A stretch of 64,000 nt of DNA, taken from contig NZ_JAMXST010000001.1 of the NCBI RefSeq assembly GCF_024124905.1, forward strand, positions 992,001-1,056,000, read 5' to 3'. Made by a program: the position numbers and the translations under genes. Below the pieces are notes generated by a model that saw only the letters and a list, made by a program, of their open reading frames with translations, was not told the origin of the DNA and ran no database searches. This document shows positions 1 through 64,000 of this stretch, piece by piece; within the stretch, counting starts at the first letter, position 1; each line of letters starts with the position of its first letter. Source of the stretch: Cellulosimicrobium cellulans (GTDB taxonomy: Bacteria; Actinomycetota; Actinomycetes; Actinomycetales; Cellulomonadaceae).

Positions 1-2
1 CG

Positions 3-100
3 CTCGCCGAGCTGAACGACCGCCTCACCGACGGCTTCACCCCCGACGAGCTGGCCACGTCGCCCGCTGGCTCGAGCACGTGACGCGGACGCTCTCGTAA
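3..100 (+). pseudogene. 3' end of a probable MarR-like regulator, apparently frameshifted
   Basis: Only the last ~32 codons are in the window. One frame reads LAELNDRLTDGFTPDELAT and then runs into unrelated residues and a TGA. Switching frame by one base near position 59 continues naturally as VARWLEHVTRTLS followed by TAA at 98-100. The composite resembles the C-terminal helix of MarR-family winged-helix regulators (the GFTPDEL..VARWLEHV type). Inserting one G at about 59 would restore a single frame, so this is either a real one-base deletion or a sequence error. Family assignment rests on a short segment and is tentative. Confidence 0.4.
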
Positions 101-152
101 CGGTCGCACCCTCTTCGGCTCCGGATGAGCGCCATCATGGGCCTGTACGTAA

Positions 153-185
153 CATCGAAAGTAGGTAACATTCGATGCGACCTAC
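153..185. promoter_or_regulatory. Overlapping inverted repeats upstream of the ATPase gene
   Basis: CATCGAA (153-159) and TTCGATG (171-177) form a perfect 7-bp inverted repeat with an 11-bp spacer. GTAGGT (161-166) and ACCTAC (180-185) form a second, interleaved one. GTAACAT also occurs twice (151 and 166 regions). The block ends just before the ribosome binding site of the ATPase gene, where a repressor could act; the protein bound is unknown, though the MarR-like gene just upstream is a candidate. Confidence 0.4.
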
Positions 186-198
186 ATCGGAGGAAACC

Positions 199-1605
199 AT
201 GGTGACCGGCTTCGTCGGTCGGAAGCGCGAGCTCGCCGACCTCGACTACGTCCTGGAGCAGGTGCGGAACCCGACCTCCGACAGGCCGGGGAAGGCGATC
301 GCCCTGCGTGGACGTCGCAGGGTCGGCAAGTCCCGCCTCGTCACCGAGTTCGTCGAGCGTGCAGGGGTGCCGTCGCTGTACTTCCTGGCAGACGGATCGC
401 GCCCCGAGCTCGAACAGCGCCGACTTCTCGAGACCGTCGCCGCCTCCGGTCTGCCCGGTGCGGACGCCGCCGGATACGCCGTCTCCTCTTCCTGGCAGGA
501 CGCCCTGACCGTCCTGGCCCTCGCGCTGCCAACGGACCGGGTGTCGATCATCGTGCTGGACGAGGTCTCCTACCTGACCGGCGACCCAGGGTTCGAGGGC
601 GCGCTCCAAGGCGTGTGGGACACCCGGTTCTCGGCGCTGCCCGTGCTCCTCGTCCTCGTGGGGTCGAATCAGTCAGAGATGGAACGGCTCACCAGCCACG
701 GACGCCCGTTCTACGGCCGCAGCGTCGACAAGGAGATCCTCCCGCTCACCCCGCAGGACGTGGCGACGATGACGGGCCTGGACGCGGCACCAGCGATCGA
801 TGCCTATCTGGTGACAGGCGGCCTGCCCCCGCTGGTCACGGCGTGGAGACGTGGGCAGTCGGTCGCGGACTACCTCGCCGACGGCCTGTCCACCTCGATC
901 AGCACGCTGGTCGTGTCGGGCGAACGGGTCCTGTCCTCCGAGTTCCCCTCCGAGACCCAGGCGAAAGACGTGCTGCGCGCGATCGGCGCGGACGCCCGGA
1001 CGTTCACGGCGATCGGCCAGGCTGCCCAGGTCGACCAACGCGCTTCGCTCTCGCGTTCGCTCGACCAGCTGGTCGAGCGGCGCGTCGTCGCCGTCGACGA
1101 GCCCCTCTCGACCAAGCCTGCTCACCACAAGCAGTACCGGATCGACGACCCGTACATGCGCTTCTGGCTCGCGTTCCTGCACGACGCCGCCGACCTCATC
1201 GATGCAGGCCGTGGCGACATCGTGACGCGGCGCATCGAGCGCGGGTGGTCGACGTGGCGCGGACGAGCCGTCGAGCCCGTCGTCCGGCGGCTCCTCTGGG
1301 AGCGAGCGCTCGACGACGACGTCGTGCCGGCGTCCGCCGTCGTCGGCGGCTGGTGGAACCGCAAGGGCGACGTCGAGGTCGACCTGGTCGGCGCCGATCG
1401 GCGTCCCGCGAAGACCGTCACCTTCATCGGCTCGATCAAGTGGCGCGAGACCGCGCCCTTCGATCTCCATGACGCCACCGAGCTGGTCAACCAGCGCAGC
1501 GTCGTCCCTGGGGCCGACCAGGACGCCCCGCTGATCGCCGCGTCCCGCTCCGGGGGCAGCATCGACGGCATCACGATCCTCACCCCGGCCGACCTGCTCG
1601 GCTGA
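199..1605 (+). CDS. ATPase_2-family P-loop ATPase with C-terminal DUF234 domain
   Basis: The protein has about 468 residues. GRRRVGKS at ~38-45 is the Walker A loop and IIVLDEVSYL at ~115-124 the Walker B strand of the archaeal-type ATPase_2 (STAND-like AAA) family. A middle winged-helix region is followed by a DUF234-like C-terminus with YMRFWLAF and a nuclease-like core EVDLVGADRR...FIGSIKW. In PD-(D/E)XK-like members the second strand usually reads GECKW, so the acidic residue before the Lys appears lost here. ATG at 199 is chosen over ATG at 175 because GGAGGA lies 4 bases upstream. The biological role of this family in bacteria is unclear; it is often in accessory DNA. Neighbours give no further clue. 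Confidence 0.75.
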   Translation: MVTGFVGRKRELADLDYVLEQVRNPTSDRPGKAIALRGRRRVGKSRLVTEFVERAGVPSLYFLADGSRPELEQRRLLETVAASGLPGADAAGYAVSSSWQDALTVLALALPTDRVSIIVLDEVSYLTGDPGFEGALQGVWDTRFSALPVLLVLVGSNQSEMERLTSHGRPFYGRSVDKEILPLTPQDVATMTGLDAAPAIDAYLVTGGLPPLVTAWRRGQSVADYLADGLSTSISTLVVSGERVLSSEFPSETQAKDVLRAIGADARTFTAIGQAAQVDQRASLSRSLDQLVERRVVAVDEPLSTKPAHHKQYRIDDPYMRFWLAFLHDAADLIDAGRGDIVTRRIERGWSTWRGRAVEPVVRRLLWERALDDDVVPASAVVGGWWNRKGDVEVDLVGADRRPAKTVTFIGSIKWRETAPFDLHDATELVNQRSVVPGADQDAPLIAASRSGGSIDGITILTPADLLG

Positions 1606-1796
1606 GCTCACCGCTACGGCAGGTGGGCCCTGTCGAAGGCGTCGAGCATGCTGGGACGTCGGCGGTGTCTATCCCGCGGGCAGCCCCCCACCCCGGTCCG
1701 CGCCTCGGCCCAGGCGTTGTTCCGCCTCCTGCGTGCCTCTTCGAGTGGCCCGCAGGGGCACGCCTGTCTCAGGTGTGCACGGGCCTCCAGACAGAA

Positions 1797-1836
1797 AGAG
1801 GCCCGGAACCGTGGAACTCCGCGGATCCGGGCCTCT
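1797..1836 (-). terminator. Terminator hairpin downstream of lpdA
   Basis: AGAGGCCCGGA (1797-1807) pairs perfectly with TCCGGGCCTCT (1826-1836), an 11-bp stem with an 18-base loop, 38 bases past the lpdA stop. It is also in position to stop transcription arriving from the ATPase gene on the other strand. The rest of the 269-bp gap, 1606-1796, shows no gene or site I can support. Confidence 0.65.
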
Positions 1837-1874
1837 GACCACGCGATCGGACGGCGTCCGACCTGGCCTGCTGC

Positions 1875-3281
1875 CTAGAAGTTGATCATGTGCCCCGCGA
1901 GCCCGTGGATCGACTCCTGGACGGCCTCGGACAGCGTCGGGTGGGTGTGCACGTTGCGCGCGACCTCGTTGACCGTGAGGTCCCACTTCTGCGCGAGCGT
2001 GAGCTCGGGCAGCATCTCGGAGACGTCGGGGCCGATGAGGTGGCCGCCGAGCAGCTCGCCGTAGGTCTCGTCGGAGATGAGCTTGACGAAGCCGACCGGG
2101 TCACCGAGGCCGTGCGCCTTGCCGTTCGCCATGAACGGGAAGGTCGCGACCTTGACCTGGTAACCCTCGTCGCGCGCCTGCTGCTCGGTGAGGCCGAAGC
2201 TCGCGACCTGCGGCTGGCAGAACGTCGCGCGCGGCATCATGCGGTAGTCGCCGAGCGTGAGGGTCTCGGCGCCGCCGATGGTCTCGGCCGCGACGACGCC
2301 CTGCGCCTCGGCGACGTGCGCGAGCATGAGCTTCGCGGTGACGTCGCCGATGGCGTAGATGTGCTCGACGTTGGTGCGCATGACGTCGTCGATCGCGATG
2401 GCGCCGCGCTCGGTGAGCTGGACGCCGGTGTTCTCGAGGCCGAAGCCCTCGACGTTGGGCGCGAAGCCGACGGCCATGAGGACCTTGTCGACGACGAGCT
2501 CGCCCGGCTTGTCGTCCTTGACGCCCTTGTAGGTGACCGTGACGCCGTTCGCGCCGTTGTCGGTGACCGTCTGGACGGCGGTCGACGTGAGCAGGTTGAC
2601 GCCGAGCTTCTTGTACTGCTTGGCGATCTCCTTCGACACGTCGGCGTCCTCGTTGGGCAGCGCGCGGTCGAGGAACTCGATGATCGTCACGTCCACGCCG
2701 TAGTTCTTGAGGACGTAGGCGAACTCCATGCCGATCGCGCCCGCGCCGACGATGGCGATGGAGCGGGGCAGGTCGCGCGTGAGGATCTGCTTCTCGTACG
2801 TGACGACGTTCTCGGACAGCTCGACGCCCGGGAGCAGGCGCACCTTCGAGCCGGTCGCGATGATGACGTTGTCGAACGTCACCTGGTCGGTCGAGCCGTC
2901 GGCGAGCTTCACGTCGAGCGTGTGCGCGTCGCGGAACGTGCCGCGGCCGTCGTACTCGGTGATCTTGTTCTTCTTCATGAGGAAGTGCACGCCCTTGACG
3001 CGCCCCTCCGCGACGGTGCGCGAGCGGTCGAACGCCGCGCCGAAGTCGAAGCTGACCTCTCCGGAGATGCCGAAGGTCTTGGCGTCGTGCTGGAAGATGT
3101 GCGCGAGCTCGGCGTTGCGCAGGAGCGCCTTGGACGGGATGCAGCCCACGTTGAGGCACACCCCACCCCAGTACTTCTCCTCCACGACCGCGACCGACAG
3201 GCCCAGCTGGGCTGCACGGATCGCGGCCACGTAACCACCGGGACCTGCACCGAGGACGACGACGTCGTAGTGGGATGCCAT
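1875..3281 (-). CDS. lpdA: Dihydrolipoyl dehydrogenase (E3)
   Basis: This 468-residue flavoprotein reoxidises dihydrolipoamide in pyruvate and 2-oxoglutarate dehydrogenase complexes, passing electrons to NAD+. The N-terminal FAD Rossmann motif [14 protein letters not shown] (~6-19) is followed by the redox disulfide in [13 protein letters not shown] (~39-51). A second NAD Rossmann motif [11 protein letters not shown] lies near 180, and the C-terminal dimer interface carries the active-site His-Glu in [12 protein letters not shown]. Length is typical for the family. It is monocistronic and divergent from leuS. The ATG beginning [13 protein letters not shown] is the only start that keeps the usual N-terminus. 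Confidence 0.95.
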
Positions 3282-3427
3282 GGCGTCCAGCCTAATGGCG
3301 CGGGATCGGCCGTGGCGCGCCCGCGCGGGCGACGTCCGCCACACCCGCGGGCCCGGGAGGGTTGACCCTGCGCCGTCGGGCAGGTCACGATGTCCGGGAT
3401 GCGACACCTGCGGCTCCTCCTTCGCCG

Positions 3428-3466
3428 GCCGCGCTGAGCCCGCCGGGCGGGCACGCTCAGCGCGGC
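3428..3466 (+). other. Strong hairpin in the leuS upstream region
   Basis: GCCGCGCTGAGC (3428-3439) and GCTCAGCGCGGC (3455-3466) are perfect 12-bp inverted arms around a 15-base loop, about 70 bases before the leuS start. A smaller GGGC/GCCC stem follows near 3490. There is no T-run, and I see no T-box specifier or conserved T-box antiterminator. It could be a translational or transcriptional control structure for leuS or simply a structured leader. Confidence 0.4.
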
Positions 3467-3536
3467 GATGCCCGCGCGTCCCCACGGACCGGGCGAGTGC
3501 CCGACGACGAAGCCCACCTTCTCGAGGAGCCTCCCC

Positions 3537-6101
3537 GTGGACGCCGCACACCCACCCCAACCCTCCGTACCCCCGTCTCCCCCGTCGACCCGCGAGATCG
3601 AGGACCGCTGGCAGCGGCACTGGGCCGAGCACGGGACGTTCCGCGCGCGCGACGACGGCGCGCGACCGCGCCGCTACCTGCTGACGATGTTCCCGTACCC
3701 CTCGGGCGACCTGCACATGGGTCACGCCGAGGTGTTCGCCCTGGAGGACGTCGTCGCGCGGTACTGGCGCCTGCGCGGGTACGACGTGCTCAACCCGATC
3801 GGCTGGGACTCGTTCGGGCTCCCCGCCGAGAACGCGGCGATCCGCCGAGGCGAGAACCCCGCGGTCTTCACCGAGACCAACATCGCGACGCAGGCCGCGA
3901 CGGCGCACCGGTACGGCGTGTCGTTCGACTGGTCGCGACGCCTGGAGACCCACCGCCCGGAGTACTACCGCTGGACGCAGTGGCTGTTCCTGCGGCTGCT
4001 GGAGCGCGGCCTCGCCTACCGCACCACGGCCCCCGTGAACTGGTGCCCCGCGGACCGGACGGTGCTCGCCAACGAGCAGGTCGTGGGCGGGCGGTGCGAG
4101 CGGTGCGGGGCGGCCGTCGTGCAGCGCGAGCTCACGCAGTGGTTCGTGCGCGTCACCGCGTACGCCGACCGGCTGCTCGACGACATGGACGCGCTCGAGG
4201 GCGCGTGGCCCGCCCGCGTCCTGACGATGCAGCGGAACTGGATCGGGCGCAGCACGGGCGCGCGCGTGCGCTTCGCGGTCGTGCCCGACGGCGGCCCCCG
4301 CGCCGCCGCGAGCGCCTCGCCCGGGCCGGGCGCACGCCCCGAGCACGTCGAGGTGTTCACGACGCGCCCCGACACCCTGCCCGGCGCGACGTTCGTCGCC
4401 GTCGCGCCGGACGGACCGCTCGCGGCGGTGCTGTGCGCGCCGGAGCACGCGGAGGCGCTCGCGCGGCACCGGGAGGCCGCGCTGGCCTCCGGGGAGATCG
4501 AGCGGACGAACGCGCAGCGCACGAGCGCCGGGACGTTCCTGGGTGCGTGGGTGCGCCACCCGGTGACGGACGAGCGGCTGCCCGTCTGGGCGGCGGACCA
4601 CGTGCTGCCCGGCTACGGGACGGGCGCGGTCATGGGCGTACCCGCGCACGACGACCGCGACGCGCGCTTCGCCGCCGCCCACGGCCTGCCCGCGGGGTCG
4701 GGCGAGACGTGGCCCGACGTCGACGACGCGATCACACGGCTGGAGGCCGACGGCGCGGGCGAGCGCGCGACGTCGTACCGGCTGCGGGACTGGCTGGTCT
4801 CGCGCCAGCGCTACTGGGGCGCCCCGGTGCCGGTCGTGCACTGCCCGGCGTGCGGCGTCGTGCCGGTCCCCGACGACGCGCTGCCCGTGCGGCTGCCGGA
4901 CCTGGCCGGCGACGACCTGCTCCCCCGCGGGCGCTCCCCGCTCGCGTCGCCCGCCGCCGCCGCGTGGCGGCGCGTGCCGTGCCCGCGCTGCGGCGCGGAC
5001 GCGGAGCGGGACCCGGACACGCTCGACACGTTCGTCGACTCGTCCTGGTACTTCCTGCGGTACTGCTCGCCGGGCGACGACGGCCCGCCCGGCGACGTCC
5101 CGTTCCGGCCCGGGGACGCACGGCTGTGGATGCCCGCGGCGCAGTACGTGGGCGGCGTCGAGCACGCGATCCTGCACCTGCTGTACAGCAGGTTCGTCAC
5201 GAAGTTCCTGCACGACGAGGGCTGGGTGGACGTCGTCGAGCCGTTCGCGACGCTGCTCAACCAGGGGCAGGTCCTCAACGGTGGTCGGGCGATGAGCAAG
5301 TCGCTCGGCAACGGCGTCGACCTGGGCGAGCAGCTCGACCGGCACGGCGCCGACGCGGTCCGCCTCGCGATGGTGTTCGCGGGGCCGCCCGAGGACGACG
5401 TGGACTGGGCGGACGTCGACCCCGGCGCCATGCGACGCTTCTGCGCGCGCGTGCTGCGGCTGGCCGACGCCGTAGGCCCGGCCGTGGGGTCGGCCGGAGG
5501 CTCGGTCGTCGGGCCGGGCGCACGGTCGGGCGCGGCGACCCACGACGCCTCGCTCGCCGAGGTGGCGCCCGGGTCGCGCGCGCACGACCTGCGCCGTGCG
5601 ACCCACACGACCATGCACGAGGCGGAGGACCTGCTCGACCGGAGCCGGTTCAACGTGGTCGTCGCGCGCGTCATGGAGCTCGTCACCGCCGCGCGGCGGG
5701 CGTCCGACGCCGGCCCGGCGCCGGGCGAGCCCGACGCGCCGCACCGGGCGGCCGTGCGCGAGGCTGCCGAGGTCGTCGCGGTGCTGCTGAGCCTGTTCGC
5801 CCCGCACACCGCCGAGGAGGCCTGGCACCGGCTGGGCCGCGATCCCTCGGTCGCCGACGCGACCTGGCCCGTCGCGGACCCGGCGCTCCTCGTCGCCGAC
5901 GAGGTCGAGGCGGTCGTCCAGGTCGACGGGAAGGTCCGCGGCCGGGTGCGGGTGCCCGCGGACGTCGACGAGCGCACGCTGCACGACCTCGCGCTCGCGT
6001 CGACCGGCGTCGCGCGGGCGACCGCCGGGCGCGAGGTCGTGCGCGTCGTCGTGCGCGCGCCGCACCTCGTGAACGTCGTGACCCGCCCCACGGCACGCTG
6101 A
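3537..6101 (+). CDS. leuS: Leucyl-tRNA synthetase, short form
   Basis: This class I aminoacyl-tRNA synthetase charges tRNA-Leu. The HIGH motif is HMGH in [15 protein letters not shown] (~residue 60) and the KMSKS loop is AMSKSLGN (~585). The CP1 editing domain keeps the Thr-rich TTRPDTL and the [17 protein letters not shown] segment with its editing Asp, so proofreading should be intact. CxxC pairs (CERC, CPAC, CPRC) suggest bound zinc. GTG at 3537 is preferred because GAGGAG lies ~8 bases upstream; an in-frame ATG at 3468 would add 23 low-complexity residues but lacks such a site. At ~854 residues it is shorter than many actinobacterial LeuRS (around 950), so it may be a second paralog. Confidence 0.9.
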
Positions 6102-6105
6102 GCAC

Positions 6106-6143
6106 GGTCGGCGCCCGCGTCCCGACGGGACCGGGCGCCGACC
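6106..6143 (+). terminator. Terminator after leuS
   Basis: GGTCGGCGCCCG (6106-6117) pairs with CGGGCGCCGACC (6132-6143), with an inner GTCCC/GGGAC stem and an outer GCACG/CGTGC extension. It starts 4 bases after the leuS stop. There is no T-run. Confidence 0.7.
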
Positions 6144-6280
6144 CCGTGCCGGGCGCCGCCGGGCGACGGTGGGCCAGCGCGACGCCGCGGGGCCCGCACT
6201 CGCTACGATGCTGCCGCCGCGTCCACTCGACCAGCGGGCCCGTGCGCGGCGACGCGGGCCGGCGCACGGAGCACCTCCCC

Positions 6281-7405
6281 ATGGCCTTCGGACTCGCTGC
6301 CCTCCTGGACGACATCGCGGCGTTCGCCAAGCTCGCCGCCGCGTCGATCGACGACGTCGGCGCCGCGGCCGGGCGCGCGAGCGCCAAGGCGACGGGCGTC
6401 GTCATCGACGACACCGCCGTCACGCCGCGCTACGTCGAAGGCCTCGCCGCGAAGCGCGAGCTGCCGGTCGTCAAGCGCATCGCCACCGGGTCGCTGCGCA
6501 ACAAGCTGCTGTTCATCCTCCCGGCGATCCTGCTGCTGAGCCAGTTCCTGCCCCAGCTGCTCACGCCGCTGCTCATGCTCGGCGGAACCTACCTCGCGTT
6601 CGAGGGCGCCGAGAAGGTGTGGGAGCTCGTCTCGGGCAGGCACCACGCCGAGGTCGAGACGAAGGCCGAGAAGAAGGCCGTCGACGAGGACTCCGTGGTG
6701 TCGAGCGCGGTGCGCACCGACTTCATCCTCAGCGCGGAGATCATGGTCATCGCGCTCAACGAGGTCGCCTCGGAGGCCTTCTGGTCGCGCCTGATCATCC
6801 TCGTGATCGTCGCGGTGCTCATCACGGTCCTCGTGTACGGGGTCGTGGGGCTCATCGTGAAGATGGACGACATCGGCCTGCACCTCGCGCGGCGCGACAC
6901 GCCCTGGGTCCAGTCGTTCGGTCGCGGGCTCGTCGGCGCGATGCCCAAGGTCATGTCCGTCATCTCGTTCGTCGGCATCATCGCGATGCTCTGGGTCGGT
7001 GGCCACATCCTGCTCCAGGGCGCCTACGACCTCGGCTGGCACGGCCCGTACGACGTCGTGCACCACCTCGAGCACGCGGTCACCGGCGTCGCGGGCGTGG
7101 GCGGGTTCCTCGGCTGGCTCGTCAACACGGCGTGCTCGGCCGTCGTCGGCATCGTCGTGGGTGGCGTCGTCGTCCTCGTGGCGCACGTCGTCCCGCGCCG
7201 CAAGCACGCCGAGCCGGCCACCGCCGAGGGCCCGACCGACGCGACCGGCGACGTGACCGACGACGCGACGGCCGGGACGGCGACCGGGGCCGCCGTACCG
7301 GCGGCCGAGCCGCAGGGCTCCGCCCCGGCCGATGCAGACCAGGCCGATCCCGAGCCGAGCGACCCCGAGCCCACGGACCCCGGCCCGAGCCCCACCGACC
7401 GCTGA
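6281..7405 (+). CDS. DUF808 (YedI-family) multispanning membrane protein
   Basis: The protein has 374 residues. The first ~320 match the DUF808/YedI family of inner-membrane proteins of unknown function: [26 protein letters not shown], the family signature [17 protein letters not shown], then several hydrophobic helices (around 75-105, 165-195, 215-245 and 275-300). After the last helix comes a ~60-residue tail rich in Ala, Thr, Asp and Pro that looks disordered and is longer than in the E. coli homologue. ATG at 6281 gives the conserved N-terminus. It stands alone between the leuS terminator and the CNNM-type gene. No transport substrate can be inferred. Confidence 0.85.
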
Positions 7406-7441
7406 TCCCACGTCGGGCCGGGCGGCCTGCTTGGATGGAGC

Positions 7442-8749
7442 ATGGACTCCGGTACCTGGGCCAACATCGGCCTCGTGCTGCTCTTCATCCTCGTCGGCGG
7501 TGTGTTCGCCGGCACCGAGATCGCGCTCGTCTCGCTGCGCGAGAGCCAGGTCGCCCGGCTCGAGAAGCAGTCCGCGCGCGGCGCGCGGGTCGCGGAGGTC
7601 GCGCGCGACCCCAACCGGTTCCTCGCCGCCGTGCAGATCGGCGTCACCGTCGCGGGGTTCTTCTCGGCCGCGTACGGCGCCTCGACGCTCGCCCCTGACC
7701 TCGCGCCGTCGCTCGAGGGCCTCGGGCTGTCGAGCGGGCTCGCGGACACGGTCGCGCTCGTCGGGCTGACGCTCGTCATCGCGTACCTCTCGCTCGTGCT
7801 CGGGGAGCTCGTGCCCAAGCGCATCGCGCTCCAGCGCTCGGCGGGCGTCGCGCTCGTCGTCGCCCCTCCCCTGGACCGGTTCGCGACCCTCATGCGGCCC
7901 GTCATCTGGCTGCTGTCGCGCTCGACCGACGGCGTCGTGCGCCTGCTCGGCGGCGACCCGTCGGCGCGCAGCGAGGAGATGAGCGAGGAGGAGCTGCGCG
8001 AGATCGTGCTCGCGCACGAGTCGCTGCCGGAGGACGAGCGCCGCATCCTCGACGACGTGTTCCAGGCGGGCGACCGGTCGCTCGCCGAGGCCATGACCCC
8101 GCGCGGCGAGGTCGCGTTCCTGCGCGCCGACACGACGCTCGCCGACGCCGCGGAGACCGTCGCGGCGGGACCGTACTCGCGCTACCCCGTGACCGGGGAC
8201 GACTTCGACGACGTCGTCGGGTTCCTCCACGTCCGCGACCTCCTCGGGCGCGACTGCCCCGACCACCCGGCCACCGACCCGGCGACGGGGCGCGCCCTCG
8301 CGGTGCGCGACGTCGTCCGCCCGATCCTCGCCCTGCCCGCGACGAACACCGTGCTCCCCGCGATGTCGCAGATGCGCCGCGAGGGCGTGCACATCGCCGT
8401 CGTCGTGGACGAGTACGGCGGGACCGACGGGATCGTCACGCTCGAGGACCTCGTCGAGGAGCTCGTGGGCGACATCCGCGACGAGTACGACCCCGACGAG
8501 CCCTCCCCGGCGCGCGAGCACGGCACCGCGACGAGCGTCGACGCCGGCCAGACGATCGAGGAGTTCGCGCGGCGCACCGGCGTCGAGCTGCCCGACGGTC
8601 CCTACGAGACGGTCGCCGGGTACGTCGTCGCGCAGCTCGGCCGGCTGGCGACGGTGGGCGACCACGTCGACGTCGACGACCGCCGTCTCACCGTGACCGA
8701 CGTCGCCCGCCGCCGCATCGTCCGCCTCGACGTCACCCCGCTCCCCTGA
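7442..8749 (+). CDS. CNNM/CorC-type membrane protein (DUF21, CBS pair, CorC_HlyC)
   Basis: This 435-residue protein belongs to the family often labelled hemolysin-like, now linked to magnesium or other divalent cation export. An N-terminal DUF21 domain (~1-190) holds three to four helices including LVLLFILVGGVFAGTEIALVSL and GLTLVIAYLSLVLGELVPKRIAL. A cytoplasmic CBS pair follows (~215-340; EAMTPRGEVAFLRAD and VVDEYGGTDGIVTLEDLVEELVGDI), then a CorC_HlyC C-terminal domain (~355-430). Length and domain order are standard. It has no haemolytic activity that sequence could prove. A short hairpin directly abuts its stop codon. Confidence 0.9.
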   Translation: MDSGTWANIGLVLLFILVGGVFAGTEIALVSLRESQVARLEKQSARGARVAEVARDPNRFLAAVQIGVTVAGFFSAAYGASTLAPDLAPSLEGLGLSSGLADTVALVGLTLVIAYLSLVLGELVPKRIALQRSAGVALVVAPPLDRFATLMRPVIWLLSRSTDGVVRLLGGDPSARSEEMSEEELREIVLAHESLPEDERRILDDVFQAGDRSLAEAMTPRGEVAFLRADTTLADAAETVAAGPYSRYPVTGDDFDDVVGFLHVRDLLGRDCPDHPATDPATGRALAVRDVVRPILALPATNTVLPAMSQMRREGVHIAVVVDEYGGTDGIVTLEDLVEELVGDIRDEYDPDEPSPAREHGTATSVDAGQTIEEFARRTGVELPDGPYETVAGYVVAQLGRLATVGDHVDVDDRRLTVTDVARRRIVRLDVTPLP

Positions 8750-8802
8750 GTGCTGGGGATTCGTCGTCGCTGGCGCCCGGAGACGACGCCTACCCAGCAC
8801 TC
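8748..8802 (+). terminator. Terminator overlapping the CNNM-gene stop codon
   Basis: GAGTGCTGGG (8748-8757) pairs with CCCAGCACTC (8793-8802), and an inner CGTCGTC/GACGACG stem is nested inside. The outer arm begins within the TGA stop. Confidence 0.6.
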
Positions 8803-8843
8803 GACGGGCTCGGGTGTGGGTGGCGGGGCGTAGCGTCCTCGGG

Positions 8844-9752
8844 ATGAGCGCAGCGACGGAGACAGGGTCGGGGATCAAGGTCGGGGTGGTCGGGAGCTTC
8901 GGCTCCGCGGCCCAGGTGCTGGACATGGCGGTCGGCGCCGAGGAGTCCGGCTGGGACGGGTTCTTCTCGTGGGACGGGCTGAGCCTGCTGTCGATGCCCG
9001 TCGACACGTTCGACCCGTGGGCGGTGCTCGCCGCAGCGGCGGTCCGGACCGAGCGCATCGCGCTCGGGGCGATGGTCTTCGCCCTCCCGCGCCGCCGGCC
9101 GTGGGAGGTCGTGCGGCAGGCGCTCACCGTGGACCACCTGTCGGGCGGACGCCTGGTCCTGCCCGTCGGCGTGGGCGTGCTCGACGACGGCGGCTTCTCC
9201 GCCGTCCCGGGCCAGCCCCAGTCCCTGCGTGAGCGCGCGGAGCTGCTCGACGACGCGATCGCCTACCTCGACCGCGCCTGGTCGGGCGAGAAGTTCACCT
9301 TCGACGGCACGCACGTGCACGCGGGCGAGATGCTGTTCCTCCCCCGACCCGTGGAGCGCCCGGTCGTCGGGCACCACGTGCCGGTGTGGCCCGTGGGCGT
9401 CTGGGACGCCGAGCGCCCGCCGCTGCGCTCGCTCGACCGCACGCTGCGCGCGGACGGGATCGTGCTGCAGCTCCGCGGCGAGCGCGGCTTCGACGTCCCC
9501 ACGCCCGACGACGTCTCCGCCCTGGTCGCCTGGCTCACCACGCGCCGTGCGGAGCTGGGCCTCGACGCGGGCCGCCCGTTCGACGTCGTCGTCCAGGGCG
9601 AGCTCCCGTCCGACCGTTCGGCAGCGGCGGACCAGCTCGCCGGCCTCGCCGACGCGGGCGCCACCTGGTGGGTCGAGTCCCGATGGAACCCCGAGACCGC
9701 GACCCCGGAGTCCCTCCTCGACGCCATCCACCAGGGCCCACCCCGCCCCTGA
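8844..9752 (+). CDS. LLM-class (luciferase-like) flavin-dependent oxidoreductase
   Basis: This 302-residue protein has the bacterial luciferase/F420-type TIM-barrel pattern: IKVGVVGSFGSAAQVLDMAVGAEESGWDGFFSWDG at the N-terminus, FDPWAVLAAAAVRTERIALGAMVFALPRRRPWEVVRQALTVDHLSGGRLVLPVGVG in the middle, and a C-terminal AGATWWVES segment. Such enzymes use FMN or F420 to oxidise small molecules; substrate and cofactor are not evident. ATG at 8844 is used because the upstream in-frame start adds 10 residues that do not match the family. It is flanked by hairpins on both sides and seems to be a single-gene transcript. Confidence 0.8.
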   Translation: MSAATETGSGIKVGVVGSFGSAAQVLDMAVGAEESGWDGFFSWDGLSLLSMPVDTFDPWAVLAAAAVRTERIALGAMVFALPRRRPWEVVRQALTVDHLSGGRLVLPVGVGVLDDGGFSAVPGQPQSLRERAELLDDAIAYLDRAWSGEKFTFDGTHVHAGEMLFLPRPVERPVVGHHVPVWPVGVWDAERPPLRSLDRTLRADGIVLQLRGERGFDVPTPDDVSALVAWLTTRRAELGLDAGRPFDVVVQGELPSDRSAAADQLAGLADAGATWWVESRWNPETATPESLLDAIHQGPPRP

Positions 9753-9846
9753 GGAGGCGAGGCGCCGACGGTGCGAGTCGCCGTCGTCCCCGATCCGTCC
9801 GCGCGAGTGACGTGTCGGCGACACGACCACGGGCGGGGTCTGGGGT

Positions 9847-9923
9847 GGTGACGACGGGTCGTGGTGGGCCTGGCGGGAGCGGGGCGAGGAACGAGCCCCG
9901 CGGATGGTAGACCCGTCGTCACC
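9847..9923. terminator. Long inverted repeat between convergent genes
   Basis: GGTGACGACGGGTC (9847-9860) pairs perfectly with GACCCGTCGTCACC (9910-9923). Inside the loop, GCGGGGC and GCCCCGC form a second stem. It lies between the convergent LLM oxidoreductase and leuD genes and can serve both as a terminator. Confidence 0.55.
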
Positions 9924-9954
9924 TCCCCCAGAGCCCGCCCCCGAGCCAGGAAGG

Positions 9955-10590
9955 TCAGACCGGCCGAGCAGCCTCGATCTCGACCTTCGGCAGCGTCTTC
10001 GCGGGCAGCGTCTTGGGCCGCCACGACGCCCGCGTCGCCTCGAACGCGGAGATCTCGTCCTCGTGCTGGAGGGTCAGGCCGATGTCGTCCAGACCCTCCA
10101 TGAGGCGCCAGCGCGTGTAGTCGTCGATCTGGAACGGCACGGTGACGTCCTGCGCGGACGCGGTGCGGTTGACGAGGTCCACGGTCACCTCGGTGCCGGG
10201 GTTGGTCTCGAGGATCTTCCAGAGGAGCTCGATGTCCTCCTGCGCGACGATGCCCGCGACGAGGCCCTGCTTGCCGGAGTTGCCGCGGAAGATGTCGGCG
10301 AAGCGCGACGCGAGCACGACGCGGAAGCCGTAGTCCTTGAGCGCCCACACGGCGTGCTCGCGCGACGAGCCGGTACCGAAGTCGGGGCCGGCGACGAGCA
10401 CGGAGCCCGCGCGGTAGGCGTCCTGGTTGAGGACGAACGTGGGGTCACCGCGCCAGGCGGCGAACAGCGCGTCCTCGAACCCCGTGCGCGTCACGCGCTT
10501 GAGGTAGACGGCGGGGATGATCTGGTCGGTGTCGACGTTGCTGCGGCGCAGCGGGACGCCGACGCCGGTGTGGGTCGTGAACTTCTCCAT
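9955..10590 (-). CDS. leuD: 3-isopropylmalate dehydratase small subunit
   Basis: The 211-residue LeuD pairs with LeuC to form isopropylmalate isomerase, and can also isomerise citramalate. Family signatures are [16 protein letters not shown] (~17-32), the substrate-binding [17 protein letters not shown] (~67-83) and the swivel-domain segment [14 protein letters not shown]. Length is usual. It lies 57 bases downstream of leuC on the same strand and is almost certainly co-transcribed with it. The ATG opening [14 protein letters not shown] is the standard N-terminus. Confidence 0.95.
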
Positions 10591-10647
10591 GGCAGGAACC
10601 TCTTCGAGTCTTCGGGGCGACGAGTGGGCAGCAGCGCGGCGCGGGGC

Positions 10648-12156
10648 TCAGACCTGCACGAGGACGCGCGGGTCGAGCGGCGCGAGCGGCGTGCCGTCGA
10701 AGGACGTGATGTCGGTGCCCTCGGGCAGGTCGAGGTCGCTCAGCGAGGAGAGCGTCCCGCGCAGCGCGGTGGCGGCGGCGACGAGCGGCGACACGAGGTG
10801 CGTGCGGCCGCCCTTGCCCTGGCGCCCCTCGAAGTTGCGGTTCGACGTCGAGGCGGCGCGCTCGCCCGGCTGGAGCTGGTCGGGGTTCATGCCGAGGCAC
10901 ATCGAGCAGCCGGCGTTGCGCCACTCCGCGCCGAAGTCGAGGAAGATCTTGTCGAGGCCCTCGGCCTCGGCCTGGAGGCGCACGCGCGCGGAGGCCGGGA
11001 CGACGAGGACGCGCACGCCGTCGGCCTTCTGCTTGCCCTGGACGACCTTCGCGACCGAGCGCAGGTCCTCGATGCGGCCGTTGGTGCACGATCCGATGAA
11101 CACGGTGTCGACGGGGATCTCGCGCAGCGGCTGGCCGGGCGTGAGGCCCATGTACTCGATCGCGCGCTCGGCGGCGACGCGCTCGTTCTCGTCCGCGATC
11201 TCCTCGGGGACGGGCACGGTCGCGGAGATGGGCAGGCCCTGGCCAGGGTTGGTGCCCCAGGTGACGAAGGGCTCCAGGTCGGACGCGCGGAGCGTGACCT
11301 CGGTGTCGAAGACGGCGTCGTCGTCGGAGCGCAGCGTGCGCCAGTACTCGACGGCCGCGTCCCAGTCGGCGCCCTCGGGCGCGTGCGGGCGGCCCTTGAG
11401 GTACTCGAACGTCGTGTCGTCCGGGGCGATCATGCCGGCACGTGCGCCCGCCTCGATCGACATGTTGCAGATCGTCATCCGCGCCTCCATGGAGAGCTTG
11501 CGGATGGCCTCGCCGCGGTACTCCAGGACGTAGCCCTGGCCGCCGCCGGTGCCGATCTTGGCGATGATCGCGAGGATGATGTCCTTGCTCGTCGCGCCGG
11601 GCGGCAGCTCGCCGTCGACGTTGATCGCCATCGTCTTGAAGGGCGCGAGCGGGAGCGTCTGCGTGGCGAGCACGTGCTCGACCTCGGACGTGCCGATGCC
11701 GAACGCGAGTGCGCCGAACGCGCCGTGCGTCGAGGTGTGCGAGTCGCCGCACACGACCGTCAGACCCGGCATGGTGAGGCCGAGCTGCGGCCCGACCTGG
11801 TGCACGATGCCCTGGTCGGCGTCGCCGAGCGAGTGGATGCGGACGCCGAACTCGCGCGCGTTGTTGCGCAGCGTGTCGATCTGCGTGCGGCTCGTGAGGT
11901 CCGCGATCGGCAGGTCGATGTCGAGCGTCGGGGTGTTGTGGTCCTCGGTCGCGATCGTGAGGTCGGGACGGCGGACCGGGCGGCCCGCGAGGCGCAGCCC
12001 CTCGAACGCCTGGGGGCTGGTGACCTCGTGCACGAGGTGGAGGTCGATGTAGAGGAGGTCGGGCGACCCGTCGGTGCCTCGTCGCACCAGGTGCGCGTCC
12101 CAGACCTTCTCCGCCAGCGTGCCGGCCATGTAGCTCATCTCCTCGTCGTCTGTCAC
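10648..12156 (-). CDS. leuC: 3-isopropylmalate dehydratase large subunit
   Basis: LeuC carries the [4Fe-4S] cluster of isopropylmalate isomerase. Cluster ligands are visible in [10 protein letters not shown] (~350) and [13 protein letters not shown] (~415), with the aconitase signatures [10 protein letters not shown] and [33 protein letters not shown] upstream. Length is 502 residues. I choose the GTG that begins [14 protein letters not shown], because AGGAG sits about 5 bases before it; a downstream ATG ([10 protein letters not shown]) is the only real alternative. The 133-bp gap to the divergent regulator holds a shared operator-like palindrome. No leader peptide rich in Leu codons is seen here. 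Confidence 0.95.
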
Positions 12157-12258
12157 GGTGCTCCTGGGGGTCTGGAGAACCGTCTGGGTCGATCGTCCGT
12201 CGTCCGGCAGCCTGCCGGGGAGAACGTCCAGCGGGTGGAACATCTCCGCCGGACTTGC

Positions 12259-12275
12259 ATCTCAGTGCGTGAGAC
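12259..12275. promoter_or_regulatory. Candidate NdgR operator in the leuC-ndgR gap
   Basis: ATCTCAGTGCGTGAGAC contains the 5-bp arms TCTCA and TGAGA separated by GTGCG. The 14-bp core CAGTGCGTGAGACG is repeated exactly (reverse strand) upstream of the ilvB leader at 59419-59435. For the regulator gene, TTGCAT (12255-12260), a 17-base spacer and CAATAT (12278-12283) form a possible promoter that would start transcription at or next to the ATG, so the site would lie between -35 and -10. Binding by the adjacent IclR protein is inferred. Confidence 0.6.
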
Positions 12276-12289
12276 GTCAATATCGACCT

Positions 12290-13009
12290 ATGGACAATAC
12301 TAGCGGAGTCGGAGTGCTGGACAAGGCGGCCTCCGTCCTGGGCGCCCTGGAGTCCGGACCAGCCACCCTCGCCCAGCTCGTCACGGCCACGGGCCTGGCT
12401 CGCCCGACCGCGCACCGCCTCGCGGTCGCGCTCGAGCACCACCGCATGGTGGCGCGCGACATGCAGGGCCGGTTCGTCCTCGGCCCGCGGCTCAACGAGC
12501 TCGCGACGGCCGCCGGCGAGGACCGCCTGCTCGCCGCCGCGAACCCCGTGCTCACCGCCCTGCGCGACCACACGGGCGAGAGCGCCCAGCTCTACCGCCG
12601 CCAGGGCGACCACCGCATCTGCGTCGCGGCCGCCGAGCGTCCGGTCGGCCTGCGCGACTCGATCCCGGTCGGCGCCACGCTCACGATGAACGCGGGCTCC
12701 GCGGCGCAGATCCTGCTCGCGTGGGAGGAGCCGGACCGCCTCCACCGCGGCCTGCGCGAGGCCGTCTTCACGGCCACGATCCTCTCGGGCGTCCGACGCC
12801 GTGGCTGGGCCCAGTCCGTCTCCGAGCGCGAGCTCGGCGTCGCCTCGGTCTCCGCTCCCGTGCGCGGGCCGTCCGGCCGCGTCGTCGCGGCGGTCTCCAT
12901 CTCCGGTCCGGTCGAGCGCCTGAGCCGTCAGCCCGGCCGCCTGCACTCCGGCTCGGTCGTGGCCGCGGCGAACCGCCTCACCGAGGTGCTGCGTCGCGCG
13001 GGCGAGTAG
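12290..13009 (+). CDS. ndgR: IclR-family regulator, NdgR/LtbR-like
   Basis: The protein has 239 residues. An N-terminal winged helix-turn-helix (~5-65) contains VLDKAASVLGALESGPATLAQLVTATGLARPTAHRLAVALEHH, followed by an IclR effector domain (~80-235) with TGESAQLYRRQGDHRICVAAAE and GSAAQILLAW. An IclR gene divergent from leuCD is the conserved setting of NdgR (Streptomyces) and LtbR (Corynebacterium), which control leucine and other branched-chain amino acid genes. ATG at 12290 has no clear Shine-Dalgarno and may be translated from a leaderless mRNA. The orthology is from family plus synteny, so the symbol is a strong but indirect call. Confidence 0.85.
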   Translation: MDNTSGVGVLDKAASVLGALESGPATLAQLVTATGLARPTAHRLAVALEHHRMVARDMQGRFVLGPRLNELATAAGEDRLLAAANPVLTALRDHTGESAQLYRRQGDHRICVAAAERPVGLRDSIPVGATLTMNAGSAAQILLAWEEPDRLHRGLREAVFTATILSGVRRRGWAQSVSERELGVASVSAPVRGPSGRVVAAVSISGPVERLSRQPGRLHSGSVVAAANRLTEVLRRAGE

Positions 13010-13017
13010 CAGGGACG

Positions 13018-13082
13018 CGCCGAGCCCGGGGACGCGGCCGGGTTCGGCGACTGATCCGCCGATAGCCCCGGGTTCGGCGCGC
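13018..13082 (+). repeat. Terminator-like repeat with CCGGGTTCGGCG units
   Basis: CGCCGAGCCCGG (13018-13029) pairs with CCGGGTTCGGCG (13038-13049) with one mismatch, 8 bases after the ndgR stop. A second CCCCGGGTTCGGCGCG follows near 13066. The same unit forms the arms of the 60-bp hairpin at 38542-38601, so this looks like a small dispersed repeat reused here as a terminator. Confidence 0.45.
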
Positions 13083-13217
13083 CGCGGGCGGCAAACGGGA
13101 CGTGCCCTGTCAAAATGTCACCGGCTGCTGCCATGCTGTGCGTGCCCCGGCGCCGGACGGTGCGGTGGCGGCAGGGGGCGCACCTGACCGTCCGAACCCG
13201 AGACACGAGGAGTCCCG

Positions 13218-13385
13218 ATGCATCCCAAGGTGAAGATGACCCTGATCTGGGTGCTCGTGATCTTCGCCGTCTACGCGGTCATCAGGAGCCCCGACCGCGC
13301 CGCCGACATCGTCGAGGGCATCTGGGACGTCATCCTCGGTGCCTTCAGCTCCATCGGCCAGTTCTTCAACTCGCTCCTGGACTGA
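13218..13385 (+). CDS. Small single-pass membrane protein (55 aa), unknown function
   Basis: The reading frame starts MHPKVKMTLIWVLVIFAVYA, with GAGGAG about 6 bases before the ATG, and ends FFNSLLD. Residues ~8-22 form one hydrophobic helix, and a second amphipathic stretch (IVEGIWDVILGAFSSIGQFF) follows a short charged turn. Only 2 bases separate its stop from the GTG of the PH-domain gene, so the two should be translated from one message. I do not recognise a named family; size, ribosome binding site and operon position support it being real. Confidence 0.7.
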   Translation: MHPKVKMTLIWVLVIFAVYAVIRSPDRAADIVEGIWDVILGAFSSIGQFFNSLLD

Positions 13386-13387
13386 CC

Positions 13388-14368
13388 GTGGCCCGCGGCC
13401 GTCCCCGGAGCCGGATCCTCGACCGCTACGTGCTCAGCGGCGAGCGGGTCGTGGTGGCCACGCGCCACCACTGGGGGATGCTGCTCGAGCCGGTCGTGAC
13501 CACCGTCGCGGGCGCGTTCCTCGTCGCGTGGCTGGTCGTGCGCGCGGGGCCGGCCGTCGGCGACGGCGTGCTGTTCCTGTGGTGGCTGTGGCTGATCCTC
13601 GCCGGGCGCCTGGTGTGGAAGGTCTTCGAGTGGCGCAACGAGTGGTTCGTCGCCACCGACAAGCGCCTGCTCCTGCTGTACGGCCTCATCACGCACAAGG
13701 TCGCGATGATGCCGCTCACCAAGGTCACCGACATGAACTACGGGCGCTCGCCCGTCGGGCGCGTCTTCGGTTACGGGCAGTTCCTCCTGGAGTCCGCCGG
13801 GCAGGACCAGGCGCTGCGCCAGATCGACTGGGTCTCTCACCCTGACGCGACGTACCGCCTCCTGTGCGACACGCTCTTCACGCCCGGGAGCCGCCCCGGC
13901 GCGGGACCGAGCGGCCCCGGAACGGCACAGGGCGGCACCCAGGGAGCCGCCCCGGCGTCGATCCCGCCGCCGGGCCCGCGCCCTCCCCAGCCGGCCGAGC
14001 CGGCGCCCGTCGAGCCCGCCCCCGCGTGGGACGGCCGCAGCCCGGCCCAGACCCTGCCGCCCGTCCCCGCGCCCCCACCCGCCGACCAGCACGTGGTCGT
14101 CGTCCCCGGGCGCGCGGCGGGCGAGTCGAGCGGGCCGACGCAGCCCATCCCGGTCGCGGGGCCGTCGGAGGCGGCTCAGGGCGCCGCGGGACGCAGGGAC
14201 GGGTGGCTCGGCGGCGAGCACCCCGCGGAGCCTCATGACGACGAGCCCGGCTGGGCGGTCTCCGGGGAGCACCGGGCGACCTACGTGCCGGTCATCCACC
14301 CGCGCCCCACGCCGACGCCGATCCCGAAGCCCTACGAGCCCGGCCCGGGTCGCGACGGCGCGCCCTGA
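13388..14368 (+). CDS. PH-domain (bPH_2/YdbS-like) membrane protein with Pro-rich tail
   Basis: The protein has 326 residues. Two transmembrane helices lie in the N-terminal third (LEPVVTTVAGAFLVAWLVV and VLFLWWLWLILAGRLVW), followed by a bacterial PH-like domain: EWFVATDKRLLLLYGLITHKVAMMPLTKVTDMNYGRSPVGRVFGYGQFLLESAGQDQ. The last ~170 residues are Pro/Ala/Gly-rich and probably disordered. The start is a GTG immediately after the small membrane protein gene. YdbS-like proteins are envelope proteins of poorly known role. The PH core is well conserved, the tail is not. Confidence 0.8.
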   Translation: MARGRPRSRILDRYVLSGERVVVATRHHWGMLLEPVVTTVAGAFLVAWLVVRAGPAVGDGVLFLWWLWLILAGRLVWKVFEWRNEWFVATDKRLLLLYGLITHKVAMMPLTKVTDMNYGRSPVGRVFGYGQFLLESAGQDQALRQIDWVSHPDATYRLLCDTLFTPGSRPGAGPSGPGTAQGGTQGAAPASIPPPGPRPPQPAEPAPVEPAPAWDGRSPAQTLPPVPAPPPADQHVVVVPGRAAGESSGPTQPIPVAGPSEAAQGAAGRRDGWLGGEHPAEPHDDEPGWAVSGEHRATYVPVIHPRPTPTPIPKPYEPGPGRDGAP

Positions 14369-14526
14369 CGACACCTCGACGAGCTCACGAGCGCGGGCTG
14401 ACGATTCCGTCGTGCCCAGCACGGCGATCACGCGTCCCCACCGAGGGCCGCGACCTTCGTCACACGGCGCGTGCGAGCACCACGACACGTCGCGTCGAGC
14501 GCTGCTCACGCTTCTCCGAGCATGAC

Positions 14527-14561
14527 AAAGGCCCGGTCACCGTGATGGTGACCGGGCCTTT
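14527..14561. terminator. Perfect bidirectional terminator next to tRNA-Glu
   Basis: AAAGGCCCGGTCACC (14527-14541) and GGTGACCGGGCCTTT (14547-14561) are perfect 15-bp arms around a 5-base loop, with A/T at the outer ends on both strands. It lies 5 bases from the 3' end of tRNA-Glu on the minus strand and can also stop the PH-domain transcript on the plus strand. Confidence 0.85.
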
Positions 14562-14566
14562 CTCTG

Positions 14567-14639
14567 TACCCCCAACGGGATTTGAACCCGTGTTACCGCC
14601 GTGAGAGGGCGACGTCCTAGGCCGCTAGACGATGGGGGC
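14567..14639 (-). tRNA. tRNA-Glu (anticodon CTC)
   Basis: On the minus strand the 73-base gene starts GCCCCCATCGTCTAGCGGCC and ends with the T-loop GGTTCGAATCC and GGGGGTA. The acceptor stem closes with a G-U pair at 1:72, as in other actinobacterial tRNA-Glu. The anticodon loop CCTCTCA gives CTC. No CCA is encoded. Confidence 0.95.
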
Positions 14640-14738
14640 CTGTGGATCCTCGTACCGTTTCCGGTCCGTTTCTCCGTCGAGAACTCTACCTCATGTTTCG
14701 CGCGGTCTTGACCACGCGATCCGAGCCGGAGCTCTTCG

Positions 14739-14810
14739 CTGGGGTACCAGGACTCGAACCTAGACTAAGTGAACCAGAATCACTCGTGCTGCCAATTACA
14801 CCATACCCCA
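14739..14810 (-). tRNA. tRNA-Gln (anticodon CTG)
   Basis: On the minus strand the 72-base gene starts TGGGGTATGGTGTAATTGGC and ends GGTTCGAGTCC then TACCCCA plus discriminator G, matching the tRNA-Gln pattern. The anticodon loop TTCTGGT gives CTG. It lies 99 bases upstream of tRNA-Glu on the same strand and the two may be co-transcribed. Confidence 0.95.
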
Positions 14811-14833
14811 AGGGGGTAACCAGCCACCGTCGA

Positions 14834-14872
14834 GGAGCCGTTTCGACGAGTCGAGACTCGTCCCCTGGCTCC
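14834..14872. promoter_or_regulatory. Nested palindrome upstream of tRNA-Gln
   Basis: GACGAGTC-GA-GACTCGTC (14845-14862) is a perfect 18-bp palindrome. It is enclosed by GGAGCC (14834-14839) and GGCTCC (14867-14872). It sits between the tRNA-Gln promoter region and the divergent methyltransferase gene. Function is unknown. Confidence 0.35.
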
Positions 14873-15010
14873 CTCCCGTGGAGGTCCCACCGGCCGAGAA
14901 CATTACCGGACATGGGGACGCGGACCAAATGCGACCCGCACCGTGGAGGTCCGGTACGCACGGGCACCTCCGGGTCGACGCGCGGCGCCGCCGTCTGGCA
15001 CCGTCGGGGC

Positions 15011-15787
15011 ATGAGCACAGGAGACTCCCCCGATCCCGGCTCGCGTGCCGACCGCGCCGCGTCGTTCGAGCAGGGGGCCGCCCAGTACGCGTCCACACGG
15101 CCCTCCTACCCGGACGAGGCGGTCGACTGGCTCCTGCCCGACGGCGCGCGGCGCGTCCTCGACCTCGCCGCGGGCACCGGGAAGCTCACCGAGCGGCTCG
15201 TCGCCCGCGGGCTGGACGTCGTCGCCGTCGAGCCCTCGGACGCGATGCGCGCGCGCCTCACGGAGTCCGTGCCGGACGCACGGGCGCTGCCCGGCTCGGC
15301 CGAGGCGATCCCGCTCCCCGACGCGAGCGTCGACGCCGTGCTCGTCGCGCAGGCCTGGCACTGGTTCTCCCCCGCCGCCCAGCCCGAGATCGCGCGCGTG
15401 CTGCGCCCCGGCGGGCGCCTCGGCATCGTGTGGAACGTGCGGGACAGCGCGGTCGACTGGGTCGGCCGGTTCACGGAGATCATCCACCGTGGCGACACCC
15501 TCGAGCGCAGCTACCGCGAGCCCGTCCTCGCCGAGCAGCTCTTCACCCCGCCCGACCACCGCACGGTGCCGTGGGCCGACCGTGTCCCGACGTCGTCGCT
15601 CCGCCCGCTCGCCGCGTCGCGCAGCTACCTGCTGACGCTCCCCGACGCGCGCCGCGAGGAGCTGCTCGGCGAGATCGACGAGCTCGTCGCGACCCACCCG
15701 GACCTCGCGGGGCGCGACCGGGTGGACCTCCCGTACCTCGCCGAGTGCTGGCGGGCCGACGTGCTCGCCGCCCCGGGCAGCGCGTGA
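15011..15787 (+). CDS. Class I SAM-dependent methyltransferase
   Basis: The protein has 258 residues. Motif I is VLDLAAGTGKLTERL (~53-67), the post-I acidic residue is in VVAVEPSD, and the Methyltransf_11 signature continues with DASVDAVLVAQAWHWF and IARVLRPGGRLGIVWN. These define a small-molecule methyltransferase fold; the substrate cannot be read from sequence. ATG at 15011 follows a GTCGGGGC stretch and gives the normal N-terminus (SFEQGAAQYASTRPSYP). Its stop overlaps the GTG of the next gene by 4 bases, implying translational coupling. Confidence 0.85.
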   Translation: MSTGDSPDPGSRADRAASFEQGAAQYASTRPSYPDEAVDWLLPDGARRVLDLAAGTGKLTERLVARGLDVVAVEPSDAMRARLTESVPDARALPGSAEAIPLPDASVDAVLVAQAWHWFSPAAQPEIARVLRPGGRLGIVWNVRDSAVDWVGRFTEIIHRGDTLERSYREPVLAEQLFTPPDHRTVPWADRVPTSSLRPLAASRSYLLTLPDARREELLGEIDELVATHPDLAGRDRVDLPYLAECWRADVLAAPGSA

Positions 15788-16434
15788 GCACGCGCCCGGG
15801 CCGCGCCGGCCACCGCACCCCGGAGGCCGTCACCGGCGACGACGTCCGGACGGCGGCGCGCTGGCTCGCGGACCACCTCGTCCGGCACCCCGCCTCGGCG
15901 TTCGACGCGCAGGCCGGCCCGGTGCGGTGGTCGTGCTGGACGACGGCGGAGCACGTCGTGGACGACCTGCTCGCCTACGCCCTCCAGCTCGCCGCGCTCC
16001 CGCGCCTCGCGTACGTCCCGCTCGTCGGCCCGCGCGGGGAGGACGAGATCGCGCACGTCGACCGTGCGGCCGGGACGGCGGGCCTGGCCGAGGCGCTGCT
16101 CGGCGGCGGCGAGCTCCTCGCGACGCTCGCCGAGACCCGTCCGGCGGCAGCGCGCGCCTATCACCCCTACGGGACCTCCGACGCCGCGGGGTTCGCGGCG
16201 ATGGGGGTCGCCGAGGTCCTCGTGCACGGCCACGACGTCGTGCTCGGGCTCGCGGGCGAGCACGTGCCGTTCCCCGCGGGCCTCGCGCCGCGGGTCCTCG
16301 CACGCCTCTTCCCGGACGTCGACCCGGGAGCGGAGGAGGACCCCGACCTCCTGCTCCTGTGGGCGACCGGGCGCGGCGAGCTCCCCGGCAGGCCCCACCG
16401 CACGCGCTGGCGCTGGGACGCGTCGGTGCGCTGA
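15784..16434 (+). CDS. Mycothiol-dependent maleylpyruvate isomerase-like (DinB fold) protein
   Basis: The protein has 216 residues and a four-helix DinB/MDMPI-type fold. One metal-binding His is in the first long helix (CWTTAEHVVDDLLAYALQLA), and two more candidates lie in VLVHGHDVVLGL. In this superfamily the domain handles mycothiol- or thiol-linked reactions, which suits an actinobacterium, but most paralogs have no known substrate. The GTG start overlaps the upstream methyltransferase stop (GTGA), so the two form a small operon. Calling it a true maleylpyruvate isomerase would go beyond the evidence. Confidence 0.7.
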   Translation: MSTRPGRAGHRTPEAVTGDDVRTAARWLADHLVRHPASAFDAQAGPVRWSCWTTAEHVVDDLLAYALQLAALPRLAYVPLVGPRGEDEIAHVDRAAGTAGLAEALLGGGELLATLAETRPAAARAYHPYGTSDAAGFAAMGVAEVLVHGHDVVLGLAGEHVPFPAGLAPRVLARLFPDVDPGAEEDPDLLLLWATGRGELPGRPHRTRWRWDASVR

Positions 16435-16463
16435 CGGACCTCGTCGCGCCCGCGGGGCCAGGG

Positions 16464-17390
16464 TCAGCCCGACGAGACGGCCGCCGCGGCGGCGATGCGG
16501 CGCGCGGCGGACGAGAGCGCGGTGCCGTCCTTCCACACCATGCGCAGGCGACGGTCGAGCTCGAGCCCCGGGACGGCGACCCGCACCAGTGCGCCGCGCG
16601 CGACGTCGTCGGCGACGGCGAGGCTCGACAGGACCGCGACGGCACCGCCGTGCTGCACGGCGGTCTTCAGCGCCGCCGTCGAGCCGAGGTAGGGCAGGTG
16701 GTCGGGCAGGCGCTCGCCGACCGCCGCGAGGCCGCGCTCGAGCGTCTCGCGCGTGCCCGACCCGCGCTCGCGCACGACGAGACCGCCCGTGAGCAGCTCG
16801 TCGACCCGCAGCGCGCTCCGCCGTGCCCACCGGTGCGCCGGCCCGACGACCACGACGAGCCGGTCGTGCGCGACGGTGCGGCTGCGCAGCCCGCGGCGCA
16901 GCGTCGCGCTCTCGACGAAGCCCAGCTCGACGGCGCCGTCGAGGACGAGGTCGGTCACCTCGCGCGAGTTGCGCACCACGAGCTCGACGTCCGGCGCTCC
17001 CCCGCCGGGGCCGGATCCCTCGAGCGCCAGGCGCACGAGCCAGCGGGGAGCCAGGTACTCGGCGACCGTGAGGCTCGCCGCGACGCGGACCCGGGCGGCC
17101 GGGGCGTCGCGCAGCGCGGCGACCGACGTCTCGAAGCGGTCCGACGCCTCGATCACCTCGCGCGCCCACGCGGCGGTCGCGCGGCCCGTCTCCGTGAGCC
17201 GGGAGCCGCGCGTCGTGCGCTCGAGGAGCTCGAGCCCGAGGCGGCGCTCCAGCGCGCGCAGGCCTGCCGACGCCGTCGGCTGGGCGACCCCGAGCGCCCG
17301 CGCCGCAGCGCTGATCGAGCCGTGCGAGTCGGTCGCGACGAGCAGCTCGAGCGCGGAGAGCGAGGTCCGGTCGCGAGAGGTGTGGGCCAT
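16464..17390 (-). CDS. LysR-family transcriptional regulator (YeiE-like)
   Basis: The protein has 308 residues. The N-terminal winged HTH (~10-70) reads SALELLVATDSHGSISAAARALGVAQPTASAGLRALERRLGLELLERTTRGSRLTETG. The periplasmic-binding-like effector domain follows (~95-300), with VRVAASLTVAEYLAPRWL and a strand DVELVVRNS. It is divergent from a YeiH-type transporter, the classical yeiE-yeiH arrangement, so it most likely regulates that transporter and itself. An inverted repeat overlaps its start codon. The ligand is unknown; YeiE in enterobacteria responds to sulfite. Confidence 0.85.
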   Translation of the reverse strand: MAHTSRDRTSLSALELLVATDSHGSISAAARALGVAQPTASAGLRALERRLGLELLERTTRGSRLTETGRATAAWAREVIEASDRFETSVAALRDAPAARVRVAASLTVAEYLAPRWLVRLALEGSGPGGGAPDVELVVRNSREVTDLVLDGAVELGFVESATLRRGLRSRTVAHDRLVVVVGPAHRWARRSALRVDELLTGGLVVRERGSGTRETLERGLAAVGERLPDHLPYLGSTAALKTAVQHGGAVAVLSSLAVADDVARGALVRVAVPGLELDRRLRMVWKDGTALSSAARRIAAAAAVSSG

Positions 17391-17405
17391 AGGACCACTC
17401 TATGG
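17387..17405. promoter_or_regulatory. LysR-type operator overlapping the regulator start
   Basis: CCATAG (17387-17392) and CTATGG (17400-17405) are perfect arms with a 7-bp spacer and include the ATAG-N7-CTAT form of the LysR T-N11-A motif. The first arm contains the start codon of the LysR gene, so binding would be autorepressive while leaving the divergent transporter accessible. Confidence 0.5.
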
Positions 17406-17460
17406 GTTGCGAGGCAGATCGCCCTTCCGCGGCGTCGCCGCACGCAGCAGGCTCGTGAGC

Positions 17461-18639
17461 ATGGCACCTCCCGCACCCCGCACGGCCCGCACCGCACCAC
17501 CTCCCGTCGCGACGGCGAGCGCGTCCCGCCGCGCCGCGGGCTCCCGTGCGCTGCTGCCCGGGCTCGTGCTGGTCGCCGGGGCGACGGTCCTCGTGCTGCT
17601 CGGGGCGCGGCTCGTCCCGACGGTCTCCCCGCTCGTCGTCGCGCTCGTGCTCGGCGCGCTCGTCGCACCGGTCCTGGGCCGGGTGGGCAGGACCCGGCGC
17701 GGCGGAGCCACCGTCGCGGCGACCCGGCCCGGGGTCGCGTGGACGTCCCGCGTCGTCCTGCGCACCGGCGTCGTGCTGCTCGGCTTCCAGCTCTCGGTCC
17801 CCGAGGTCCTCGCGCTGGGCTGGCGCGGGCTCGTGGTCGTCACGACGACCCTCCTCGTCACCTTCACGGGCACGCTCGCCCTCGGTCGCGCGCTGCGGGT
17901 TTCGCGAGTCACCTCGCTGCTCGTCGCGACCGGGTTCTCGGTGTGCGGGGCCGCGGCGATCTCGGCGATGCAGGGCGTCGTCGCCGGTCCGGGACGCACC
18001 CCCGGGCAGGTCCGCGAGGACGACGACGGCGTCGCCGCGTCCCTCGCGCTCGTCACCGTCTACGGCACGCTCGCGATCGTCGCGCTGCCCTGGCTGGCGT
18101 CGGTGGTGGGGCTGAGCGACGACCAGGCCGGGCTCTGGATCGGCGCGAGCGTGCAGGAGGTCGCGCAGGTCGTCACGGCCGCCGGGACCATCTCGGACCC
18201 CGCCCTCGCGACCGCCACGGTCGCCAAGCTCGCGCGCGTCGCCCTCCTCGCCCCGCTCGTCACCGTCGCAGGCGTCGTCGTGGCCCGCGGGGCCCGGCGC
18301 GCGGCCGTCGCCCGGGTCGGCTCCACCGGCGCCGTCCACGGCGACGCCTCGGGGACGACGGCGCACGCGACCCCACCGCGGGTCGCGCCGGTGCCGTGGT
18401 TCGTCGTCGGGTTCGTGGCCGCGGTGGCGCTGCGCAGCCTGGGCGTCGTGCCGGCGCCCCTGCTCGCCGCGCTCGCGACCGCGACGACGCTCGCGTTCGT
18501 CGCCGCCATGTTCGCGCTCGGGCTCGGCGTGGACGTCCCGTACCTGCTGCGCACGGGGCGGCGCGCGCTCGTCCTCGGAGGCCTCTCGGCGCTCCTCGTC
18601 ACGACGACGGCCCTCGTCGGCGTCCTGCTCCTCACCTGA
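17461..18639 (+). CDS. YeiH-family putative sulfate/sulfite exporter
   Basis: This 392-residue membrane protein has about ten hydrophobic helices and the family (Cons_hypoth698/YeiH) signatures SRVVLRTGVVLLGFQLSVPEVLALGW, TGFSVCGAAAISAMQGVV and IGASVQEVAQVVTAAG. Members are predicted to export sulfate, sulfite or related anions; direct biochemical proof is limited. The N-terminal ~30 residues are Ala/Pro-rich and may be an extension. It is divergent from the LysR gene 70 bp away. Its 3' side opens directly into the GAGGTAGAGC repeat block. Confidence 0.8.
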   Translation: MAPPAPRTARTAPPPVATASASRRAAGSRALLPGLVLVAGATVLVLLGARLVPTVSPLVVALVLGALVAPVLGRVGRTRRGGATVAATRPGVAWTSRVVLRTGVVLLGFQLSVPEVLALGWRGLVVVTTTLLVTFTGTLALGRALRVSRVTSLLVATGFSVCGAAAISAMQGVVAGPGRTPGQVREDDDGVAASLALVTVYGTLAIVALPWLASVVGLSDDQAGLWIGASVQEVAQVVTAAGTISDPALATATVAKLARVALLAPLVTVAGVVVARGARRAAVARVGSTGAVHGDASGTTAHATPPRVAPVPWFVVGFVAAVALRSLGVVPAPLLAALATATTLAFVAAMFALGLGVDVPYLLRTGRRALVLGGLSALLVTTTALVGVLLLT

Positions 18640-18663
18640 CAGGTCCCCGTCGGCGGAGGACCT

Positions 18664-18772
18664 GGTCACGCGAGCGAGAACCGTGGTGGCGCGAGGTAGA
18701 GCCCTGGTCACGCGAGGTAGAGCCCTGGTCATTGACCAGGGCTCTACCTCGGCGGACCAGGGCTCTACCTCG
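18664..18772. repeat. GAGGTAGAGC repeat block, locus 1 (convergent junction)
   Basis: Three direct 21-bp units of the form GGTCACGCGAGGTAGAGCCCT begin at 18664 (degenerate), 18685 and 18706, followed by two inverted copies with the same 21-bp period ending at 18772. CGAGGTAGAGCCCTGGTCA (18713-18731) and its exact reverse complement (18733-18751) form a 19-bp perfect palindrome with a single-base spacer. The block lies between the convergent YeiH and HAD genes and includes the HAD stop codon. A bidirectional terminator function is likely; the tandem and inverted unit structure resembles REP/BIME elements. Confidence 0.8.
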
Positions 18773-19562
18773 GCGTGGGGGCCTCGGCGCGGGCGTGGAC
18801 GGCGATGCCGAGGGTCGCGGGCAGGTCGACCAGGGTGTGGACCACGTGCACGCCCGACGCGCGGGCCGACGTCGGGTCCTCCGGGTGCGGGCCGCCGCGG
18901 CGCGTGCCGGGTCGGTCGAGCCAGACCCCGACGAGGCCGGCCGCGAGCGCGGCGCGCGCGTCGACGTCGAGCTCGTCGCCTACGTACGCCGTGCGGGCCG
19001 GGTCGGTCCCGAGCCGGCGGCACGCCTCGGCGAACACGCGCGGGTCGGGCTTGCCGAACCCGAGCGTGTCCACCCCGACGAGCAGCGGGACGTCGGGCAG
19101 GCCCGCGGCCGCGAGCTTGCGGGTCTGCAGCTCGACGCGCGCGTTCGTCAGGGACCCCACGCGGACCCCCGCCGCGACGAGCGCGTCCACGACCGGGCGC
19201 GCGTCCTCGAACCCTGCCCACGAGGCCTCGAACGTGCCCCAGAAGAGGTCCTTCCAGTCCACGTACGCGGCGTCGTCGAGCAGCTCGCCGCCGAACGTCG
19301 CCTGGAGCTCGTTGGCCCGCGCCATGCGCTGCGCGTCGAAGTCGACCTCGCCGCGCGTGTACGCGCGGTAGTGCCCGTTGGGGTCGGAGCGCCACAGCGC
19401 GAGCACCTCGTCGTACCGGCTCTCGGGCAGGTGCGGGAGCCACACGCGCGACGCAGCGGCGATCGCCTCCGAGAACGCGGCGCGCGTGTCGACGAGCGTG
19501 TCGTCGACGTCGAACAGGACGCCCTCGACCGCCTCGGGGGCCGCCGAGACGCCGTCCGTCAC
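18765..19562 (-). CDS. HAD-superfamily hydrolase
   Basis: The protein has 265 residues. HAD motif I is [13 protein letters not shown] (~15-27) with the nucleophile and acid/base Asp. Motif II Thr is in [16 protein letters not shown], motif III Lys in [10 protein letters not shown], and motif IV acids in [18 protein letters not shown]. Substrate is probably a small phosphorylated metabolite, not further identifiable. The GTG start overlaps the gltX stop by 4 bases, so it is translated with gltX. The protein ends ...APTPR, and its TAG stop is part of the GAGGTAGAGC repeat. Confidence 0.85.
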
Positions 19563-21061
19563 AGCGCGTCCCGCAGCCGGACGAGGCGCTCCAGCGTGGA
19601 GCCCTTGCCGAGCAGCTCCATGGACTCGAACAGCGGCGGGGAGACGCGGCGGCCCGTGAGCGCGACGCGCAGCGGCGTGAACGCGAAGCGCGGCTTGACG
19701 CCCATGCCCTCGACGATCGCGTCGCGCAGGCGCTCCTCGATCGCCGCCGTGACGAACTCGCCGTCCTGCAGCACGTCGAGCGCGGCGATCGCGGCGGCGA
19801 GGACGTCCTTCGCGTCGTCGCGCAGGGCGCCGCGCGCGTCCTCCTCGACCGTGAGCGCGTCGTCGGCCGTGAAGAGGAAGCCGAGCATCCCGACCGACTC
19901 CCCGAGCAGCACCATGCGCTCCTGGACCAAGGGCGCCGCGGCGGTGAGGATCTCCTGGTTGCGCGGCGACAGGTCGGCGAACGAGTCCGCCGGGACGAGC
20001 CCGCCCGCGTGCAGGTACGGGACGAGGCGGTCGCGGAAGTCCTCGGGGGCGAGCAGGCGCACGTGCGTCGCGTTGATCGCCTCCGCCTTCTTGAGGTCGA
20101 AGCGCGCCGGGTTGGGCAGGACGTCGTGGACGTCGAACGCCTCGACCAGCTCGGTGACGGTGAAGATGTCGTGGTCCGGCGAGATGGACCAGCCGAGCAG
20201 CGCGAGGTAGTTGAGCAGGCCCTCGGGCGTGAAGCCGCGCTCGCGGTGCAGGAACAGGTTGGACTCGGGGTCGCGCTTGGAGAGCTTCTTGTTGCCCTCG
20301 CCCATGACGTACGGCAGATGACCGAACTCCGGCATCACCTGCGCGACGCCGATCTCCAGCAGCGCTCGGTACAGCGCGATCTGCCGCGGCGTGGAGGACA
20401 GCAGGTCCTCGCCGCGCAGCACGTGCGTGATGCCCATGAGCGCGTCGTCGACCGGGTTGACGAGCGTGTAGAGCGGCTGACCGTTGCCGCGCACGAGCGC
20501 GTAGTCCGGGACCGAGCCCGCCTTGAACGTGATTTCGCCGCGGACGAGGTCGGTGAACGTGATGTCCTCGTCCGGCATGCGCAGGCGCAGCACGGGCTCG
20601 CGGCCCTCGGCACGGAACGCGGCCTTCTGCTCGTCCGTGAGGGTGCGGTCGAAGTTGTCGTACCCCTTGGTCTTGACGCCCGCGGCGGCGTTGCGCGCGT
20701 CGGACTCCTCGGGGGTCGAGAACGACTCGTACACGTACCCGCCCTCGACGAGCCGCGCGATGACGTCCTGGTAGATGTCCGCGCGCTGCGACTGCCGGTA
20801 CGGCTCGTGCGGGCCACCCACCTCGACGCCCTCGTCCCAGTCGAGCCCGAGCCAGCGCAGCGCGTCGAGGAGCTGCTGGTAGCTCTCCTCGCTGTCGCGC
20901 GCGGCGTCGGTGTCCTCGATGCGGAACACGAACGTGCCGCCCGTGTGCCGCGCGTAGGCCCAGTTGAACAGGGCGGTGCGGATGAGCCCGACGTGCGGCG
21001 TCCCGGTCGGGGACGGGCAGAAGCGGACGCGGACGGGCGAGGAGCCAGGTGCGGGGATCAC
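19559..21061 (-). CDS. gltX: Glutamyl-tRNA synthetase
   Basis: The protein has 500 residues. The HIGH-type motif is [14 protein letters not shown] (~17-30) and KLSKRD (~260) the KMSKS loop. The catalytic Rossmann fold is followed by an all-helical anticodon-binding domain typical of bacterial GluRS. As in most actinobacteria the enzyme may also charge tRNA-Gln for GatCAB amidation; no glutaminyl-tRNA synthetase is in the window to decide this. It lies between an FAH-family gene and the HAD gene on the same strand, a common actinobacterial order. The ATG start gives [20 protein letters not shown]. Confidence 0.95.
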
Positions 21062-21155
21062 GGTGCCCAGCGTAGTTGCCCGACGCCGTGCGTCGCCCGG
21101 GCGTCCGGCGTCACCCGCGTCGTCGTCTCAGTCCGGCGCGGCGCACGGCACGACG

Positions 21156-21198
21156 GCGCCCCGGCCCCCTCCGCGCACGACCGTACGACCCGGGGCGC
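21156..21198 (-). terminator. Hairpin downstream of the FAH-family gene
   Basis: GCGCCCCGG (21156-21164) pairs with CCGGGGCGC (21190-21198), starting 10 bases past the stop. There is no T-run, so it may attenuate rather than fully separate this gene from gltX, which follows on the same strand. Confidence 0.45.
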
Positions 21199-21207
21199 GT
21201 CCCAGGG

Positions 21208-21990
21208 TCAGTGGCGTCGGACGACCGGGTTGCTCAGGACGCCGATGCCCTCGACCTCGCACTCGACGCGGTCGCCCACGTCGACCAGGCCGACGCCGGC
21301 GGGCGTGCCGGTGAGGATGACGTCGCCGGGCAGGAGGGTCATCGCCTCGGAGATGTACGACACCAGGAAGGGGACGTCGAAGATCATGTCGCTCGTGCGG
21401 CCGTCCTGCTTCACCTCGCCGTTGACGCGGCTGCGCACGCCGACGTCCTCGGGGTTCAGGTCGGTGTCGATCCACGGGCCGAGCGGGCACGCGGAGTCGA
21501 AGCCCTTGGCGCGCGCCCACTGCCCGTCGGTGCGCTGCGCGTCGCGCGCGGTGACGTCGTTCGCGACGGTGTACCCGAGCACGTACCCGGGCGCGGCCTC
21601 GGGCGAGACGTCCTTGGCGAGCCGGCCGATGACGACCGCGAGCTCGGCCTCGTAGGAGACCTCCTGCGAGAAGTCGGGCAGGACGATCGGGTCGTCCGGG
21701 CCGACGACCGAGGTGTTCGGCTTGAGGAACAGCAGCGGGCTCGTCGGGACGTCGTTGCCCATCTCCCTCGCGTGGTCCGCGTAGTTGCGGCCCACGGCGA
21801 CGACCTTGGAGCGCGGGATCACCGGCGCCAGCAGCCGGACGCCGTCGCCCAGCTCGATGCGCTCGCCCGTCGGCGTGACGGGCATGTAGAGCGGGTCGCC
21901 CGTGAGGACCGCGAGGTACGTGCGGTCCCCCTCCTGCTGGACGAGGGCGTAGCGGGGGTCGTCTCCGGTGGTGAATCTCGCGATGCGCAC
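21208..21990 (-). CDS. Fumarylacetoacetate hydrolase-family protein
   Basis: The protein has 260 residues. The FAH C-terminal domain shows [12 protein letters not shown], metal-binding acids in [12 protein letters not shown] and NDVTARDAQ, and the closing signature [16 protein letters not shown]. Family members hydrolyse or decarboxylate/isomerise C-C bonds in catabolic dioxo acids, or act as oxaloacetate decarboxylases; the precise reaction cannot be assigned. Actinobacterial genomes often carry this gene just upstream of gltX, as here. Length is standard. Confidence 0.85.
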
Positions 21991-22049
21991 GGGCTTAGGC
22001 TATCCGGCCTGCGCCCGCGCGACCGCGCGGGACCGTGGCGCGACCGCGC

Positions 22050-22940
22050 TCACGCGCGGGCGAGGACCTCGCCGTTGAGGACCGCGAACCAGCCCGCGGG
22101 CTCCTCGGCCCAGCGCAGCCAGTCCTGCGCGAGCTGTTCGAGCGCGACGTCGTCCGCGAGCGCCGACTCCTTCGCCTGCACCGCGAAGTTCGACGCGACG
22201 CAGCGCTCGGCCCAGAGCCCGCCCCACCAGGTGCGGTCGGCCGGGGTCGCGTAGCACCACGTGCTCGCGCTGGGCACGATGCCGTCGAGGTCGAACCCGG
22301 CGTCCTGGACCCAGGAGAACAGGCGACGACCGGCGTCGGCCTCGAACCCGTACGCGTGCGTGACCTCGTGGTAGAGCGTGTTCCACTCGGTCAGGCCAGG
22401 GGACTCGGGGTACCAGGTCATGGCGGCATAGTCGGCGTCGCGCACGGCGACGAGCCCGCCGGGCTTGGCGACGCGCTTCATCTCGCGCAGCGCGGCGATC
22501 GGGTCGGACAGGTGCTGGAGGAGCTGGTGCGCGTAGACGACGTCGAACGTGCCGTCGGCGAACGGCAGCTCGTACGCGTTCGCGTGCTGGAAGGTGATGT
22601 TCGCGGTGCCGCGCTGGGCGGCGAGCTCGCGCGCGCTCTCGAGGACGGCCTCGGACGCGTCGACCCCGACGACGCGTCCCCCGGCCACGCGGTCGGCGAG
22701 GTCGACGGTGACCGTCGCCGGGCCGCAGCCGACGTCGAGGACGCTCATGCCCGCGCGCAGGTGCGGCAGGAGGAACCCGGCCGAGTTCTCGGCGGTGCGC
22801 CACCGGTGCGAGCGCAGCACGGACTCGTGGTGCCCGTGCGTGTACGACTCGGACTCCTGCGCGGGGTCGCTCCCGGCCCCGGTGGGGGCGTCGGCGTGGT
22901 GCTCGGCGGCCGCGTCGGCGCCGTGGGGGGTGTGCGTCAT
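22050..22940 (-). CDS. Class I SAM-dependent methyltransferase
   Basis: The protein has 296 residues. After a His/Ala-rich N-terminal ~40 residues comes the SAM-binding motif VLDVGCGPATVTVDLA (~70-85), VVGVDASEAVLESA, and the post-motif segment FDVVYAHQLLQHLSDPIAALREMKRVAKPGGLVAV. It is of the UbiE/Methyltransf_25 type but the substrate is not evident. It is not linked to quinone genes here. The ATG beginning MTHTPHGADAAAEHH is the first reasonable start. It is divergent from the membrane acyltransferase-like gene. Confidence 0.8.
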   Translation of the reverse strand: MTHTPHGADAAAEHHADAPTGAGSDPAQESESYTHGHHESVLRSHRWRTAENSAGFLLPHLRAGMSVLDVGCGPATVTVDLADRVAGGRVVGVDASEAVLESARELAAQRGTANITFQHANAYELPFADGTFDVVYAHQLLQHLSDPIAALREMKRVAKPGGLVAVRDADYAAMTWYPESPGLTEWNTLYHEVTHAYGFEADAGRRLFSWVQDAGFDLDGIVPSASTWCYATPADRTWWGGLWAERCVASNFAVQAKESALADDVALEQLAQDWLRWAEEPAGWFAVLNGEVLARA

Positions 22941-23079
22941 ACCCGCACCGTAGGCCGGACGTGCATCGTTCTCGACCCCGTTCTCACACTCTGGGCGCGC
23001 GGTCCGCGCGGGGTCGCACCGCCGTCCGCTCCGGCGTGGCGGCCGGGTGGGAGCGCGCCCGCGCGCGGACAATCCCCCC

Positions 23080-24300
23080 ATGACGGCCGCGACCGGCACG
23101 ACTCCCGCCCCTGGCGAACCCGCTCGCCCCTCCCCCGGGTTCGCGCGGCGGCACGCCGCCCTCCTGCTCGGCGGGCCGGGTCGAGTGGCGGGGGTCGACG
23201 TCGCGCGCGGGATCGCGGTCCTCGGGATGTTCACCGCGCACGTCGGGTACACCTCCGACGACTTCGGCGAGGTGGCCGGCTGGCTCTCGCTGTCGCACGG
23301 GCGGTCGTCGATCCTCTTCGCGCTCGTCGCCGGGGTGTCGCTCGCGATCGTCTCGGGCGGGCGCACGCCGCTCGACGGGCTGCCCGCGCTGCAGACCCGG
23401 ACGCGCATCCTCGTGCGCGCCGTGATGCTCCTCGGGCTCGTGGGCCTGCTGGACCTGCTCGGCACGCGCGTGCTGCTCATCCTCGGCTTCTACGCCGCGT
23501 ACTTCGTGCTCGCGCTGCCGTTCCTGCGCTGGCGCCGCCGCGACCTGCTCGTGCTGGCCGGAGCGGTCGCGGTGGTCGGGCCGGTGCTCGCGTACTGGCT
23601 CCCCGAGGTGCTCGCGCGCGCCGGGCTGCACCTGCCCGACGACGGGTCGGGAGCGCTGACCGACTTCTTCGCGTCCGGGCACTACCCCGCGGTCGTGTGG
23701 ATGGCATACGTGCTGGTCGGGATCGCGATCGGACGCTCCGACCTGTCCTCGACCGCGACGCGCGTCGGGCTCGTGGGCGGCGGGCTGCTCGCCCTGGGCA
23801 TCGGGTACGGGCTCTCGGCGACGATGACCGGACCCCTCGGCGGGGCACAGGCCGTCGAGGACGCCGCCGCGGCGTGGTCGAGCACGTTCCGGCCCGAACC
23901 CCTGGGCTGGTCCGACCCGTGGCCGACGAGCGCGTACCTGTGGCTCGCCGGCCCGCACACCGACACCCTGCCGGAGGTCGTGGGCTCGGGCGGGTTCGCC
24001 GTCGCGGTGCTGGGTCTGTGCCTGTTCGCGGGCCGGGTCGGGCGCTGGGTCCTGGCGCCCGTCGCGGCGGTCGGCGCGATGGCGCTCACGGTCTACTCGG
24101 CCCAGATCGTCGTGCTGTGGGCGTGGGGCGACGCGGCCTACGAGCAGACGACGAACGGTCCCCTCCTCGCCCTCGTGCTCGCCACGCTCGCGGTCGCGAC
24201 CCTGTGGCGCTGGGCGCTCGGGCGGGGGCCGCTCGAACGGCTCTTCGCGGCCGTCGCGGCGCGCGCGTCCGCGGTCACGACCGCCCGCGGCGCGTCGTAG
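23080..24300 (+). CDS. DUF418/DUF1624-type multispanning membrane protein (acyltransferase-like)
   Basis: This 406-residue integral membrane protein has about ten helices. The opening RVAGVDVARGIAVLGMFTAHVG and HGRSSILFALVAGVSLAIVSGG are the signature of the DUF418/DUF1624 (heparan acetyltransferase-like) group, in which a catalytic His near the first helix (here FTAHVG) is conserved. These proteins may transfer acyl groups to envelope sugars. The rest of the chain (AYVLVGIAIGRSDL and GAMALTVYSAQIVVL) fits the same fold. It ends 9 bases before the aldo/keto reductase ATG, so the two are probably co-transcribed. Confidence 0.75.
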   Translation: MTAATGTTPAPGEPARPSPGFARRHAALLLGGPGRVAGVDVARGIAVLGMFTAHVGYTSDDFGEVAGWLSLSHGRSSILFALVAGVSLAIVSGGRTPLDGLPALQTRTRILVRAVMLLGLVGLLDLLGTRVLLILGFYAAYFVLALPFLRWRRRDLLVLAGAVAVVGPVLAYWLPEVLARAGLHLPDDGSGALTDFFASGHYPAVVWMAYVLVGIAIGRSDLSSTATRVGLVGGGLLALGIGYGLSATMTGPLGGAQAVEDAAAAWSSTFRPEPLGWSDPWPTSAYLWLAGPHTDTLPEVVGSGGFAVAVLGLCLFAGRVGRWVLAPVAAVGAMALTVYSAQIVVLWAWGDAAYEQTTNGPLLALVLATLAVATLWRWALGRGPLERLFAAVAARASAVTTARGAS

Positions 24301-24309
24301 GGTCGCCGC

Positions 24310-25317
24310 ATGACGACTGCGAACGACGGAACCGCTCCCCGCCCCGCCCTGCGCCGCCTCGGCCGGTCCGGCCTGGCCGTCTCCGCCGTCGGGCTGGGCT
24401 GCAACAACTTCGGCCGCCCGCAGACGGCGACCGAGACGCTCGACGGGACGCGCGCCGTCGTCGACGCCGCGCTCGACGCCGGGGTGACGTTCTTCGACAC
24501 GGCCGACACGTACGGGGGCCGCCCCGGGCTGAGCGAGGAGCTGCTCGGCCAGGCGCTCGGGTCGCGCCGCGACGACGTCGTGGTCGCGACGAAGTTCGGC
24601 ATGTCCATGCGCGGCACGGCGGGCGACGACTTCGACGCCCGCGGGTCGCGGCGCTACGTCGTGCGCGCCGTGGAGGACTCGCTGCGCCGCCTGGGCACCG
24701 ACCGGATCGACCTCTACCAGTTCCACACGCCCGACCCGCGCACCCCGATCGAGGAGACGCTCGCGGCGCTCGACGACCTCGTGCGCGCGGGCAAGGTGCT
24801 CTACGTCGGGCACTCCAACCGGGCCGGATGGCAGATCGCGGAGGCGGAGTTCACCGCGCGCAGCGCCGGGACCGTGCGCTTCGTGTCCGCGCAGAACCAG
24901 TACAACCTCGTCGACCGCGCGGCCGAGCTCGAGGTGCTGCCCGCCGCGGCCGCGTACGGGCTCGGGGTGCTCCCCTACTTCCCGCTCGCGAACGGCCTGC
25001 TCACGGGCAAGTACGCGCACGGCGCGCGGCCCGACGACGGCCGCCTCGTCCGGACCAAGCCGCACCTCCTCGAGTCGGCGCCCTGGGAGGCGCTCGCGCG
25101 CCTCGGCGCGTTCTGCCAGGTGCGCGGCATCACCGAGGTCCAGGTCGCGTTCGGGTGGCTCCTGTCGCGCCCGCAGGTGTCGAGCGTCATCGCCGGCGCG
25201 ACGAAGCCCGAGCAGGTGCGGCAGAACGCCGCGGCCGGGGCCTGGGCGCCCACGGCCGAGGACCTGGCCGAGCTCGACGAGATCTTCCCGCCGCTCGGGA
25301 AGGTCGCGCCCTACTGA
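24310..25317 (+). CDS. Aldo/keto reductase
   Basis: The protein has 335 residues with an (alpha/beta)8 barrel. The catalytic tetrad is visible: Asp and Tyr in FFDTADTYGG (~62-71), Lys in VVATKFG (~92-98) and His in LYQFHTPD (~130). The NADPH-binding C-terminal segment is VSSVIAGATKPEQVRQN. LRRLGRSGLAVSAVGLGCNNFG at the N-terminus is typical of the YajO/Gpr-type subgroup. Substrate is unknown. It lies directly downstream of the DUF418-type gene. Confidence 0.9.
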   Translation: MTTANDGTAPRPALRRLGRSGLAVSAVGLGCNNFGRPQTATETLDGTRAVVDAALDAGVTFFDTADTYGGRPGLSEELLGQALGSRRDDVVVATKFGMSMRGTAGDDFDARGSRRYVVRAVEDSLRRLGTDRIDLYQFHTPDPRTPIEETLAALDDLVRAGKVLYVGHSNRAGWQIAEAEFTARSAGTVRFVSAQNQYNLVDRAAELEVLPAAAAYGLGVLPYFPLANGLLTGKYAHGARPDDGRLVRTKPHLLESAPWEALARLGAFCQVRGITEVQVAFGWLLSRPQVSSVIAGATKPEQVRQNAAAGAWAPTAEDLAELDEIFPPLGKVAPY

Positions 25318-25384
25318 CGCACCCCGGCCCGGCCTGGCCGCCGACCCTCTGGTCCGTCGTCGACCAGCGGCCTACCGTGGAGGC

Positions 25385-25765
25385 ATGGCCTCGTGGGAGG
25401 ACGTCGCGCGGATCGTGGCGGTGCTGCCGGACACGGACCTCAAGGGTCCGCGGCAGTGGACCGTGCACGGCAAGCTGTTCGTCTGGGAGCGGCCGCTGCG
25501 CACGAGGGACCTCGACGAGCTCGGCGACGCCGCACCCGCCGAGCCGCCCGTCGCGTTCCGCGTCGCCGACGAGGGCGAGAAGGCGGCCCTGCTCGGCGAC
25601 GACCCCGCCGTCTTCCTCACGACGAGCCACTTCGACGGGTACCCGATCGTCCTCGCGCGGCTCGACCAGGTCGCCGTGCCGGAGCTCGAGGAGCTGCTGC
25701 AGGACGCCTGGCTCGCGCGCGCCCCGAAGCGCCTCGCGCAGGAGTACCTCGACCGCACGGAGTGA
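25385..25765 (+). CDS. MmcQ/YjbR-family protein
   Basis: The small 126-residue protein shows the MmcQ/YjbR fold pattern: a conserved FVWERPL near the N-terminal third, AFRVADEGEKAALL, FLTTSHFDGYPIVLARL and a final helix DAWLARAPKRLAQEYL. The family has a CyaY-like/DNA-binding-type fold of uncertain function. It follows the aldo/keto reductase by 67 bases and may have its own promoter. Length and motifs are normal. Confidence 0.8.
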   Translation: MASWEDVARIVAVLPDTDLKGPRQWTVHGKLFVWERPLRTRDLDELGDAAPAEPPVAFRVADEGEKAALLGDDPAVFLTTSHFDGYPIVLARLDQVAVPELEELLQDAWLARAPKRLAQEYLDRTE

Positions 25766-25792
25766 CGCACGGCGCACCGCCCCGCGCGCGGG

Positions 25793-26722
25793 TCACCAGG
25801 AGAACACGGCCACCGCGTAGTTCGCCCAGGTCGGTTCGACCCCGACGACGACGTCCTCCGGGTCGTACACGTTGTAGACGAGGTCCCACTCGGCGCTCGT
25901 CCCCCGGGCGATCGTGTCCGGCTCGTCGAGCAGGACCTCGGGCGCGTAGTCGTAGACCGTGCGAGCGACGAGGCCGCCCGACACGGGCTGCAGCTCGAGC
26001 CCGTCCGGGTCGATCTCCTGCCCGGTGCCGTTGGTGACCCGCACGCGGAGGCGGACCGCGTGCGGGTAGTCGTCCTCCCGCTTGGTGGCGTCCTCGGTCG
26101 GGGTGTACGGCTGCGGGGCGGACACCGCGACCACCAGTCCGTCCGCGTAGCGCACCGACTCCCCGTACCAGACCCGGTCCGAGGCAGCGCCGATCTCGGG
26201 CCCCTCGTCGTAGCCGCCGCCGAACGGGTACCCGCGCAGCGAGCTGCCAGGACCGTAACCCGGACCGCCGGCCGTCATGACGTCGACCGTCACCCACGCG
26301 GTGAGCACCACGGTGCCCGCCAGGAGCGCGACGAGCGCGCGCGTCGCGCCCACCACGCCGCGCGTGCCGCGCCACCACACGACCGCGCCCACCGCGACCA
26401 CCGCGGCACCCGCGACCGCGTAGAGGCCCCCGACGTGCGCCCAGCCGCGCCGCGCCGTCACCGCCTCGGTGGCGAGCACGGCGACGACGAGGAGGACGCC
26501 GAGCGTCGCCGCCACGAGCGCGGCCGTCGTCCACGACCAGCGCCTGCGGTGGCCGGAGCCCGTAGCGGGCTCCCCCGACCCGCCGTCCGTCCCGGCGTGC
26601 GGATCGCCACCCGGGGCCGGGCCTGGTGCCGCAGCAGGTGTCGACGCACTCGTCGGGGCGGGTCCGGCCTCGGGCGCGGTCCCCCAGGCCGGCGCGCGGC
26701 GCTCGCCAGGGTCGCTGCTCAC
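25793..26722 (-). CDS. Membrane-anchored protein with DUF4352-like extracellular domain
   Basis: The protein has 309 residues. A Pro/Ala/Gly-rich N-terminal region (~1-65) is followed by three hydrophobic helices (TTAALVAATLGVLLVVAVL, GGLYAVAGAAVVAVGAVVWW and ALVALLAGTVVLTAWVTV) and a C-terminal beta-sandwich-like domain (~175-305) with VRLRVRVTNGTGQEIDPDGLELQPVSGG, resembling the telokin-like DUF4352 group. The GTG start (VSSDPGERRAPAWG) has AAGGG about 7 bases upstream. It lies in tandem with two more proteins of related layout. No function is known; sensing or envelope maintenance is possible. Confidence 0.65.
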   Translation of the reverse strand: MSSDPGERRAPAWGTAPEAGPAPTSASTPAAAPGPAPGGDPHAGTDGGSGEPATGSGHRRRWSWTTAALVAATLGVLLVVAVLATEAVTARRGWAHVGGLYAVAGAAVVAVGAVVWWRGTRGVVGATRALVALLAGTVVLTAWVTVDVMTAGGPGYGPGSSLRGYPFGGGYDEGPEIGAASDRVWYGESVRYADGLVVAVSAPQPYTPTEDATKREDDYPHAVRLRVRVTNGTGQEIDPDGLELQPVSGGLVARTVYDYAPEVLLDEPDTIARGTSAEWDLVYNVYDPEDVVVGVEPTWANYAVAVFSW

Positions 26723-26774
26723 GGTGAGCCCTTCGGGTGGTTCGGGTCGTCGTGTCGCGGAGCGGGCAGGGTCG

Positions 26775-27767
26775 TCATCCGAGCGCTGCGAGCACCCCGC
26801 CGGAGAAGGCGGAGTCGTGGAGCTCGATGCTGACCGGCGCACCGTCGAGGGGCACGTCGAAGACGACGCGCGGCGAGATCGAGTTGCCCGGGTTCACGGG
26901 CTCGATCCACGACTGGACGTCGTCGCCGAGGTAGAGCCCCGCGACGTCGTCCGCCGAGTACTCCTGGCCCGCCGCGTTCACCGTGTACTGGTTGCTCCCG
27001 AAGAACGTCTGCGCGGAGTCGCCCACGTTCGTGACGGTCAGGGACACGATGCAGTACTGACCCTGCGGTGTCTCGGAGAAGTAGTCGTCACCCACGCGCA
27101 TGACCCCGCACTCCATCCCGCCGACGACGAACTCGAAGTCCCCGTCACGGACCGGCGTGCCGACGGCCGGCAGCGCCGGAGTCACCGGCTCCTCGACCGG
27201 GAGCGGCTGCGACGCCGCCGGATCGTCGCCCGGCGTCTCCGCGCCGTCAGACGTCACGACGTCGGGCTCCGGAGTCGTCGTCGCGCTCTCGGCGGTGTCG
27301 ACCCAGGTGACCTCGGCGGGCTGCATCGCGGCGTAGGCGACCGTCGACACGATCGACCCCAGTCCCGCGACGAGACCGAGGCACAGTCCTGCGATCGCCG
27401 TGCCGGTCCCTCGGGGCACCCGACCCGCGCGGACGAGCCCGGCGATGCCCAGTCCGATGGCGACGAGGGCGAGGATCCCGGCCACGACGTTGACCACGGG
27501 CACGAGGCACAGGAGCAGCGCGACGATCCCGACGACGAGCGCCGCGACCGCGGACCCGTTACCGGCCGGCGGCCGCGGCGGCGGCCCGCTGCTCGGCGCG
27601 AACCCCGCCCCGTAGGGAGCAGACGGGTGCGCGGCCTGGGCCGGCCACGTCGGGGCCGGCCCACCGTGCCCCGGCACTCCTGGGCCCGCGCCGGGTGCGG
27701 TCGGGGGCGGCGGAGCGAAGGAGCTCGGGTGCTGGGCTCCCTGGTCTCCCCACGTCGGGTAGGTCAC
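26775..27767 (-). CDS. DUF4190 plus DUF4352 membrane protein
   Basis: The protein has 330 residues. A Pro/Gly/Ala-rich cytoplasmic segment (~1-70) leads into a two-helix DUF4190-like module (GSAVAALVVGIVALLLCLVPVVNVVAGILALVAIGLGIAGLVRAGR) and a further helix (TAIAGLCLGLVAGLGSIVSTV). An acidic Thr/Pro-rich linker then connects to a C-terminal DUF4352-type domain (GDFEFVVGGMECGV, QYCIVSLTVTNVGDSAQTFFGSNQYTV), with two Cys that could form a disulfide outside the cell. GTG (VTYPTWGDQG) is preferred because GGAG lies ~8 bases upstream. Function is unknown. Confidence 0.75.
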   Translation of the reverse strand: MTYPTWGDQGAQHPSSFAPPPPTAPGAGPGVPGHGGPAPTWPAQAAHPSAPYGAGFAPSSGPPPRPPAGNGSAVAALVVGIVALLLCLVPVVNVVAGILALVAIGLGIAGLVRAGRVPRGTGTAIAGLCLGLVAGLGSIVSTVAYAAMQPAEVTWVDTAESATTTPEPDVVTSDGAETPGDDPAASQPLPVEEPVTPALPAVGTPVRDGDFEFVVGGMECGVMRVGDDYFSETPQGQYCIVSLTVTNVGDSAQTFFGSNQYTVNAAGQEYSADDVAGLYLGDDVQSWIEPVNPGNSISPRVVFDVPLDGAPVSIELHDSAFSGGVLAALG

Positions 27768-27831
27768 GTCGTTTCTCCGCTCTCGTGCCAAGCCGGTCCG
27801 GCACCGTGCCGGACCGGGACCGCAGGGTGGA

Positions 27832-28884
27832 TCAGTACGCGCTCGCCTGCGTGACCTCGAACGTGGCCGTCTTCATGGCCTCGAGGTTCTCGGCGTCGAT
27901 GACGTCGAAGATCTCGACGGTCTCCGAGGCGCCCGGCTCCAGGGTCTCGGAGTAGGCCCAGTCGCTCTCGATCACCGTGCCGTCGGCGGCGACCGCGTCG
28001 ACGTCGATGTCGAACGTGAGGGGCTCGTCGGACGTGTTGGTGAACGTCACCGGCAGCGCGGACTCGACCCAGCCGTACTCGTCGGCCGTGCCCTCGAAGG
28101 TTCCGAACTCGACGCCGAGGTCGTTGGCGAGGACGTCCTCCGTCGCCTCGCCGAACGCCCGGTCAGAGTCCTCCTGGATCTCGGACAGCGTCTGCTCGTA
28201 CTGCGTCGAGGCCTCGTTCGCCGCGACGACGAAGACCACCCACATGAGGATCGTCGCGAGGACGGACAGCACGCCGAGGACGATCGCCGTGATCGAGAAG
28301 CCCTTGCCCGACCTGCCCTGCTTCACCTGGGACAGCCCGACGAACCCGAGCACGACGCCCGTGATGCCGAGCAGCGCGGCGAAGATGTTGACGAACGGGA
28401 TCCAGCTCCCGAGGAAGCCCAGGATCGCGAGGACGAACCCGACGATCGCGATCGTGCTCGTCGACGGGGCGGGCGCGGTGTACGCCGAGTAGCCGTTCCC
28501 GTAGGGGCTGCCGTACGGCTGCTGCGCCGGGTCGCCGTAGGGCTGGCCGTACGCCTGCTGCGCGGGGTCCGGGTACGGCTGCGGGTACGGCTGCTGCGCG
28601 GCGTCGCCGTACGGCTGGCCGTACCCGGTCGGCTGGCCGTACGCCTGCTGCTGGTCCGCGCCGTACGCGGGCGCCTGGCCCGCACCGTAGGGAGCCTGCT
28701 CGGGCGCCGCGCCGTAGCCCGGGGCGGCGTACGCGTCGTCCGCCGAGCCGTACGGCTGCGTCGGCGCCTCGCCCTGCGGCGCCCAGGCGTCGTGCGACGG
28801 CGCCTGCTGCGCGGGGTCCGCGCCGTGCGGGCGGTAGGGGTCGAACTGGTACGGGTCCTGCGGTGCCGTGGGCGGCTGCGACAT
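27832..28884 (-). CDS. DUF4190 membrane protein with Tyr/Gln/Pro repeat tail
   Basis: The protein has 350 residues. The first ~135 are an imperfect tandem repeat of Q-P-Y-G-D/Q-P-A-Q-Q type, rich in Tyr, Gln, Gly and Pro. The DUF4190-like helices follow (STIAIVGFVLAILGFLGSWIPFVNIFAALLGITGVVLGFVGLSQVKQGRSGKGFSI and ITAIVLGVLSVLATILMWVVFVVAA). The extracellular domain (~220-350), with PVTFTNTSDEPLTFDIDVDAVAADG, looks like the FxLYD/DUF4352 class. It is the first gene of the three-gene tandem. The low-complexity tail could mediate multivalent cytoplasmic contacts; this is inference. Confidence 0.75.
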   Translation of the reverse strand: MSQPPTAPQDPYQFDPYRPHGADPAQQAPSHDAWAPQGEAPTQPYGSADDAYAAPGYGAAPEQAPYGAGQAPAYGADQQQAYGQPTGYGQPYGDAAQQPYPQPYPDPAQQAYGQPYGDPAQQPYGSPYGNGYSAYTAPAPSTSTIAIVGFVLAILGFLGSWIPFVNIFAALLGITGVVLGFVGLSQVKQGRSGKGFSITAIVLGVLSVLATILMWVVFVVAANEASTQYEQTLSEIQEDSDRAFGEATEDVLANDLGVEFGTFEGTADEYGWVESALPVTFTNTSDEPLTFDIDVDAVAADGTVIESDWAYSETLEPGASETVEIFDVIDAENLEAMKTATFEVTQASAY

Positions 28885-28985
28885 GGTGCTCCTCCGCGGC
28901 CTCGCCGCGCGTATCGGTCGTTCGGGTGGCGGGTCGACGGTGGTCGGCCGCGCGGACGCGCCGGGTCTTCACAGCACGTTCACGA

Positions 28986-29021
28986 GCATTCTTCCCGGTC
29001 CTGCCCACATCGGGAAAATGC
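28986..29021. promoter_or_regulatory. Imperfect inverted repeat in divergent gap
   Basis: GCATTCTTCCCG (28986-28997) and CGGGAAAATGC (29011-29021) are inverted arms with one extra base in the first. They lie in the 206-bp divergent gap between the DUF4190 gene and the 3-methyladenine glycosylase-like gene, in a locally A/T-richer stretch. Possible operator; no family assigned. Confidence 0.3.
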
Positions 29022-29090
29022 CCGCCCGGGTGAAACGCGTCTCGTCGGCGGGCTCGTCGGCGACCCCCGGCGCTCTCGTACCCTGGAACC

Positions 29091-30128
29091 GTGCCCCCGA
29101 CCGCCACCGCGACCGCCTCGACGACCCCCGTCGCCGCACCCGTCGTGCTCGTGGCCGAGGACTGGACGGCGCGCGAGCGCGCCCACGCGGAGCGCGCCGA
29201 CGCGTTCACCGCCGGGTGGCGGGAGCGCAAGCCGCTCGGCGAGAAGCACGCGATCGAGGACTTCCTCTTCACCTACTACCCCACGCGCCCGGCGCAGCTC
29301 CGCCGTTGGCACCCGGGCCCCGGCGTCGTGCTCGCCCGGCCGACGGGCCACGTGCGCGCCCCCGGCACCGCACCCCGGCCCGACGACGAGCCCGCCGACC
29401 CGTACGCGGCGCGCGCCGCGTGGCGGTGGTACCGCGAGACGCCGGAGGGCCTGACGCTCGACGCCGACGCGTTCGTCGCCGACCGCGGCGACACCGTGCG
29501 CTACCTGCGCGCCCTGCTCGCCGCCACCGCCTCGCGGCCCGGCCGGTTCGGGTGCTTCGGGCTGCACGAGTGGGCGATGGTCTACCGCGACCGGGCCACC
29601 GGCCGGGACCACCGCCACCCGCTCCCGCTCCGCCTCGGGCACGCCGGCACCGACCGCGTCGTCGAGTCCCACCCGGTGCAGTGCTCGCACTTCGACGCGT
29701 TCCGCTTCTTCACGCCCGAGGCCGGCCCGCTCAACCGCCTGCAGCCGACGCGCGAGACCCAGCCCGCCCTGGAGCAGCCCGGGTGCCTCCACGCGACCAT
29801 GGACCTCTACAAGTGGGCCCTCAAGCTCACCCCCGCCGTCCCCGGCGACCTCGTGCTCGACTGCTTCGAGCTCGCGCGCGACGTCCGCGTCGTCGACATG
29901 CAGGCGTCGCCCTACGACGTGTCGTCGTACGGGCTCGACCCCGTCGCGATCGAGACGCCCGAGGGCAAGGCCGAGTACGTGCGCCACCAGCGCGAGTTCG
30001 CCGAGCGCGGTGCGGTGCTGCGCGAGCGCCTGCTCGCCGCGTGCGAGGCGCTCCTCGACTGTGCCCAGCCCGAGCCCGAGCCCGAGCCCGCACCGGCGCC
30101 CGAGGTCAGTGCGACAGCATCCCGCTGA
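29091..30128 (+). CDS. Conserved actinobacterial protein, database-labelled 3-methyladenine DNA glycosylase
   Basis: The protein has 345 residues. Conserved blocks are HAIEDFLFTYYPTRPAQLRRWHPG, RPGRFGCFGLHEWAMVYRD, HPVQCSHFDAFRFFTPEAGPLNRLQPTRETQP and EQPGCLHATMDLYKWALKLTPAVPGDLVLDCFELARDVRVVDMQASPYDVSSYG. This pattern belongs to a widespread actinobacterial family that carries a 3-methyladenine DNA glycosylase label, but I see no helix-hairpin-helix or AAG fold motif, so the label is doubtful. The start is GTG. Its last 23 bases overlap the convergent peptidoglycan-binding gene. Several invariant Cys and His residues suggest metal binding. Confidence 0.7.
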   Translation: MPPTATATASTTPVAAPVVLVAEDWTARERAHAERADAFTAGWRERKPLGEKHAIEDFLFTYYPTRPAQLRRWHPGPGVVLARPTGHVRAPGTAPRPDDEPADPYAARAAWRWYRETPEGLTLDADAFVADRGDTVRYLRALLAATASRPGRFGCFGLHEWAMVYRDRATGRDHRHPLPLRLGHAGTDRVVESHPVQCSHFDAFRFFTPEAGPLNRLQPTRETQPALEQPGCLHATMDLYKWALKLTPAVPGDLVLDCFELARDVRVVDMQASPYDVSSYGLDPVAIETPEGKAEYVRHQREFAERGAVLRERLLAACEALLDCAQPEPEPEPAPAPEVSATASR

Positions 30129-30576
30129 CGAGGCAGCGCCAGGTCACGAGCCCGACCACGCCGTCGACGGCGACCTCCGGAAAGCCCGCGTGCAGCGCGT
30201 CCTGGAAGCCGCGCACCCACGCCTCGGTGCGGGGGCCGAGCTGCCCGTCGATGGTGAGCACCGGGTCGGGTCCGCCGGACAGGTCCCGCGCGACGGCCTC
30301 GCGCTGCACCGCGCGCACGGCCTCGCCGACGCTCCCCCGGCGCACCACCACGACGAGCGCCGCCCACGTCGCCGCGCCCGCGACGCCGTCGACGTCGAGG
30401 CCAGCCACGTCCTGGAAGGCGCGGACGGCGCCCTCGGTGCGCGGCCCGAGCAGCCCGTCGACCGCGAGCTCGTGCCCGCGGTGGCGCAGCAGGTGCTGGA
30501 GCGTCTGGACCGGGTGCCCGTTCGCGCCGCGGCGCACGCGGGGCCAGGTCGGCAGTGTCGTGAGGACGGTCGTCAT
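30106..30576 (-). CDS. Protein of two peptidoglycan-binding (PG_binding_1) domains
   Basis: The protein has 156 residues and consists of two PG_binding_1 three-helix repeats: VRRGANGHPVQTLQHLLRHRGHELAVDGLLGPRTEGAVRAFQDVAGLDVDGVAGAATWAALV (~15-76) and a longer second copy with DGQLGPRTEAWVRGFQDALHAGF...VDGVVGLVTWRCLVSG. No catalytic domain, signal peptide or membrane helix is visible, so how or whether it reaches the wall is unclear. It overlaps the end of the convergent upstream gene by 23 bases. It may be a phage-lysin-like remnant or an endogenous wall-binding module. Confidence 0.7.
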   Translation of the reverse strand: MTTVLTTLPTWPRVRRGANGHPVQTLQHLLRHRGHELAVDGLLGPRTEGAVRAFQDVAGLDVDGVAGAATWAALVVVVRRGSVGEAVRAVQREAVARDLSGGPDPVLTIDGQLGPRTEAWVRGFQDALHAGFPEVAVDGVVGLVTWRCLVSGMLSH

Positions 30577-30704
30577 CGTCGTTCCCTCCGTCGTCGCAGG
30601 ACCGGCAGGGTGCTCCCGCCGTCGGGGTCCCGCGCCCCCGTCCGGAGGGAGTGCGGCGGCCCGGCTCCTGATGCGTCGGCCGGCGTCGTGCGAGGATCGC
30701 GCGC

Positions 30705-31514
30705 ATGACCCGTCCCCCGCTCGCCGCCGTCCCGACCGGCCACGTCGTCGTGCCCGACGCCGTCCGCGCGCTCGCGGGCGACGACGTCCTCACTCCCATG
30801 TGGCGCAACGAGCTCGGCGGCCTGACCTTCCGGCTCGACGGTGCCGACGGCACCCGGTTCGCCAAGTGGGTCGCGGCCGGGACGCCCGAGATCGACCTCC
30901 CGGGCGAGGCGGCGCGTCTCGCCTGGATCGGCGACCGCGCCCCGGTCCCGCGCGTCCTCGCCCAGGGCTCCGACGACGACGGCGCCTGGCTCGTCACGCG
31001 CGCCGTCCCAGGACGGTCGGCGGTCGAGCCGCGCTGGGTCGCGGACCCGGCGACCGCCGCGCTCGCGATCGGGCGGGGGCTGCGCGCGCTGCACGACGCG
31101 CTGCCCGTCGCCTCGTGCCCGTTCACGTGGGCCGTCGAGGACCGCGTGGCGAACGCCGACGCGCGCCTGGCCCGCGGAGACGGCCCGGACGGGTGGTTCC
31201 CGGAGCACCGCGGCCTGGGCGTCGCGGCAGCACGTGCCCGGCTCGGAGCGGCCCCGGCCGTCGACCGTCTCGTCGTGTGCCACGGCGACGCGTGCGTGCC
31301 GAACACGCTCCTGCACGACGACGGCTCGTTCGCCGCGCACGTCGACCTCGGCTCGCTCGGGGTCGCGGACCGCTGGGCCGACCTCGCCGTCGCGGCCTGG
31401 AGCACGGAGTGGAACTACGGCCCGGGGTACGATGGCCACGTCTACGCGGGCTACGGCGTCGACCCGGACCCCGAGCGCATCGCCTACTACCGGCTGCTCT
31501 GGGACCTCTCCTGA
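30705..31514 (+). CDS. APH(3')-like aminoglycoside phosphotransferase family kinase
   Basis: The protein has 269 residues. The kinase-like catalytic loop is VVCHGDACVPNTLL (~187-200) with the catalytic Asp, followed by the metal-binding HVDLGSLGVADRWADLAVA (~209-227). The N-terminal lobe has RLDGADGTRFAKWV, where Lys should bind ATP phosphate, and the substrate-lobe segment RAVPGRSAVEPRW resembles APH(3') enzymes. Chromosomal homologues in actinobacteria may confer low-level resistance or phosphorylate other metabolites. It is monocistronic with a terminator directly behind it. ATG at 30705 is the natural start. Confidence 0.8.
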   Translation: MTRPPLAAVPTGHVVVPDAVRALAGDDVLTPMWRNELGGLTFRLDGADGTRFAKWVAAGTPEIDLPGEAARLAWIGDRAPVPRVLAQGSDDDGAWLVTRAVPGRSAVEPRWVADPATAALAIGRGLRALHDALPVASCPFTWAVEDRVANADARLARGDGPDGWFPEHRGLGVAAARARLGAAPAVDRLVVCHGDACVPNTLLHDDGSFAAHVDLGSLGVADRWADLAVAAWSTEWNYGPGYDGHVYAGYGVDPDPERIAYYRLLWDLS

Positions 31515-31518
31515 CGAC

Positions 31519-31542
31519 CCAGACCCCACCGCGAGGGTCTGG
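31519..31542 (+). terminator. Terminator after the APH-like gene
   Basis: CCAGACCC (31519-31526) pairs with GGGTCTGG (31535-31542), a perfect 8-bp stem with an 8-base loop, 4 bases after the stop. Confidence 0.65.
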
Positions 31543-31594
31543 CGCAGGAGCTCACCATGGTCCGAGAGCCGGGCCCCTCCTCCAGGACACGTCG

Positions 31595-31732
31595 GTGGTC
31601 GAGGTCCCCGAGGGATCTCGGTTCGCCGACCGGAGCTTCACGCCGGAGGACGGCAACGGCAACTTCGTGCTCCTCGTCGAGGGCCCCGACCTCACCACGG
31701 CGCACGTGGGGGTGTCGAGCGTCCCGAGCTGA
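31595..31732 (+). CDS. Short open frame (45 aa), possibly a gene remnant
   Basis: From a GTG the frame reads VVEVPEGSRFADRSFTPEDG and continues GNFVLLVEGPDLTTAHVGV to a TGA. The residues look protein-like, with alternating hydrophobics as in a small beta domain, and the frame is open upstream to about 31568. No ribosome binding site is clear and I recognise no family. It may be the 3' remnant of a lost gene or a chance frame in GC-rich DNA. Confidence 0.25.
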   Translation: MVEVPEGSRFADRSFTPEDGNGNFVLLVEGPDLTTAHVGVSSVPS

Positions 31733-31738
31733 CGGGCG

Positions 31739-32332
31739 TCAGCGGCGCGGCTGGTGCGCCGCGACGCCCTGCTCGGCCTGCTCGGCGGTCTCCGCGATCC
31801 GGCGCGCACGGGTCTCCGGTCGCTTCGCCTCGACGATCCAGCCGAGGATCGAGCGTCGGACGCCCGGCGTGAACGTGTCGAAGCGCTCGCGGGCACCGGG
31901 TCGCTCGGCGAGCGCCGCGGCGAGGTCGTCGGGCACCACGAGGGCCTCGGCGTCGTCGTGCCGCGTCCACGACCCGTCGGCCTTCGCCGCATCCACGACG
32001 GCGCGGCCGGCGTCGGTCATGCGCCCGTCCGCCTCGACGCGCGCGACGCGCTCCTTGCTGAGCCGGGTCCAGCGGCTGCCGCGCCGGCGGCGCGTGAACC
32101 AGAGCGCGTGCCGGTCGGCGTCGACCGTCGCGGCCTGGCCGTCGATCCAGCCGTAGGACAGCGCCTCCTCGATCCACGGCTCGTACCCGTAGGTCGCGCG
32201 ACCGCTCTCGCGGCGCCAGGTGAGCAGCCACACCCCCGGCTCCGGGTCGTCGTGGTGCGCGGCGAGCCACGCGCGCCACTCCTGCGGCGTCTCCGCGTGC
32301 GTCGCCGGCTTGCCCTGGTACTCCTCGGTCAC
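31739..32332 (-). CDS. YdeI/OmpD-associated-family protein
   Basis: The protein has 197 residues. The conserved opening is EWRAWLAAHHDDPEPGVWLLTWRRESG, followed by YEPWIEEALSYGWIDGQAATVDADRHALWFTRRRRGSRWTRLSKERVARVEADGRMTDAG, the hallmark of the YdeI/OmdA (bacteriocin-protection, YdeI-like) family. The C-terminal half (RFDTFTPGVRRSILGWIVEAKRPETRARRIAETAEQ) completes the family pattern. Molecular function is not established. The start is GTG. Confidence 0.85.
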   Translation of the reverse strand: MTEEYQGKPATHAETPQEWRAWLAAHHDDPEPGVWLLTWRRESGRATYGYEPWIEEALSYGWIDGQAATVDADRHALWFTRRRRGSRWTRLSKERVARVEADGRMTDAGRAVVDAAKADGSWTRHDDAEALVVPDDLAAALAERPGARERFDTFTPGVRRSILGWIVEAKRPETRARRIAETAEQAEQGVAAHQPRR

Positions 32333-32434
32333 TGCGCCTCCGTCGTCGGTGGGGGCACCAGCGTGCCCGAGACGTCGACGGGACGCCAGGCAGCTTGTCG
32401 ACCGGGAGACCTGGTCCGGAGGCGCCCGGGACGT

Positions 32435-32480
32435 GACCCGGGAGGCTCGTCCCGCTGTGTCGCAGGCTGCCTCCCGGGTC
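32435..32480 (-). terminator. Terminator downstream of the PAP2-family gene
   Basis: GACCCGGGAGGC (32435-32446) pairs perfectly with GCCTCCCGGGTC (32469-32480), 6 bases past the stop codon of the secreted phosphatase gene. Confidence 0.7.
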
Positions 32481-32486
32481 GGTGCG

Positions 32487-34622
32487 TCAGCCGCAGGCCG
32501 GGACGACGACGTCCCGCGTGACCGCCTGGGTCGTGCCGCCCGGACCGGTCGCCGTGACGGTCACGGGCACGTCCGCCCCCGTCTCCATGTCCCGCACCGC
32601 GAACGACTGGTACGCGTTCGCGCCGGCGGCCACCGCGGCGAAGGTCCTCTCCCCCGCGCCGGTCACGAGCGCGACGGCGAGCACGCCGTCGGACAGGTTG
32701 CGGGCGCGGACCGCGACGTAGGGCGCGCCGGCGAGGCAGCGCGCGGACGTCTCGACGTCGACGAGCGGCGCCGTCGGCTCGCCGACGACCTCGCCGTCCA
32801 CGGTGAGCGTGCCGTCGGCGTTCACGACGACGTCCGCCGCCATGGCGGACGCGAGGTCGAGGCGCTGCCACTCGGCCTCGCCCGCGACGTCGAGCGCGTA
32901 GCCCGAGTCGAGCGCGGTCGCGGCGAGCACGAGGCGGCGCTGGTCGCCCGTGAGGTCGGGGAACGCCGTGCGCAGCAGGTCCTCGGCGCCGGCGGGCACC
33001 TGGACCTCCCGGCCCGCCTCCCCGACGCGCGGGAACCCGTACGTGAGGCGCTGGTCGTAGACCGCGAGCGCCTGGTCCGTGGGGAGGTAGGGCACCTGGT
33101 CCTGCGCGCACACCGCGATCTCGTCGCCGCACGCTCGCTCCAGCACGGTGACGAGCTCGGTCCGGGCCTGCTCGAGGAGCACGCGGAACGCGGGGTCGGA
33201 CCACCGGAGCTGCGCGATGTTCTGCCCGGTCATGCGGCCGCCCATGACGTCGAGCGGGTAGTGGAAGCCGGTGACCAGGCGGTTGTCGCCGTACTCGGAC
33301 GCCCGCGCGAGGATCTGCGGCGCGAGCTCCGGCAGGAGCGTGGCGAGCACGGTGCCCTGCGCGTAGCCGTGGTTGGTGTGCCCGCTGGGGAACGAGCCGT
33401 TGGTGCGCAGCCCCTCGTAGCTGCCGGAGGACTCGAACGCGTTGACGTGACCGCCGGCGGACGTGAAGCCGAGGCGGACGAACGGGCGCTTGTAGTCGTA
33501 CGCGGCCTTGGCGGGCTCGTGGTTGCCGACCGACTTCTCGACGCGCCCGGACAGCAGGGCCTTCGTCTTGGGGAGCCGGCCGTCGGCGAGCGCGTCGCGG
33601 TAGATCGGCCCGAGCTCGCTGCCGAGCGCGTCCGCCATGGTCTCGTAGGCGGAGCCCCGCCCGTCGGTCAGGGCACGCTGCACCTGCAGGTCCCCGGCGA
33701 CGTAGGCGTTGTTGCGCGCGAGCGAGCCGAGGTCGTTGGCGCTCGTGGGCTGGCCGGGCTCGTTGGGCGAGAGGATCTCCGGGTGGTTCGCGCGCAGGTC
33801 GGCGAACCCGCGCAGCATCCAGGTGAACCAGTCCTGCCCGGTCGGGGCCGACGGCGTCGCGTCGGACGCGTAGGTCCGGTCGAGGACGTCCTGCGGGAAC
33901 GGCATCGACGGGTCGTCGGTCGTGGAGAGCGCGAGGGAGAAGAAGACGTCCGAGCTCGTCGCGTTGCACTGGTGGATCTCCACCGCGATCGTGTTCTCGC
34001 CCGGGACGAGCACGTCGGCGGGGACGACGAGCGTCTCGCGCAGCGGCGCGGTCGCGCCGGCCTTGTCCTGGTACTGCAGGTTTCGGGTGATCATCGAGTC
34101 GCCCCACCCGGCGACGCGCTCGCCGTTGACGTACACGGTGGCGGAGTCGTCGTAGACGAGCGTCCCGCGCAGGCCGGTGATCTCGTCGAGCGTCGCCTCG
34201 TCGAGGGTCACGGTCGTGCGGAAGAAGTAGGCGGGCACGACGACCTTGGGCGTCTGCGTGATCCAGTAGTCGAGCAGGGTCGTGATGGTGTGGCCGCCGC
34301 CGATGCCGCTCGCGGTCCCGTTGACCGCGCCGAAGCCCGGCCGGCCGGTCTTCCACGCCGCGTCGTCGAACGCCGGGTCGGCCCACACGGTCCGGTCCGC
34401 GTTCCCCGCAGCGGGGTCGGTGTTGTCGTCCAGGTAGCGCCAGGTCGTGCCGGCGCCGACCACCTCGGTCGGCGTGAATCCCTCGGCGGCGCGCGCTGCG
34501 GGCGCCTGGAGCGCCGCGGCGAGCACGAGCGCGAGCGTCGTCAGCGCTGCCAGCAGGGCGAGCGGCGCGGTGGTCCGGCGGTCGCGGGCTCGCGGGGCCG
34601 GGTACGTCGTCGTACCGGTCAT
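32487..34622 (-). CDS. Secreted PAP2-superfamily phosphatase with C-terminal Cys-bounded module
   Basis: The protein has 711 residues. A signal peptide (TTAPLALLAALTTLALVLAAALQAPAARA) is followed by a carbohydrate-binding-like N-terminal beta domain (~48-235; TTWRYLDDNTDPAAGNADRTVW, VYDDSATVYVNGERVAGWGD). The PAP2 acid-phosphatase/haloperoxidase core (~270-480) shows AAYDYKRPFVRLG, the PSGH motif in NGSFPSGHTNHGYAQG, and NRLVTGFHYPLDVMGGR with the conserved Arg, His and Asp. The last ~90 residues (from ARCLAGAPYVAVRARN) match the C-terminus of the neighbouring GH92 enzyme. It probably hydrolyses phosphomonoesters outside the cell. It is separated from GH92 by a terminator. Confidence 0.85.
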   Translation of the reverse strand: MTGTTTYPAPRARDRRTTAPLALLAALTTLALVLAAALQAPAARAAEGFTPTEVVGAGTTWRYLDDNTDPAAGNADRTVWADPAFDDAAWKTGRPGFGAVNGTASGIGGGHTITTLLDYWITQTPKVVVPAYFFRTTVTLDEATLDEITGLRGTLVYDDSATVYVNGERVAGWGDSMITRNLQYQDKAGATAPLRETLVVPADVLVPGENTIAVEIHQCNATSSDVFFSLALSTTDDPSMPFPQDVLDRTYASDATPSAPTGQDWFTWMLRGFADLRANHPEILSPNEPGQPTSANDLGSLARNNAYVAGDLQVQRALTDGRGSAYETMADALGSELGPIYRDALADGRLPKTKALLSGRVEKSVGNHEPAKAAYDYKRPFVRLGFTSAGGHVNAFESSGSYEGLRTNGSFPSGHTNHGYAQGTVLATLLPELAPQILARASEYGDNRLVTGFHYPLDVMGGRMTGQNIAQLRWSDPAFRVLLEQARTELVTVLERACGDEIAVCAQDQVPYLPTDQALAVYDQRLTYGFPRVGEAGREVQVPAGAEDLLRTAFPDLTGDQRRLVLAATALDSGYALDVAGEAEWQRLDLASAMAADVVVNADGTLTVDGEVVGEPTAPLVDVETSARCLAGAPYVAVRARNLSDGVLAVALVTGAGERTFAAVAAGANAYQSFAVRDMETGADVPVTVTATGPGGTTQAVTRDVVVPACG

Positions 34623-34667
34623 GGGTCGTCCCTCTCGTCGATGTCGGTGTCGGTCTGCGTGCGTGCA

Positions 34668-34712
34668 CGACGGCGGTGCGGGCCCGGTCCTGCCGGCCCC
34701 GCACCGCCGTCG
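34668..34712 (-). terminator. Terminator downstream of the GH92 gene
   Basis: CGACGGCGGTGCGGG (34668-34682) pairs with CCCGCACCGCCGTCG (34698-34712), a perfect 15-bp stem immediately past the GH92 stop codon. It separates the GH92 transcript from the PAP2 gene on the same strand. Confidence 0.75.
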
Positions 34713-34713
34713 G

Positions 34714-37700
34714 TCAGGAGCAGGACACGGCGTCGTACGCGGCCGTGACCTGCTGGGGCTCGCCGTCGGGCGTCGTCACGGTGACCGTGACGTCGCCCGC
34801 CTCGACGGCGGCGGCCCGGGTGGCGAACGACTGGTACGCGTTCGACCCGGGCGCGACGACGCCGAAGAGCTTCGAGCCGTACGGGGTCGCGAGCTCGACC
34901 GCGACGGGCTGCTCGCCGGTGTTGAGCGCGCGCACCGCGACGAACGCCTTGCCGCCGAGGCAGCGCGCCTGCGCCGTGACCTCGACCTGCGGCGCGGGGA
35001 CGGCCCCCGTCGCGTCGGTCGCGACCGCGAACACGTGGAACCGCGTGTTGCGCGGCAGGGTGAGGCTCGTGAGCACCTTGCCGTCGGGCACGGCGACGGG
35101 CGCCGTCGCGTAGAGCCCGCAGCCGAACGCGTCCGTCCCGGTCCCGTTGCCCCGTGCGCCCGGCTTGGCGACGAGGATGTTGCCCGGCTCGGGCGAGCCC
35201 GTGCACCAGTCGCTCAGGGCGACCTGGACGGTCTGGCTCGTCCCGTCCGCGAACCCGAGGACGAGGTCGCCGCGCTGGGTGCCGTGCGTCGCCGTCCCGA
35301 CGACCGAGAGCGTGCGCGCGGCACGCTGCGCCTCGGGCACCTCGAGCACCTGGCCGTCCGCCGCGACGTTGTCGGGCTCGCCCGCGGGCGGGGCGCCGAG
35401 CAGGTACGTCAGGTCGGTGCCCGGGACGGTCAGCTCGAGGCCCTGGACCACGCCGAGGTCCGCGAGCAGGTCGCGCAGGAGGTACGCGCCCGAGCCGTCG
35501 AGGTTCGCGTTGGCCGCGCCGGGGTCGCCGATGCCGACGTTGTCGAAGGCGTCGGCGATCCACGACTCCCCGGACACGACGACCGAGACCTCGCGGACCG
35601 CCTCGATCCCCGCGGCGTCGCGCACGACGAGCCGCACCGTGTGGGTCCCCGGCTCGGCGTCGGCGGGTGCGTCGATCGTCACCGTGCCCTCGACCGTGGC
35701 CGGCAGGCCGTCGGACTCGGCGGTCCAGTCCGCCAGGTCGGTCGTCGCGGTCACCGCGCCGTCGGACGTCACCTCGAGCGTGCCGCTCGTCGTCCCCGCG
35801 CCCTGCGCGACGACCTGGACCGCGACCTCCGTCCGCCCGCCCGGGGCGACGACCGGCTGCCGCGGCGTCGCGCCGACGAACAGGCGCTCGACCGTGCCGT
35901 CCGCGGGCACGACGGCGCCCGGCGAGACCGCGGGGTCGGTCGCCCACGCGGACGGCGCGGTGCCGACGGTCACGTCGAGCGTGCCCGCCGCGGTGAGCTC
36001 GTCGCCCGTGACCCAGGCGCGGTCCAGCGGCTCGCCGCCGAGCGACACGGACTGCGTGTAGTGCGCGTCGGGCGCGACGCCGTCGGCCGTGAGGTGCAGC
36101 GCGTCGCGACCGAAGACCTCCGGGTCGAGCGTGATCGTCACGTCGTCGAACAGCGGGGTCGTGAGGCCCCAGAGGTCGGTGCCCGGCACGATCGGGTACA
36201 CGCCGATCGACGACAGCACGTGCCACGCGGACATCGTGCCGAGGTCGTCGTTGCCCGTGACGCCGTCCGGGCCGTCGGTGAAGAGCGTCGCCGCGGCGCG
36301 CACGACGTCCGTCGTCTTCCACGGCTGGCCCGTCCACAGGTAGACGTACGGCGCGTGGAGGTTCGGCTCGTTGTTCGGGTTGTAGGTCTCCCAGCCGTAG
36401 TAGTCGTACGTGCCGTTGACCCACACCTCGCTCGCGACGCGCGCGGGGTCGGCGACGAGCTCGTCGTACGCGAAGAACGCGTCCAGGCGGTCGACTGCGG
36501 CGTCGGTGCCGCCCATGAGGTCGAACAGGCCGGGGACGTCCTGGGGCACGAGCCACTGGTACTGCACCGCCGTGCCCTCGTGGAACCCGTCGGAGTGCGC
36601 GGGGTCCGCATCACCCACGAAGAAGCCGTCGGCGTTGCGCGCCCGGAAGTTGCCCGTGCGCGGGTCGAACACGTTGCGGTATCCCTGGCCGCGGGCGGCG
36701 TAGCGGTCGGCGTCCTCGTCGTGGCCGAGGCCGCGGGCCATCGTCGAGAGCATGGCGTCGGCGAAGGCGTACTCCATGGTCGCCGAGGCGCCGTGCTGGA
36801 GGTCGTAGTCCCCCGGCTTGCCCGAGCGCGCCGGCTCGTGCGGGACGAACCCGTCGCGCAGGTACTCGACGTTCGCCGCGCGCCCGTTGAAGGGCGAGTC
36901 GGCGGGCGGGACGCCGTCGGCGTTCTCCCTCAGGACCGCGTACGCCTCCTCCTCGTGGCCCGCGAGCAGGCCCTGGCGCCAGGCGCTGACGAGGAACGGC
37001 GTCGCCGGGTCGCCGGTCATGATGTTCGTCTCGACCGTGCCGTACCCCCAGCGCGGGAGCCACCCGCCCTGCTGGCCCTGGCGCACGAGCGAGAGCGCCA
37101 TGTCGGCCGACTCGTCGGGCGCGAGCAGGTACAGGAGCTGCTGCTGGGTGCGGTACGTGTCCCAGAGCGAGTAGTTCTGGTAGTAGGTGAAGTCCGGTTC
37201 CGCGGCGTGGACCTCCTGGTCCCAGCCGCGGTAGCGCCCGTCGACGTCGGAGCCGACGTTCGGCGCGAGGAAGCTGCGGTAGAGCGAGGAGTAGAAGGTG
37301 CGCAGGTCGTCCGGGTCGCCCTGCGCGACCCGCACCAGGCCGAGGCGCTCCTCCCAGGCCGAGCGCGCGGCGTCGTGCACGGCGTCGAAGGTGCCGGTCT
37401 CTGCGGCGAGGTTCGCCGCGGCGCCGTCGGCGCCCACGTAGCTCATCGCGGTGACGGCCTCGACGTCGAGGTCGCCGCCGGTCGTGTCGAACGTGACGTA
37501 CGCGCCGCGACGGCCCTCGCCGCCGGACGCGGCGTCCGAGCCCGCGGTGACGGTCGAGCCGTCCCACGTGCCGTGCGCGACGAAGGGGCGGTCGAAGGTC
37601 GTGCGGGTCCAGATCGTCTGCGGCTCGGTGTCCTGGCAGAAGCCGCGGACGGTGATGCGTGTCTCGACCGTGCGGTCGTCGACGACGCGCACGTCGGACT

Positions 37701-38394
37701 CCGTGACCCGGTTGAGCGCCTGGCCCGCGTTGAGCAGGACGTTGGCCTGCGCCGTCGCGGGGAAGGTGTACCGCTGGACGCCCGTGCGCGCGGTCGCGGT
37801 GAGCTCGGCCTCGATCGTGCCGGCTGCCGCCTGGAGACCCACGCGGTAGTACCCGGGCGAGGCCTCCTCGTCGTCGTGCGAGAAGCCGAGCGCGTACTGG
37901 CCGTAGTCGGTCGAGGTGATGGCGCCCGTCGTCGGCAGGGTCGGGAGGGGACCGCCGAGGCCGCAGCCGACGCCGGAGAGGTGCACGAGCGAGAACCCGC
38001 GGACCGACATGCGGTCGTAGTCGTACCCGACGTTGTGCCCGTTGTCCGGGGAGAGCTGCACCATGCCGAAGGGGACGGCGGCGCCCGGGTAGGTGTTGCC
38101 GTCGTCCTTGGTCCCGATGAACGGGTTGACGTAGTCGACCAGCGGGCCCTCGACGGCGGCAGCGGCGGCGTCGGACCTCGTCGCTGCCTCCGTCCCGGTG
38201 GTGGTCGTGGGCGATGCAAGCCCCGGCGACGCGGACGCGGCCAGCGGGAGCGCGAGGCTCGCCGCAGTAGTCAGGGCGACGACCGCGCCCGCGCGACGCC
38301 GACGCGCGCCGCGACGCCGCGGGCGAGAGCGTGACGGTCCGGTACGTCCCGGGAATGGTTCGCGATCGGTGTCGACAGCGCTGTCTGCCCGCAT
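34714..38394 (-). CDS. Secreted GH92-family alpha-mannosidase, multidomain
   Basis: The protein has 1226 residues. A signal peptide ends near ASASPGLA (~60). The GH92 N-terminal sandwich begins VDYVNPFIGTKDDGNTYPGAAVPFGMVQLSPD, and the (alpha/alpha)6 domain includes NYSLWDTYRTQQQLL, WVNGTYDYYGWETYNPNNEPNLHAPYVY and GNDDLGTMSAWHVLSSIGVYP, whose Asp pair corresponds to the calcium-assisted catalytic bases of the family. A NEW3-like Ig domain (~840-960), a DAFDNVGIGDPGAANANLDG sugar-binding-like domain (~960-1080) and the Cys-bounded C-terminal module (~1140-1226) follow. It should trim exo-mannose from yeast or glycoprotein mannans. ATG at 38394 has GGGGAG 7 bases upstream. Two LacI-type palindromes flank the start. 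Confidence 0.9.
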   Translation of the reverse strand: MRADSAVDTDREPFPGRTGPSRSRPRRRGARRRRAGAVVALTTAASLALPLAASASPGLASPTTTTGTEAATRSDAAAAAVEGPLVDYVNPFIGTKDDGNTYPGAAVPFGMVQLSPDNGHNVGYDYDRMSVRGFSLVHLSGVGCGLGGPLPTLPTTGAITSTDYGQYALGFSHDDEEASPGYYRVGLQAAAGTIEAELTATARTGVQRYTFPATAQANVLLNAGQALNRVTESDVRVVDDRTVETRITVRGFCQDTEPQTIWTRTTFDRPFVAHGTWDGSTVTAGSDAASGGEGRRGAYVTFDTTGGDLDVEAVTAMSYVGADGAAANLAAETGTFDAVHDAARSAWEERLGLVRVAQGDPDDLRTFYSSLYRSFLAPNVGSDVDGRYRGWDQEVHAAEPDFTYYQNYSLWDTYRTQQQLLYLLAPDESADMALSLVRQGQQGGWLPRWGYGTVETNIMTGDPATPFLVSAWRQGLLAGHEEEAYAVLRENADGVPPADSPFNGRAANVEYLRDGFVPHEPARSGKPGDYDLQHGASATMEYAFADAMLSTMARGLGHDEDADRYAARGQGYRNVFDPRTGNFRARNADGFFVGDADPAHSDGFHEGTAVQYQWLVPQDVPGLFDLMGGTDAAVDRLDAFFAYDELVADPARVASEVWVNGTYDYYGWETYNPNNEPNLHAPYVYLWTGQPWKTTDVVRAAATLFTDGPDGVTGNDDLGTMSAWHVLSSIGVYPIVPGTDLWGLTTPLFDDVTITLDPEVFGRDALHLTADGVAPDAHYTQSVSLGGEPLDRAWVTGDELTAAGTLDVTVGTAPSAWATDPAVSPGAVVPADGTVERLFVGATPRQPVVAPGGRTEVAVQVVAQGAGTTSGTLEVTSDGAVTATTDLADWTAESDGLPATVEGTVTIDAPADAEPGTHTVRLVVRDAAGIEAVREVSVVVSGESWIADAFDNVGIGDPGAANANLDGSGAYLLRDLLADLGVVQGLELTVPGTDLTYLLGAPPAGEPDNVAADGQVLEVPEAQRAARTLSVVGTATHGTQRGDLVLGFADGTSQTVQVALSDWCTGSPEPGNILVAKPGARGNGTGTDAFGCGLYATAPVAVPDGKVLTSLTLPRNTRFHVFAVATDATGAVPAPQVEVTAQARCLGGKAFVAVRALNTGEQPVAVELATPYGSKLFGVVAPGSNAYQSFATRAAAVEAGDVTVTVTTPDGEPQQVTAAYDAVSCS
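38373..38386. promoter_or_regulatory. LacI-type operator inside the GH92 5' coding region
   Basis: GACAGCGCTGTC (38374-38385) is a perfect 12-bp palindrome with the central AGCGCT typical of actinobacterial LacI-family operators. It covers codons just after the GH92 start. Its centre is 128 bp from the matching site at 38501-38514. Confidence 0.55.
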
Positions 38395-38500
38395 GCGGTG
38401 CTCCCCTTGGTCCCACGGCGGCGTGGGGTCGGTGGTCGTCGATGACTCGGAGGCCGGGACCGGCCTCGACGCCGGTCCCGCGCCATACCCTCGCACACGC

Positions 38501-38514
38501 TGACAGCGCTATCA
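38501..38514. promoter_or_regulatory. LacI-type operator upstream of the GH92 gene
   Basis: TGACAGCGCTATCA differs by one base pair from the perfect palindrome TGACAGCGCTGTCA and shares GACAGCGCT with the site inside the coding region. It lies ~107 bp before the GH92 start, where it would overlap or adjoin the promoter. Sugar-responsive repression by a LacI-family protein encoded elsewhere is inferred. Confidence 0.6.
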
Positions 38515-38541
38515 ACCCCCGTGGGTCGATCCACCCGTTCT

Positions 38542-38601
38542 GCCGAACCCGGGGTCGTTCCCCAGTTCGACGGCGAACCGGGGAACGACCCCGGGTTCGG
38601 C
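38542..38601. repeat. 60-bp near-perfect hairpin between divergent genes
   Basis: The 22-base arm 38542-38563 (GCCGAACCCGGGGTCGTTCC plus CC) is exactly complementary to 38580-38601. Inside, GTTCG (38565-38569) pairs with CGAAC (38574-38578) around a 4-base loop, leaving one mismatched pair. It lies between the divergent GH92 and helicase genes, so it is not a simple 3' terminator. The CCCCGGGTTCGGC unit recurs at 13038-13082. Confidence 0.75.
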
Positions 38602-38684
38602 ACCGCCCGGTCCGCGTCGGCCCCGGGACCGGCGCGACCGGGCTGCCGACGACCCCGGCGCTCCGCACCTGACAGACTCGTCCC

Positions 38685-41429
38685 GTGACCACCACGACCG
38701 GCCGCACCCCGGCTCTCCTCGCGCACGTGCCCGCACCGACGGGCAAGGCCCCCGACCCGGACGCGCTCTACGAGGGGTTCACCACGTGGGCGACCGAGCA
38801 GGGCCTCGAGCTGTACCCGCACCAGAGCGAGGCGCTCATCGAGCTGGTCACCGGCTCGCACGTCATCCTCTCGACGCCCACCGGCTCGGGGAAGTCGCTC
38901 GTCGCGATGGGCGCGCAGTTCGCGGCGCTCGCCGCGCACCGCTCGGGCCGCGGCGGCCGGACGTACTACACCGCGCCGCTCAAGGCGCTCGTCAGCGAGA
39001 AGTTCTTCGCGCTCGTCGCGGCGTTCGGGTCCAAGAACGTCGGCATGACGACGGGCGACTCCGCCGTGAACCCCGACGCCCCGATCATCTGCTGCACGGC
39101 GGAGATCCTCGCGAACATCGCGCTGCGCCGCGGCGGCGGTGACGGTGTCGCCGCCGGACCTGTCGACGAGGACGCGATCTCCCAGGTCGTCATGGACGAG
39201 TTCCACTTCTACGCCGACCCGCAGCGCGGCTGGGCGTGGCAGGTGCCGCTGCTCGAGCTGCCGAACACCCAGTTCCTGCTCATGTCCGCGACGCTCGGCG
39301 ACACGACCCGGTTCGTCGAGGAGCTCGAGGAGCGCACCGACCGGCCCGTCGCCGAGGTGACCACGGCCCAGCGGCCGGTCCCCCTGCACTTCAGCTACGT
39401 CGTCGAGCCGCTGACCGAGGTCATCGAGGAGCTCGTCAGCACGCGCCGCGCGCCCGTGTACGTCGTGCACTTCACGCAGAAGGACGCGGTCGAGCGCGCG
39501 CAGTCGCTGCTGTCCATGAACGTCGCGACGAAGTCCGAGAAGGAGGCGATCGCGGCCGAGCTCGGCGACTTCCGCTTCGGCACCGGGTTCGGCAAGACGC
39601 TGAGCAAGTTCCTGCGCCACGGCGTCGGCGTGCACCACGCGGGCATGCTCCCCAAGTACCGGCGCGTCGTCGAGCGCCTCACGCAGGCGGGCCTGCTCAA
39701 GGTCGTGTGCGGCACGGACACGCTCGGCGTCGGCATCAACGTGCCGATCCGCACCGTGCTGCTCACGAGCCTCGTGAAGTTCGACGGCGAGCGCATGCGC
39801 CACCTCACGGCGCGCGAGTTCCACCAGATCGCGGGGCGCGCGGGCCGCGCCGGCTACGACACCGTGGGCGAGGTCCTCGTCATGGCGCCCGACCACGTCA
39901 TCGAGAACCGCAAGATGCTCGCCAAGGCCGGCGACGACCCCAAGAAGCTCAAGAAGATCGTCCGCAAGAAGGCGCCGCAGGGCTCGGTCAACTGGACCGA
40001 CGCGACGTTCGAGCGCCTGCGCGACGCGGAGCCCGAGCCGCTGACGAGCCACTTCACCGTCACGCACGCCATGGTGCTCAACGTCCTCGCGCGCACCGCC
40101 CAGCACGGCCGCGGCGGGCACGTCGACGCGTCCGACCCGCGCCGCGACCCGGTCGAGGCCATGCGGCACCTGCTCCTCGCGAACCACGACACCGACACCC
40201 AGCGCCGCGAGCACGTGCGCCAGACGTTCCGCATCTACCGCTCGCTGCGGGTCGCGGGGATCGTCGAGCGCGTGCGCGTGCCCGACCCGTCGCGCCCCGC
40301 GGGCTACCGCCCGAGCGTGCGCCTCGTCGGCGACCTGCCGCGCGAGTTCGCGCTCAACCAGCCGCTCTCGCCGTTCGCGCTCGCGGCCCTGGACCTGCTC
40401 GACGTCGAGGGCGCGACCCACGCGCTCGACGTCGTCTCCGTCATCGAGGCGACGCTCGACGACCCGCGCCAGGTGCTCTACGCCCAGCAGAACGCCGCCA
40501 AGGGCGAGGCCGTCGCCGCGATGAAGGCCGAGGGGTACGAGTACGAGGAGCGCATGGCGCTGCTCGAGGAGATCACGTGGCCCCAGCCCCTCGAGGAGCT
40601 GCTGGCGCCCGCGTTCGCCATGTACAAGCGGTCCAACCCGTGGGTCGCGGACGCCGAGCTCTCCCCCAAGTCCGTGGTCCGCGACATGGTCGAGCGCGCC
40701 ATGACGTTCGCCGAGTTCGTGTCCGTCTACGGGCTCGAGCGCACCGAGGGCGTCGTGCTGCGCTACCTCGCGGACGCCTACCGCGCCCTGCGCCAGGTGG
40801 TCCCCGAGGAGCACCGCACCGAGGAGGTCCAGGAGATCGTCGAGTGGCTCGGCGAGCTCGTCCGCGGCGTCGACTCGTCGCTCCTCGACGAGTGGGAGCG
40901 CCTCGCCCACCCGGTCGACGACGACGCGGACACCGAGGTGGGCGACGGCCCGCTCTCGGGCGCGGGGGCCGAGGCGCCGACCCGGCCGGTCACGGGCAAC
41001 CCGCGCTCGTTCCGGCGCCTCGTGCGCAACGCGCTGTTCCGCCGCGTCGAGCTCGCGTCCCGCGAGGACTACCGCGCGCTCGGCGCGCTCGACGGCGGCG
41101 CGGGCTGGGACGCGGACGCGTGGGGCGACGCGCTCGACCCGCTCTTCGAGGACCAGGGCGACGACGCGATCGGCATCGGGCCCGGGGCCCGCTCCGCGGC
41201 GCTGTTCCGCGTCGTCGAGGCGGGCGCCGAGCTGCCGGCCGGCCACGAGGGCCCGACGGCGGAGCACGCCCCGGGCGGCGTCGTCCCCGCGGGCACGTGG
41301 CTCGTGCGGCAGGTGCTCGACGACCCGGCGGGCGACCACGACTGGGCGATCACGGCGAGCGTCGACCTCGCGGCGAGCGACGAGGCGGGCGAGCCGGTCG
41401 TGACCGTGCTGGCCGTCGGGCCCCTGTAG
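38685..41429 (+). CDS. Ski2-like DEAD/DEAH-box helicase with DUF3516 C-terminus
   Basis: The protein has 914 residues. RecA domain 1 carries LYPHQSEALIELVTG, Walker A STPTGSGKS (~68-76), motif Ia TAPLKALVSEKFF, motif II MDEFHFY (a DEVH-type box) and motif III MSATLGD. Domain 2 has VCGTDTLGVGINVPI and the motif VI FHQIAGRAGRAGYDT (~380). The C-terminal half (~500-900) matches DUF3516, the actinobacterial extension of this Ski2-like group. It is likely an RNA helicase with a role in RNA turnover or stress, but no member's substrate can be stated from sequence. The start is GTG. It is transcribed alone. Confidence 0.85.
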   Translation: MTTTTGRTPALLAHVPAPTGKAPDPDALYEGFTTWATEQGLELYPHQSEALIELVTGSHVILSTPTGSGKSLVAMGAQFAALAAHRSGRGGRTYYTAPLKALVSEKFFALVAAFGSKNVGMTTGDSAVNPDAPIICCTAEILANIALRRGGGDGVAAGPVDEDAISQVVMDEFHFYADPQRGWAWQVPLLELPNTQFLLMSATLGDTTRFVEELEERTDRPVAEVTTAQRPVPLHFSYVVEPLTEVIEELVSTRRAPVYVVHFTQKDAVERAQSLLSMNVATKSEKEAIAAELGDFRFGTGFGKTLSKFLRHGVGVHHAGMLPKYRRVVERLTQAGLLKVVCGTDTLGVGINVPIRTVLLTSLVKFDGERMRHLTAREFHQIAGRAGRAGYDTVGEVLVMAPDHVIENRKMLAKAGDDPKKLKKIVRKKAPQGSVNWTDATFERLRDAEPEPLTSHFTVTHAMVLNVLARTAQHGRGGHVDASDPRRDPVEAMRHLLLANHDTDTQRREHVRQTFRIYRSLRVAGIVERVRVPDPSRPAGYRPSVRLVGDLPREFALNQPLSPFALAALDLLDVEGATHALDVVSVIEATLDDPRQVLYAQQNAAKGEAVAAMKAEGYEYEERMALLEEITWPQPLEELLAPAFAMYKRSNPWVADAELSPKSVVRDMVERAMTFAEFVSVYGLERTEGVVLRYLADAYRALRQVVPEEHRTEEVQEIVEWLGELVRGVDSSLLDEWERLAHPVDDDADTEVGDGPLSGAGAEAPTRPVTGNPRSFRRLVRNALFRRVELASREDYRALGALDGGAGWDADAWGDALDPLFEDQGDDAIGIGPGARSAALFRVVEAGAELPAGHEGPTAEHAPGGVVPAGTWLVRQVLDDPAGDHDWAITASVDLAASDEAGEPVVTVLAVGPL

Positions 41430-41552
41430 ACCGGTGCCGCGACGAGCGCCGCGGCCGGGCGGCACGGGGTCGGGTACCACCACCAGCCGGGCGTCGCGGG
41501 CCGGGTGCACCGGCCGCGCGCCGCGGGTCGGGGCGCCGCCGGGCCCGGCCGC

Positions 41553-41978
41553 TCAGTCGACGGGGAGCAGCCCGCGCTCGGCGAAGACCTGCTTGGCCAC
41601 GGCCGTCGCGTTGAGCGCCCGCGGGAACCCGCAGTAGACGGCGGCCTGCAGGAGCGCCTCGACGATCTCCTGCGGCGTCAGCCCGACGTCGAGCGCGGTG
41701 CGGACGTGGATCTCGAGCTGCGGCTCGCACCCGCCGAGGGCGCTGAGCATCCCGAGGGTGACGAGCTGCCGGTCGCGCGGCTCCAGGTGCGGCCGCGCGT
41801 AGATCTCGCCGTACGCCCAGGCCGAGATCTGGTGCTCGAGCTCGGGCGAGACGCCCGCGAGCGCCTCGGCGATCGCGGCGGGCGCCGTCTCGTTGACGGC
41901 GCCGAACACCGCCTGCCCGTGCTCGTAGCGCTCCGCGCGCGTGGTCGGTCGGTCGGTCGTGGAGTTCCCCTGCGTCAC
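41553..41978 (-). CDS. Carboxymuconolactone decarboxylase-family protein
   Basis: The protein has 141 residues and one CMD domain: ISAWAYGEIYARPHLEPRDRQLVTLGMLSALGGCEPQLEIHVRTALDVGLTPQEIVEALLQAAVYCGFPRALNA. The conserved Glu and His (EIHVRTALDVGLT) and Cys (VYCGFPRA) of the gamma-CMD group are present. Such proteins include true decarboxylases and AhpD-like thiol reductases; no protocatechuate genes are nearby, so the substrate is open. I use the GTG that begins VTQGNSTTDRPTT; its ribosome site is weak. Confidence 0.8.
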   Translation of the reverse strand: MTQGNSTTDRPTTRAERYEHGQAVFGAVNETAPAAIAEALAGVSPELEHQISAWAYGEIYARPHLEPRDRQLVTLGMLSALGGCEPQLEIHVRTALDVGLTPQEIVEALLQAAVYCGFPRALNATAVAKQVFAERGLLPVD

Positions 41979-42043
41979 GCCGAGCAGCGTAGGGGACGGG
42001 ACGTGACCTGCGCCGACGGTCTCACCCCCGGCGAGCGGTGCGG

Positions 42044-42946
42044 TCAGACGGCCTCGCGCCGCCGGTCGAACCGCTCCGGCAGGTGGACGAAGCCCGCGGC
42101 GACGTACGTGGCGACGCCCCCGACGTTGGACGCCGGCGTCGCGACGAGCGCGCTCGACGCGCCCAGCGCGCGGAGCGCCGCCAGGCCGGCGAGGGTGACT
42201 GCCCGGCCCAGGCCCCGACGACGGTGGTCGGCGTGCACCCCCATCGGCTCGATCAGCCCGGGACGTCCCGGGCCGGCGGACCACACCGCGATCACCGCTG
42301 CCGCGGGCTCGTGACCGGCGCGGGCCGGGTCGTCGGGGACCGGCGCGCCGTCGTGCACGAGGAGACACCGCGCGTCGCCGTACGGGAGCCCGGTCGCCAG
42401 GGCGTGCCAGCGCTCCGGCGCGGCCCGCGTCCCGCCGAACGACGAGCGCAGCGCCTCGGCCCACGCGGCGGCCTCCGACGGCCCGACCTCGCGCGCCCGG
42501 ACCCCCGAGTCCTCCACCGGCGCGGCCAGGTCGCGGCGCAGGAGCGCCCACCGCTCGTCGACGCGCCAGCCCGCCGCGGCCAGGTGCTCGTCCACGAGGG
42601 CACCCACCGGTGCCTCGACCGACGCTCCGCCCGGCCCCAGCACGCCCCGCTCGGGTCGCCCGGCGTCCTCGGCGAGGCGGCGCGCGAGCTCGTCGTCGCG
42701 CTGCAGGTCCGGCGCGATCCCCAGGCGGAGCAGGTCGGGGCCGTCGAGCAGCCCGACGGCGACCACTCGTCCGTCGCGGCGCCACGTCCGCAGCGCGGCG
42801 GCGGTCGCCGGAGCGCCGAACCGCCAGTACCAGCCCACGTCGCCGGGATGGAGCTGCAGCGGCGCAGCGTCGTCCTGCCACGAGCGGAGCACGTCGACGA
42901 CCTCGCCCAGCTCGTCGACCCCGAGGGTGCGCGTCTCGATCGTCAC
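42044..42946 (-). CDS. GNAT-family N-acetyltransferase
   Basis: The protein has ~300 residues. The C-terminal third is a GNAT fold with acetyl-CoA motif A in IEPMGVHADHRRRGLGRAVTLAGLAALRALGA (Q/RxxGxG/A) and motif B VATPASNVGGVATYVAAGFV. The N-terminal half (LQLHPGDVGWYWRFGAP, DDELARRLAEDAGR) looks like a degenerate second GNAT domain. The start GTG ACG ATC is tentative, and another GTG lies 15 bases upstream. It is adjacent to, but not clearly cotranscribed with, the next GNAT gene. The substrate is unknown. Confidence 0.75.
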   Translation of the reverse strand: MTIETRTLGVDELGEVVDVLRSWQDDAAPLQLHPGDVGWYWRFGAPATAAALRTWRRDGRVVAVGLLDGPDLLRLGIAPDLQRDDELARRLAEDAGRPERGVLGPGGASVEAPVGALVDEHLAAAGWRVDERWALLRRDLAAPVEDSGVRAREVGPSEAAAWAEALRSSFGGTRAAPERWHALATGLPYGDARCLLVHDGAPVPDDPARAGHEPAAAVIAVWSAGPGRPGLIEPMGVHADHRRRGLGRAVTLAGLAALRALGASSALVATPASNVGGVATYVAAGFVHLPERFDRRREAV

Positions 42947-43007
42947 AGGTCGATCAGACACCACGACGCGGGCGCCGGTCGCACCCTTTTCGCCGGGCCG
43001 CGCCGCC

Positions 43008-43664
43008 TCAGCCGTCCGCGGGACGCAGGTCGAGGCGCATGACCCGGCGTCGCGTCGTCGGGCGCGCCACCTCCACCAGGCCCGCCGCACGGAACGCCTG
43101 GACGCTGCCGACCGAGTTCTCTCCCCAGGTGATCGGTGCGCCGGCCGGGTCGAGGATCGGGTACCCCTCGACCGCCGTCGCGCCGTGCTCGCGCGCGTAC
43201 CCGACGGCGGCCCGCGCGAGGTCGTACGTCAGCCCCAGCCCGCGGAAGCCCGCGCGCACCACGAAGCACGCGACGGCCCACACGCCCGCGTCGTCCTTGT
43301 CCTGCGCGTCGCCCGCCGCACGCCCCGTCCACGGGACCGGGCTCCCCCGCAGGCGCCGGTAGGTCGGGCGCGGTCCGACCGCGACCCAGCCCGCGGGCTC
43401 GCCGTCGAGGAACGCGACGAGGCCGCTCGTGGTCGGCGCTCCCGGGTCGTCGCAGCTCGTCTGCTCGTGCAGGAGCCGGGCCCGCTCCTCGGGCGGCGTC
43501 CGGTACCAGACGCGGTCGCCGAGCACCTGGCGCTGGCACCAGCACGTCGCGGGATAGCCGCGCTCGCCGAACACGGTCGCGAGCTCGTCCCACGTCACCG
43601 TGCTGGCCGGGCGCACGACGACGGCCCCGGTCGCCCCGGGGAGCGTCGTGCCGCGCGTCGCCAC
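43008..43664 (-). CDS. GNAT-family N-acetyltransferase
   Basis: The protein has 218 residues with a single GNAT domain. An N-terminal GYPATCWCQRQVLGDRVWYRTPPEERARLL block is followed by AFLDGEPAGWVAVGPRPTYRRL and the CoA-binding VACFVVRAGFRGLGLTYDLARAAVGYAREHGATAVEGYPI. The WCQ motif and layout match a common actinobacterial GNAT subgroup of unknown substrate. The start is GTG. It is 61 bases upstream of the preceding GNAT gene on the same strand. Confidence 0.8.
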   Translation of the reverse strand: MATRGTTLPGATGAVVVRPASTVTWDELATVFGERGYPATCWCQRQVLGDRVWYRTPPEERARLLHEQTSCDDPGAPTTSGLVAFLDGEPAGWVAVGPRPTYRRLRGSPVPWTGRAAGDAQDKDDAGVWAVACFVVRAGFRGLGLTYDLARAAVGYAREHGATAVEGYPILDPAGAPITWGENSVGSVQAFRAAGLVEVARPTTRRRVMRLDLRPADG

Positions 43665-43737
43665 GTCCCGACGCTACGCCGACGCCGCGCTCCCCGCTCC
43701 CGGTCGCGGCGCGCGCGCAGGCCCCTACGGTGAACCC

Positions 43738-44463
43738 ATGAGCGACGCACCGCGCACGGGCCGGCACCCCGGCGAGCCCCACCACCCGGAGAGCACCGGG
43801 TCACGCCTCAATCGGCTGCGCGCCGGGGTCCTGGGCGCGAACGACGGCATCGTGTCGACGGCGGGCGTCGTCGTCGGCGTCGCGGCGACGAGCACGTCGA
43901 TCCCCGTCATCGCGACGGCGGGCGGGGCGGCGCTCCTCGCGGGAGCGCTGTCCATGGCGGCTGGCGAGTACGTCTCCGTGAGCACGCAGCGCGACACCGA
44001 GAAGGCCCTGCTCGCGACCGAGCGCCGTGAGCTCGCCGAGATGCCGGACGCCGAGCTCGCGGAGCTCGCGGGGATCTACGAGGCGAAAGGGCTCACACCC
44101 GACCTCGCGCGCCAGGTCGCGGTCCAGCTCACCGAGCGCGACCCGCTCGCCGCGCACGCCGACGCCGAGCTGCACATCGACCCCGACGAGCTCACCAGCC
44201 CGTGGGAGGCCGCGGTCGCGTCCATCGTGTCGTTCACGGTGGGCGGCCTGCTGCCGCTCGCGGCGATCCTGCTCGCCCCGGCGACCATCCGCATCCCGCT
44301 CACGTTCGTCGCCGTCGTGCTCGCGCTCGTGCTCACGGGCTGGGGCTCCGCGCGCCTCGGGAACGCGCCGACCCGGCGCGCGACGATCCGGACCGTCGTC
44401 GGCGGCGCGGTCGCGATGGGCGTGACCTACGCGATCGGGTCGCTGCTCGACGTCAACGTGTAG
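43738..44463 (+). CDS. VIT1/CCC1-family metal transporter
   Basis: The protein has 241 residues. The family signature RLNRLRAGVLGANDGIVSTAGVVVGVA (~21-48) is followed by MAAGEYVSVSTQRDTEKA, a soluble acidic helical insert (~85-145; RRELAEMPDAELAELAGIYEAKGL) that in VIT1 binds metal, and three helices in the C-terminal half (AAVASIVSFTVGGLLPLAAILL, FVAVVLALVLTGWGSARLG and VVGGAVAMGVTYAIGSLL). Members move Fe2+ or Mn2+ out of the cytosol. ATG at 43738 gives the expected N-terminus. Confidence 0.9.
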   Translation: MSDAPRTGRHPGEPHHPESTGSRLNRLRAGVLGANDGIVSTAGVVVGVAATSTSIPVIATAGGAALLAGALSMAAGEYVSVSTQRDTEKALLATERRELAEMPDAELAELAGIYEAKGLTPDLARQVAVQLTERDPLAAHADAELHIDPDELTSPWEAAVASIVSFTVGGLLPLAAILLAPATIRIPLTFVAVVLALVLTGWGSARLGNAPTRRATIRTVVGGAVAMGVTYAIGSLLDVNV

Positions 44464-44488
44464 CGCGGCGCTGCGGCAGAATCGAGCC

Positions 44489-44992
44489 GTGGCCAAGAAG
44501 TCGAAGTCGTCCGCGCACGCCGGCACGCCCGCGGTCGCGCTCCTCGAGCGCGAGGGCGTCGCCCACACGCTGCACCCGTACGAGCACGACCCGTCGAGCG
44601 ACCTGTCCTACGGGCTCGAGGCGGCCTCGGCGATCGGGGTGCCCGCGGAGCAGGTGTTCAAGACCCTGCTCGCGGTCGTCGACGGCGCCGCGCTCGTCGT
44701 GGGGATCGTGCCCGTCGACCGTCAGCTCGACCTCAAGGCCCTCGCCAAGGCGGCGGGCGGCAAGAAGGCGAGCATGGCCGAGCCCGCCGCGGCCGAGCGC
44801 GCGACGGGCTACGTCGTCGGCGGCATCTCGCCCCTGGGCCAGAAGCAGCGCCACCGCACGTTCCTCGACGACACCGCGCGCGCGTTCGACGCCGTCTACG
44901 TCTCGGGTGGCCGCCGCGGCCTCGACGTCGGCCTCGCGCCGTCGGACCTCCTGCGCCTCACGGCGGGCACCACGGCCCCGATCGCGAGGTAG
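44489..44992 (+). CDS. ybaK: YbaK/EbsC-type Cys-tRNA(Pro) deacylase
   Basis: The protein has 167 residues. The YbaK domain shows GTPAVALLEREGVAHTLHPYEHD, VPAEQVFKTLLAVVDGAALVVGIVPVDRQLDLKALAKAAGGKKASMAEPAAAERATGYVVGGISPLGQKQ, including the conserved Lys in VFKTLL and the GGISP loop. It hydrolyses Cys-tRNA(Pro) formed by ProRS error. The start is a GTG 25 bases after the VIT1-family stop. The protein ends ...APIAR and its TAG stop lies within the GAGGTAGAGC repeat. Confidence 0.9.
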   Translation: MAKKSKSSAHAGTPAVALLEREGVAHTLHPYEHDPSSDLSYGLEAASAIGVPAEQVFKTLLAVVDGAALVVGIVPVDRQLDLKALAKAAGGKKASMAEPAAAERATGYVVGGISPLGQKQRHRTFLDDTARAFDAVYVSGGRRGLDVGLAPSDLLRLTAGTTAPIAR

Positions 44993-45052
44993 AGCCCCGG
45001 TCGGCCGAGGTAGAGGCCTGGTCTACCTCGCGGTACCGGGGCTCTACCTCGC
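44984..45052. repeat. GAGGTAGAGC repeat block, locus 2 (convergent junction)
   Basis: GCGAGGTAGAGCCCCGGT (44984-45001) and its exact reverse complement (45035-45052) are 18-bp arms. Between them are another direct copy with one change (CGAGGTAGAGGCCTGGTC, 45006-45023) and a partial inverted copy (CTACCTCGCGG). The block covers the last codons and stop of ybaK and ends 7 bases before the end of the convergent YccF-type gene. Confidence 0.8.
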
Positions 45053-45058
45053 GGTCCG

Positions 45059-45457
45059 TCAGCGCTGGTAGGCGGTGTACGGGGCGTCGGTCGGGACGAT
45101 GTCCTTGCCGAGCGGCAGGAGCGAGACGGGGATCATCTTGAGGTTCGCGATCCCGAGCGGGATGCCGATGATCGACACGAACAGCGGGATCGCGGTGACG
45201 ACGTGACCGATCGCGAGCCAGATCCCGGCCACGACCACCCAGATGACGTTGCCGATCGTCGACCACGCGCCCGCGGTCGGCTTGTCCACGACCGTGCGGC
45301 CGAACGGCCACAGCGCGTACCCGGCGATGCGGAACGACGCGATGCCGAACGGGATCGTGACGATGAGGATGCAGCAGATGATGCCCGCCAGGACGTAGCC
45401 CAGGGCGAGCCACAGCCCGGCGAACACGAGCCAGATGATGTTGAGCAGTGTCTTCAC
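45059..45457 (-). CDS. YccF-domain membrane protein
   Basis: The protein has 132 residues made of two repeats of the YccF/DUF307 unit: MKTLLNIIWLVFAGLWLALGYVLAGIICCILIVTIPFGIASFRIAGYALWPFGRTVV and then STIGNVIWVVVAGIWLAIGHVVTAIPLFVSIIGIPLGIANLKMIPVSLLPLGKDIV. Each repeat gives two transmembrane helices. Function is unknown. The length is that of the family and the start ATG is clear. Confidence 0.9.
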   Translation of the reverse strand: MKTLLNIIWLVFAGLWLALGYVLAGIICCILIVTIPFGIASFRIAGYALWPFGRTVVDKPTAGAWSTIGNVIWVVVAGIWLAIGHVVTAIPLFVSIIGIPLGIANLKMIPVSLLPLGKDIVPTDAPYTAYQR

Positions 45458-45567
45458 GGCACCGTCCTTTCGCGCACCATTCTCGCCGATCAGGGTGCCG
45501 GTGCGGATCCGGGACCACCCTGAGACGACCCGGGTCTCGGGCGACCCGCCCGGCCTAGACTGACCGC

Positions 45568-46314
45568 ATGCCCCTCCCCGACCCGTCGTCCGTGCTGCCC
45601 GCGCAGATCGCGCAGAACCTCGCCCGGGTGCGGAGCAGGGTCGACGACGCCGCCCGCGCGGCCGGGCGTGCGCCGTCGGACGTGCGGCTGCTCGTGGCGA
45701 CCAAGACGCAGCCGGCGGACGCCGTGCGCGCGGTCGTCGAGGCCGGCGCGGACCTGATCGGCGAGAACCGCGTCCAGGAGCTCGTCGCGAAGGCCCCCGA
45801 CCTCGCCGACCTCGTGGCCGCGGGGCGTGTCGAGGTCCACATGATCGGCCACCTGCAGCGCAACAAGGTCAACCAGGTGCTCGCGACCGCCACGGGCGTC
45901 GAGAGCGTGGACTCGCTCGCGCTCGCCGAGGCGCTCGCGGCGCGCTGTGCGCGCGACGGCCGCGTGCTCGACGTCCTGGTCCAGGTCAACGTCTCGGGCG
46001 AGGAGTCCAAGTCGGGCGTCCGGCCCGACGACGCCCCCGCCCTCGCGACCGCCGTCGCGGCGCTCGACGGGCTGCGCCTGCGAGGCTTCATGACGATCGG
46101 CGCGAACGCCCCCGACGAGACGCTGGTGCGCGCGGGATTCGCGCGCCTGCGCGAGGTGCGCGACGCCGTCGCGGGCTCGGGCGCTCCCGGGACCGGAGAC
46201 GCGCGCGAGCTGTCGATGGGCATGAGCGGCGACCTCGAGCTCGCGATCGCCGAGGGCGCGACGATCGTCCGCGTCGGCACCGCCGTCTTCGGCCCGCGAC
46301 CCACGCCGAGGTAG
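45568..46314 (+). CDS. yggS: YggS-family pyridoxal phosphate homeostasis protein
   Basis: The protein has 248 residues with an alanine racemase-like TIM barrel. The PLP lysine is in RLLVATKTQPADAVR (~45), with GENRVQELVAK, HMIGHLQRNKVNQVL and VQVNVSGEESKSGV, and the C-terminal phosphate-binding SMGMSGDLELAIAEGATIVRVGTAVFG. It controls intracellular PLP levels and amino acid balance. In many actinobacteria it sits in the ftsZ-sepF cluster, but no division gene is nearby here. The chain ends ...RPTPR, with a TAG stop from the repeat. Confidence 0.9.
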   Translation: MPLPDPSSVLPAQIAQNLARVRSRVDDAARAAGRAPSDVRLLVATKTQPADAVRAVVEAGADLIGENRVQELVAKAPDLADLVAAGRVEVHMIGHLQRNKVNQVLATATGVESVDSLALAEALAARCARDGRVLDVLVQVNVSGEESKSGVRPDDAPALATAVAALDGLRLRGFMTIGANAPDETLVRAGFARLREVRDAVAGSGAPGTGDARELSMGMSGDLELAIAEGATIVRVGTAVFGPRPTPR

Positions 46315-46377
46315 AGCTCGCGGTCGCGACGTAGAACCCCGGGAGCTCTACCTCGCGACCGGCAGCTCTACCTCGCG
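46307..46377. repeat. GAGGTAGAGC repeat block, locus 3 (convergent junction)
   Basis: CGAGGTAGAGCT (46307-46318) pairs with AGCTCTACCTCG (46344-46355), and a second inverted copy (AGCTCTACCTCGCG, 46364-46377) follows 20 bases later. A diverged direct copy (GCGACGTAGAACCCCGGGA) starts near 46326. The block lies between yggS and the convergent lipoate ligase-like gene and contains the yggS stop codon. Confidence 0.75.
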
Positions 46378-46387
46378 GGTGACGGCG

Positions 46388-47437
46388 TCACGGGACGCGC
46401 GCGGTCCACTCCGGCGTCGAGAACTTCGTGCGCGCGAGCTCCTGGGCGCGCTCGCGCTCCTCGGGCGTGACCTTGCCCTCGACCGTCCGGTAGCGCGACC
46501 GGAAGTGCCGCTTGAACGCCTCGATGACGTCCTCGCGCGCCATGCCCGTCTGCGAGCGCACCGGGTCGACGCGCTTGTTCGCGCTCGTCGTGCCCTTGTC
46601 GGAGAGCTTCTCGCGGCCGATGCGCAGCACCTCGGTCATCTTGTCGGCGTCGATGTCGTACGCCATCGTCACGTGGTGGAGCACCGCTCCCCCGCGCAGG
46701 CGCTTCTGCGCCGCGCCCGCGATCTTGCCTGCGGGCGACGCGATGTCGTTGAGCGGCTTGTACGTCGCCTCGACACCGACGTCCGCGAGCGCGCCGAGCA
46801 CCCAGTCGTCGAGGAACGCGTAGGAGCGCTCGAAGCTCAGGCCCTCGACGAGCGACCCGGGCACGTAGAGCGAGTAGGTGATGGTGTTCCCCGGCTCGAC
46901 GAACATCGCGCCCCCGCCGGAGATGCGGCGCACGACCGTCACGCCGTGGCGCTCGGCGCCCTCCGGGTCCACCTCGTTGCGCAGCGACTGGAACGACCCG
47001 ATGATCACCGCGGGCGACGCCCACTCCCAGATCCGCAGCGTCGGGCCGCGGCGGCCGGCGTCGAGCTCCTCGGTGAGCACCTGGTCGAGCGCGAGGTGCA
47101 TCGCCGGCTCCTCCGGGCCCTCGTGCACGATCTCGAAGGTGTGGTCGCCCCAGCCCGTCGCGTGCCCGAGGGCTCGCCGGACGGCGATGGCGACCGCCTC
47201 CGGCGAGAAGCCGATCATCGTGACGTCCTCGCCGAGAGCGCCCTGGACGGCGCTCGCGAGCTGCGCGACCGTCGCCGTCTCCGGCATGCCCGTGAGCGCG
47301 CCGTCGATGTCCTCGAGCGCGTCGTCCGGCTCGAGGAAGAAGTCGCCGCTCACCGCGACGCGAGCGAGCCGCCCGGCCTCCACCTCGACGTCGACCGCCA
47401 CGAGCTTGCCACCGGGAACCTTGTACTCACCACGCAC
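46388..47437 (-). CDS. Lipoate-protein ligase-like protein with N-terminal LplB-type domain
   Basis: The protein has 349 residues. Residues ~1-90 (GKLVAVDVEVEAGRLARVAVSGDFFLEP, DIDGALTG) match the accessory domain that is C-terminal in E. coli LplA and separate (LplB) in Thermoplasma. Residues ~105-330 are the BPL_LplA_LipB catalytic fold with GSFQSLRNEV, the RRxxGGG motif RRISGGGAMFVEPG and the catalytic Lys in ASPAGKIAGAAQKRLRGG. It should attach lipoate, or octanoate, to E2 and GcvH domains. The swapped order is notable. The GTG start (VRGEYKVPGG) is used. Confidence 0.8.
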   Translation of the reverse strand: MRGEYKVPGGKLVAVDVEVEAGRLARVAVSGDFFLEPDDALEDIDGALTGMPETATVAQLASAVQGALGEDVTMIGFSPEAVAIAVRRALGHATGWGDHTFEIVHEGPEEPAMHLALDQVLTEELDAGRRGPTLRIWEWASPAVIIGSFQSLRNEVDPEGAERHGVTVVRRISGGGAMFVEPGNTITYSLYVPGSLVEGLSFERSYAFLDDWVLGALADVGVEATYKPLNDIASPAGKIAGAAQKRLRGGAVLHHVTMAYDIDADKMTEVLRIGREKLSDKGTTSANKRVDPVRSQTGMAREDVIEAFKRHFRSRYRTVEGKVTPEERERAQELARTKFSTPEWTARVP

Positions 47438-47505
47438 CCGTCCACCCTAAGCCCGCGGGGCCCCGGCTCGACGGGAGACGTCGGTCACGGGGGTCCGGTG
47501 ACGGC

Positions 47506-49164
47506 TCAGCGCGGGTCGACGCCCGCGTGGACCAGCCCGTAGATCGCGGAGTCGGTCAGCGCCTCCCAGGCGGCCTCGATGAGGTTCGGCCCGACGCCGA
47601 CCGTCGACCACGAGGTCGAGCCGTCGGTCGTCTCGATGAGGACGCGCGTGATCGCATCGGTCCCCTGCTCGGTGTCGAGGATGCGGACCTTGAAGTCGAT
47701 GAGCTCGAACACGTCGATCTCGGGGTAGACGCGGCCGAGCGCGAGCCGGAGCGCGTGGTCGAGCGCGTTGACGGGCCCGTTCCCCTCGCCGGTCGTGACG
47801 ATGCGCTCGCCCCCGGCGTGGAGCTTGACGGTCGCCTCCGCCGTGGCCTCGGTGCCGCGCGACCCGGCCCGCTCGACGATCGTGCGCCAGCTCTCGACGC
47901 GGAAGTACGGGGGGCGCTCGCCCGTGATCTCCTCGCGGAGCAGCAGCTCGAACGACGCGTCCGCGGCCTCGTAGGTGTAGCCGTTCGCCTCGTCGTCCTT
48001 CACGCGGTTGGTCACGCGCGTGAGGAGCTCGCCCTGGCCCGACAGGTCGAAGCCGAGCTCGCGGCCCTTGAGCTCGATCGACGCGCGACCGGCCATGTCG
48101 GAGACGAGCATGCGGATGTCGTTGCCGACCGCCGTCGGGTCGATGTGCTGGTAGAGGTCCGGGTCGACCTTGATCGCGCTCGCGTGCAGCCCCGCCTTGT
48201 GCGCGAACGCGCTCGCGCCGACGTACGGCTGGCGCGCGTACGGGGAGATGTTGGTGATCTCGCTGATCGCGTGCGAGATGCGCGTGGACTCCTCGAGCCC
48301 CTCTCCGGTCAGGGTCCGCAGCCCGTGCTTGAGCTCGAGGTTCGCGACGACCGTCAGCAGGTCGACGTTGCCCGTGCGCTCCCCGTACCCGTTGACCGTC
48401 CCCTGGACGTGGGCCGCGCCGGCCTCGACGGCCGCGAGCGTGTTCGCGACGGCGCACCCCGAGTCGTTGTGCGCGTGCATGCCGAGCAGCGCGTCGCCCG
48501 GGAGCGCGTCGCGCCCGTGCGGGAGCCCGACGGCGTCGCGCAGCTCCTCGACGATCTCGACGACCCAGGTCGGCAGCATCCCGCCGTTGGTGTCGCACAG
48601 GGCGACGACCTCGGCCCCGGCCTCGAACGCGGCCTGCACGGCGGAGCGCGTGAACGCCGGGTCGTGCCGGTAGCCGTCGAAGAAGTGCTCCGCGTCGACG
48701 ACGACCCGCCGGCCCTCGCCCACGAGGAACGACACCGTGTCGGTGATCATGGCGAGCCCCTCGTCGGGCGTCGTGCGCAGCGCACGCTCGACGTGCCGCA
48801 CGTCCGACTTGGCGACGAGCGTCACGACGGGCGCCTCCGAGTCGACGAGCGCCCGGACCTGCGGGTCGTCCCACGCGCGCAGCCCGGCCTTGCGGGTCGA
48901 GCCGAACGCCGCGAGCACGGCGTGGCGCAGGTCGAGCTCCTTGGCAGCGCGGCGGAAGAACTCCGTGTCCTTGGGCACCGCGCCCGGCCAGCCGCCCTCG
49001 ATGAACCCGACGCCGAGCTCGTCGAGCAGCGGGGCGATGGCGAGCTTGTCGGCGACGGAGAGGTTCATGCCCTCCTGCTGCGCGCCGTCGCGCAGGGTCG
49101 TGTCGTAGACGTGGAAGACCCGGGCCTCGCGGGGGCCGGTCACGGGGGTCGTCGCCGAGGTCAT
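47506..49164 (-). CDS. cimA: Citramalate synthase
   Basis: The protein has 552 residues. It condenses pyruvate with acetyl-CoA to (R)-citramalate, opening a threonine-independent route to 2-ketobutyrate and isoleucine. The N-terminal HMGL-like barrel has VYDTTLRDGAQQEGMNLS (~19-36), VVALCDTNGGMLP and the metal-binding GMHAHNDSGCAVANTLAAVEAGAAHVQGTVNGYGERTGN. A C-terminal LeuA-type regulatory dimer domain (~410-545) with LIDFKVRILDTEQGTDAITRVLIETTDG suggests feedback control. Length and motifs favour cimA over leuA. ATG at 49164 follows GGAAGAGG. A leader peptide and terminator precede it. Confidence 0.92.
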   Translation of the reverse strand: MTSATTPVTGPREARVFHVYDTTLRDGAQQEGMNLSVADKLAIAPLLDELGVGFIEGGWPGAVPKDTEFFRRAAKELDLRHAVLAAFGSTRKAGLRAWDDPQVRALVDSEAPVVTLVAKSDVRHVERALRTTPDEGLAMITDTVSFLVGEGRRVVVDAEHFFDGYRHDPAFTRSAVQAAFEAGAEVVALCDTNGGMLPTWVVEIVEELRDAVGLPHGRDALPGDALLGMHAHNDSGCAVANTLAAVEAGAAHVQGTVNGYGERTGNVDLLTVVANLELKHGLRTLTGEGLEESTRISHAISEITNISPYARQPYVGASAFAHKAGLHASAIKVDPDLYQHIDPTAVGNDIRMLVSDMAGRASIELKGRELGFDLSGQGELLTRVTNRVKDDEANGYTYEAADASFELLLREEITGERPPYFRVESWRTIVERAGSRGTEATAEATVKLHAGGERIVTTGEGNGPVNALDHALRLALGRVYPEIDVFELIDFKVRILDTEQGTDAITRVLIETTDGSTSWSTVGVGPNLIEAAWEALTDSAIYGLVHAGVDPR

Positions 49165-49305
49165 GGTGCCTCTTCCTGCCGTTCGTCGTGTCGCGGACGC
49201 CGCAGCGCCCGCCCCTCTGGTCCGTCTCCCAGGACGCCGGGCGGGGCCCTCGTGAGGCGGGAGGCCCGGCATCCGTGCCGCCGGGCGGGGGTGGTGCCCA
49301 GCAAC

Positions 49306-49332
49306 AAAAAAACCCCCCGAGGGTGCGGGAGG
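49306..49332 (-). terminator. Attenuator terminator upstream of cimA
   Basis: On the minus strand CCTCCC, an 8-base loop and GGGGGG form a stem followed directly by seven T residues, a classical intrinsic terminator, 142 bases before the cimA start. A second stem with CCGGT/ACCGG arms lies between the leader stop and this hairpin, as expected for alternative attenuator structures. The rest of the 337-bp region between cimA and the plus-strand membrane gene holds only this leader and a promoter region. Confidence 0.85.
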
Positions 49333-49363
49333 TCTGCGCGTCCGGTGAGTGCTACCGGGCGCG

Positions 49364-49408
49364 CTACTCGATAATGAGCTGGGAGACGAGGTGTGTCACA
49401 GGGCACAT
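49364..49408 (-). CDS. cimA leader peptide
   Basis: The 14-codon frame reads MCPVTHLVSQLIIE and ends in TAG. Six of its residues are Val, Leu or Ile, with adjacent Ile-Ile just before the stop. It is followed by a pause-type hairpin and the T-run terminator. This is the layout of ribosome-mediated attenuation in ilv/leu operons, so cimA expression should rise when charged branched-chain tRNAs are scarce. The ribosome binding site is weak. Confidence 0.75.
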   Translation of the reverse strand: MCPVTHLVSQLIIE

Positions 49409-49501
49409 GGTGCCACAGGTTCGGCGAGGATGGACACGAGCGTCCATCCACCGAGCCGCCCACCGCCCTCGGGCACGGCGGCGACCGACCGAGGAGTGAC
49501 G

Positions 49502-50095
49502 ATGAGCGACCCGACGCCGGGCGGCTACGACCCGCAGAACCCCCCGACGCGCCGGTACGGGCAGCCCCCCGTGCCGCAGCACGCCCAGCCCCCCGCGATC
49601 CCCCCGACGGACCCGCAGGCCGGCTTCCCCGAGCAGAGGCCGCCCGTCAATCCCGCGGACCCGCGCCTCGCGGTCGAGGCGGGCCGGTTCTGGGCGGGCG
49701 CCGCGGCGACGGCGCTCGTCGCCGCGCTCATCGGGCTGCTCGGCGTGATCATCTTCGAGCGCATCTTCGCGATCACGCTCGTGCCGCCGCCCGACCTGTT
49801 CGGCACGGGGTCGCGCCAGGCCGCGTGGGCGATCGACGGGGCGATCCTCGCCGTCCTCGCGGCGGGCGTCCTGCACCTGCTCATCCTCAGCACGCCGCGC
49901 CCGCGCGCGTTCTTCGGCTGGATCATGGCGCTCGTCATCGTCGTGATCGCGGTGCTCCCGTTCGCCTGGTCGAGCGACGTCACGGCGGCGGCCCTGTCCG
50001 GGCTCATCAACCTGCTGATCGGCATCGCGGTCTGGTCGCTGCTCGCGGGAGTCGCCGGGCGCACCATCGTCGTGCGGCCGGCGACCGCCGTCTGA
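49502..50095 (+). CDS. Actinobacterial four-helix membrane protein, DUF6069-like
   Basis: The protein has 197 residues. A Pro/Gln-rich N-terminal segment (~1-55) is followed by four helices (RFWAGAAATALVAALIGLLGVIIFERIFAI, WAIDGAILAVLAAGVLHLLIL, FFGWIMALVIVVIAVLPFAW and LSGLINLLIGIAVWSLLAGVAGRTI). The pattern resembles the DUF6069 family, which has no known role. ATG at 49502 has GAGGAG 7 bases upstream. It is convergent with ilvE through a strong terminator. Confidence 0.7.
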   Translation: MSDPTPGGYDPQNPPTRRYGQPPVPQHAQPPAIPPTDPQAGFPEQRPPVNPADPRLAVEAGRFWAGAAATALVAALIGLLGVIIFERIFAITLVPPPDLFGTGSRQAAWAIDGAILAVLAAGVLHLLILSTPRPRAFFGWIMALVIVVIAVLPFAWSSDVTAAALSGLINLLIGIAVWSLLAGVAGRTIVVRPATAV

Positions 50096-50134
50096 TTTGC
50101 CGGTCGTCGCGCGTCCCACGCGCCGACCGACACG

Positions 50135-50181
50135 CACGACGACGGGGTGCCCTCCCGCGGGAGGGGCACCCCGTCGTCGTG
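50135..50181. terminator. Bidirectional terminator between the DUF6069-like gene and ilvE
   Basis: CACGACGACGGGGTGCC (50135-50151) pairs with GGCACCCCGTCGTCGTG (50165-50181), a perfect 17-bp stem that continues with CTCCC/GGGAG. It lies midway between the two convergent genes. Confidence 0.85.
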
Positions 50182-50205
50182 CCGGGTGCGGACGGGCCGC
50201 CCGAC

Positions 50206-51339
50206 TCAGGCGAGGCGGCGCAGCCAGCCGTGGCGGTCGGCCGCGCGCCCGGTCTGGATGTCGGTGAGCTCGGCGCGGATCGCCATGGTGAGCGACCCCG
50301 CCTCGCCGCCGCCGATGGTGTGGTCGAAGTCGGACCCCGCGAGGCGCCCGATGGGGGTGATGACGGCGGCCGTGCCGCACGCGAACACCTCGGTCACGGA
50401 GCCGTCCTGAATCCCGGCGAGGACGTCGGTGAGCGGGATGCGGCGCTCGACCACGTCGTGCCCGCGGTCGGTGAGAAGGCGGATGATCGACGAGCGCGTC
50501 ACGCCCTCGAGGATCGAGCCGCTGAGCTCGGGGGTCTCGACCGAGCCGTCCGCCTTGACGACGAACACGTTCATGCCGCCGAGCTCCTCGAGGAACGTCC
50601 GCGTGCCGGAGTCGAGGAAGCACACCTGCTCGCACCCGTGCTGCTGCGCGACCACCTGCGGGAGCAGGCTGGAGGCGTAGTTGCCGCCGCACTTCGCGTC
50701 ACCGGTGCCCCCGGCGCCCGCGCGGCTGTACTCGCGGTCGACCCAGATGGACACGGGCTTCACGCCGCCCGAGAAGTAGGGCCCCACCGGGGAGGCGATC
50801 ACCAGGTACTCGGCCTCGAGCGACGGACGCACGCCGAGGAACGCCTCCGACGCGTACATGAACGGGCGCAGGTAGAGGCTCGCCTCGTCGCCGCTGGGCA
50901 CCCAGTCGACGTCCGTGCGCACGAGCGCCGTGATCGACCCGACGAAGTCGTCGACGGACAGGGCCGGGAGCGCGAGGCGGTGGGCCGAGCGGGCGAAGCG
51001 CGCCGCGTTCGCCTCGGGGCGGAACGTCCACACGGACCCGTCGGCGTGGCGGTACGCCTTCATGCCCTCGAAGATCTCCTGCGCGTAGTGCAGGACGGCG
51101 GTCGCCGGGTCCAGCAGGAGGGGGCCGTACTTCTCGATGCGGCGGTCGACCCACCCGTCCGTCGAGTTCCAGCTGATCCGCGCCATGTGGTCCGTGAAGA
51201 CCGTGCCGAACTTCGGGGCCGCGATCGCGGCCTCGCGCTCGGCGGGCGGCGTCGGGGCGTCCGTCGGGCGGACGTCGAACAGGGCGATGAGGTCTTCCTC
51301 CGAGGAGGACGGCTGGTGCTGCGCTGCGAGGGTGCTCAT
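50206..51339 (-). CDS. ilvE: Branched-chain amino acid aminotransferase
   Basis: The protein has 377 residues and is a class IV PLP aminotransferase that makes Ile, Leu and Val from their 2-oxo acids. The PLP Lys is in GTGDAKCGGNYASSL (~210). Other signatures are FGTVFTDHMARISWNSTDGW, LHYAQEIFEGMKAYRHADGS and RSSIIRLLTDRGHDVVERRIPLTD. It is the long BCAT form typical of actinobacteria and eukaryotes. Two adjacent ATGs exist (51342 and 51339); the second is 7 bases from AAAGG and is chosen. It lies between cimA and leuB on the same strand. Confidence 0.93.
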   Translation of the reverse strand: MSTLAAQHQPSSSEEDLIALFDVRPTDAPTPPAEREAAIAAPKFGTVFTDHMARISWNSTDGWVDRRIEKYGPLLLDPATAVLHYAQEIFEGMKAYRHADGSVWTFRPEANAARFARSAHRLALPALSVDDFVGSITALVRTDVDWVPSGDEASLYLRPFMYASEAFLGVRPSLEAEYLVIASPVGPYFSGGVKPVSIWVDREYSRAGAGGTGDAKCGGNYASSLLPQVVAQQHGCEQVCFLDSGTRTFLEELGGMNVFVVKADGSVETPELSGSILEGVTRSSIIRLLTDRGHDVVERRIPLTDVLAGIQDGSVTEVFACGTAAVITPIGRLAGSDFDHTIGGGEAGSLTMAIRAELTDIQTGRAADRHGWLRRLA

Positions 51340-51515
51340 CATGAGGCCTTTCACCTGGCGACCCGGGTGGTCTCCGCCTAGTTTTCCACGACCGCACGGC
51401 TCGTGCGGCGATCCGCGCGAGGGTACGACGACGGCAGGCGTCACCGGGTCAGAACGGGAGGGATCCGGTCCTGGGGCGATGACGACCGAGGTGCGGGGAC
51501 TGCGGGCGAACCGGT

Positions 51516-51540
51516 GCCCGGGTCCGTGCGGGACCCGGGC
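51516..51540 (-). terminator. Terminator downstream of leuB
   Basis: GCCCGGGTCC (51516-51525) pairs perfectly with GGACCCGGGC (51531-51540), 6 bases past the leuB stop, separating leuB from ilvE. Confidence 0.7.
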
Positions 51541-51546
51541 GGCGTG

Positions 51547-52590
51547 TCAGCCGGCGACGCGAGCGGCGAGCTCGCGGCCCACCTCGGCCGTCGAGCGTAC
51601 TCGGCTCCCCCGCTCGGCGAGGTCGGCCGCGACGGCCGCCTCGACGCGCTTCGCCTCGTCGCGGAGGCCCAGGTGGTCGAGGAGCAGCGCGACCGACAGC
51701 ACGGTGGCGGTCGGGTCGGCCTTGCCCTGCCCGGCGATGTCGGGTGCCGAGCCGTGCACGGGCTCGAACATGGACGGCGCCGTGCGGTCGGGGTTGATGT
51801 TCGCGGACGCGGCGAGGCCGATCCCGCCCGTGATCGCGGCGGCCTGGTCCGTGAGGATGTCCCCGAACAGGTTGTCCGTGACGATGACGTCGAACCGCGA
51901 CGGCTTCGTCGTGAGGAAGATGGTCGCCGCGTCGACGTGCAGGTAGTCCGTCGTGACGTCGGGGAACTCGGCGTTGACGGCCTCGACCGTCCGGCGCCAC
52001 AGGTGGCCCGCGTGCACGAGGACGTTGTGCTTGTGCACGAGCGTGAGGTGCTTGCGCGGGCGCGCCTGGGCACGGGCGAACGCGTCGCGCACGACGCGCT
52101 CGACGCCGAACGCCGTGTTGAGGGAGACCTCGGTCGCGATCTCGTGGGGCGTGCCGGTGCGCAGCGAGCCGCCGTTGCCGACGTACGGGCCCTCGGTGCC
52201 CTCGCGCACCACGACGAAGTCGATCTCGCCCGGGTCGGCGAGGGGCGAGGTGACGCCCGGGTACAGCTTGCCCGGGCGCAGGTTCACGTAGTGGTCGAGC
52301 GCGAAGCGGAGCTTGAGCAGCAAGCCGCGCTCGAGCACGCCCGACGGGACGCTGGGGTCGCCGATCGCGCCCAGGAGGATCGCGTCGTGGCCGCGGATCG
52401 CGTCGAGGTCCGCGTCGGTGAGCGTCTCCCCCGTCGCGTGCCAGCGGCGCGCACCCAGGTCGAACGGCGTCGTGGAGACCTTCACGTCCGAGCCGGACAC
52501 GGCGGCCTCGAGCACGGCGAGGCCCTGCTCGACGACCTCGGTACCGATGCCGTCCCCGGCCACGACTGCCAGATCAATGGTGCGCGTCAT
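51547..52590 (-). CDS. leuB: 3-isopropylmalate dehydrogenase
   Basis: The protein has 347 residues. It is a beta-decarboxylating dehydrogenase that oxidises 3-isopropylmalate with NAD+, and the erythro-methylmalate made in the citramalate route. Signatures are [16 protein letters not shown] (~9-24), the dimer-core [46 protein letters not shown] with the metal-binding Asp residues, and [30 protein letters not shown]. Length is that of the actinobacterial LeuB. It is 111 bases from the divergent ROK regulator's operator region. Confidence 0.95.
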
Positions 52591-52684
52591 GCCGTGAGCC
52601 TACGCCGCCGCGCCACCCCTCGGGACGACGGTCTCACGTCTCGGACTGCGCTCGAGTTGCGTGACGGGGCGAGACAGGGCACTA

Positions 52685-52701
52685 TTAGGAAACTTTCCTA
52701 A
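52685..52701 (+). promoter_or_regulatory. ROK/XylR-type operator
   Basis: TTAGGAAACTTTCCTAA is a perfect 17-bp palindrome with one central base, 20 bases before the ROK regulator start. The form matches palindromes recognised by ROK-family sugar repressors in actinobacteria, so autoregulation is likely. Confidence 0.7.
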
Positions 52702-52721
52702 AGCCCGCCCGAAGGAACGCC

Positions 52722-53939
52722 ATGACCGCGCCCACCTCGTCGAGGATCCCCGGCACGCCGGGGCTGCTCCGCACGATCAACGATCGCGCGGCGCTCGAGC
52801 TCCTGCTCGACGCCGGGCCGCTCACCCGGTCCCAGATCGGCGACAGCACGGGAGTGTCCCGACCGACGGCCTCGCAGATCGTCGCACGGCTCGAACAGTC
52901 CGGACTCATCGAGCCCACCGGCTCCGTGCAGGGGGCGCGCGGGCCCCAGGCGACACAGTACGCCGCGCGTACCGACGTCCTCGTCGGGCTCGCGCTCGAC
53001 GTCGTGCCCGACGGCGTGCGGGCGAGCGTCGTCGACGCGCTCGGCCGGACGCTCGGCGAGACGACCGTCGCCGCGGGCCCGGACCGCGCCGCCGCGACCG
53101 ACGTCCGCACGGCGCGCGACGAGGCCTGCGCGGACGCGGGCATCCCGGTCGCGCGCGTGGCGACCGCCGTCGTCGGCGTCCAGGCCGCGGTCGCCCCGCG
53201 CACGGGCGACATCGCCCTCGTCGGCGAGCTGCCCGGCTGGCCGCGCGAAGGGCTCCGGGGGCATCTCGAGGGCGCCCTCGGCATCGACGTGCGCGTCGAG
53301 AACGACGTGAACCTCGCCGCGATCGCCGAGCGCGACGCGGGTCGCGACGAGCAGAGCTTCGCCCTGCTGTGGCTCGGCGAGGGCATCGGCATGGGGGCGT
53401 GGCTCGAGGGCCGCGTCCACCACGGCACCACGGGCGGCGCCGGCGAGATCGGCTACCTCCCCGTCCCCGCCGCCGGGATCGACGACTCCGTCAACGTGCA
53501 GGACCTCGTCGGGGGCCTGCGGCTCGTCGAGCTCTGCGCCCGGGCGGGCGTCCCCGGGGTCACGGAGTCCACCCCCTACGCCGCGGCCGTCGCCGCGATC
53601 CGCGAGCACGGCGACACGGCCGCCGTCCGCGCGCTCGTGCAGGATCTCGCCCGTCGTGTCGCGATCGTGCTCCAGCCCGTCGTGGCGATCCTCGAGCCCG
53701 ACGCCGTCGTGCTCGGCGGCCCGACGGGGGTCGCGTGCGGCGCGGGGCTCGCCGAGGCCACCGCCACCGCTCTCCGCGGCACCGACCAGCGGACGGGAGC
53801 GGTCGTCGCGACCGCCGTGCCCGAGCTCGCGGTCCTGCGCGGGGCGCGCTCCGTCGTCGCGCAGGACGTGCGCACGCTCCTGCTCGCCGCAGCGGGCCGA
53901 CCGGACCACCCGGTCGGCCCGTCATCGATCCCGGGGTAG
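52722..53939 (+). CDS. ROK-family transcriptional regulator
   Basis: The protein has 405 residues. The N-terminal winged HTH (~15-75) reads INDRAALELLLDAGPLTRSQIGDSTGVSRPTASQIVARLEQSGLIEPTG. The ROK sugar-kinase-like domain (~85-390) has VENDVNLAAIAERDAG and LGEGIGMGAWLEGRVHHGTTGGAGEIGYLPVP. The Cys-rich zinc motif that normally follows (CxCGxxGCxE) is missing, replaced by AAGIDDSVNVQ. Regulators of this type respond to sugars or amino sugars. No sugar gene is adjacent, and it sits inside the branched-chain amino acid region by position only. ATG at 52722 has GAAGGA upstream. Confidence 0.85.
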   Translation: MTAPTSSRIPGTPGLLRTINDRAALELLLDAGPLTRSQIGDSTGVSRPTASQIVARLEQSGLIEPTGSVQGARGPQATQYAARTDVLVGLALDVVPDGVRASVVDALGRTLGETTVAAGPDRAAATDVRTARDEACADAGIPVARVATAVVGVQAAVAPRTGDIALVGELPGWPREGLRGHLEGALGIDVRVENDVNLAAIAERDAGRDEQSFALLWLGEGIGMGAWLEGRVHHGTTGGAGEIGYLPVPAAGIDDSVNVQDLVGGLRLVELCARAGVPGVTESTPYAAAVAAIREHGDTAAVRALVQDLARRVAIVLQPVVAILEPDAVVLGGPTGVACGAGLAEATATALRGTDQRTGAVVATAVPELAVLRGARSVVAQDVRTLLLAAAGRPDHPVGPSSIPG

Positions 53940-53958
53940 TCCTCTTCACCTGCCCCGC

Positions 53959-53999
53959 GAGCGGTGGCCGGCCGACCGTGGCACGGCCGGCCACCGCTC
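53959..53999. terminator. Bidirectional terminator between convergent ROK and ASCH genes
   Basis: GAGCGGTGGCCGGCCG (53959-53974) pairs perfectly with CGGCCGGCCACCGCTC (53984-53999), a 16-bp stem with a 9-base loop, ending 9 bases from the ASCH gene stop. Confidence 0.85.
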
Positions 54000-54007
54000 A
54001 TCCCGCC

Positions 54008-54547
54008 TCAGCGCGGGTAGCGCAGCTCGAACCGCTCGCACACGAGCGGCATGTCGGGAGCGAACTCTCGCTCCAGCACGCGCCGGAAGTACGTCTCGTG
54101 ACCGTCGCGCCACGACTCGAGGGAGCCGTCGTCCTCCCCTTCCGCCAGGGCGAAGTCCGCGTCGACGTCCTCGAACGCGACGATCTCGACCGACGTCGTC
54201 CGGACGAGCGCCCGCGGGTGCCCGGCACCGTCGAGCAGGATCGACAGCTCGCCGACGCGCGGGACGGGCTCCCCCGAGTCCTCGTACTCCCACAGCGCGG
54301 ACGACGTCGCGGTCTTCTCCCCGCTCAGCACCGCCGCGAGCAGGTCGTCGGCCAGCGCGGGGTTGTCGCCGAACGACCACGCGGGCGGCGGCACCGTCTC
54401 GGAGACCGTGGTGCCGGTGACCACGCCCACCCGCGCCATCCCGGCGCTCGGCCGCGCCAGCTCCCAGAACGCGAGGATCTCCGCCGCCCTCTCGTCCACC
54501 ACCACGTCGTCCGTCACCGGTTCCCCCTCGTCCGCCTGTCGGGTCAT
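54008..54547 (-). CDS. ASCH-domain protein
   Basis: The protein has 179 residues. After a short variable N-terminus, the ASCH fold is recognised by AWSFGDNPALADDLLAAVLSGEKTATSSALWEYEDSGEPVPRVGELSILLDGAGHPRALVRTTSVEIVAFEDVDADFALAEGEDDGSLESWRDGHETYF. ASCH domains resemble PUA domains and are thought to bind RNA or modified nucleosides; some members hydrolyse N4-acetylcytidine. It begins 4 bases after the isochorismatase-like stop, so the two form an operon, though their joint role is not evident. Confidence 0.85.
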   Translation of the reverse strand: MTRQADEGEPVTDDVVVDERAAEILAFWELARPSAGMARVGVVTGTTVSETVPPPAWSFGDNPALADDLLAAVLSGEKTATSSALWEYEDSGEPVPRVGELSILLDGAGHPRALVRTTSVEIVAFEDVDADFALAEGEDDGSLESWRDGHETYFRRVLEREFAPDMPLVCERFELRYPR

Positions 54548-54551
54548 GCCC

Positions 54552-55295
54552 CTATCGTGGCGTACCGAGGGTCGATGTGCCCGATCTCTCGCGGTTCGTC
54601 CCGCTCGTGTCGCACCGACCGACGGCCCCGGCCACCGCCGCGACGACGGCCGACGAGGGACGCAGCACGACACCCAGTCCCACGACCTGGGCGAGGCCCT
54701 CCTCGGTCGTGCCGGAGACGGCGTCGGGCACGACGACGGCCCGCAGATCCCGCTCGCTCGCGTCGGTGAGCGTCGCGCGCGGACAGTTCGGGAAGTTGCA
54801 GCCCGCCACGACGACGGTGTCGACGCCGCGCTCACGCAGGAGATCCTCGAGCGGGGTGCGGTGGAACGCGCTCCACCGAGGCTTCCACACGACGATCTCG
54901 CCAGGTCCGAGGTCCTGTGGACGCCCGGCGAGCAGCACGTCGGGATCGAGCGGGGGCGCGCCCGCCGGCACGAGCTCGGGAAGGATCGCGGAACCCGGCG
55001 TGCCCGGACGCACCACGGCGGCGCCGTCGCCGATCGCCCGGCGCCGCACCAGGTCCACGTCGTCCCCGTCGTACAGGCGCACGACGTGGACGACAGGCAG
55101 GCCCGCTCGCCGGTACGCCTCGACGAGCGAGGTGAGCGCGGGCACGACCGCCCGCGTTCCCGCGACGGGCGTGCTCCCGCCCTCGGCGAAGTCGACTTGC
55201 GTGTCGATCACCAGCAGCGCCGACGTCTCCCAGTGCGGAGCCAGGAACGGATCCAGCAGCTCGTCGTGCGCGGCCGGCGGTGTCGTCGTCGTCAC
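54552..55295 (-). CDS. Isochorismatase-like cysteine hydrolase
   Basis: The protein has 247 residues. The Asp-Lys-Cys triad is visible: LLVIDTQVDFAEGG (~30-43), VVWKPRWSAFHRTPLEDLLRERGVDTVVVAGCNFPNCPRATLTDASERDLRAVVVPDAVSG (~140-200). Family members include nicotinamidases, carbamoylases and isochorismatases. The substrate here is not defined, and no siderophore genes are near. The GTG start has an excellent AAGGAGG 5 bases upstream. It forms a pair with the ASCH gene. Confidence 0.85.
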   Translation of the reverse strand: MTTTTPPAAHDELLDPFLAPHWETSALLVIDTQVDFAEGGSTPVAGTRAVVPALTSLVEAYRRAGLPVVHVVRLYDGDDVDLVRRRAIGDGAAVVRPGTPGSAILPELVPAGAPPLDPDVLLAGRPQDLGPGEIVVWKPRWSAFHRTPLEDLLRERGVDTVVVAGCNFPNCPRATLTDASERDLRAVVVPDAVSGTTEEGLAQVVGLGVVLRPSSAVVAAVAGAVGRCDTSGTNRERSGTSTLGTPR

Positions 55296-55391
55296 AGTGC
55301 CTCCTTGGTCGGCACGGTCGCGTGCCTGGTTGCCGCGGCGATGGGGCGGGACGATCCGGGTCGCGCCGCGCGAGCGCGGGGCGGCCCAAGA

Positions 55392-55439
55392 GCCCGAGGC
55401 GGAGCCGACGTCGCGCACGACGCCGGCTCCGCCTCGGGC
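55392..55439 (-). terminator. Terminator downstream of ilvC
   Basis: GCCCGAGGCGGAGCCG (55392-55407) pairs perfectly with CGGCTCCGCCTCGGGC (55424-55439), a 16-bp stem, 17 bases past the ilvC stop. It ends the ilvBNC transcript before the isochorismatase gene. Confidence 0.85.
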
Positions 55440-55456
55440 AGGCAGGACGGCCTGCG

Positions 55457-56599
<1,143 letters not shown>

Positions 56600-57124
56600 T
56601 CAGGCGGAGCGGACCACGCGTTCCAGCGCGCGGTCGGTGATCGAGCGGGAGCCGCGGCCGACGGCGACGGTCCCCGACTTCACGATCTCGCGCACGCCGT
56701 AGGGCTCGAGCGCGCCGAGCAGGGCGTTCAGCTTCTCGCCGGTGCCCGTCGCCTCGATGGTCACGGCGTCGGGCACGACGTCGACGACCTTCGCTCGGAA
56801 CAGGTTGACGACCTCGAGCACGCCGGTGCGGTTCGCGCCGTCGGCGCGGACCTTGACGAGCAGGAGCTCGCGCTGCACGGACGCGGCCGCGTCGAGCTCG
56901 ACGATCTTGATGACGTTGACCAGCTTGTTGAGCTGCTTCGTCACCTGCTCGAGCGGGCGCTCCTCGACGTCGACGACGACGGTGATGCGCGAGATCTCCT
57001 CGTGCTCGGTCGGGCCGACCGCGAGCGAGTGGATGTTGAAGGCGCGACGGGCGAACAGGCCCGCGACGCGCGTGAGCACGCCGGGCTTGTTCTCGACGAG
57101 CACGGAGAGGGTGTGGCGGGACAT
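56600..57124 (-). CDS. ilvN: Acetolactate synthase small (regulatory) subunit
   Basis: The protein has 174 residues. The N-terminal ACT domain (HTLSVLVENKPGVLTRVAGLFARRAFNIHSLAVGPTEHEEISRITVVVDV) binds valine for feedback inhibition. The second ALS_ss_C domain (~85-165) includes RTGVLEVVNLFRAKVVDVVPDAVTIEATGTGEKLNALLGALEPYGVREIVKSG. Length is the usual actinobacterial IlvN/IlvH form. Only 6 bases separate it from ilvB, implying a shared transcript and stoichiometric synthesis. Confidence 0.95.
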   Translation of the reverse strand: MSRHTLSVLVENKPGVLTRVAGLFARRAFNIHSLAVGPTEHEEISRITVVVDVEERPLEQVTKQLNKLVNVIKIVELDAAASVQRELLLVKVRADGANRTGVLEVVNLFRAKVVDVVPDAVTIEATGTGEKLNALLGALEPYGVREIVKSGTVAVGRGSRSITDRALERVVRSA

Positions 57125-57130
57125 GGCGGG

Positions 57131-59044
57131 TCAGTCCTCTCGGTCCCACGCGGGCGAGATGCCCCGCGCGTACTGGATGTCGTCGTTGCTCACGCCGGCG
57201 GCGACCATCGGCCACACCATCGCGTCGCGCGAGACGTTGAAGTCGACGACCACGGGGCGGTCGTCGATCTCCATCGCGCGCTTGATCGCGGCGTCGACCT
57301 CGCCCATCGACTCGACGCGGATGCCCTCGCACCCGTACGCGTCGGCGAGCTTGACGAAGTCGGGGACGCGCGCCGTGCCGTGCCCGGTGTGCAGGTCGGT
57401 GTTGGAGTAGCGCTTGTCGTAGAACAGCGTCTGCCACTGGCGCACCATGCCGAGCGAGGAGTTGTTGATCAGCGCGACCTTGATCGGGATCTCGTTGATC
57501 GTGCAGGTGGCGAGCTCCTGGTTGGTCATCTGGAAGCAGCCGTCGCCGTCGATCGCCCACACCGTGGCGTCCGGACGGCCGACCTTCGCGCCCATCGCCG
57601 CGGGGATCGAGAAGCCCATGGTGCCGAGTCCGCCGGAGTTGATCCAGGTGCGCGGGTGCTCGTACCGGATGAACTGCGCGGCCCACATCTGGTGCTGGCC
57701 GACGCCCGCGACGTAGACCGACTCGGGACCGGAGATCTCGCCGAGGCGCGAGATGACGTGCTGCGGGGCGAGATGACCGTCGTCGGGCTCGGTGTACCCG
57801 AGCGGGTAGGTCTCGCGCCAGTCGTCGATCTGGCGCCACCAGGCCTCGACGTCCGGCTTCCCCTTGGCCTCGTGCTCGCGCTCGAGCTCGGGGAGCAGGT
57901 CGGCGATGACCTCCTTGAGGTCGCCGACGATCGGGACGTCCACGTCGCGGTTCTTGCCGATCTCCGCGGGGTCGATGTCCGCGTGCACGACCTGCGCGTG
58001 CGGCGCGAAGCTCGAGAGCTTGCCCGTGACGCGGTCGTCGAAGCGCGCGCCGAGGGACACGACGAGGTCGGCCTTCTGCAGCGCCGCCACGGCGGGGACG
58101 GTGCCGTGCATACCGGGCATCCCGAGGTTCTGGGGGTGCGTGTCGGGCACGGCGCCGCGCGCCATGAGCGTCGTGACGACCGGCGCGCCCGACAGGTCGA
58201 CGAGGCGGCGCAGCTCGGCCGACGCGTTCGCGCGGACCACGCCGCCGCCCACGTAGAGCACCGGGCGCCGGGCCGACGCGAGCAGGCGCGCGGCCTCCTT
58301 GATCTGCTTGCTGTGCGGCTTCGTCACCGGGTGGTAGCCCGGGAGCTGCACGTCCTGGGGCCACGAGAACGTCGTGCGCGACTGCATCGCCGACTTCGCG
58401 ATGTCCACGAGCACCGGGCCGGGACGGCCCGTCGAGGCGATGTGGAACGCCTCGGCGATGGTGCGCGGGATGTCGTCGGGGTCGGTGACGAGGAAGTTGT
58501 GCTTGGTGATCGGCAGCGTGATGCCGACGATGTCCGCCTCCTGGAAGGCGTCCGTGCCGATCGCCCCCGCGGCGACCTGGCCGGTGATCGCGACGAGCGG
58601 GATCGAGTCCATGTTCGCGTCGGCGATGGGGGTGACGAGGTTGGTCGCGCCCGGGCCCGAGGTCGCCATCGTGACGCCGACCTTCCCGGTCGCGTGGGCG
58701 TAGCCCTGCGCGGCGTGGCCGCCGCCCTGCTCGTGGCGGACGAGGATGTGGCGCAGCCGCTGGGAGTCCATGAGCGGGTCGTACGTCGGGAGGATCGCGC
58801 CACCCGGGATGCCGAAGACGACCTCGGCGCCGACCTCCTCGAGGGAGCGGACGATCGACTGCGCGCCGGTCATCTCCTCACCGGTCGAGGTGCCCTGCGT
58901 GCTGCCGGCCGGGCGAGCCGTGGCAGCGCGCCGGACGTCGCCGCGCGGGGCGACCGACGCGGGTGTCGGGGCGGGCTTCGGCGCCGGCGCCGCGGGCGTC
59001 GGGGCCCCCGGTCGCGGAGGTGCCGGGGTGGGACCCTGGGCCAT
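57131..59044 (-). CDS. ilvB: Acetolactate synthase large (catalytic) subunit
   Basis: The protein has 637 residues. It makes acetolactate from pyruvate with ThDP, Mg2+ and FAD. The ThDP-activating Glu is in [18 protein letters not shown], and the ThDP-binding GDG...NN motif is [30 protein letters not shown] (~485-515). The N-terminal ~85 residues are Pro/Ala-rich and variable, as in other actinobacterial IlvB. ATG at 59044 has AGGAG 5 bases upstream. A leader peptide and attenuator lie 200-350 bases upstream. Confidence 0.95.
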
Positions 59045-59249
59045 GGTGTCTCCTGCGTGTCGTGGCCTCGGCCCGGCGGGCGCCCCGTGGGGCGCTCCGC
59101 CGGGAACCGGAGCCGACCGTGGTGGTGCGGTCGTGCTGGTCGCGGTGTGCGGGTGCCGGTCCTCGCGGGTCTCGCGGGTGCGGCGCTCGCGGTGGCCTGG
59201 TGAGCCTGCCGCGGTCTGTCTGCCGTGCTGATGGCGTTGTGGTGGCAAC

Positions 59250-59290
59250 AAAAAACCCCTCGGACCCGGGATGCCGGGCTGGACGAGGGG
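59250..59290 (-). terminator. Attenuator terminator upstream of ilvB
   Basis: On the minus strand CCCCTCG and CGAGGGG enclose a nested CCCGG/CCGGG stem and are followed directly by six T residues. It lies 206 bases before the ilvB start, downstream of the leader peptide. The same TTTTTTGTTG ending is seen at the cimA attenuator. The remaining gap 59045-59249 shows no further gene. Confidence 0.88.
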
Positions 59291-59322
59291 TGAGCGCGCT
59301 GACGAAGCCTGGTTGCGTGGCC

Positions 59323-59388
59323 TCAGCCGGCGCGCTCAGGAAGTACTACAAGGAGGATCGTCTGCACGTCATGGGACTGTACGCCCAT
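59323..59388 (-). CDS. ilvB leader peptide
   Basis: The frame has 21 codons plus TGA and carries the run Ile-Leu-Leu-Val-Val-Leu (…[13 protein letters not shown]) in its second half. It is followed by GCGCGC-containing segments able to form alternative stems and by the T-run terminator. This is the design of an ilv attenuation leader: ribosome stalling at uncharged Ile, Leu or Val codons would prevent terminator formation and raise ilvBNC. Confidence 0.82.
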
Positions 59389-59418
59389 GTCTCGGCGATG
59401 TCACGTGTCGAGGCGCCC

Positions 59419-59435
59419 GTCTCACGCACTGGGAC
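59419..59435 (-). promoter_or_regulatory. Candidate NdgR operator upstream of the ilvB leader
   Basis: On the minus strand GTCCCAGTGCGTGAGAC has arms GTCCCA and TGAGAC (one mismatch) around GTGCG. Its 14-bp core CAGTGCGTGAGACG is identical to the leuC-ndgR site. It overlaps the stop codon of the GH13 gene, so the ilvB promoter must lie at the 3' end of that gene. Confidence 0.65.
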
Positions 59436-61290
59436 GTGCGGCATCCTCGCCCGCCCGGCGGAGCACCCGTCCCTCCCACGGCCGCAGGTGCCCGACGGCG
59501 CCCGGCCGGCCCTCGGCGTCGGGCCCGCCCGGGTGCGTGGCCACCAGGGTCGACGCGTCCTCCCAGCCGGCGAGGACGTCGTCCGGCACGTCCTGGGGCT
59601 GCCCGCCCACGTTCACGAGGACGAGCAGCTCGTCGCGCACGGCCGTCCCGTCCGCCCGTGTCGTGTCGAGGCCGCGCGTGAACGCGTAGACCGCCTCGTG
59701 GTCCGGCAGGAGCATGTGGAAGTCCCCGAGCGCGACGACCGGCTCGTCGCGGCGCAGGGCGACGAGCCGCCGGTAGAAGTGCAGGACCGAGTCCTCGTCG
59801 GCCCACGCCGCCTCCGCGTTGATCGCGGTGTGGTTGGGGTTGACCTCGAGCCACGGCGTCCCGGTCGTGAACCCGGCGTTCGCGCTCGCGTCCCACTGCA
59901 CGGGCGTGCGGGCATGGTCGCGGCTCGCGTGCGCGAGCACGGCGAGCATCTCGCCGTCGGTGCGCAGCCGCGGTCCGCCTGTCCGGCCGGTGAGCTCGCG
60001 GAAGTACCCGAGCGACTCGACGTCCTGGTACTGCTCGACGCGCGTGAACGGCGCGTTCGTCATGCCGAGCTCCTCGCCCTGGTAGACGTACGGCGTGCCG
60101 CGGTGCAGGTGCAGCAGGAGCGCGAGCGCCTTGGCCGACGCGACGCGGTGCGCGGGTGAGTCGTCGCCGAAGCGCGAGACGACGCGCGGCTGGTCGTGGT
60201 TGTCCCAGTAGAGGGCGTTCCAGCCGCGGTCGGCGAGGCCGGCCTGCCACCGGCCGAGCGTCGCCTTGAGGTCGGCGAGCTCCCACCGGACCGGGTCGTA
60301 GCGCGTCGCCCCGTGGTCGATGCCCATGTGCTCGAACTGGAACACCATGTCGACCTCGCGACGGTCGGGGTCGGTGTACCGGACGCCGTGCTCGACGGTC
60401 ACCCCCGGCGTCTCCCCCACCGTGAGGATCTCGCGGCCCTGCGCGAGGTACGGGGCGAACACCTCGCGGTGCATCTCGGCGAGGAACTCGTGCACGCGCG
60501 GCCCGTCCGTGTAGTGCGGGCTCCCGTCGCCGTACGTCCCCCAGTGCACCTCGCCGTCGGGCAGCGAGCCGTCCGGGGCGACGTCCTTGGAGATCAGGTT
60601 GATGACGTCCATGCGGAACCCGTCGACGCCCCGGTCGAGCCACCTCCGCATCATCGCGTAGACCGCGTGGCGGACCTCCGGGTTCTCCCAGTTGAGGTCC
60701 GGCTGCTTGGTGTCGAACAGGTGCAGGTAGTACTCCCCCGAGGCCTCGTCGAACCGCCACGCGCTGCCCCCGAAGAAGGAGCGCCAGTTGGTCGGCTCCG
60801 CGCCCGGCGCCCCGGGCTCCATGCCGGTGCGCGCGGGACGCCACCAGTACCAGTCGCGCCGCGGGCTCTCGGCGGACGACCGCGACTGGACGAACCACGG
60901 GTGCTCGTCGCTGGTGTGGTTGACGACGAGGTCCATGACGAGCTTCATCCCGCGCGCGTGCAGACCCTCGATGAGGGCGTCGAGGTCCGCGAGCGACCCG
61001 AACAGCGGGTCGACGTCCTCGTAGTCGCTGATGTCGTACCCGTTGTCCGCCTGCGGCGACCGGTACACCGGGGACAGCCACACGACGTCCACGCCCAGCC
61101 GCTCCAGGTGATCGAGGCGCCGGGTGATCCCGCGGAGGTCCCCGACGCCGTCGCCGTCGGTGTCCTGGAACGAGCGCGGGTACACCTGGTACACGACCGA
61201 GCGCGTCCACCACGGCGCGTCGGCGGGCGTCTCGGCGCCGGGCCACCCGCCGCGGGGCCGGGCGTCCGGGGTGGGTGCGGACGAGGTCAT
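59422..61290 (-). CDS. GH13-family alpha-glucosidase (oligo-1,6-glucosidase type)
   Basis: The protein has 622 residues. The barrel opens WWTRSVVYQVYPRSFQDTDGDGVGDLRGI (~27-55), with the conserved DLVVNHTSDEHPWF. The nucleophile Asp is in GVDGFRMDVINLI (~225), the acid/base Glu in ILTVGETPGV (~290) and the third Asp in LYWDNHDQPRVVSRFGDD (~370). The length, DISDYEDVDPLFGS and HTSDEH fit cytosolic enzymes that release glucose from isomaltose or maltose; no signal peptide is present. ATG follows AGAGGAAG. It is 19 bases after the DUF4037 gene. Confidence 0.92.
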   Translation of the reverse strand: MTSSAPTPDARPRGGWPGAETPADAPWWTRSVVYQVYPRSFQDTDGDGVGDLRGITRRLDHLERLGVDVVWLSPVYRSPQADNGYDISDYEDVDPLFGSLADLDALIEGLHARGMKLVMDLVVNHTSDEHPWFVQSRSSAESPRRDWYWWRPARTGMEPGAPGAEPTNWRSFFGGSAWRFDEASGEYYLHLFDTKQPDLNWENPEVRHAVYAMMRRWLDRGVDGFRMDVINLISKDVAPDGSLPDGEVHWGTYGDGSPHYTDGPRVHEFLAEMHREVFAPYLAQGREILTVGETPGVTVEHGVRYTDPDRREVDMVFQFEHMGIDHGATRYDPVRWELADLKATLGRWQAGLADRGWNALYWDNHDQPRVVSRFGDDSPAHRVASAKALALLLHLHRGTPYVYQGEELGMTNAPFTRVEQYQDVESLGYFRELTGRTGGPRLRTDGEMLAVLAHASRDHARTPVQWDASANAGFTTGTPWLEVNPNHTAINAEAAWADEDSVLHFYRRLVALRRDEPVVALGDFHMLLPDHEAVYAFTRGLDTTRADGTAVRDELLVLVNVGGQPQDVPDDVLAGWEDASTLVATHPGGPDAEGRPGAVGHLRPWEGRVLRRAGEDAARPSA

Positions 61291-61309
61291 CGCACGGCTT
61301 CCTCTCGGG

Positions 61310-62359
61310 TCACGGGGTCGTGGTCCCAGCCTGCCCGACGCCGCGCGCCGCGGCGACGCGACGGCCGGGGTCCGTGAGGACGTCGACGTCGTCGACCCAC
61401 TGCTCGACCGTCCCGACGCCCGGTGGCAGCGCCCGCACGGCCGGGTCCTGGATCGCGGCCGTCACCGCGTCGGCCACCGGCCCGAGCCCCCGGTACGGCC
61501 GGTCGAAGAACGGGACGACGACGTCGGCCACCGTCGGGAGACCCGCCTCGCCCTGGAGGTCGTGCAGGGACGCCAACCCCCGGCACAGCGCCGCCTCGCG
61601 CGGGCGCCAGTCGTCGGCCACGAGCGCCGCCGCGAGGTCGGGCCCGGCGGCGGCGGCGGCGCGCGGGAGGGCGGCGAACGCCGTCCCGAACCACTTCGCG
61701 TACGGGGGCCAGCACCGCTCGAGCAGGAAGCCGAGGTGCATCGCGACGCGTACGAGCCGGGCCGCGACGACGCGCGACCCGAGGTCGTCGCCGCGCTCCG
61801 CCGTCCGGCCGACGAACGGCAGCTCCTGCCCGATCCGCGCCCAGTCGACGGCGACCGCGTACCGCCACAGGTCGTCCGGGTACCAGGCGAGGCGGTCGCG
61901 CGCCGCGGTGACCCGACCGTCGGTGTCCGCGAAGACGGGACCCGCGGTGACCTCGAGCACCGCCTGACCGGTGAGCGCGAGCCAGTCGTCCAGGGTGAGC
62001 GGGCGCGTCGCGTCGAGTCCCAGGCGGGACGTGGTGAAGCCCGACGGCGACGCGACCTCGACCTGGTGCGGGCCCTCCGGGCTCCACGTGGTCGGGAACC
62101 GGGTCGGGTGCCCGGCGAACGTGCCAGGCAGCGCCGCGTCGAGCAGCGCGTCGACCTCGTCGACCATCGGCTCGTCGACCAGCAGCGTCAGGCGCAGGCC
62201 CCAGTCGTGGTCGCGCGACGTCGCGTCGTCGAGCCCGAGGACGTCGGACCCGCTCCCGAGGCGTCCGGCCGCGTGCGGCAGCCCGGGCCAGCGTCCCAGC
62301 ACGAGCGGCCCGACGACCTCGTCGTAGTAGCGCCGCGCGAGGTCGGCCCCGGTCTCCAC
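61310..62359 (-). CDS. DUF4037-domain nucleotidyltransferase-like protein
   Basis: The protein has 349 residues. The N-terminal part has a nucleotidyltransferase-like GSGSDVLGLDDATSRDHDWGLRLTLLVDE, where the G-S and D-x-D pattern could bind metal and nucleotide. The C-terminal ~100 residues (YAKWFGTAFAALPRAAAAAGPDLAAALVADDWRPREAALCRGLASLHDLQ) form the DUF4037 helical domain. The substrate is unknown; some relatives look like aminoglycoside or small-molecule nucleotidyltransferases. The start is GTG. It is positioned to be co-transcribed with the GH13 gene. Confidence 0.8.
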   Translation of the reverse strand: METGADLARRYYDEVVGPLVLGRWPGLPHAAGRLGSGSDVLGLDDATSRDHDWGLRLTLLVDEPMVDEVDALLDAALPGTFAGHPTRFPTTWSPEGPHQVEVASPSGFTTSRLGLDATRPLTLDDWLALTGQAVLEVTAGPVFADTDGRVTAARDRLAWYPDDLWRYAVAVDWARIGQELPFVGRTAERGDDLGSRVVAARLVRVAMHLGFLLERCWPPYAKWFGTAFAALPRAAAAAGPDLAAALVADDWRPREAALCRGLASLHDLQGEAGLPTVADVVVPFFDRPYRGLGPVADAVTAAIQDPAVRALPPGVGTVEQWVDDVDVLTDPGRRVAAARGVGQAGTTTP

Positions 62360-62406
62360 GCGGGCAACCTAGCGGGTCGGCGTCACGACACCCAGGGCTT
62401 TCGCCG

Positions 62407-63387
62407 CTACCAGCGCTCGGCCCCGACGAAGTTCGTGGGAGCGGGCTCGACCCCGAGCACGTCGCGCAGGACCGTGAGGTCGTAGGTGCGTTCCATCGCG
62501 AGGTGGCTCAGCGCGTACCGCGTGAGACGCGGCGGCTCAGGGCGTCGCAGCCGCCGCGCGACCGTCTCGACCGCGCCCGCGAGCGCCCATGCCGGACGGA
62601 CCGGGACGGCGACGACCCGGACGTCGGTGCCGCGGCCGCGCAGCGCCGCGGTGAGCGCGTCGCGCAGCGCGACCGGCGCGGCGTCGGCGACGTTCGCGAC
62701 GAGCAGCCCGCGGGGCGGCCCTCCCCCGCGGCCGGCCGCGCGGGCCGCGCCGTCGGGCAGCGCGACGGCGGCCCGCACCGCGGCGAGGAGCGTGTCCACG
62801 TGCGTGAGCGACTGGAGCACGCGCCCGCCGCCGGGCAGGACGAGGCGCCCGCACCGCACGGCGGCCTCGACCCGCGGGAGCAGCGTCGTGTCCCCCGGGC
62901 CGTAGACGGCGTGCGGGCGCAGCACGACGACCGCGCCCCGGTCGGGGTGGTGCACGACGTCGCGGGCCAGCGCGCGCTCCGCCTCCGCCTTGGTCGTCCC
63001 GTAGGCGTCGAGGTACCGGTCGACCGGAGCCTCGTGCTCGCGGGCGCGCACGCTCGGGCGGAACGGGTCGTACACGCTGCCGGACGACACGTGCACGAAC
63101 CGCGCGCCCGGGAACGTGTCGCGCACCGCGAGCGTCCCGCCGACGTTGGTCGCGCGCGCGACGTCGGGCGCGCACCAGTCGGACACGGCGGCGCCCGCGT
63201 GCACGACGGCGTCCACCGCGGGCGGGTCGGGGAGCGGACCGGCGGTGAGGTCCCACGCGAGGTGCCGGGTGCCCGGGAGGCCCGGGTCGCGGCGGGAGGA
63301 CGTCCAGACGTCGTGGCCGTCGGCGACGAGGCCGCGGGCGACCGCTCCCCCCACGAACCCCGACGCCCCGGTGACGACGACCCTCAC
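62407..63387 (-). CDS. NAD-dependent epimerase/dehydratase, OleD-like
   Basis: The protein has 326 residues and is an extended SDR. The Rossmann motif is VVVTGASGFVGGAVARGL (~3-20). The catalytic Ser and the YxxxK pair are in FVHVSSGSVYDP and YLDAYGTTKAEAE, followed by VVVLRPHAVYGPGDTTLLPRV. OleD-type reductases reduce the beta-keto acid of head-to-head hydrocarbon synthesis. Its GTG start overlaps the stop of an AMP-forming ligase by 4 bases, as in ole loci of Micrococcales, which supports this role. OleA lies outside the window, so the assignment is by context. Confidence 0.7.
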   Translation of the reverse strand: MRVVVTGASGFVGGAVARGLVADGHDVWTSSRRDPGLPGTRHLAWDLTAGPLPDPPAVDAVVHAGAAVSDWCAPDVARATNVGGTLAVRDTFPGARFVHVSSGSVYDPFRPSVRAREHEAPVDRYLDAYGTTKAEAERALARDVVHHPDRGAVVVLRPHAVYGPGDTTLLPRVEAAVRCGRLVLPGGGRVLQSLTHVDTLLAAVRAAVALPDGAARAAGRGGGPPRGLLVANVADAAPVALRDALTAALRGRGTDVRVVAVPVRPAWALAGAVETVARRLRRPEPPRLTRYALSHLAMERTYDLTVLRDVLGVEPAPTNFVGAERW

Positions 63388-64000
63388 GCGACGGCACCGC
63401 GCGCGTCGCGGCCGGCGGCGGCCGGCTCGGCGGGCACGAACGGCGCGGCGGCGCGCGAGAGCGCCGCGCGGTCTGGCTTGCGCGAGCGCCCCGCGAGCGG
63501 GACGCGGTCGGCGTGCAGCACGACGTCGGGCAGCGCGTCGTGGTCGAGCACGCCCGGCAGCGCCGTGCGCACCCGCGCGACGAGCGGGTGGTCCGGGTCG
63601 AGGCCGACGTCGCCGTCGGGCCGCGCACGACGGGTCGGCGCGCCGTCGGTCACCGAACCCGCCGAGGTGCCGGTCGAGGTGCCCGTCGAGGTGCCCGTCG
63701 AGCCGACCGACGAGGTGACCACGAGCGCGACGCGCTCGTCCCCGTCCACCTGCGGCACGCCGACGAGGACCGCCTCGCCGACGCCGTCGAGCGCCGCGAC
63801 ACGCGGCTCGAACAGGCCCGGGTAGATGTTGGTCGTCCCGCGGATGATCATGTCCCGCGTGCGGCCGACGAGCACGATCCTCCCCGCGTCGTCGAGCCGC
63901 GCGAGGTCGCCGGTGCGGTGCTCCGCGACCCGCGCTCCCCTGCCGCGCGCCGGGGCGTCGAGGTCGTGCAGATAGCCCGCCATGAGTGACGGCCCGGACA
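63384..64000 (-). CDS. C-terminal part of an AMP-forming ligase, OleC-like (partial)
   Basis: About 205 C-terminal residues are present; the start is beyond the window. The ANL-superfamily A8 region is HRTGDLARLDDAGRIVLVGRTRDMIIRGTTNIYPGLFEPRVAALDGVGEAVLVGVPQVDGDERVALVV, and the last catalytic Lys is in PLAGRSRKPDRAAL. A low-complexity Ser/Thr/Gly insert (GTSTGTSTGTSAG) sits between two C-terminal subdomains. Overlap with the OleD-like gene suggests OleC, the beta-lactone synthetase of olefin synthesis, possibly fused to OleB as in Micrococcus. An acyl-CoA ligase of other function is the alternative. Confidence 0.7.
   Translation of the reverse strand, partial: SGPSLMAGYLHDLDAPARGRGARVAEHRTGDLARLDDAGRIVLVGRTRDMIIRGTTNIYPGLFEPRVAALDGVGEAVLVGVPQVDGDERVALVVTSSVGSTGTSTGTSTGTSAGSVTDGAPTRRARPDGDVGLDPDHPLVARVRTALPGVLDHDALPDVVLHADRVPLAGRSRKPDRAALSRAAAPFVPAEPAAAGRDARGAVA

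Follow-up and report, generated by a model that had tools for sequence, protein, structure and literature searches.

Intrinsic hairpin terminators are known in U-less and in bidirectional forms. REP/BIME elements with RAYT (PMC2817692) are high-copy intergenic repeats that occur in opposed orientation, build mosaics and serve as targets of insertion sequences. Insertion of IS110-type elements in REP repeats is also known (PMC1525189), and REP-targeting members of IS110/IS1111 include IS621, ISPa11 and ISPpu9 (PMC11208160, PMC11187229, PMC1525189). Such elements encode a protein with the DEDD_Tnp_IS110 and Transposase_20 domains and insert in fixed orientation in a dispersed intergenic repeat; their non-coding end, on the 5' side of the gene, includes a stretch identical to the target. 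Their bridge or seek RNAs hold a stretch matching each target strand (PMC11208160 and PMC11187229).

The repeat analysed here lies in a window of 64,000 nucleotides (the whole stretch of DNA analysed) from Cellulosimicrobium cellulans, where the original prediction had seen it as a dispersed REP/BIME-type element co-opted as a bidirectional terminator. We consider it probable that it is a genus-specific dispersed mosaic repeat that works as a bidirectional hairpin terminator and harbours an IS110 element. The repeat blocks in the window and the genes that flank the first of them are as follows:

17566..18639, plus strand: flanking gene, Pfam match to PF03601 (Cons_hypoth698)
18671..18688, plus strand: degenerate direct unit, CGAGCGAGAACCGTGGTG, in 21-bp phase; 13 of 18 positions match by eye
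18692..18709, plus strand: full 18-bp direct unit
18713..18730, plus strand: full 18-bp direct unit, inner arm of a 19-bp perfect inverted repeat
18734..18751, minus strand: full 18-bp inverted unit, inner arm
18755..18772, minus strand: full 18-bp inverted unit
18765..19562, minus strand: flanking gene, HAD-like hydrolase, Pfam match to PF00702
44985..45051, both strands: second array, ++--, inner minus unit truncated
46307..46375, both strands: third array, ++--, degenerate, period 20

In block 1 (18671-18772) the unit is an 18-bp motif followed by three free bases (CGAGGTAGAGCCCTGGTCnnn), units being called against the reference motif CGAGGTAGAGCCCTGGTC. Three direct and two inverted copies had been proposed; both inverted copies and two of the direct ones are full, and the third direct copy is degenerate. 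The proposed 19-bp perfect palindrome with a one-base spacer is present in the sequence as the innermost inverted repeat around the single base 18732 (by eye). It is enclosed in longer arms of 40 bp each (18692-18731 and 18733-18772), which are 93% complementary and 1 nt apart. The HAD-hydrolase gene takes its stop codon from the last inverted unit, whose TAG (18765-18767) lies on the minus strand. At the orthologous junctions (L226-L240) the array is absent in some genomes, for example G010 and G008, and in G012 and G013 a called gene of about 3 kb intervenes. Two tRNA genes detected by Rfam at 14567-14810 on the minus strand are unrelated to the repeats, and a tRNA link was sought in 20 loci and found in none.

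The two further junctions at which the unit had been reported do carry it. Blocks 2 and 3 follow the plan of block 1 in a somewhat degenerate form, and all three blocks lie, as predicted, at convergent junctions, with flanking gene products that match Pfam families. Here too stop codons coincide with the repeat: the TAG stops of the genes at 44489-44992 and 45568-46314 fall inside the first unit of the second and of the third array, respectively. In another genome of the same species (G099) the site of the second array holds four direct units. Across the window, GCGAGGTAGAGC with at most two mismatches has 39 matches where 12.8 are expected, and none of 100 shuffles reaches this number.

The idea of a defined dispersed element with further copies in both orientations held at the scale of the genome. 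The exact 11-mer core CGAGGTAGAGC occurs 207 times (102+105) in the 4.67-Mb genome, whose contig C2 includes the window, against 13 occurrences (6+7) of the reversed pattern. Tandem pairs, counted as two units at 21-bp spacing with at most two mismatches, are present in 16 of 17 Cellulosimicrobium genomes (0 to 306 each; controls 0-2 each way), with none in G008, 1-3 in G003, G012, G013 and G014, 190 in the genome of the window and 306 in G006. The exact 11-mer was counted outside the genus as well: the genus genomes have 22-271 copies each and 83 sampled genomes of other genera in the family and order 0-34, several of the latter exceeding the reversed control (34 against 8 in G085). The tandem pattern beyond the genus was assessed only among the matches of a named-genome scan. 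Of the 80 loci with a tandem pair among the matches listed (97 stretches), 74 are titled Cellulosimicrobium. Among the same matches, two loci titled Sphaerisporangium align at 95-97% to Cellulosimicrobium loci and so look mislabelled; the other four have one pair each and do not align to loci of the genus. Amplification of the unit was seen only in Cellulosimicrobium, and we read the repeat as genus-specific. Viral spread was considered and set aside: viral contigs gave no match to the tip of the hairpin HP-A described below and one tandem-unit match (L307, GC 0.56), which fails to align to the genus loci.

Placement relative to genes was scored in 41 stretches (the window and L031-L070), which cover the genome matches on contigs C2-C4 save C4:781935 and C4:798017-798069, and end before contig C5. 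Random placement, including inside genes, had been named as evidence against a defined element, and this is not what was found: 61 of the 91 exact 11-mers are intergenic, 28 lie antisense within genes and only two in sense. Of the 31 intergenic clusters, 28 hold at least two units; 24 of the 28 genic ones are single units, which we take as background. Four multi-unit arrays lie inside called genes; genes were called by our own codon-usage caller, and such arrays may reflect over-long calls. The expectation that copies fall mainly between convergent genes was borne out as an enrichment and not as an exclusive rule. Of 24 intergenic gaps with units, 15 are convergent, eight codirectional and one divergent, compared with 71, 201 and 59 of all 331 gaps at the same loci (p=1.6e-5 for convergence; two clusters at the contig end in L045 are left out of the count). 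At 33 of the 38 gene 3' ends that face array gaps, the outermost unit lies in sense (p=4e-6). The stop codon is the TAG of the unit (CGAGGTAG) at nine of these 38 ends, and lies one period further at two more. Location, orientation, phase and copy number, together with the architecture of facing arrays, are direct observations.

The RNA folds of the three window blocks are far more stable than those of shuffled sequences on both strands (z from -4.8 to -11.1), and a stable hairpin shortly 3' of the stop codon is what an intrinsic terminator has. The likeness to such terminators lies in a strong hairpin right after stop codons, mostly between convergent genes; the differences are that the stems are built of one unit common to tens of loci and that no U-run follows, a search of window positions 18400-19000 having found no U-tract terminator. 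Perfect stems of at least 12 bp are also found in gaps of 30-400 bp without arrays: in 45% of 38 array-free convergent gaps, 13% of 103 codirectional and 2% of 53 divergent gaps, and in 0-0.4% of shuffled ones. A hairpin at convergent gene ends is thus a general habit of this genome. The position and orientation of the arrays, their folding and the hairpins at other convergent junctions all agree with a bidirectional terminator, and we suggest from sequence that the arrays are likely to be bidirectional, U-less hairpin terminators or 3'-end barriers at which termination is predicted.

The units stand mostly in sense just past a stop codon, and in most cases opposite them is an inverted array, which would serve the gene on the other side. 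On this reading, a hairpin could form from the two arrays in the transcript of either gene, with arms of 34-40 bp in the window, directly past the stop codon, and this would end transcription from both sides without a U-run and keep convergent transcripts apart. The arrays would lengthen and shorten as tandem repeats, the likeness of the arms being kept by template switching or by selection, and a unit so abundant could become the landing site of an IS110-family element. The 21-bp period, the free linkers, the 2-bp dyad and the stop codon inside the repeat lead to predictions on how convergent genes are kept separate in a high-GC genome.

The same anatomy counts against this best reading, because a terminator stem needs neither a common sequence at tens of loci nor an exact 21-bp period and free linkers. 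The distance between adjacent units is exactly 21 bp for 80 of 85 pairs from the genome of the window and for 254 of 280 pairs at other loci. Unit positions 1-9 and 15-17 are 82-99% constant, position 19 of the linker is nearly free, and positions 20-21 are mostly G or C without preference. GGT at positions 4-6 and 15-17 recurs every 10-11 bp, a spacing at which all GGT triplets of a unit would lie on the same helical face. Of 59 distinct junctions between facing arrays (centres of at most 40 nt), 43 have a centre of 2 nt. Some loci carry units of one orientation only (for example L069 4910-5026, ------) and are therefore unable to fold on themselves. The one divergent gap and the four multi-unit arrays within called genes likewise count against the reading. 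Since constancy of the unit, free linkers and exact period are not explained by the hairpin alone, a bound protein is the main rival: a specific DNA-binding protein would sit cooperatively on the units, on one helix face, as a polar barrier at gene ends that stops RNA polymerase or replication forks, or else would organise the nucleoid there, with the hairpin secondary. A period of exactly two helical turns with 18 constant and three free bases, the recurring GGT, the fixed orientation to the gene end and the precise dyad centre are all in its favour, and the shared sequence, period and linkers fit a protein-bound array at least as well as a terminator. We nevertheless judge it unlikely. No candidate protein emerged, PF01797 being the only family sought, and some orthologous sites change the unit sequence yet keep complementary inner arms, for which a protein array has no need. 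Orthologues of block 2 are of this kind, the inner arms being perfect in G006 and having one mismatch in G005. In favour of the terminator reading, nested arms match better than crossed arms (p=0.022), a modest effect with 19 of 44 junctions tied and five reversed.

The assignment to the REP/BIME type stands as an analogy and fails as membership. The repeat shares with that type its large number of intergenic copies in a genome, the mosaic blocks made of opposed repeats, the location at gene 3' ends and the use as an IS110 target. The described REP (PMC2817692) is a GTAG/GTGG-type tetranucleotide followed by a small palindrome, whereas here units are in tandem at 21 bp and the 18-bp unit is not self-complementary, so that a hairpin needs two facing units; GTAG itself is present within the unit. 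The RAYT-type transposase that the prediction had led us to look for was not found: Y1_Tnp/RAYT (PF01797) has no match in any of the 17 genus genomes, while five of 14 control genomes match. A REP/RAYT system was rejected on this absence. The block is BIME-like but not REP/RAYT, a genus-specific repeat in tandem-inverted form that lies at gene ends and is targeted by IS110. It offers a candidate BIME-like system for actinobacteria without a detected RAYT. Among the records listed in a literature search by titles and openings of abstracts, with subscription journals mostly outside its coverage, none described the repeat or HP-A.

The lack of RAYT in the 17 genomes also weakens the view of a selfish repeat, MITE-like or REP-like, that some transposase moves in trans and that settles at gene ends because its insertion there is harmless. 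Many copies, mosaic forms and five near-full-length cores in one genome would suit such a repeat, which we hold to be less probable still than the protein barrier. The comparison of G099 with the genome of the window (G000) at 17 listed HP-A loci of G099 bears on it: the element is at the same place in both genomes at all 17, and what differs is array composition (nine of 17 loci by the unit caller) and the presence of IS110. Places are thus shared and array lengths are not. This change of length within one species was observed directly, as were IS110 insertions inside the unit. A purely mutational origin, in which template switching during replication maintains perfect quasi-palindromes at convergent ends and multiplies units that serve no function, would account for near-perfect Watson-Crick arms and for the varying length at these nine loci, but it fails to predict the sense orientation, the stop-codon phase and one unit at tens of loci in several species, and is highly improbable.

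The analysis also brings out an IS110 element that has a dispersed repeat as its observed target. At five of the 17 compared loci (L315, L317, L320, L321 and L323) G099 has an insert of 1.38 kb, the copies being 99.7-100% identical to one another. Each insert lies inside a unit, directly after CGAGGTAGAGC, in the orientation of the unit, and its protein matches DEDD_Tnp_IS110 (E 4.1e-20) and Transposase_20 (E 7.7e-19) in Pfam. The copy at L323 is frameshifted. This transposase was found at none of the other loci searched, those of the window's own genome included. The non-coding left end of the element holds 13 nt (CGAGGTAGAGCCG) and 10 nt (GCCGTGGTCG) of the target; a target match of at least 12 nt arose in three of 2000 mononucleotide shuffles. 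The element appears to carry unit sequence in a putative guide RNA. The 13-nt match has the polarity of a left guide. The 10-nt match shares this polarity, where a right guide would be expected to show the complement. The element differs from the described REP-targeting IS110/IS1111 elements (PMC11208160, PMC11187229, PMC1525189) in that the target is the present 18-bp unit in an actinobacterium and in that only a left-guide-like match was found.

The most unusual by-product of the analysis is the hairpin HP-A, which many arrays flank in the layout [>>>] core [<<<]. The window has one copy:

9837..9935 (tip 9867-9911), plus strand: HP-A conserved-tip hairpin, without an array

This copy lies between the convergent genes 8814-9752 and 9955-10590, which encode a luciferase-like monooxygenase and an aconitase C-terminal-domain protein. 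Orthologous copies occur in seven other genomes, where seven of 42 pairs show compensated changes and some pairs are broken. In place of HP-A, a different perfect hairpin stands at this site in G009 and a near-perfect one in G007, which speaks for the terminator reading; G003, G013 and G014 lack HP-A and any long perfect stem, which speaks against it.

The tip (GTGGYGGGYCTGGCGGGAG / GAGGRACGA / CGGATGG) is nearly invariant and the outer stem of about 18-26 pairs is variable. An alignment of 46 sequences, drawn from this genus and from others, has 98.9% paired cells and 310 two-sided changes against a shuffled mean of 76.5 (reached in 0 of 500), and 41 further distinct sequences give 97.0% pairing and 271 such changes; both alignments were fitted to the model and lean towards structure. 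A MAFFT alignment of 29 genus sequences gives 98.7% pairing and 110 two-sided changes against 26.2. Wobble in the stem (GT 15 against AC 2 in A4, 16 against 4 in A5, 43 against 12 by regex) suggests a weak strand preference for the tip strand, which covariance alignment may favour and on which nothing is built.

In the genome of the window 21 of 27 HP-A copies have one stem in common, which points to recent spread, and 24 of the 27 loci have units within 200 bp. With the exception of L060, the units near HP-A are directed at the core; L221 and L201 each have one stray unit. The element takes three forms: arrays alone, arrays with HP-A, and arrays with HP-A, a middle part and a second hairpin, HP-B. 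The last form has a non-coding core of about 680 bp between facing arrays (L052:3760-4410, L058, L046, L045; 75-89% identity), which holds HP-A and HP-B as two long hairpins. A search with the core in its own genome yields 91 matching pieces, of which many are short stem matches; near-full-length cores number five with the query, the other four being 76-91% identical to it. A full composite at L045:6931-8165 lies near a 5S rRNA gene at a contig end, as would be expected of an rRNA operon terminator.

HP-A is found in 50 of 248 relatives and 16 of 75 sampled genera, its own included, and in two of 396 genomes of the phylum when 10 candidates per genome are scored (its own and one of the same order). 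In L052, L058, L045, L054 and the window, Rfam at gathering scores detects only one 5S rRNA and two tRNAs. The analysis exposes a conserved-tip hairpin in several genera of the order that, in the loci searched, reaches the gathering score of no Rfam family. Four matches to microRNA models in a permissive Rfam search of L058 3500-4500 were far below gathering scores (best E 0.0093) and were judged to be chance.

Outside the genus, the 30 HP-A loci of 12 genomes have no exact unit; eight are convergent, 12 codirectional, none divergent, seven lie within called genes and three are unresolved. Another 42 copies from four of these genomes divide into 13 convergent, 23 codirectional, one divergent and five within genes, at a median of 33 nt to the nearest facing stop. 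Where the neighbouring genes are codirectional, the tip lies on the strand opposite to them at 10 of 12 loci of the first set and 18 of 23 of the second, but at only seven of 13 in the window's own genome. It is possible, if doubtful, that two gene-end elements not described before come together in this system: the helically phased 21-bp arrays as the platform of a dedicated protein and as polar transcription barriers, and HP-A either as a signal for 3' ends that a factor recognises or as a mobile element of single-stranded DNA. As part of this joint reading, HP-A would be a structured Micrococcales motif with a nearly invariant tip of about 45 nt, as if a recognised tip had been grafted into local terminator hairpins. 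Outside the genus most loci have a stem of their own, also when they belong to the same genome (mean pairwise identity 0.51-0.79), with a common stem in some G103 copies. In a further genus (L276:1354-1594), three HP-A-like tips stand in tandem over about 240 bp.
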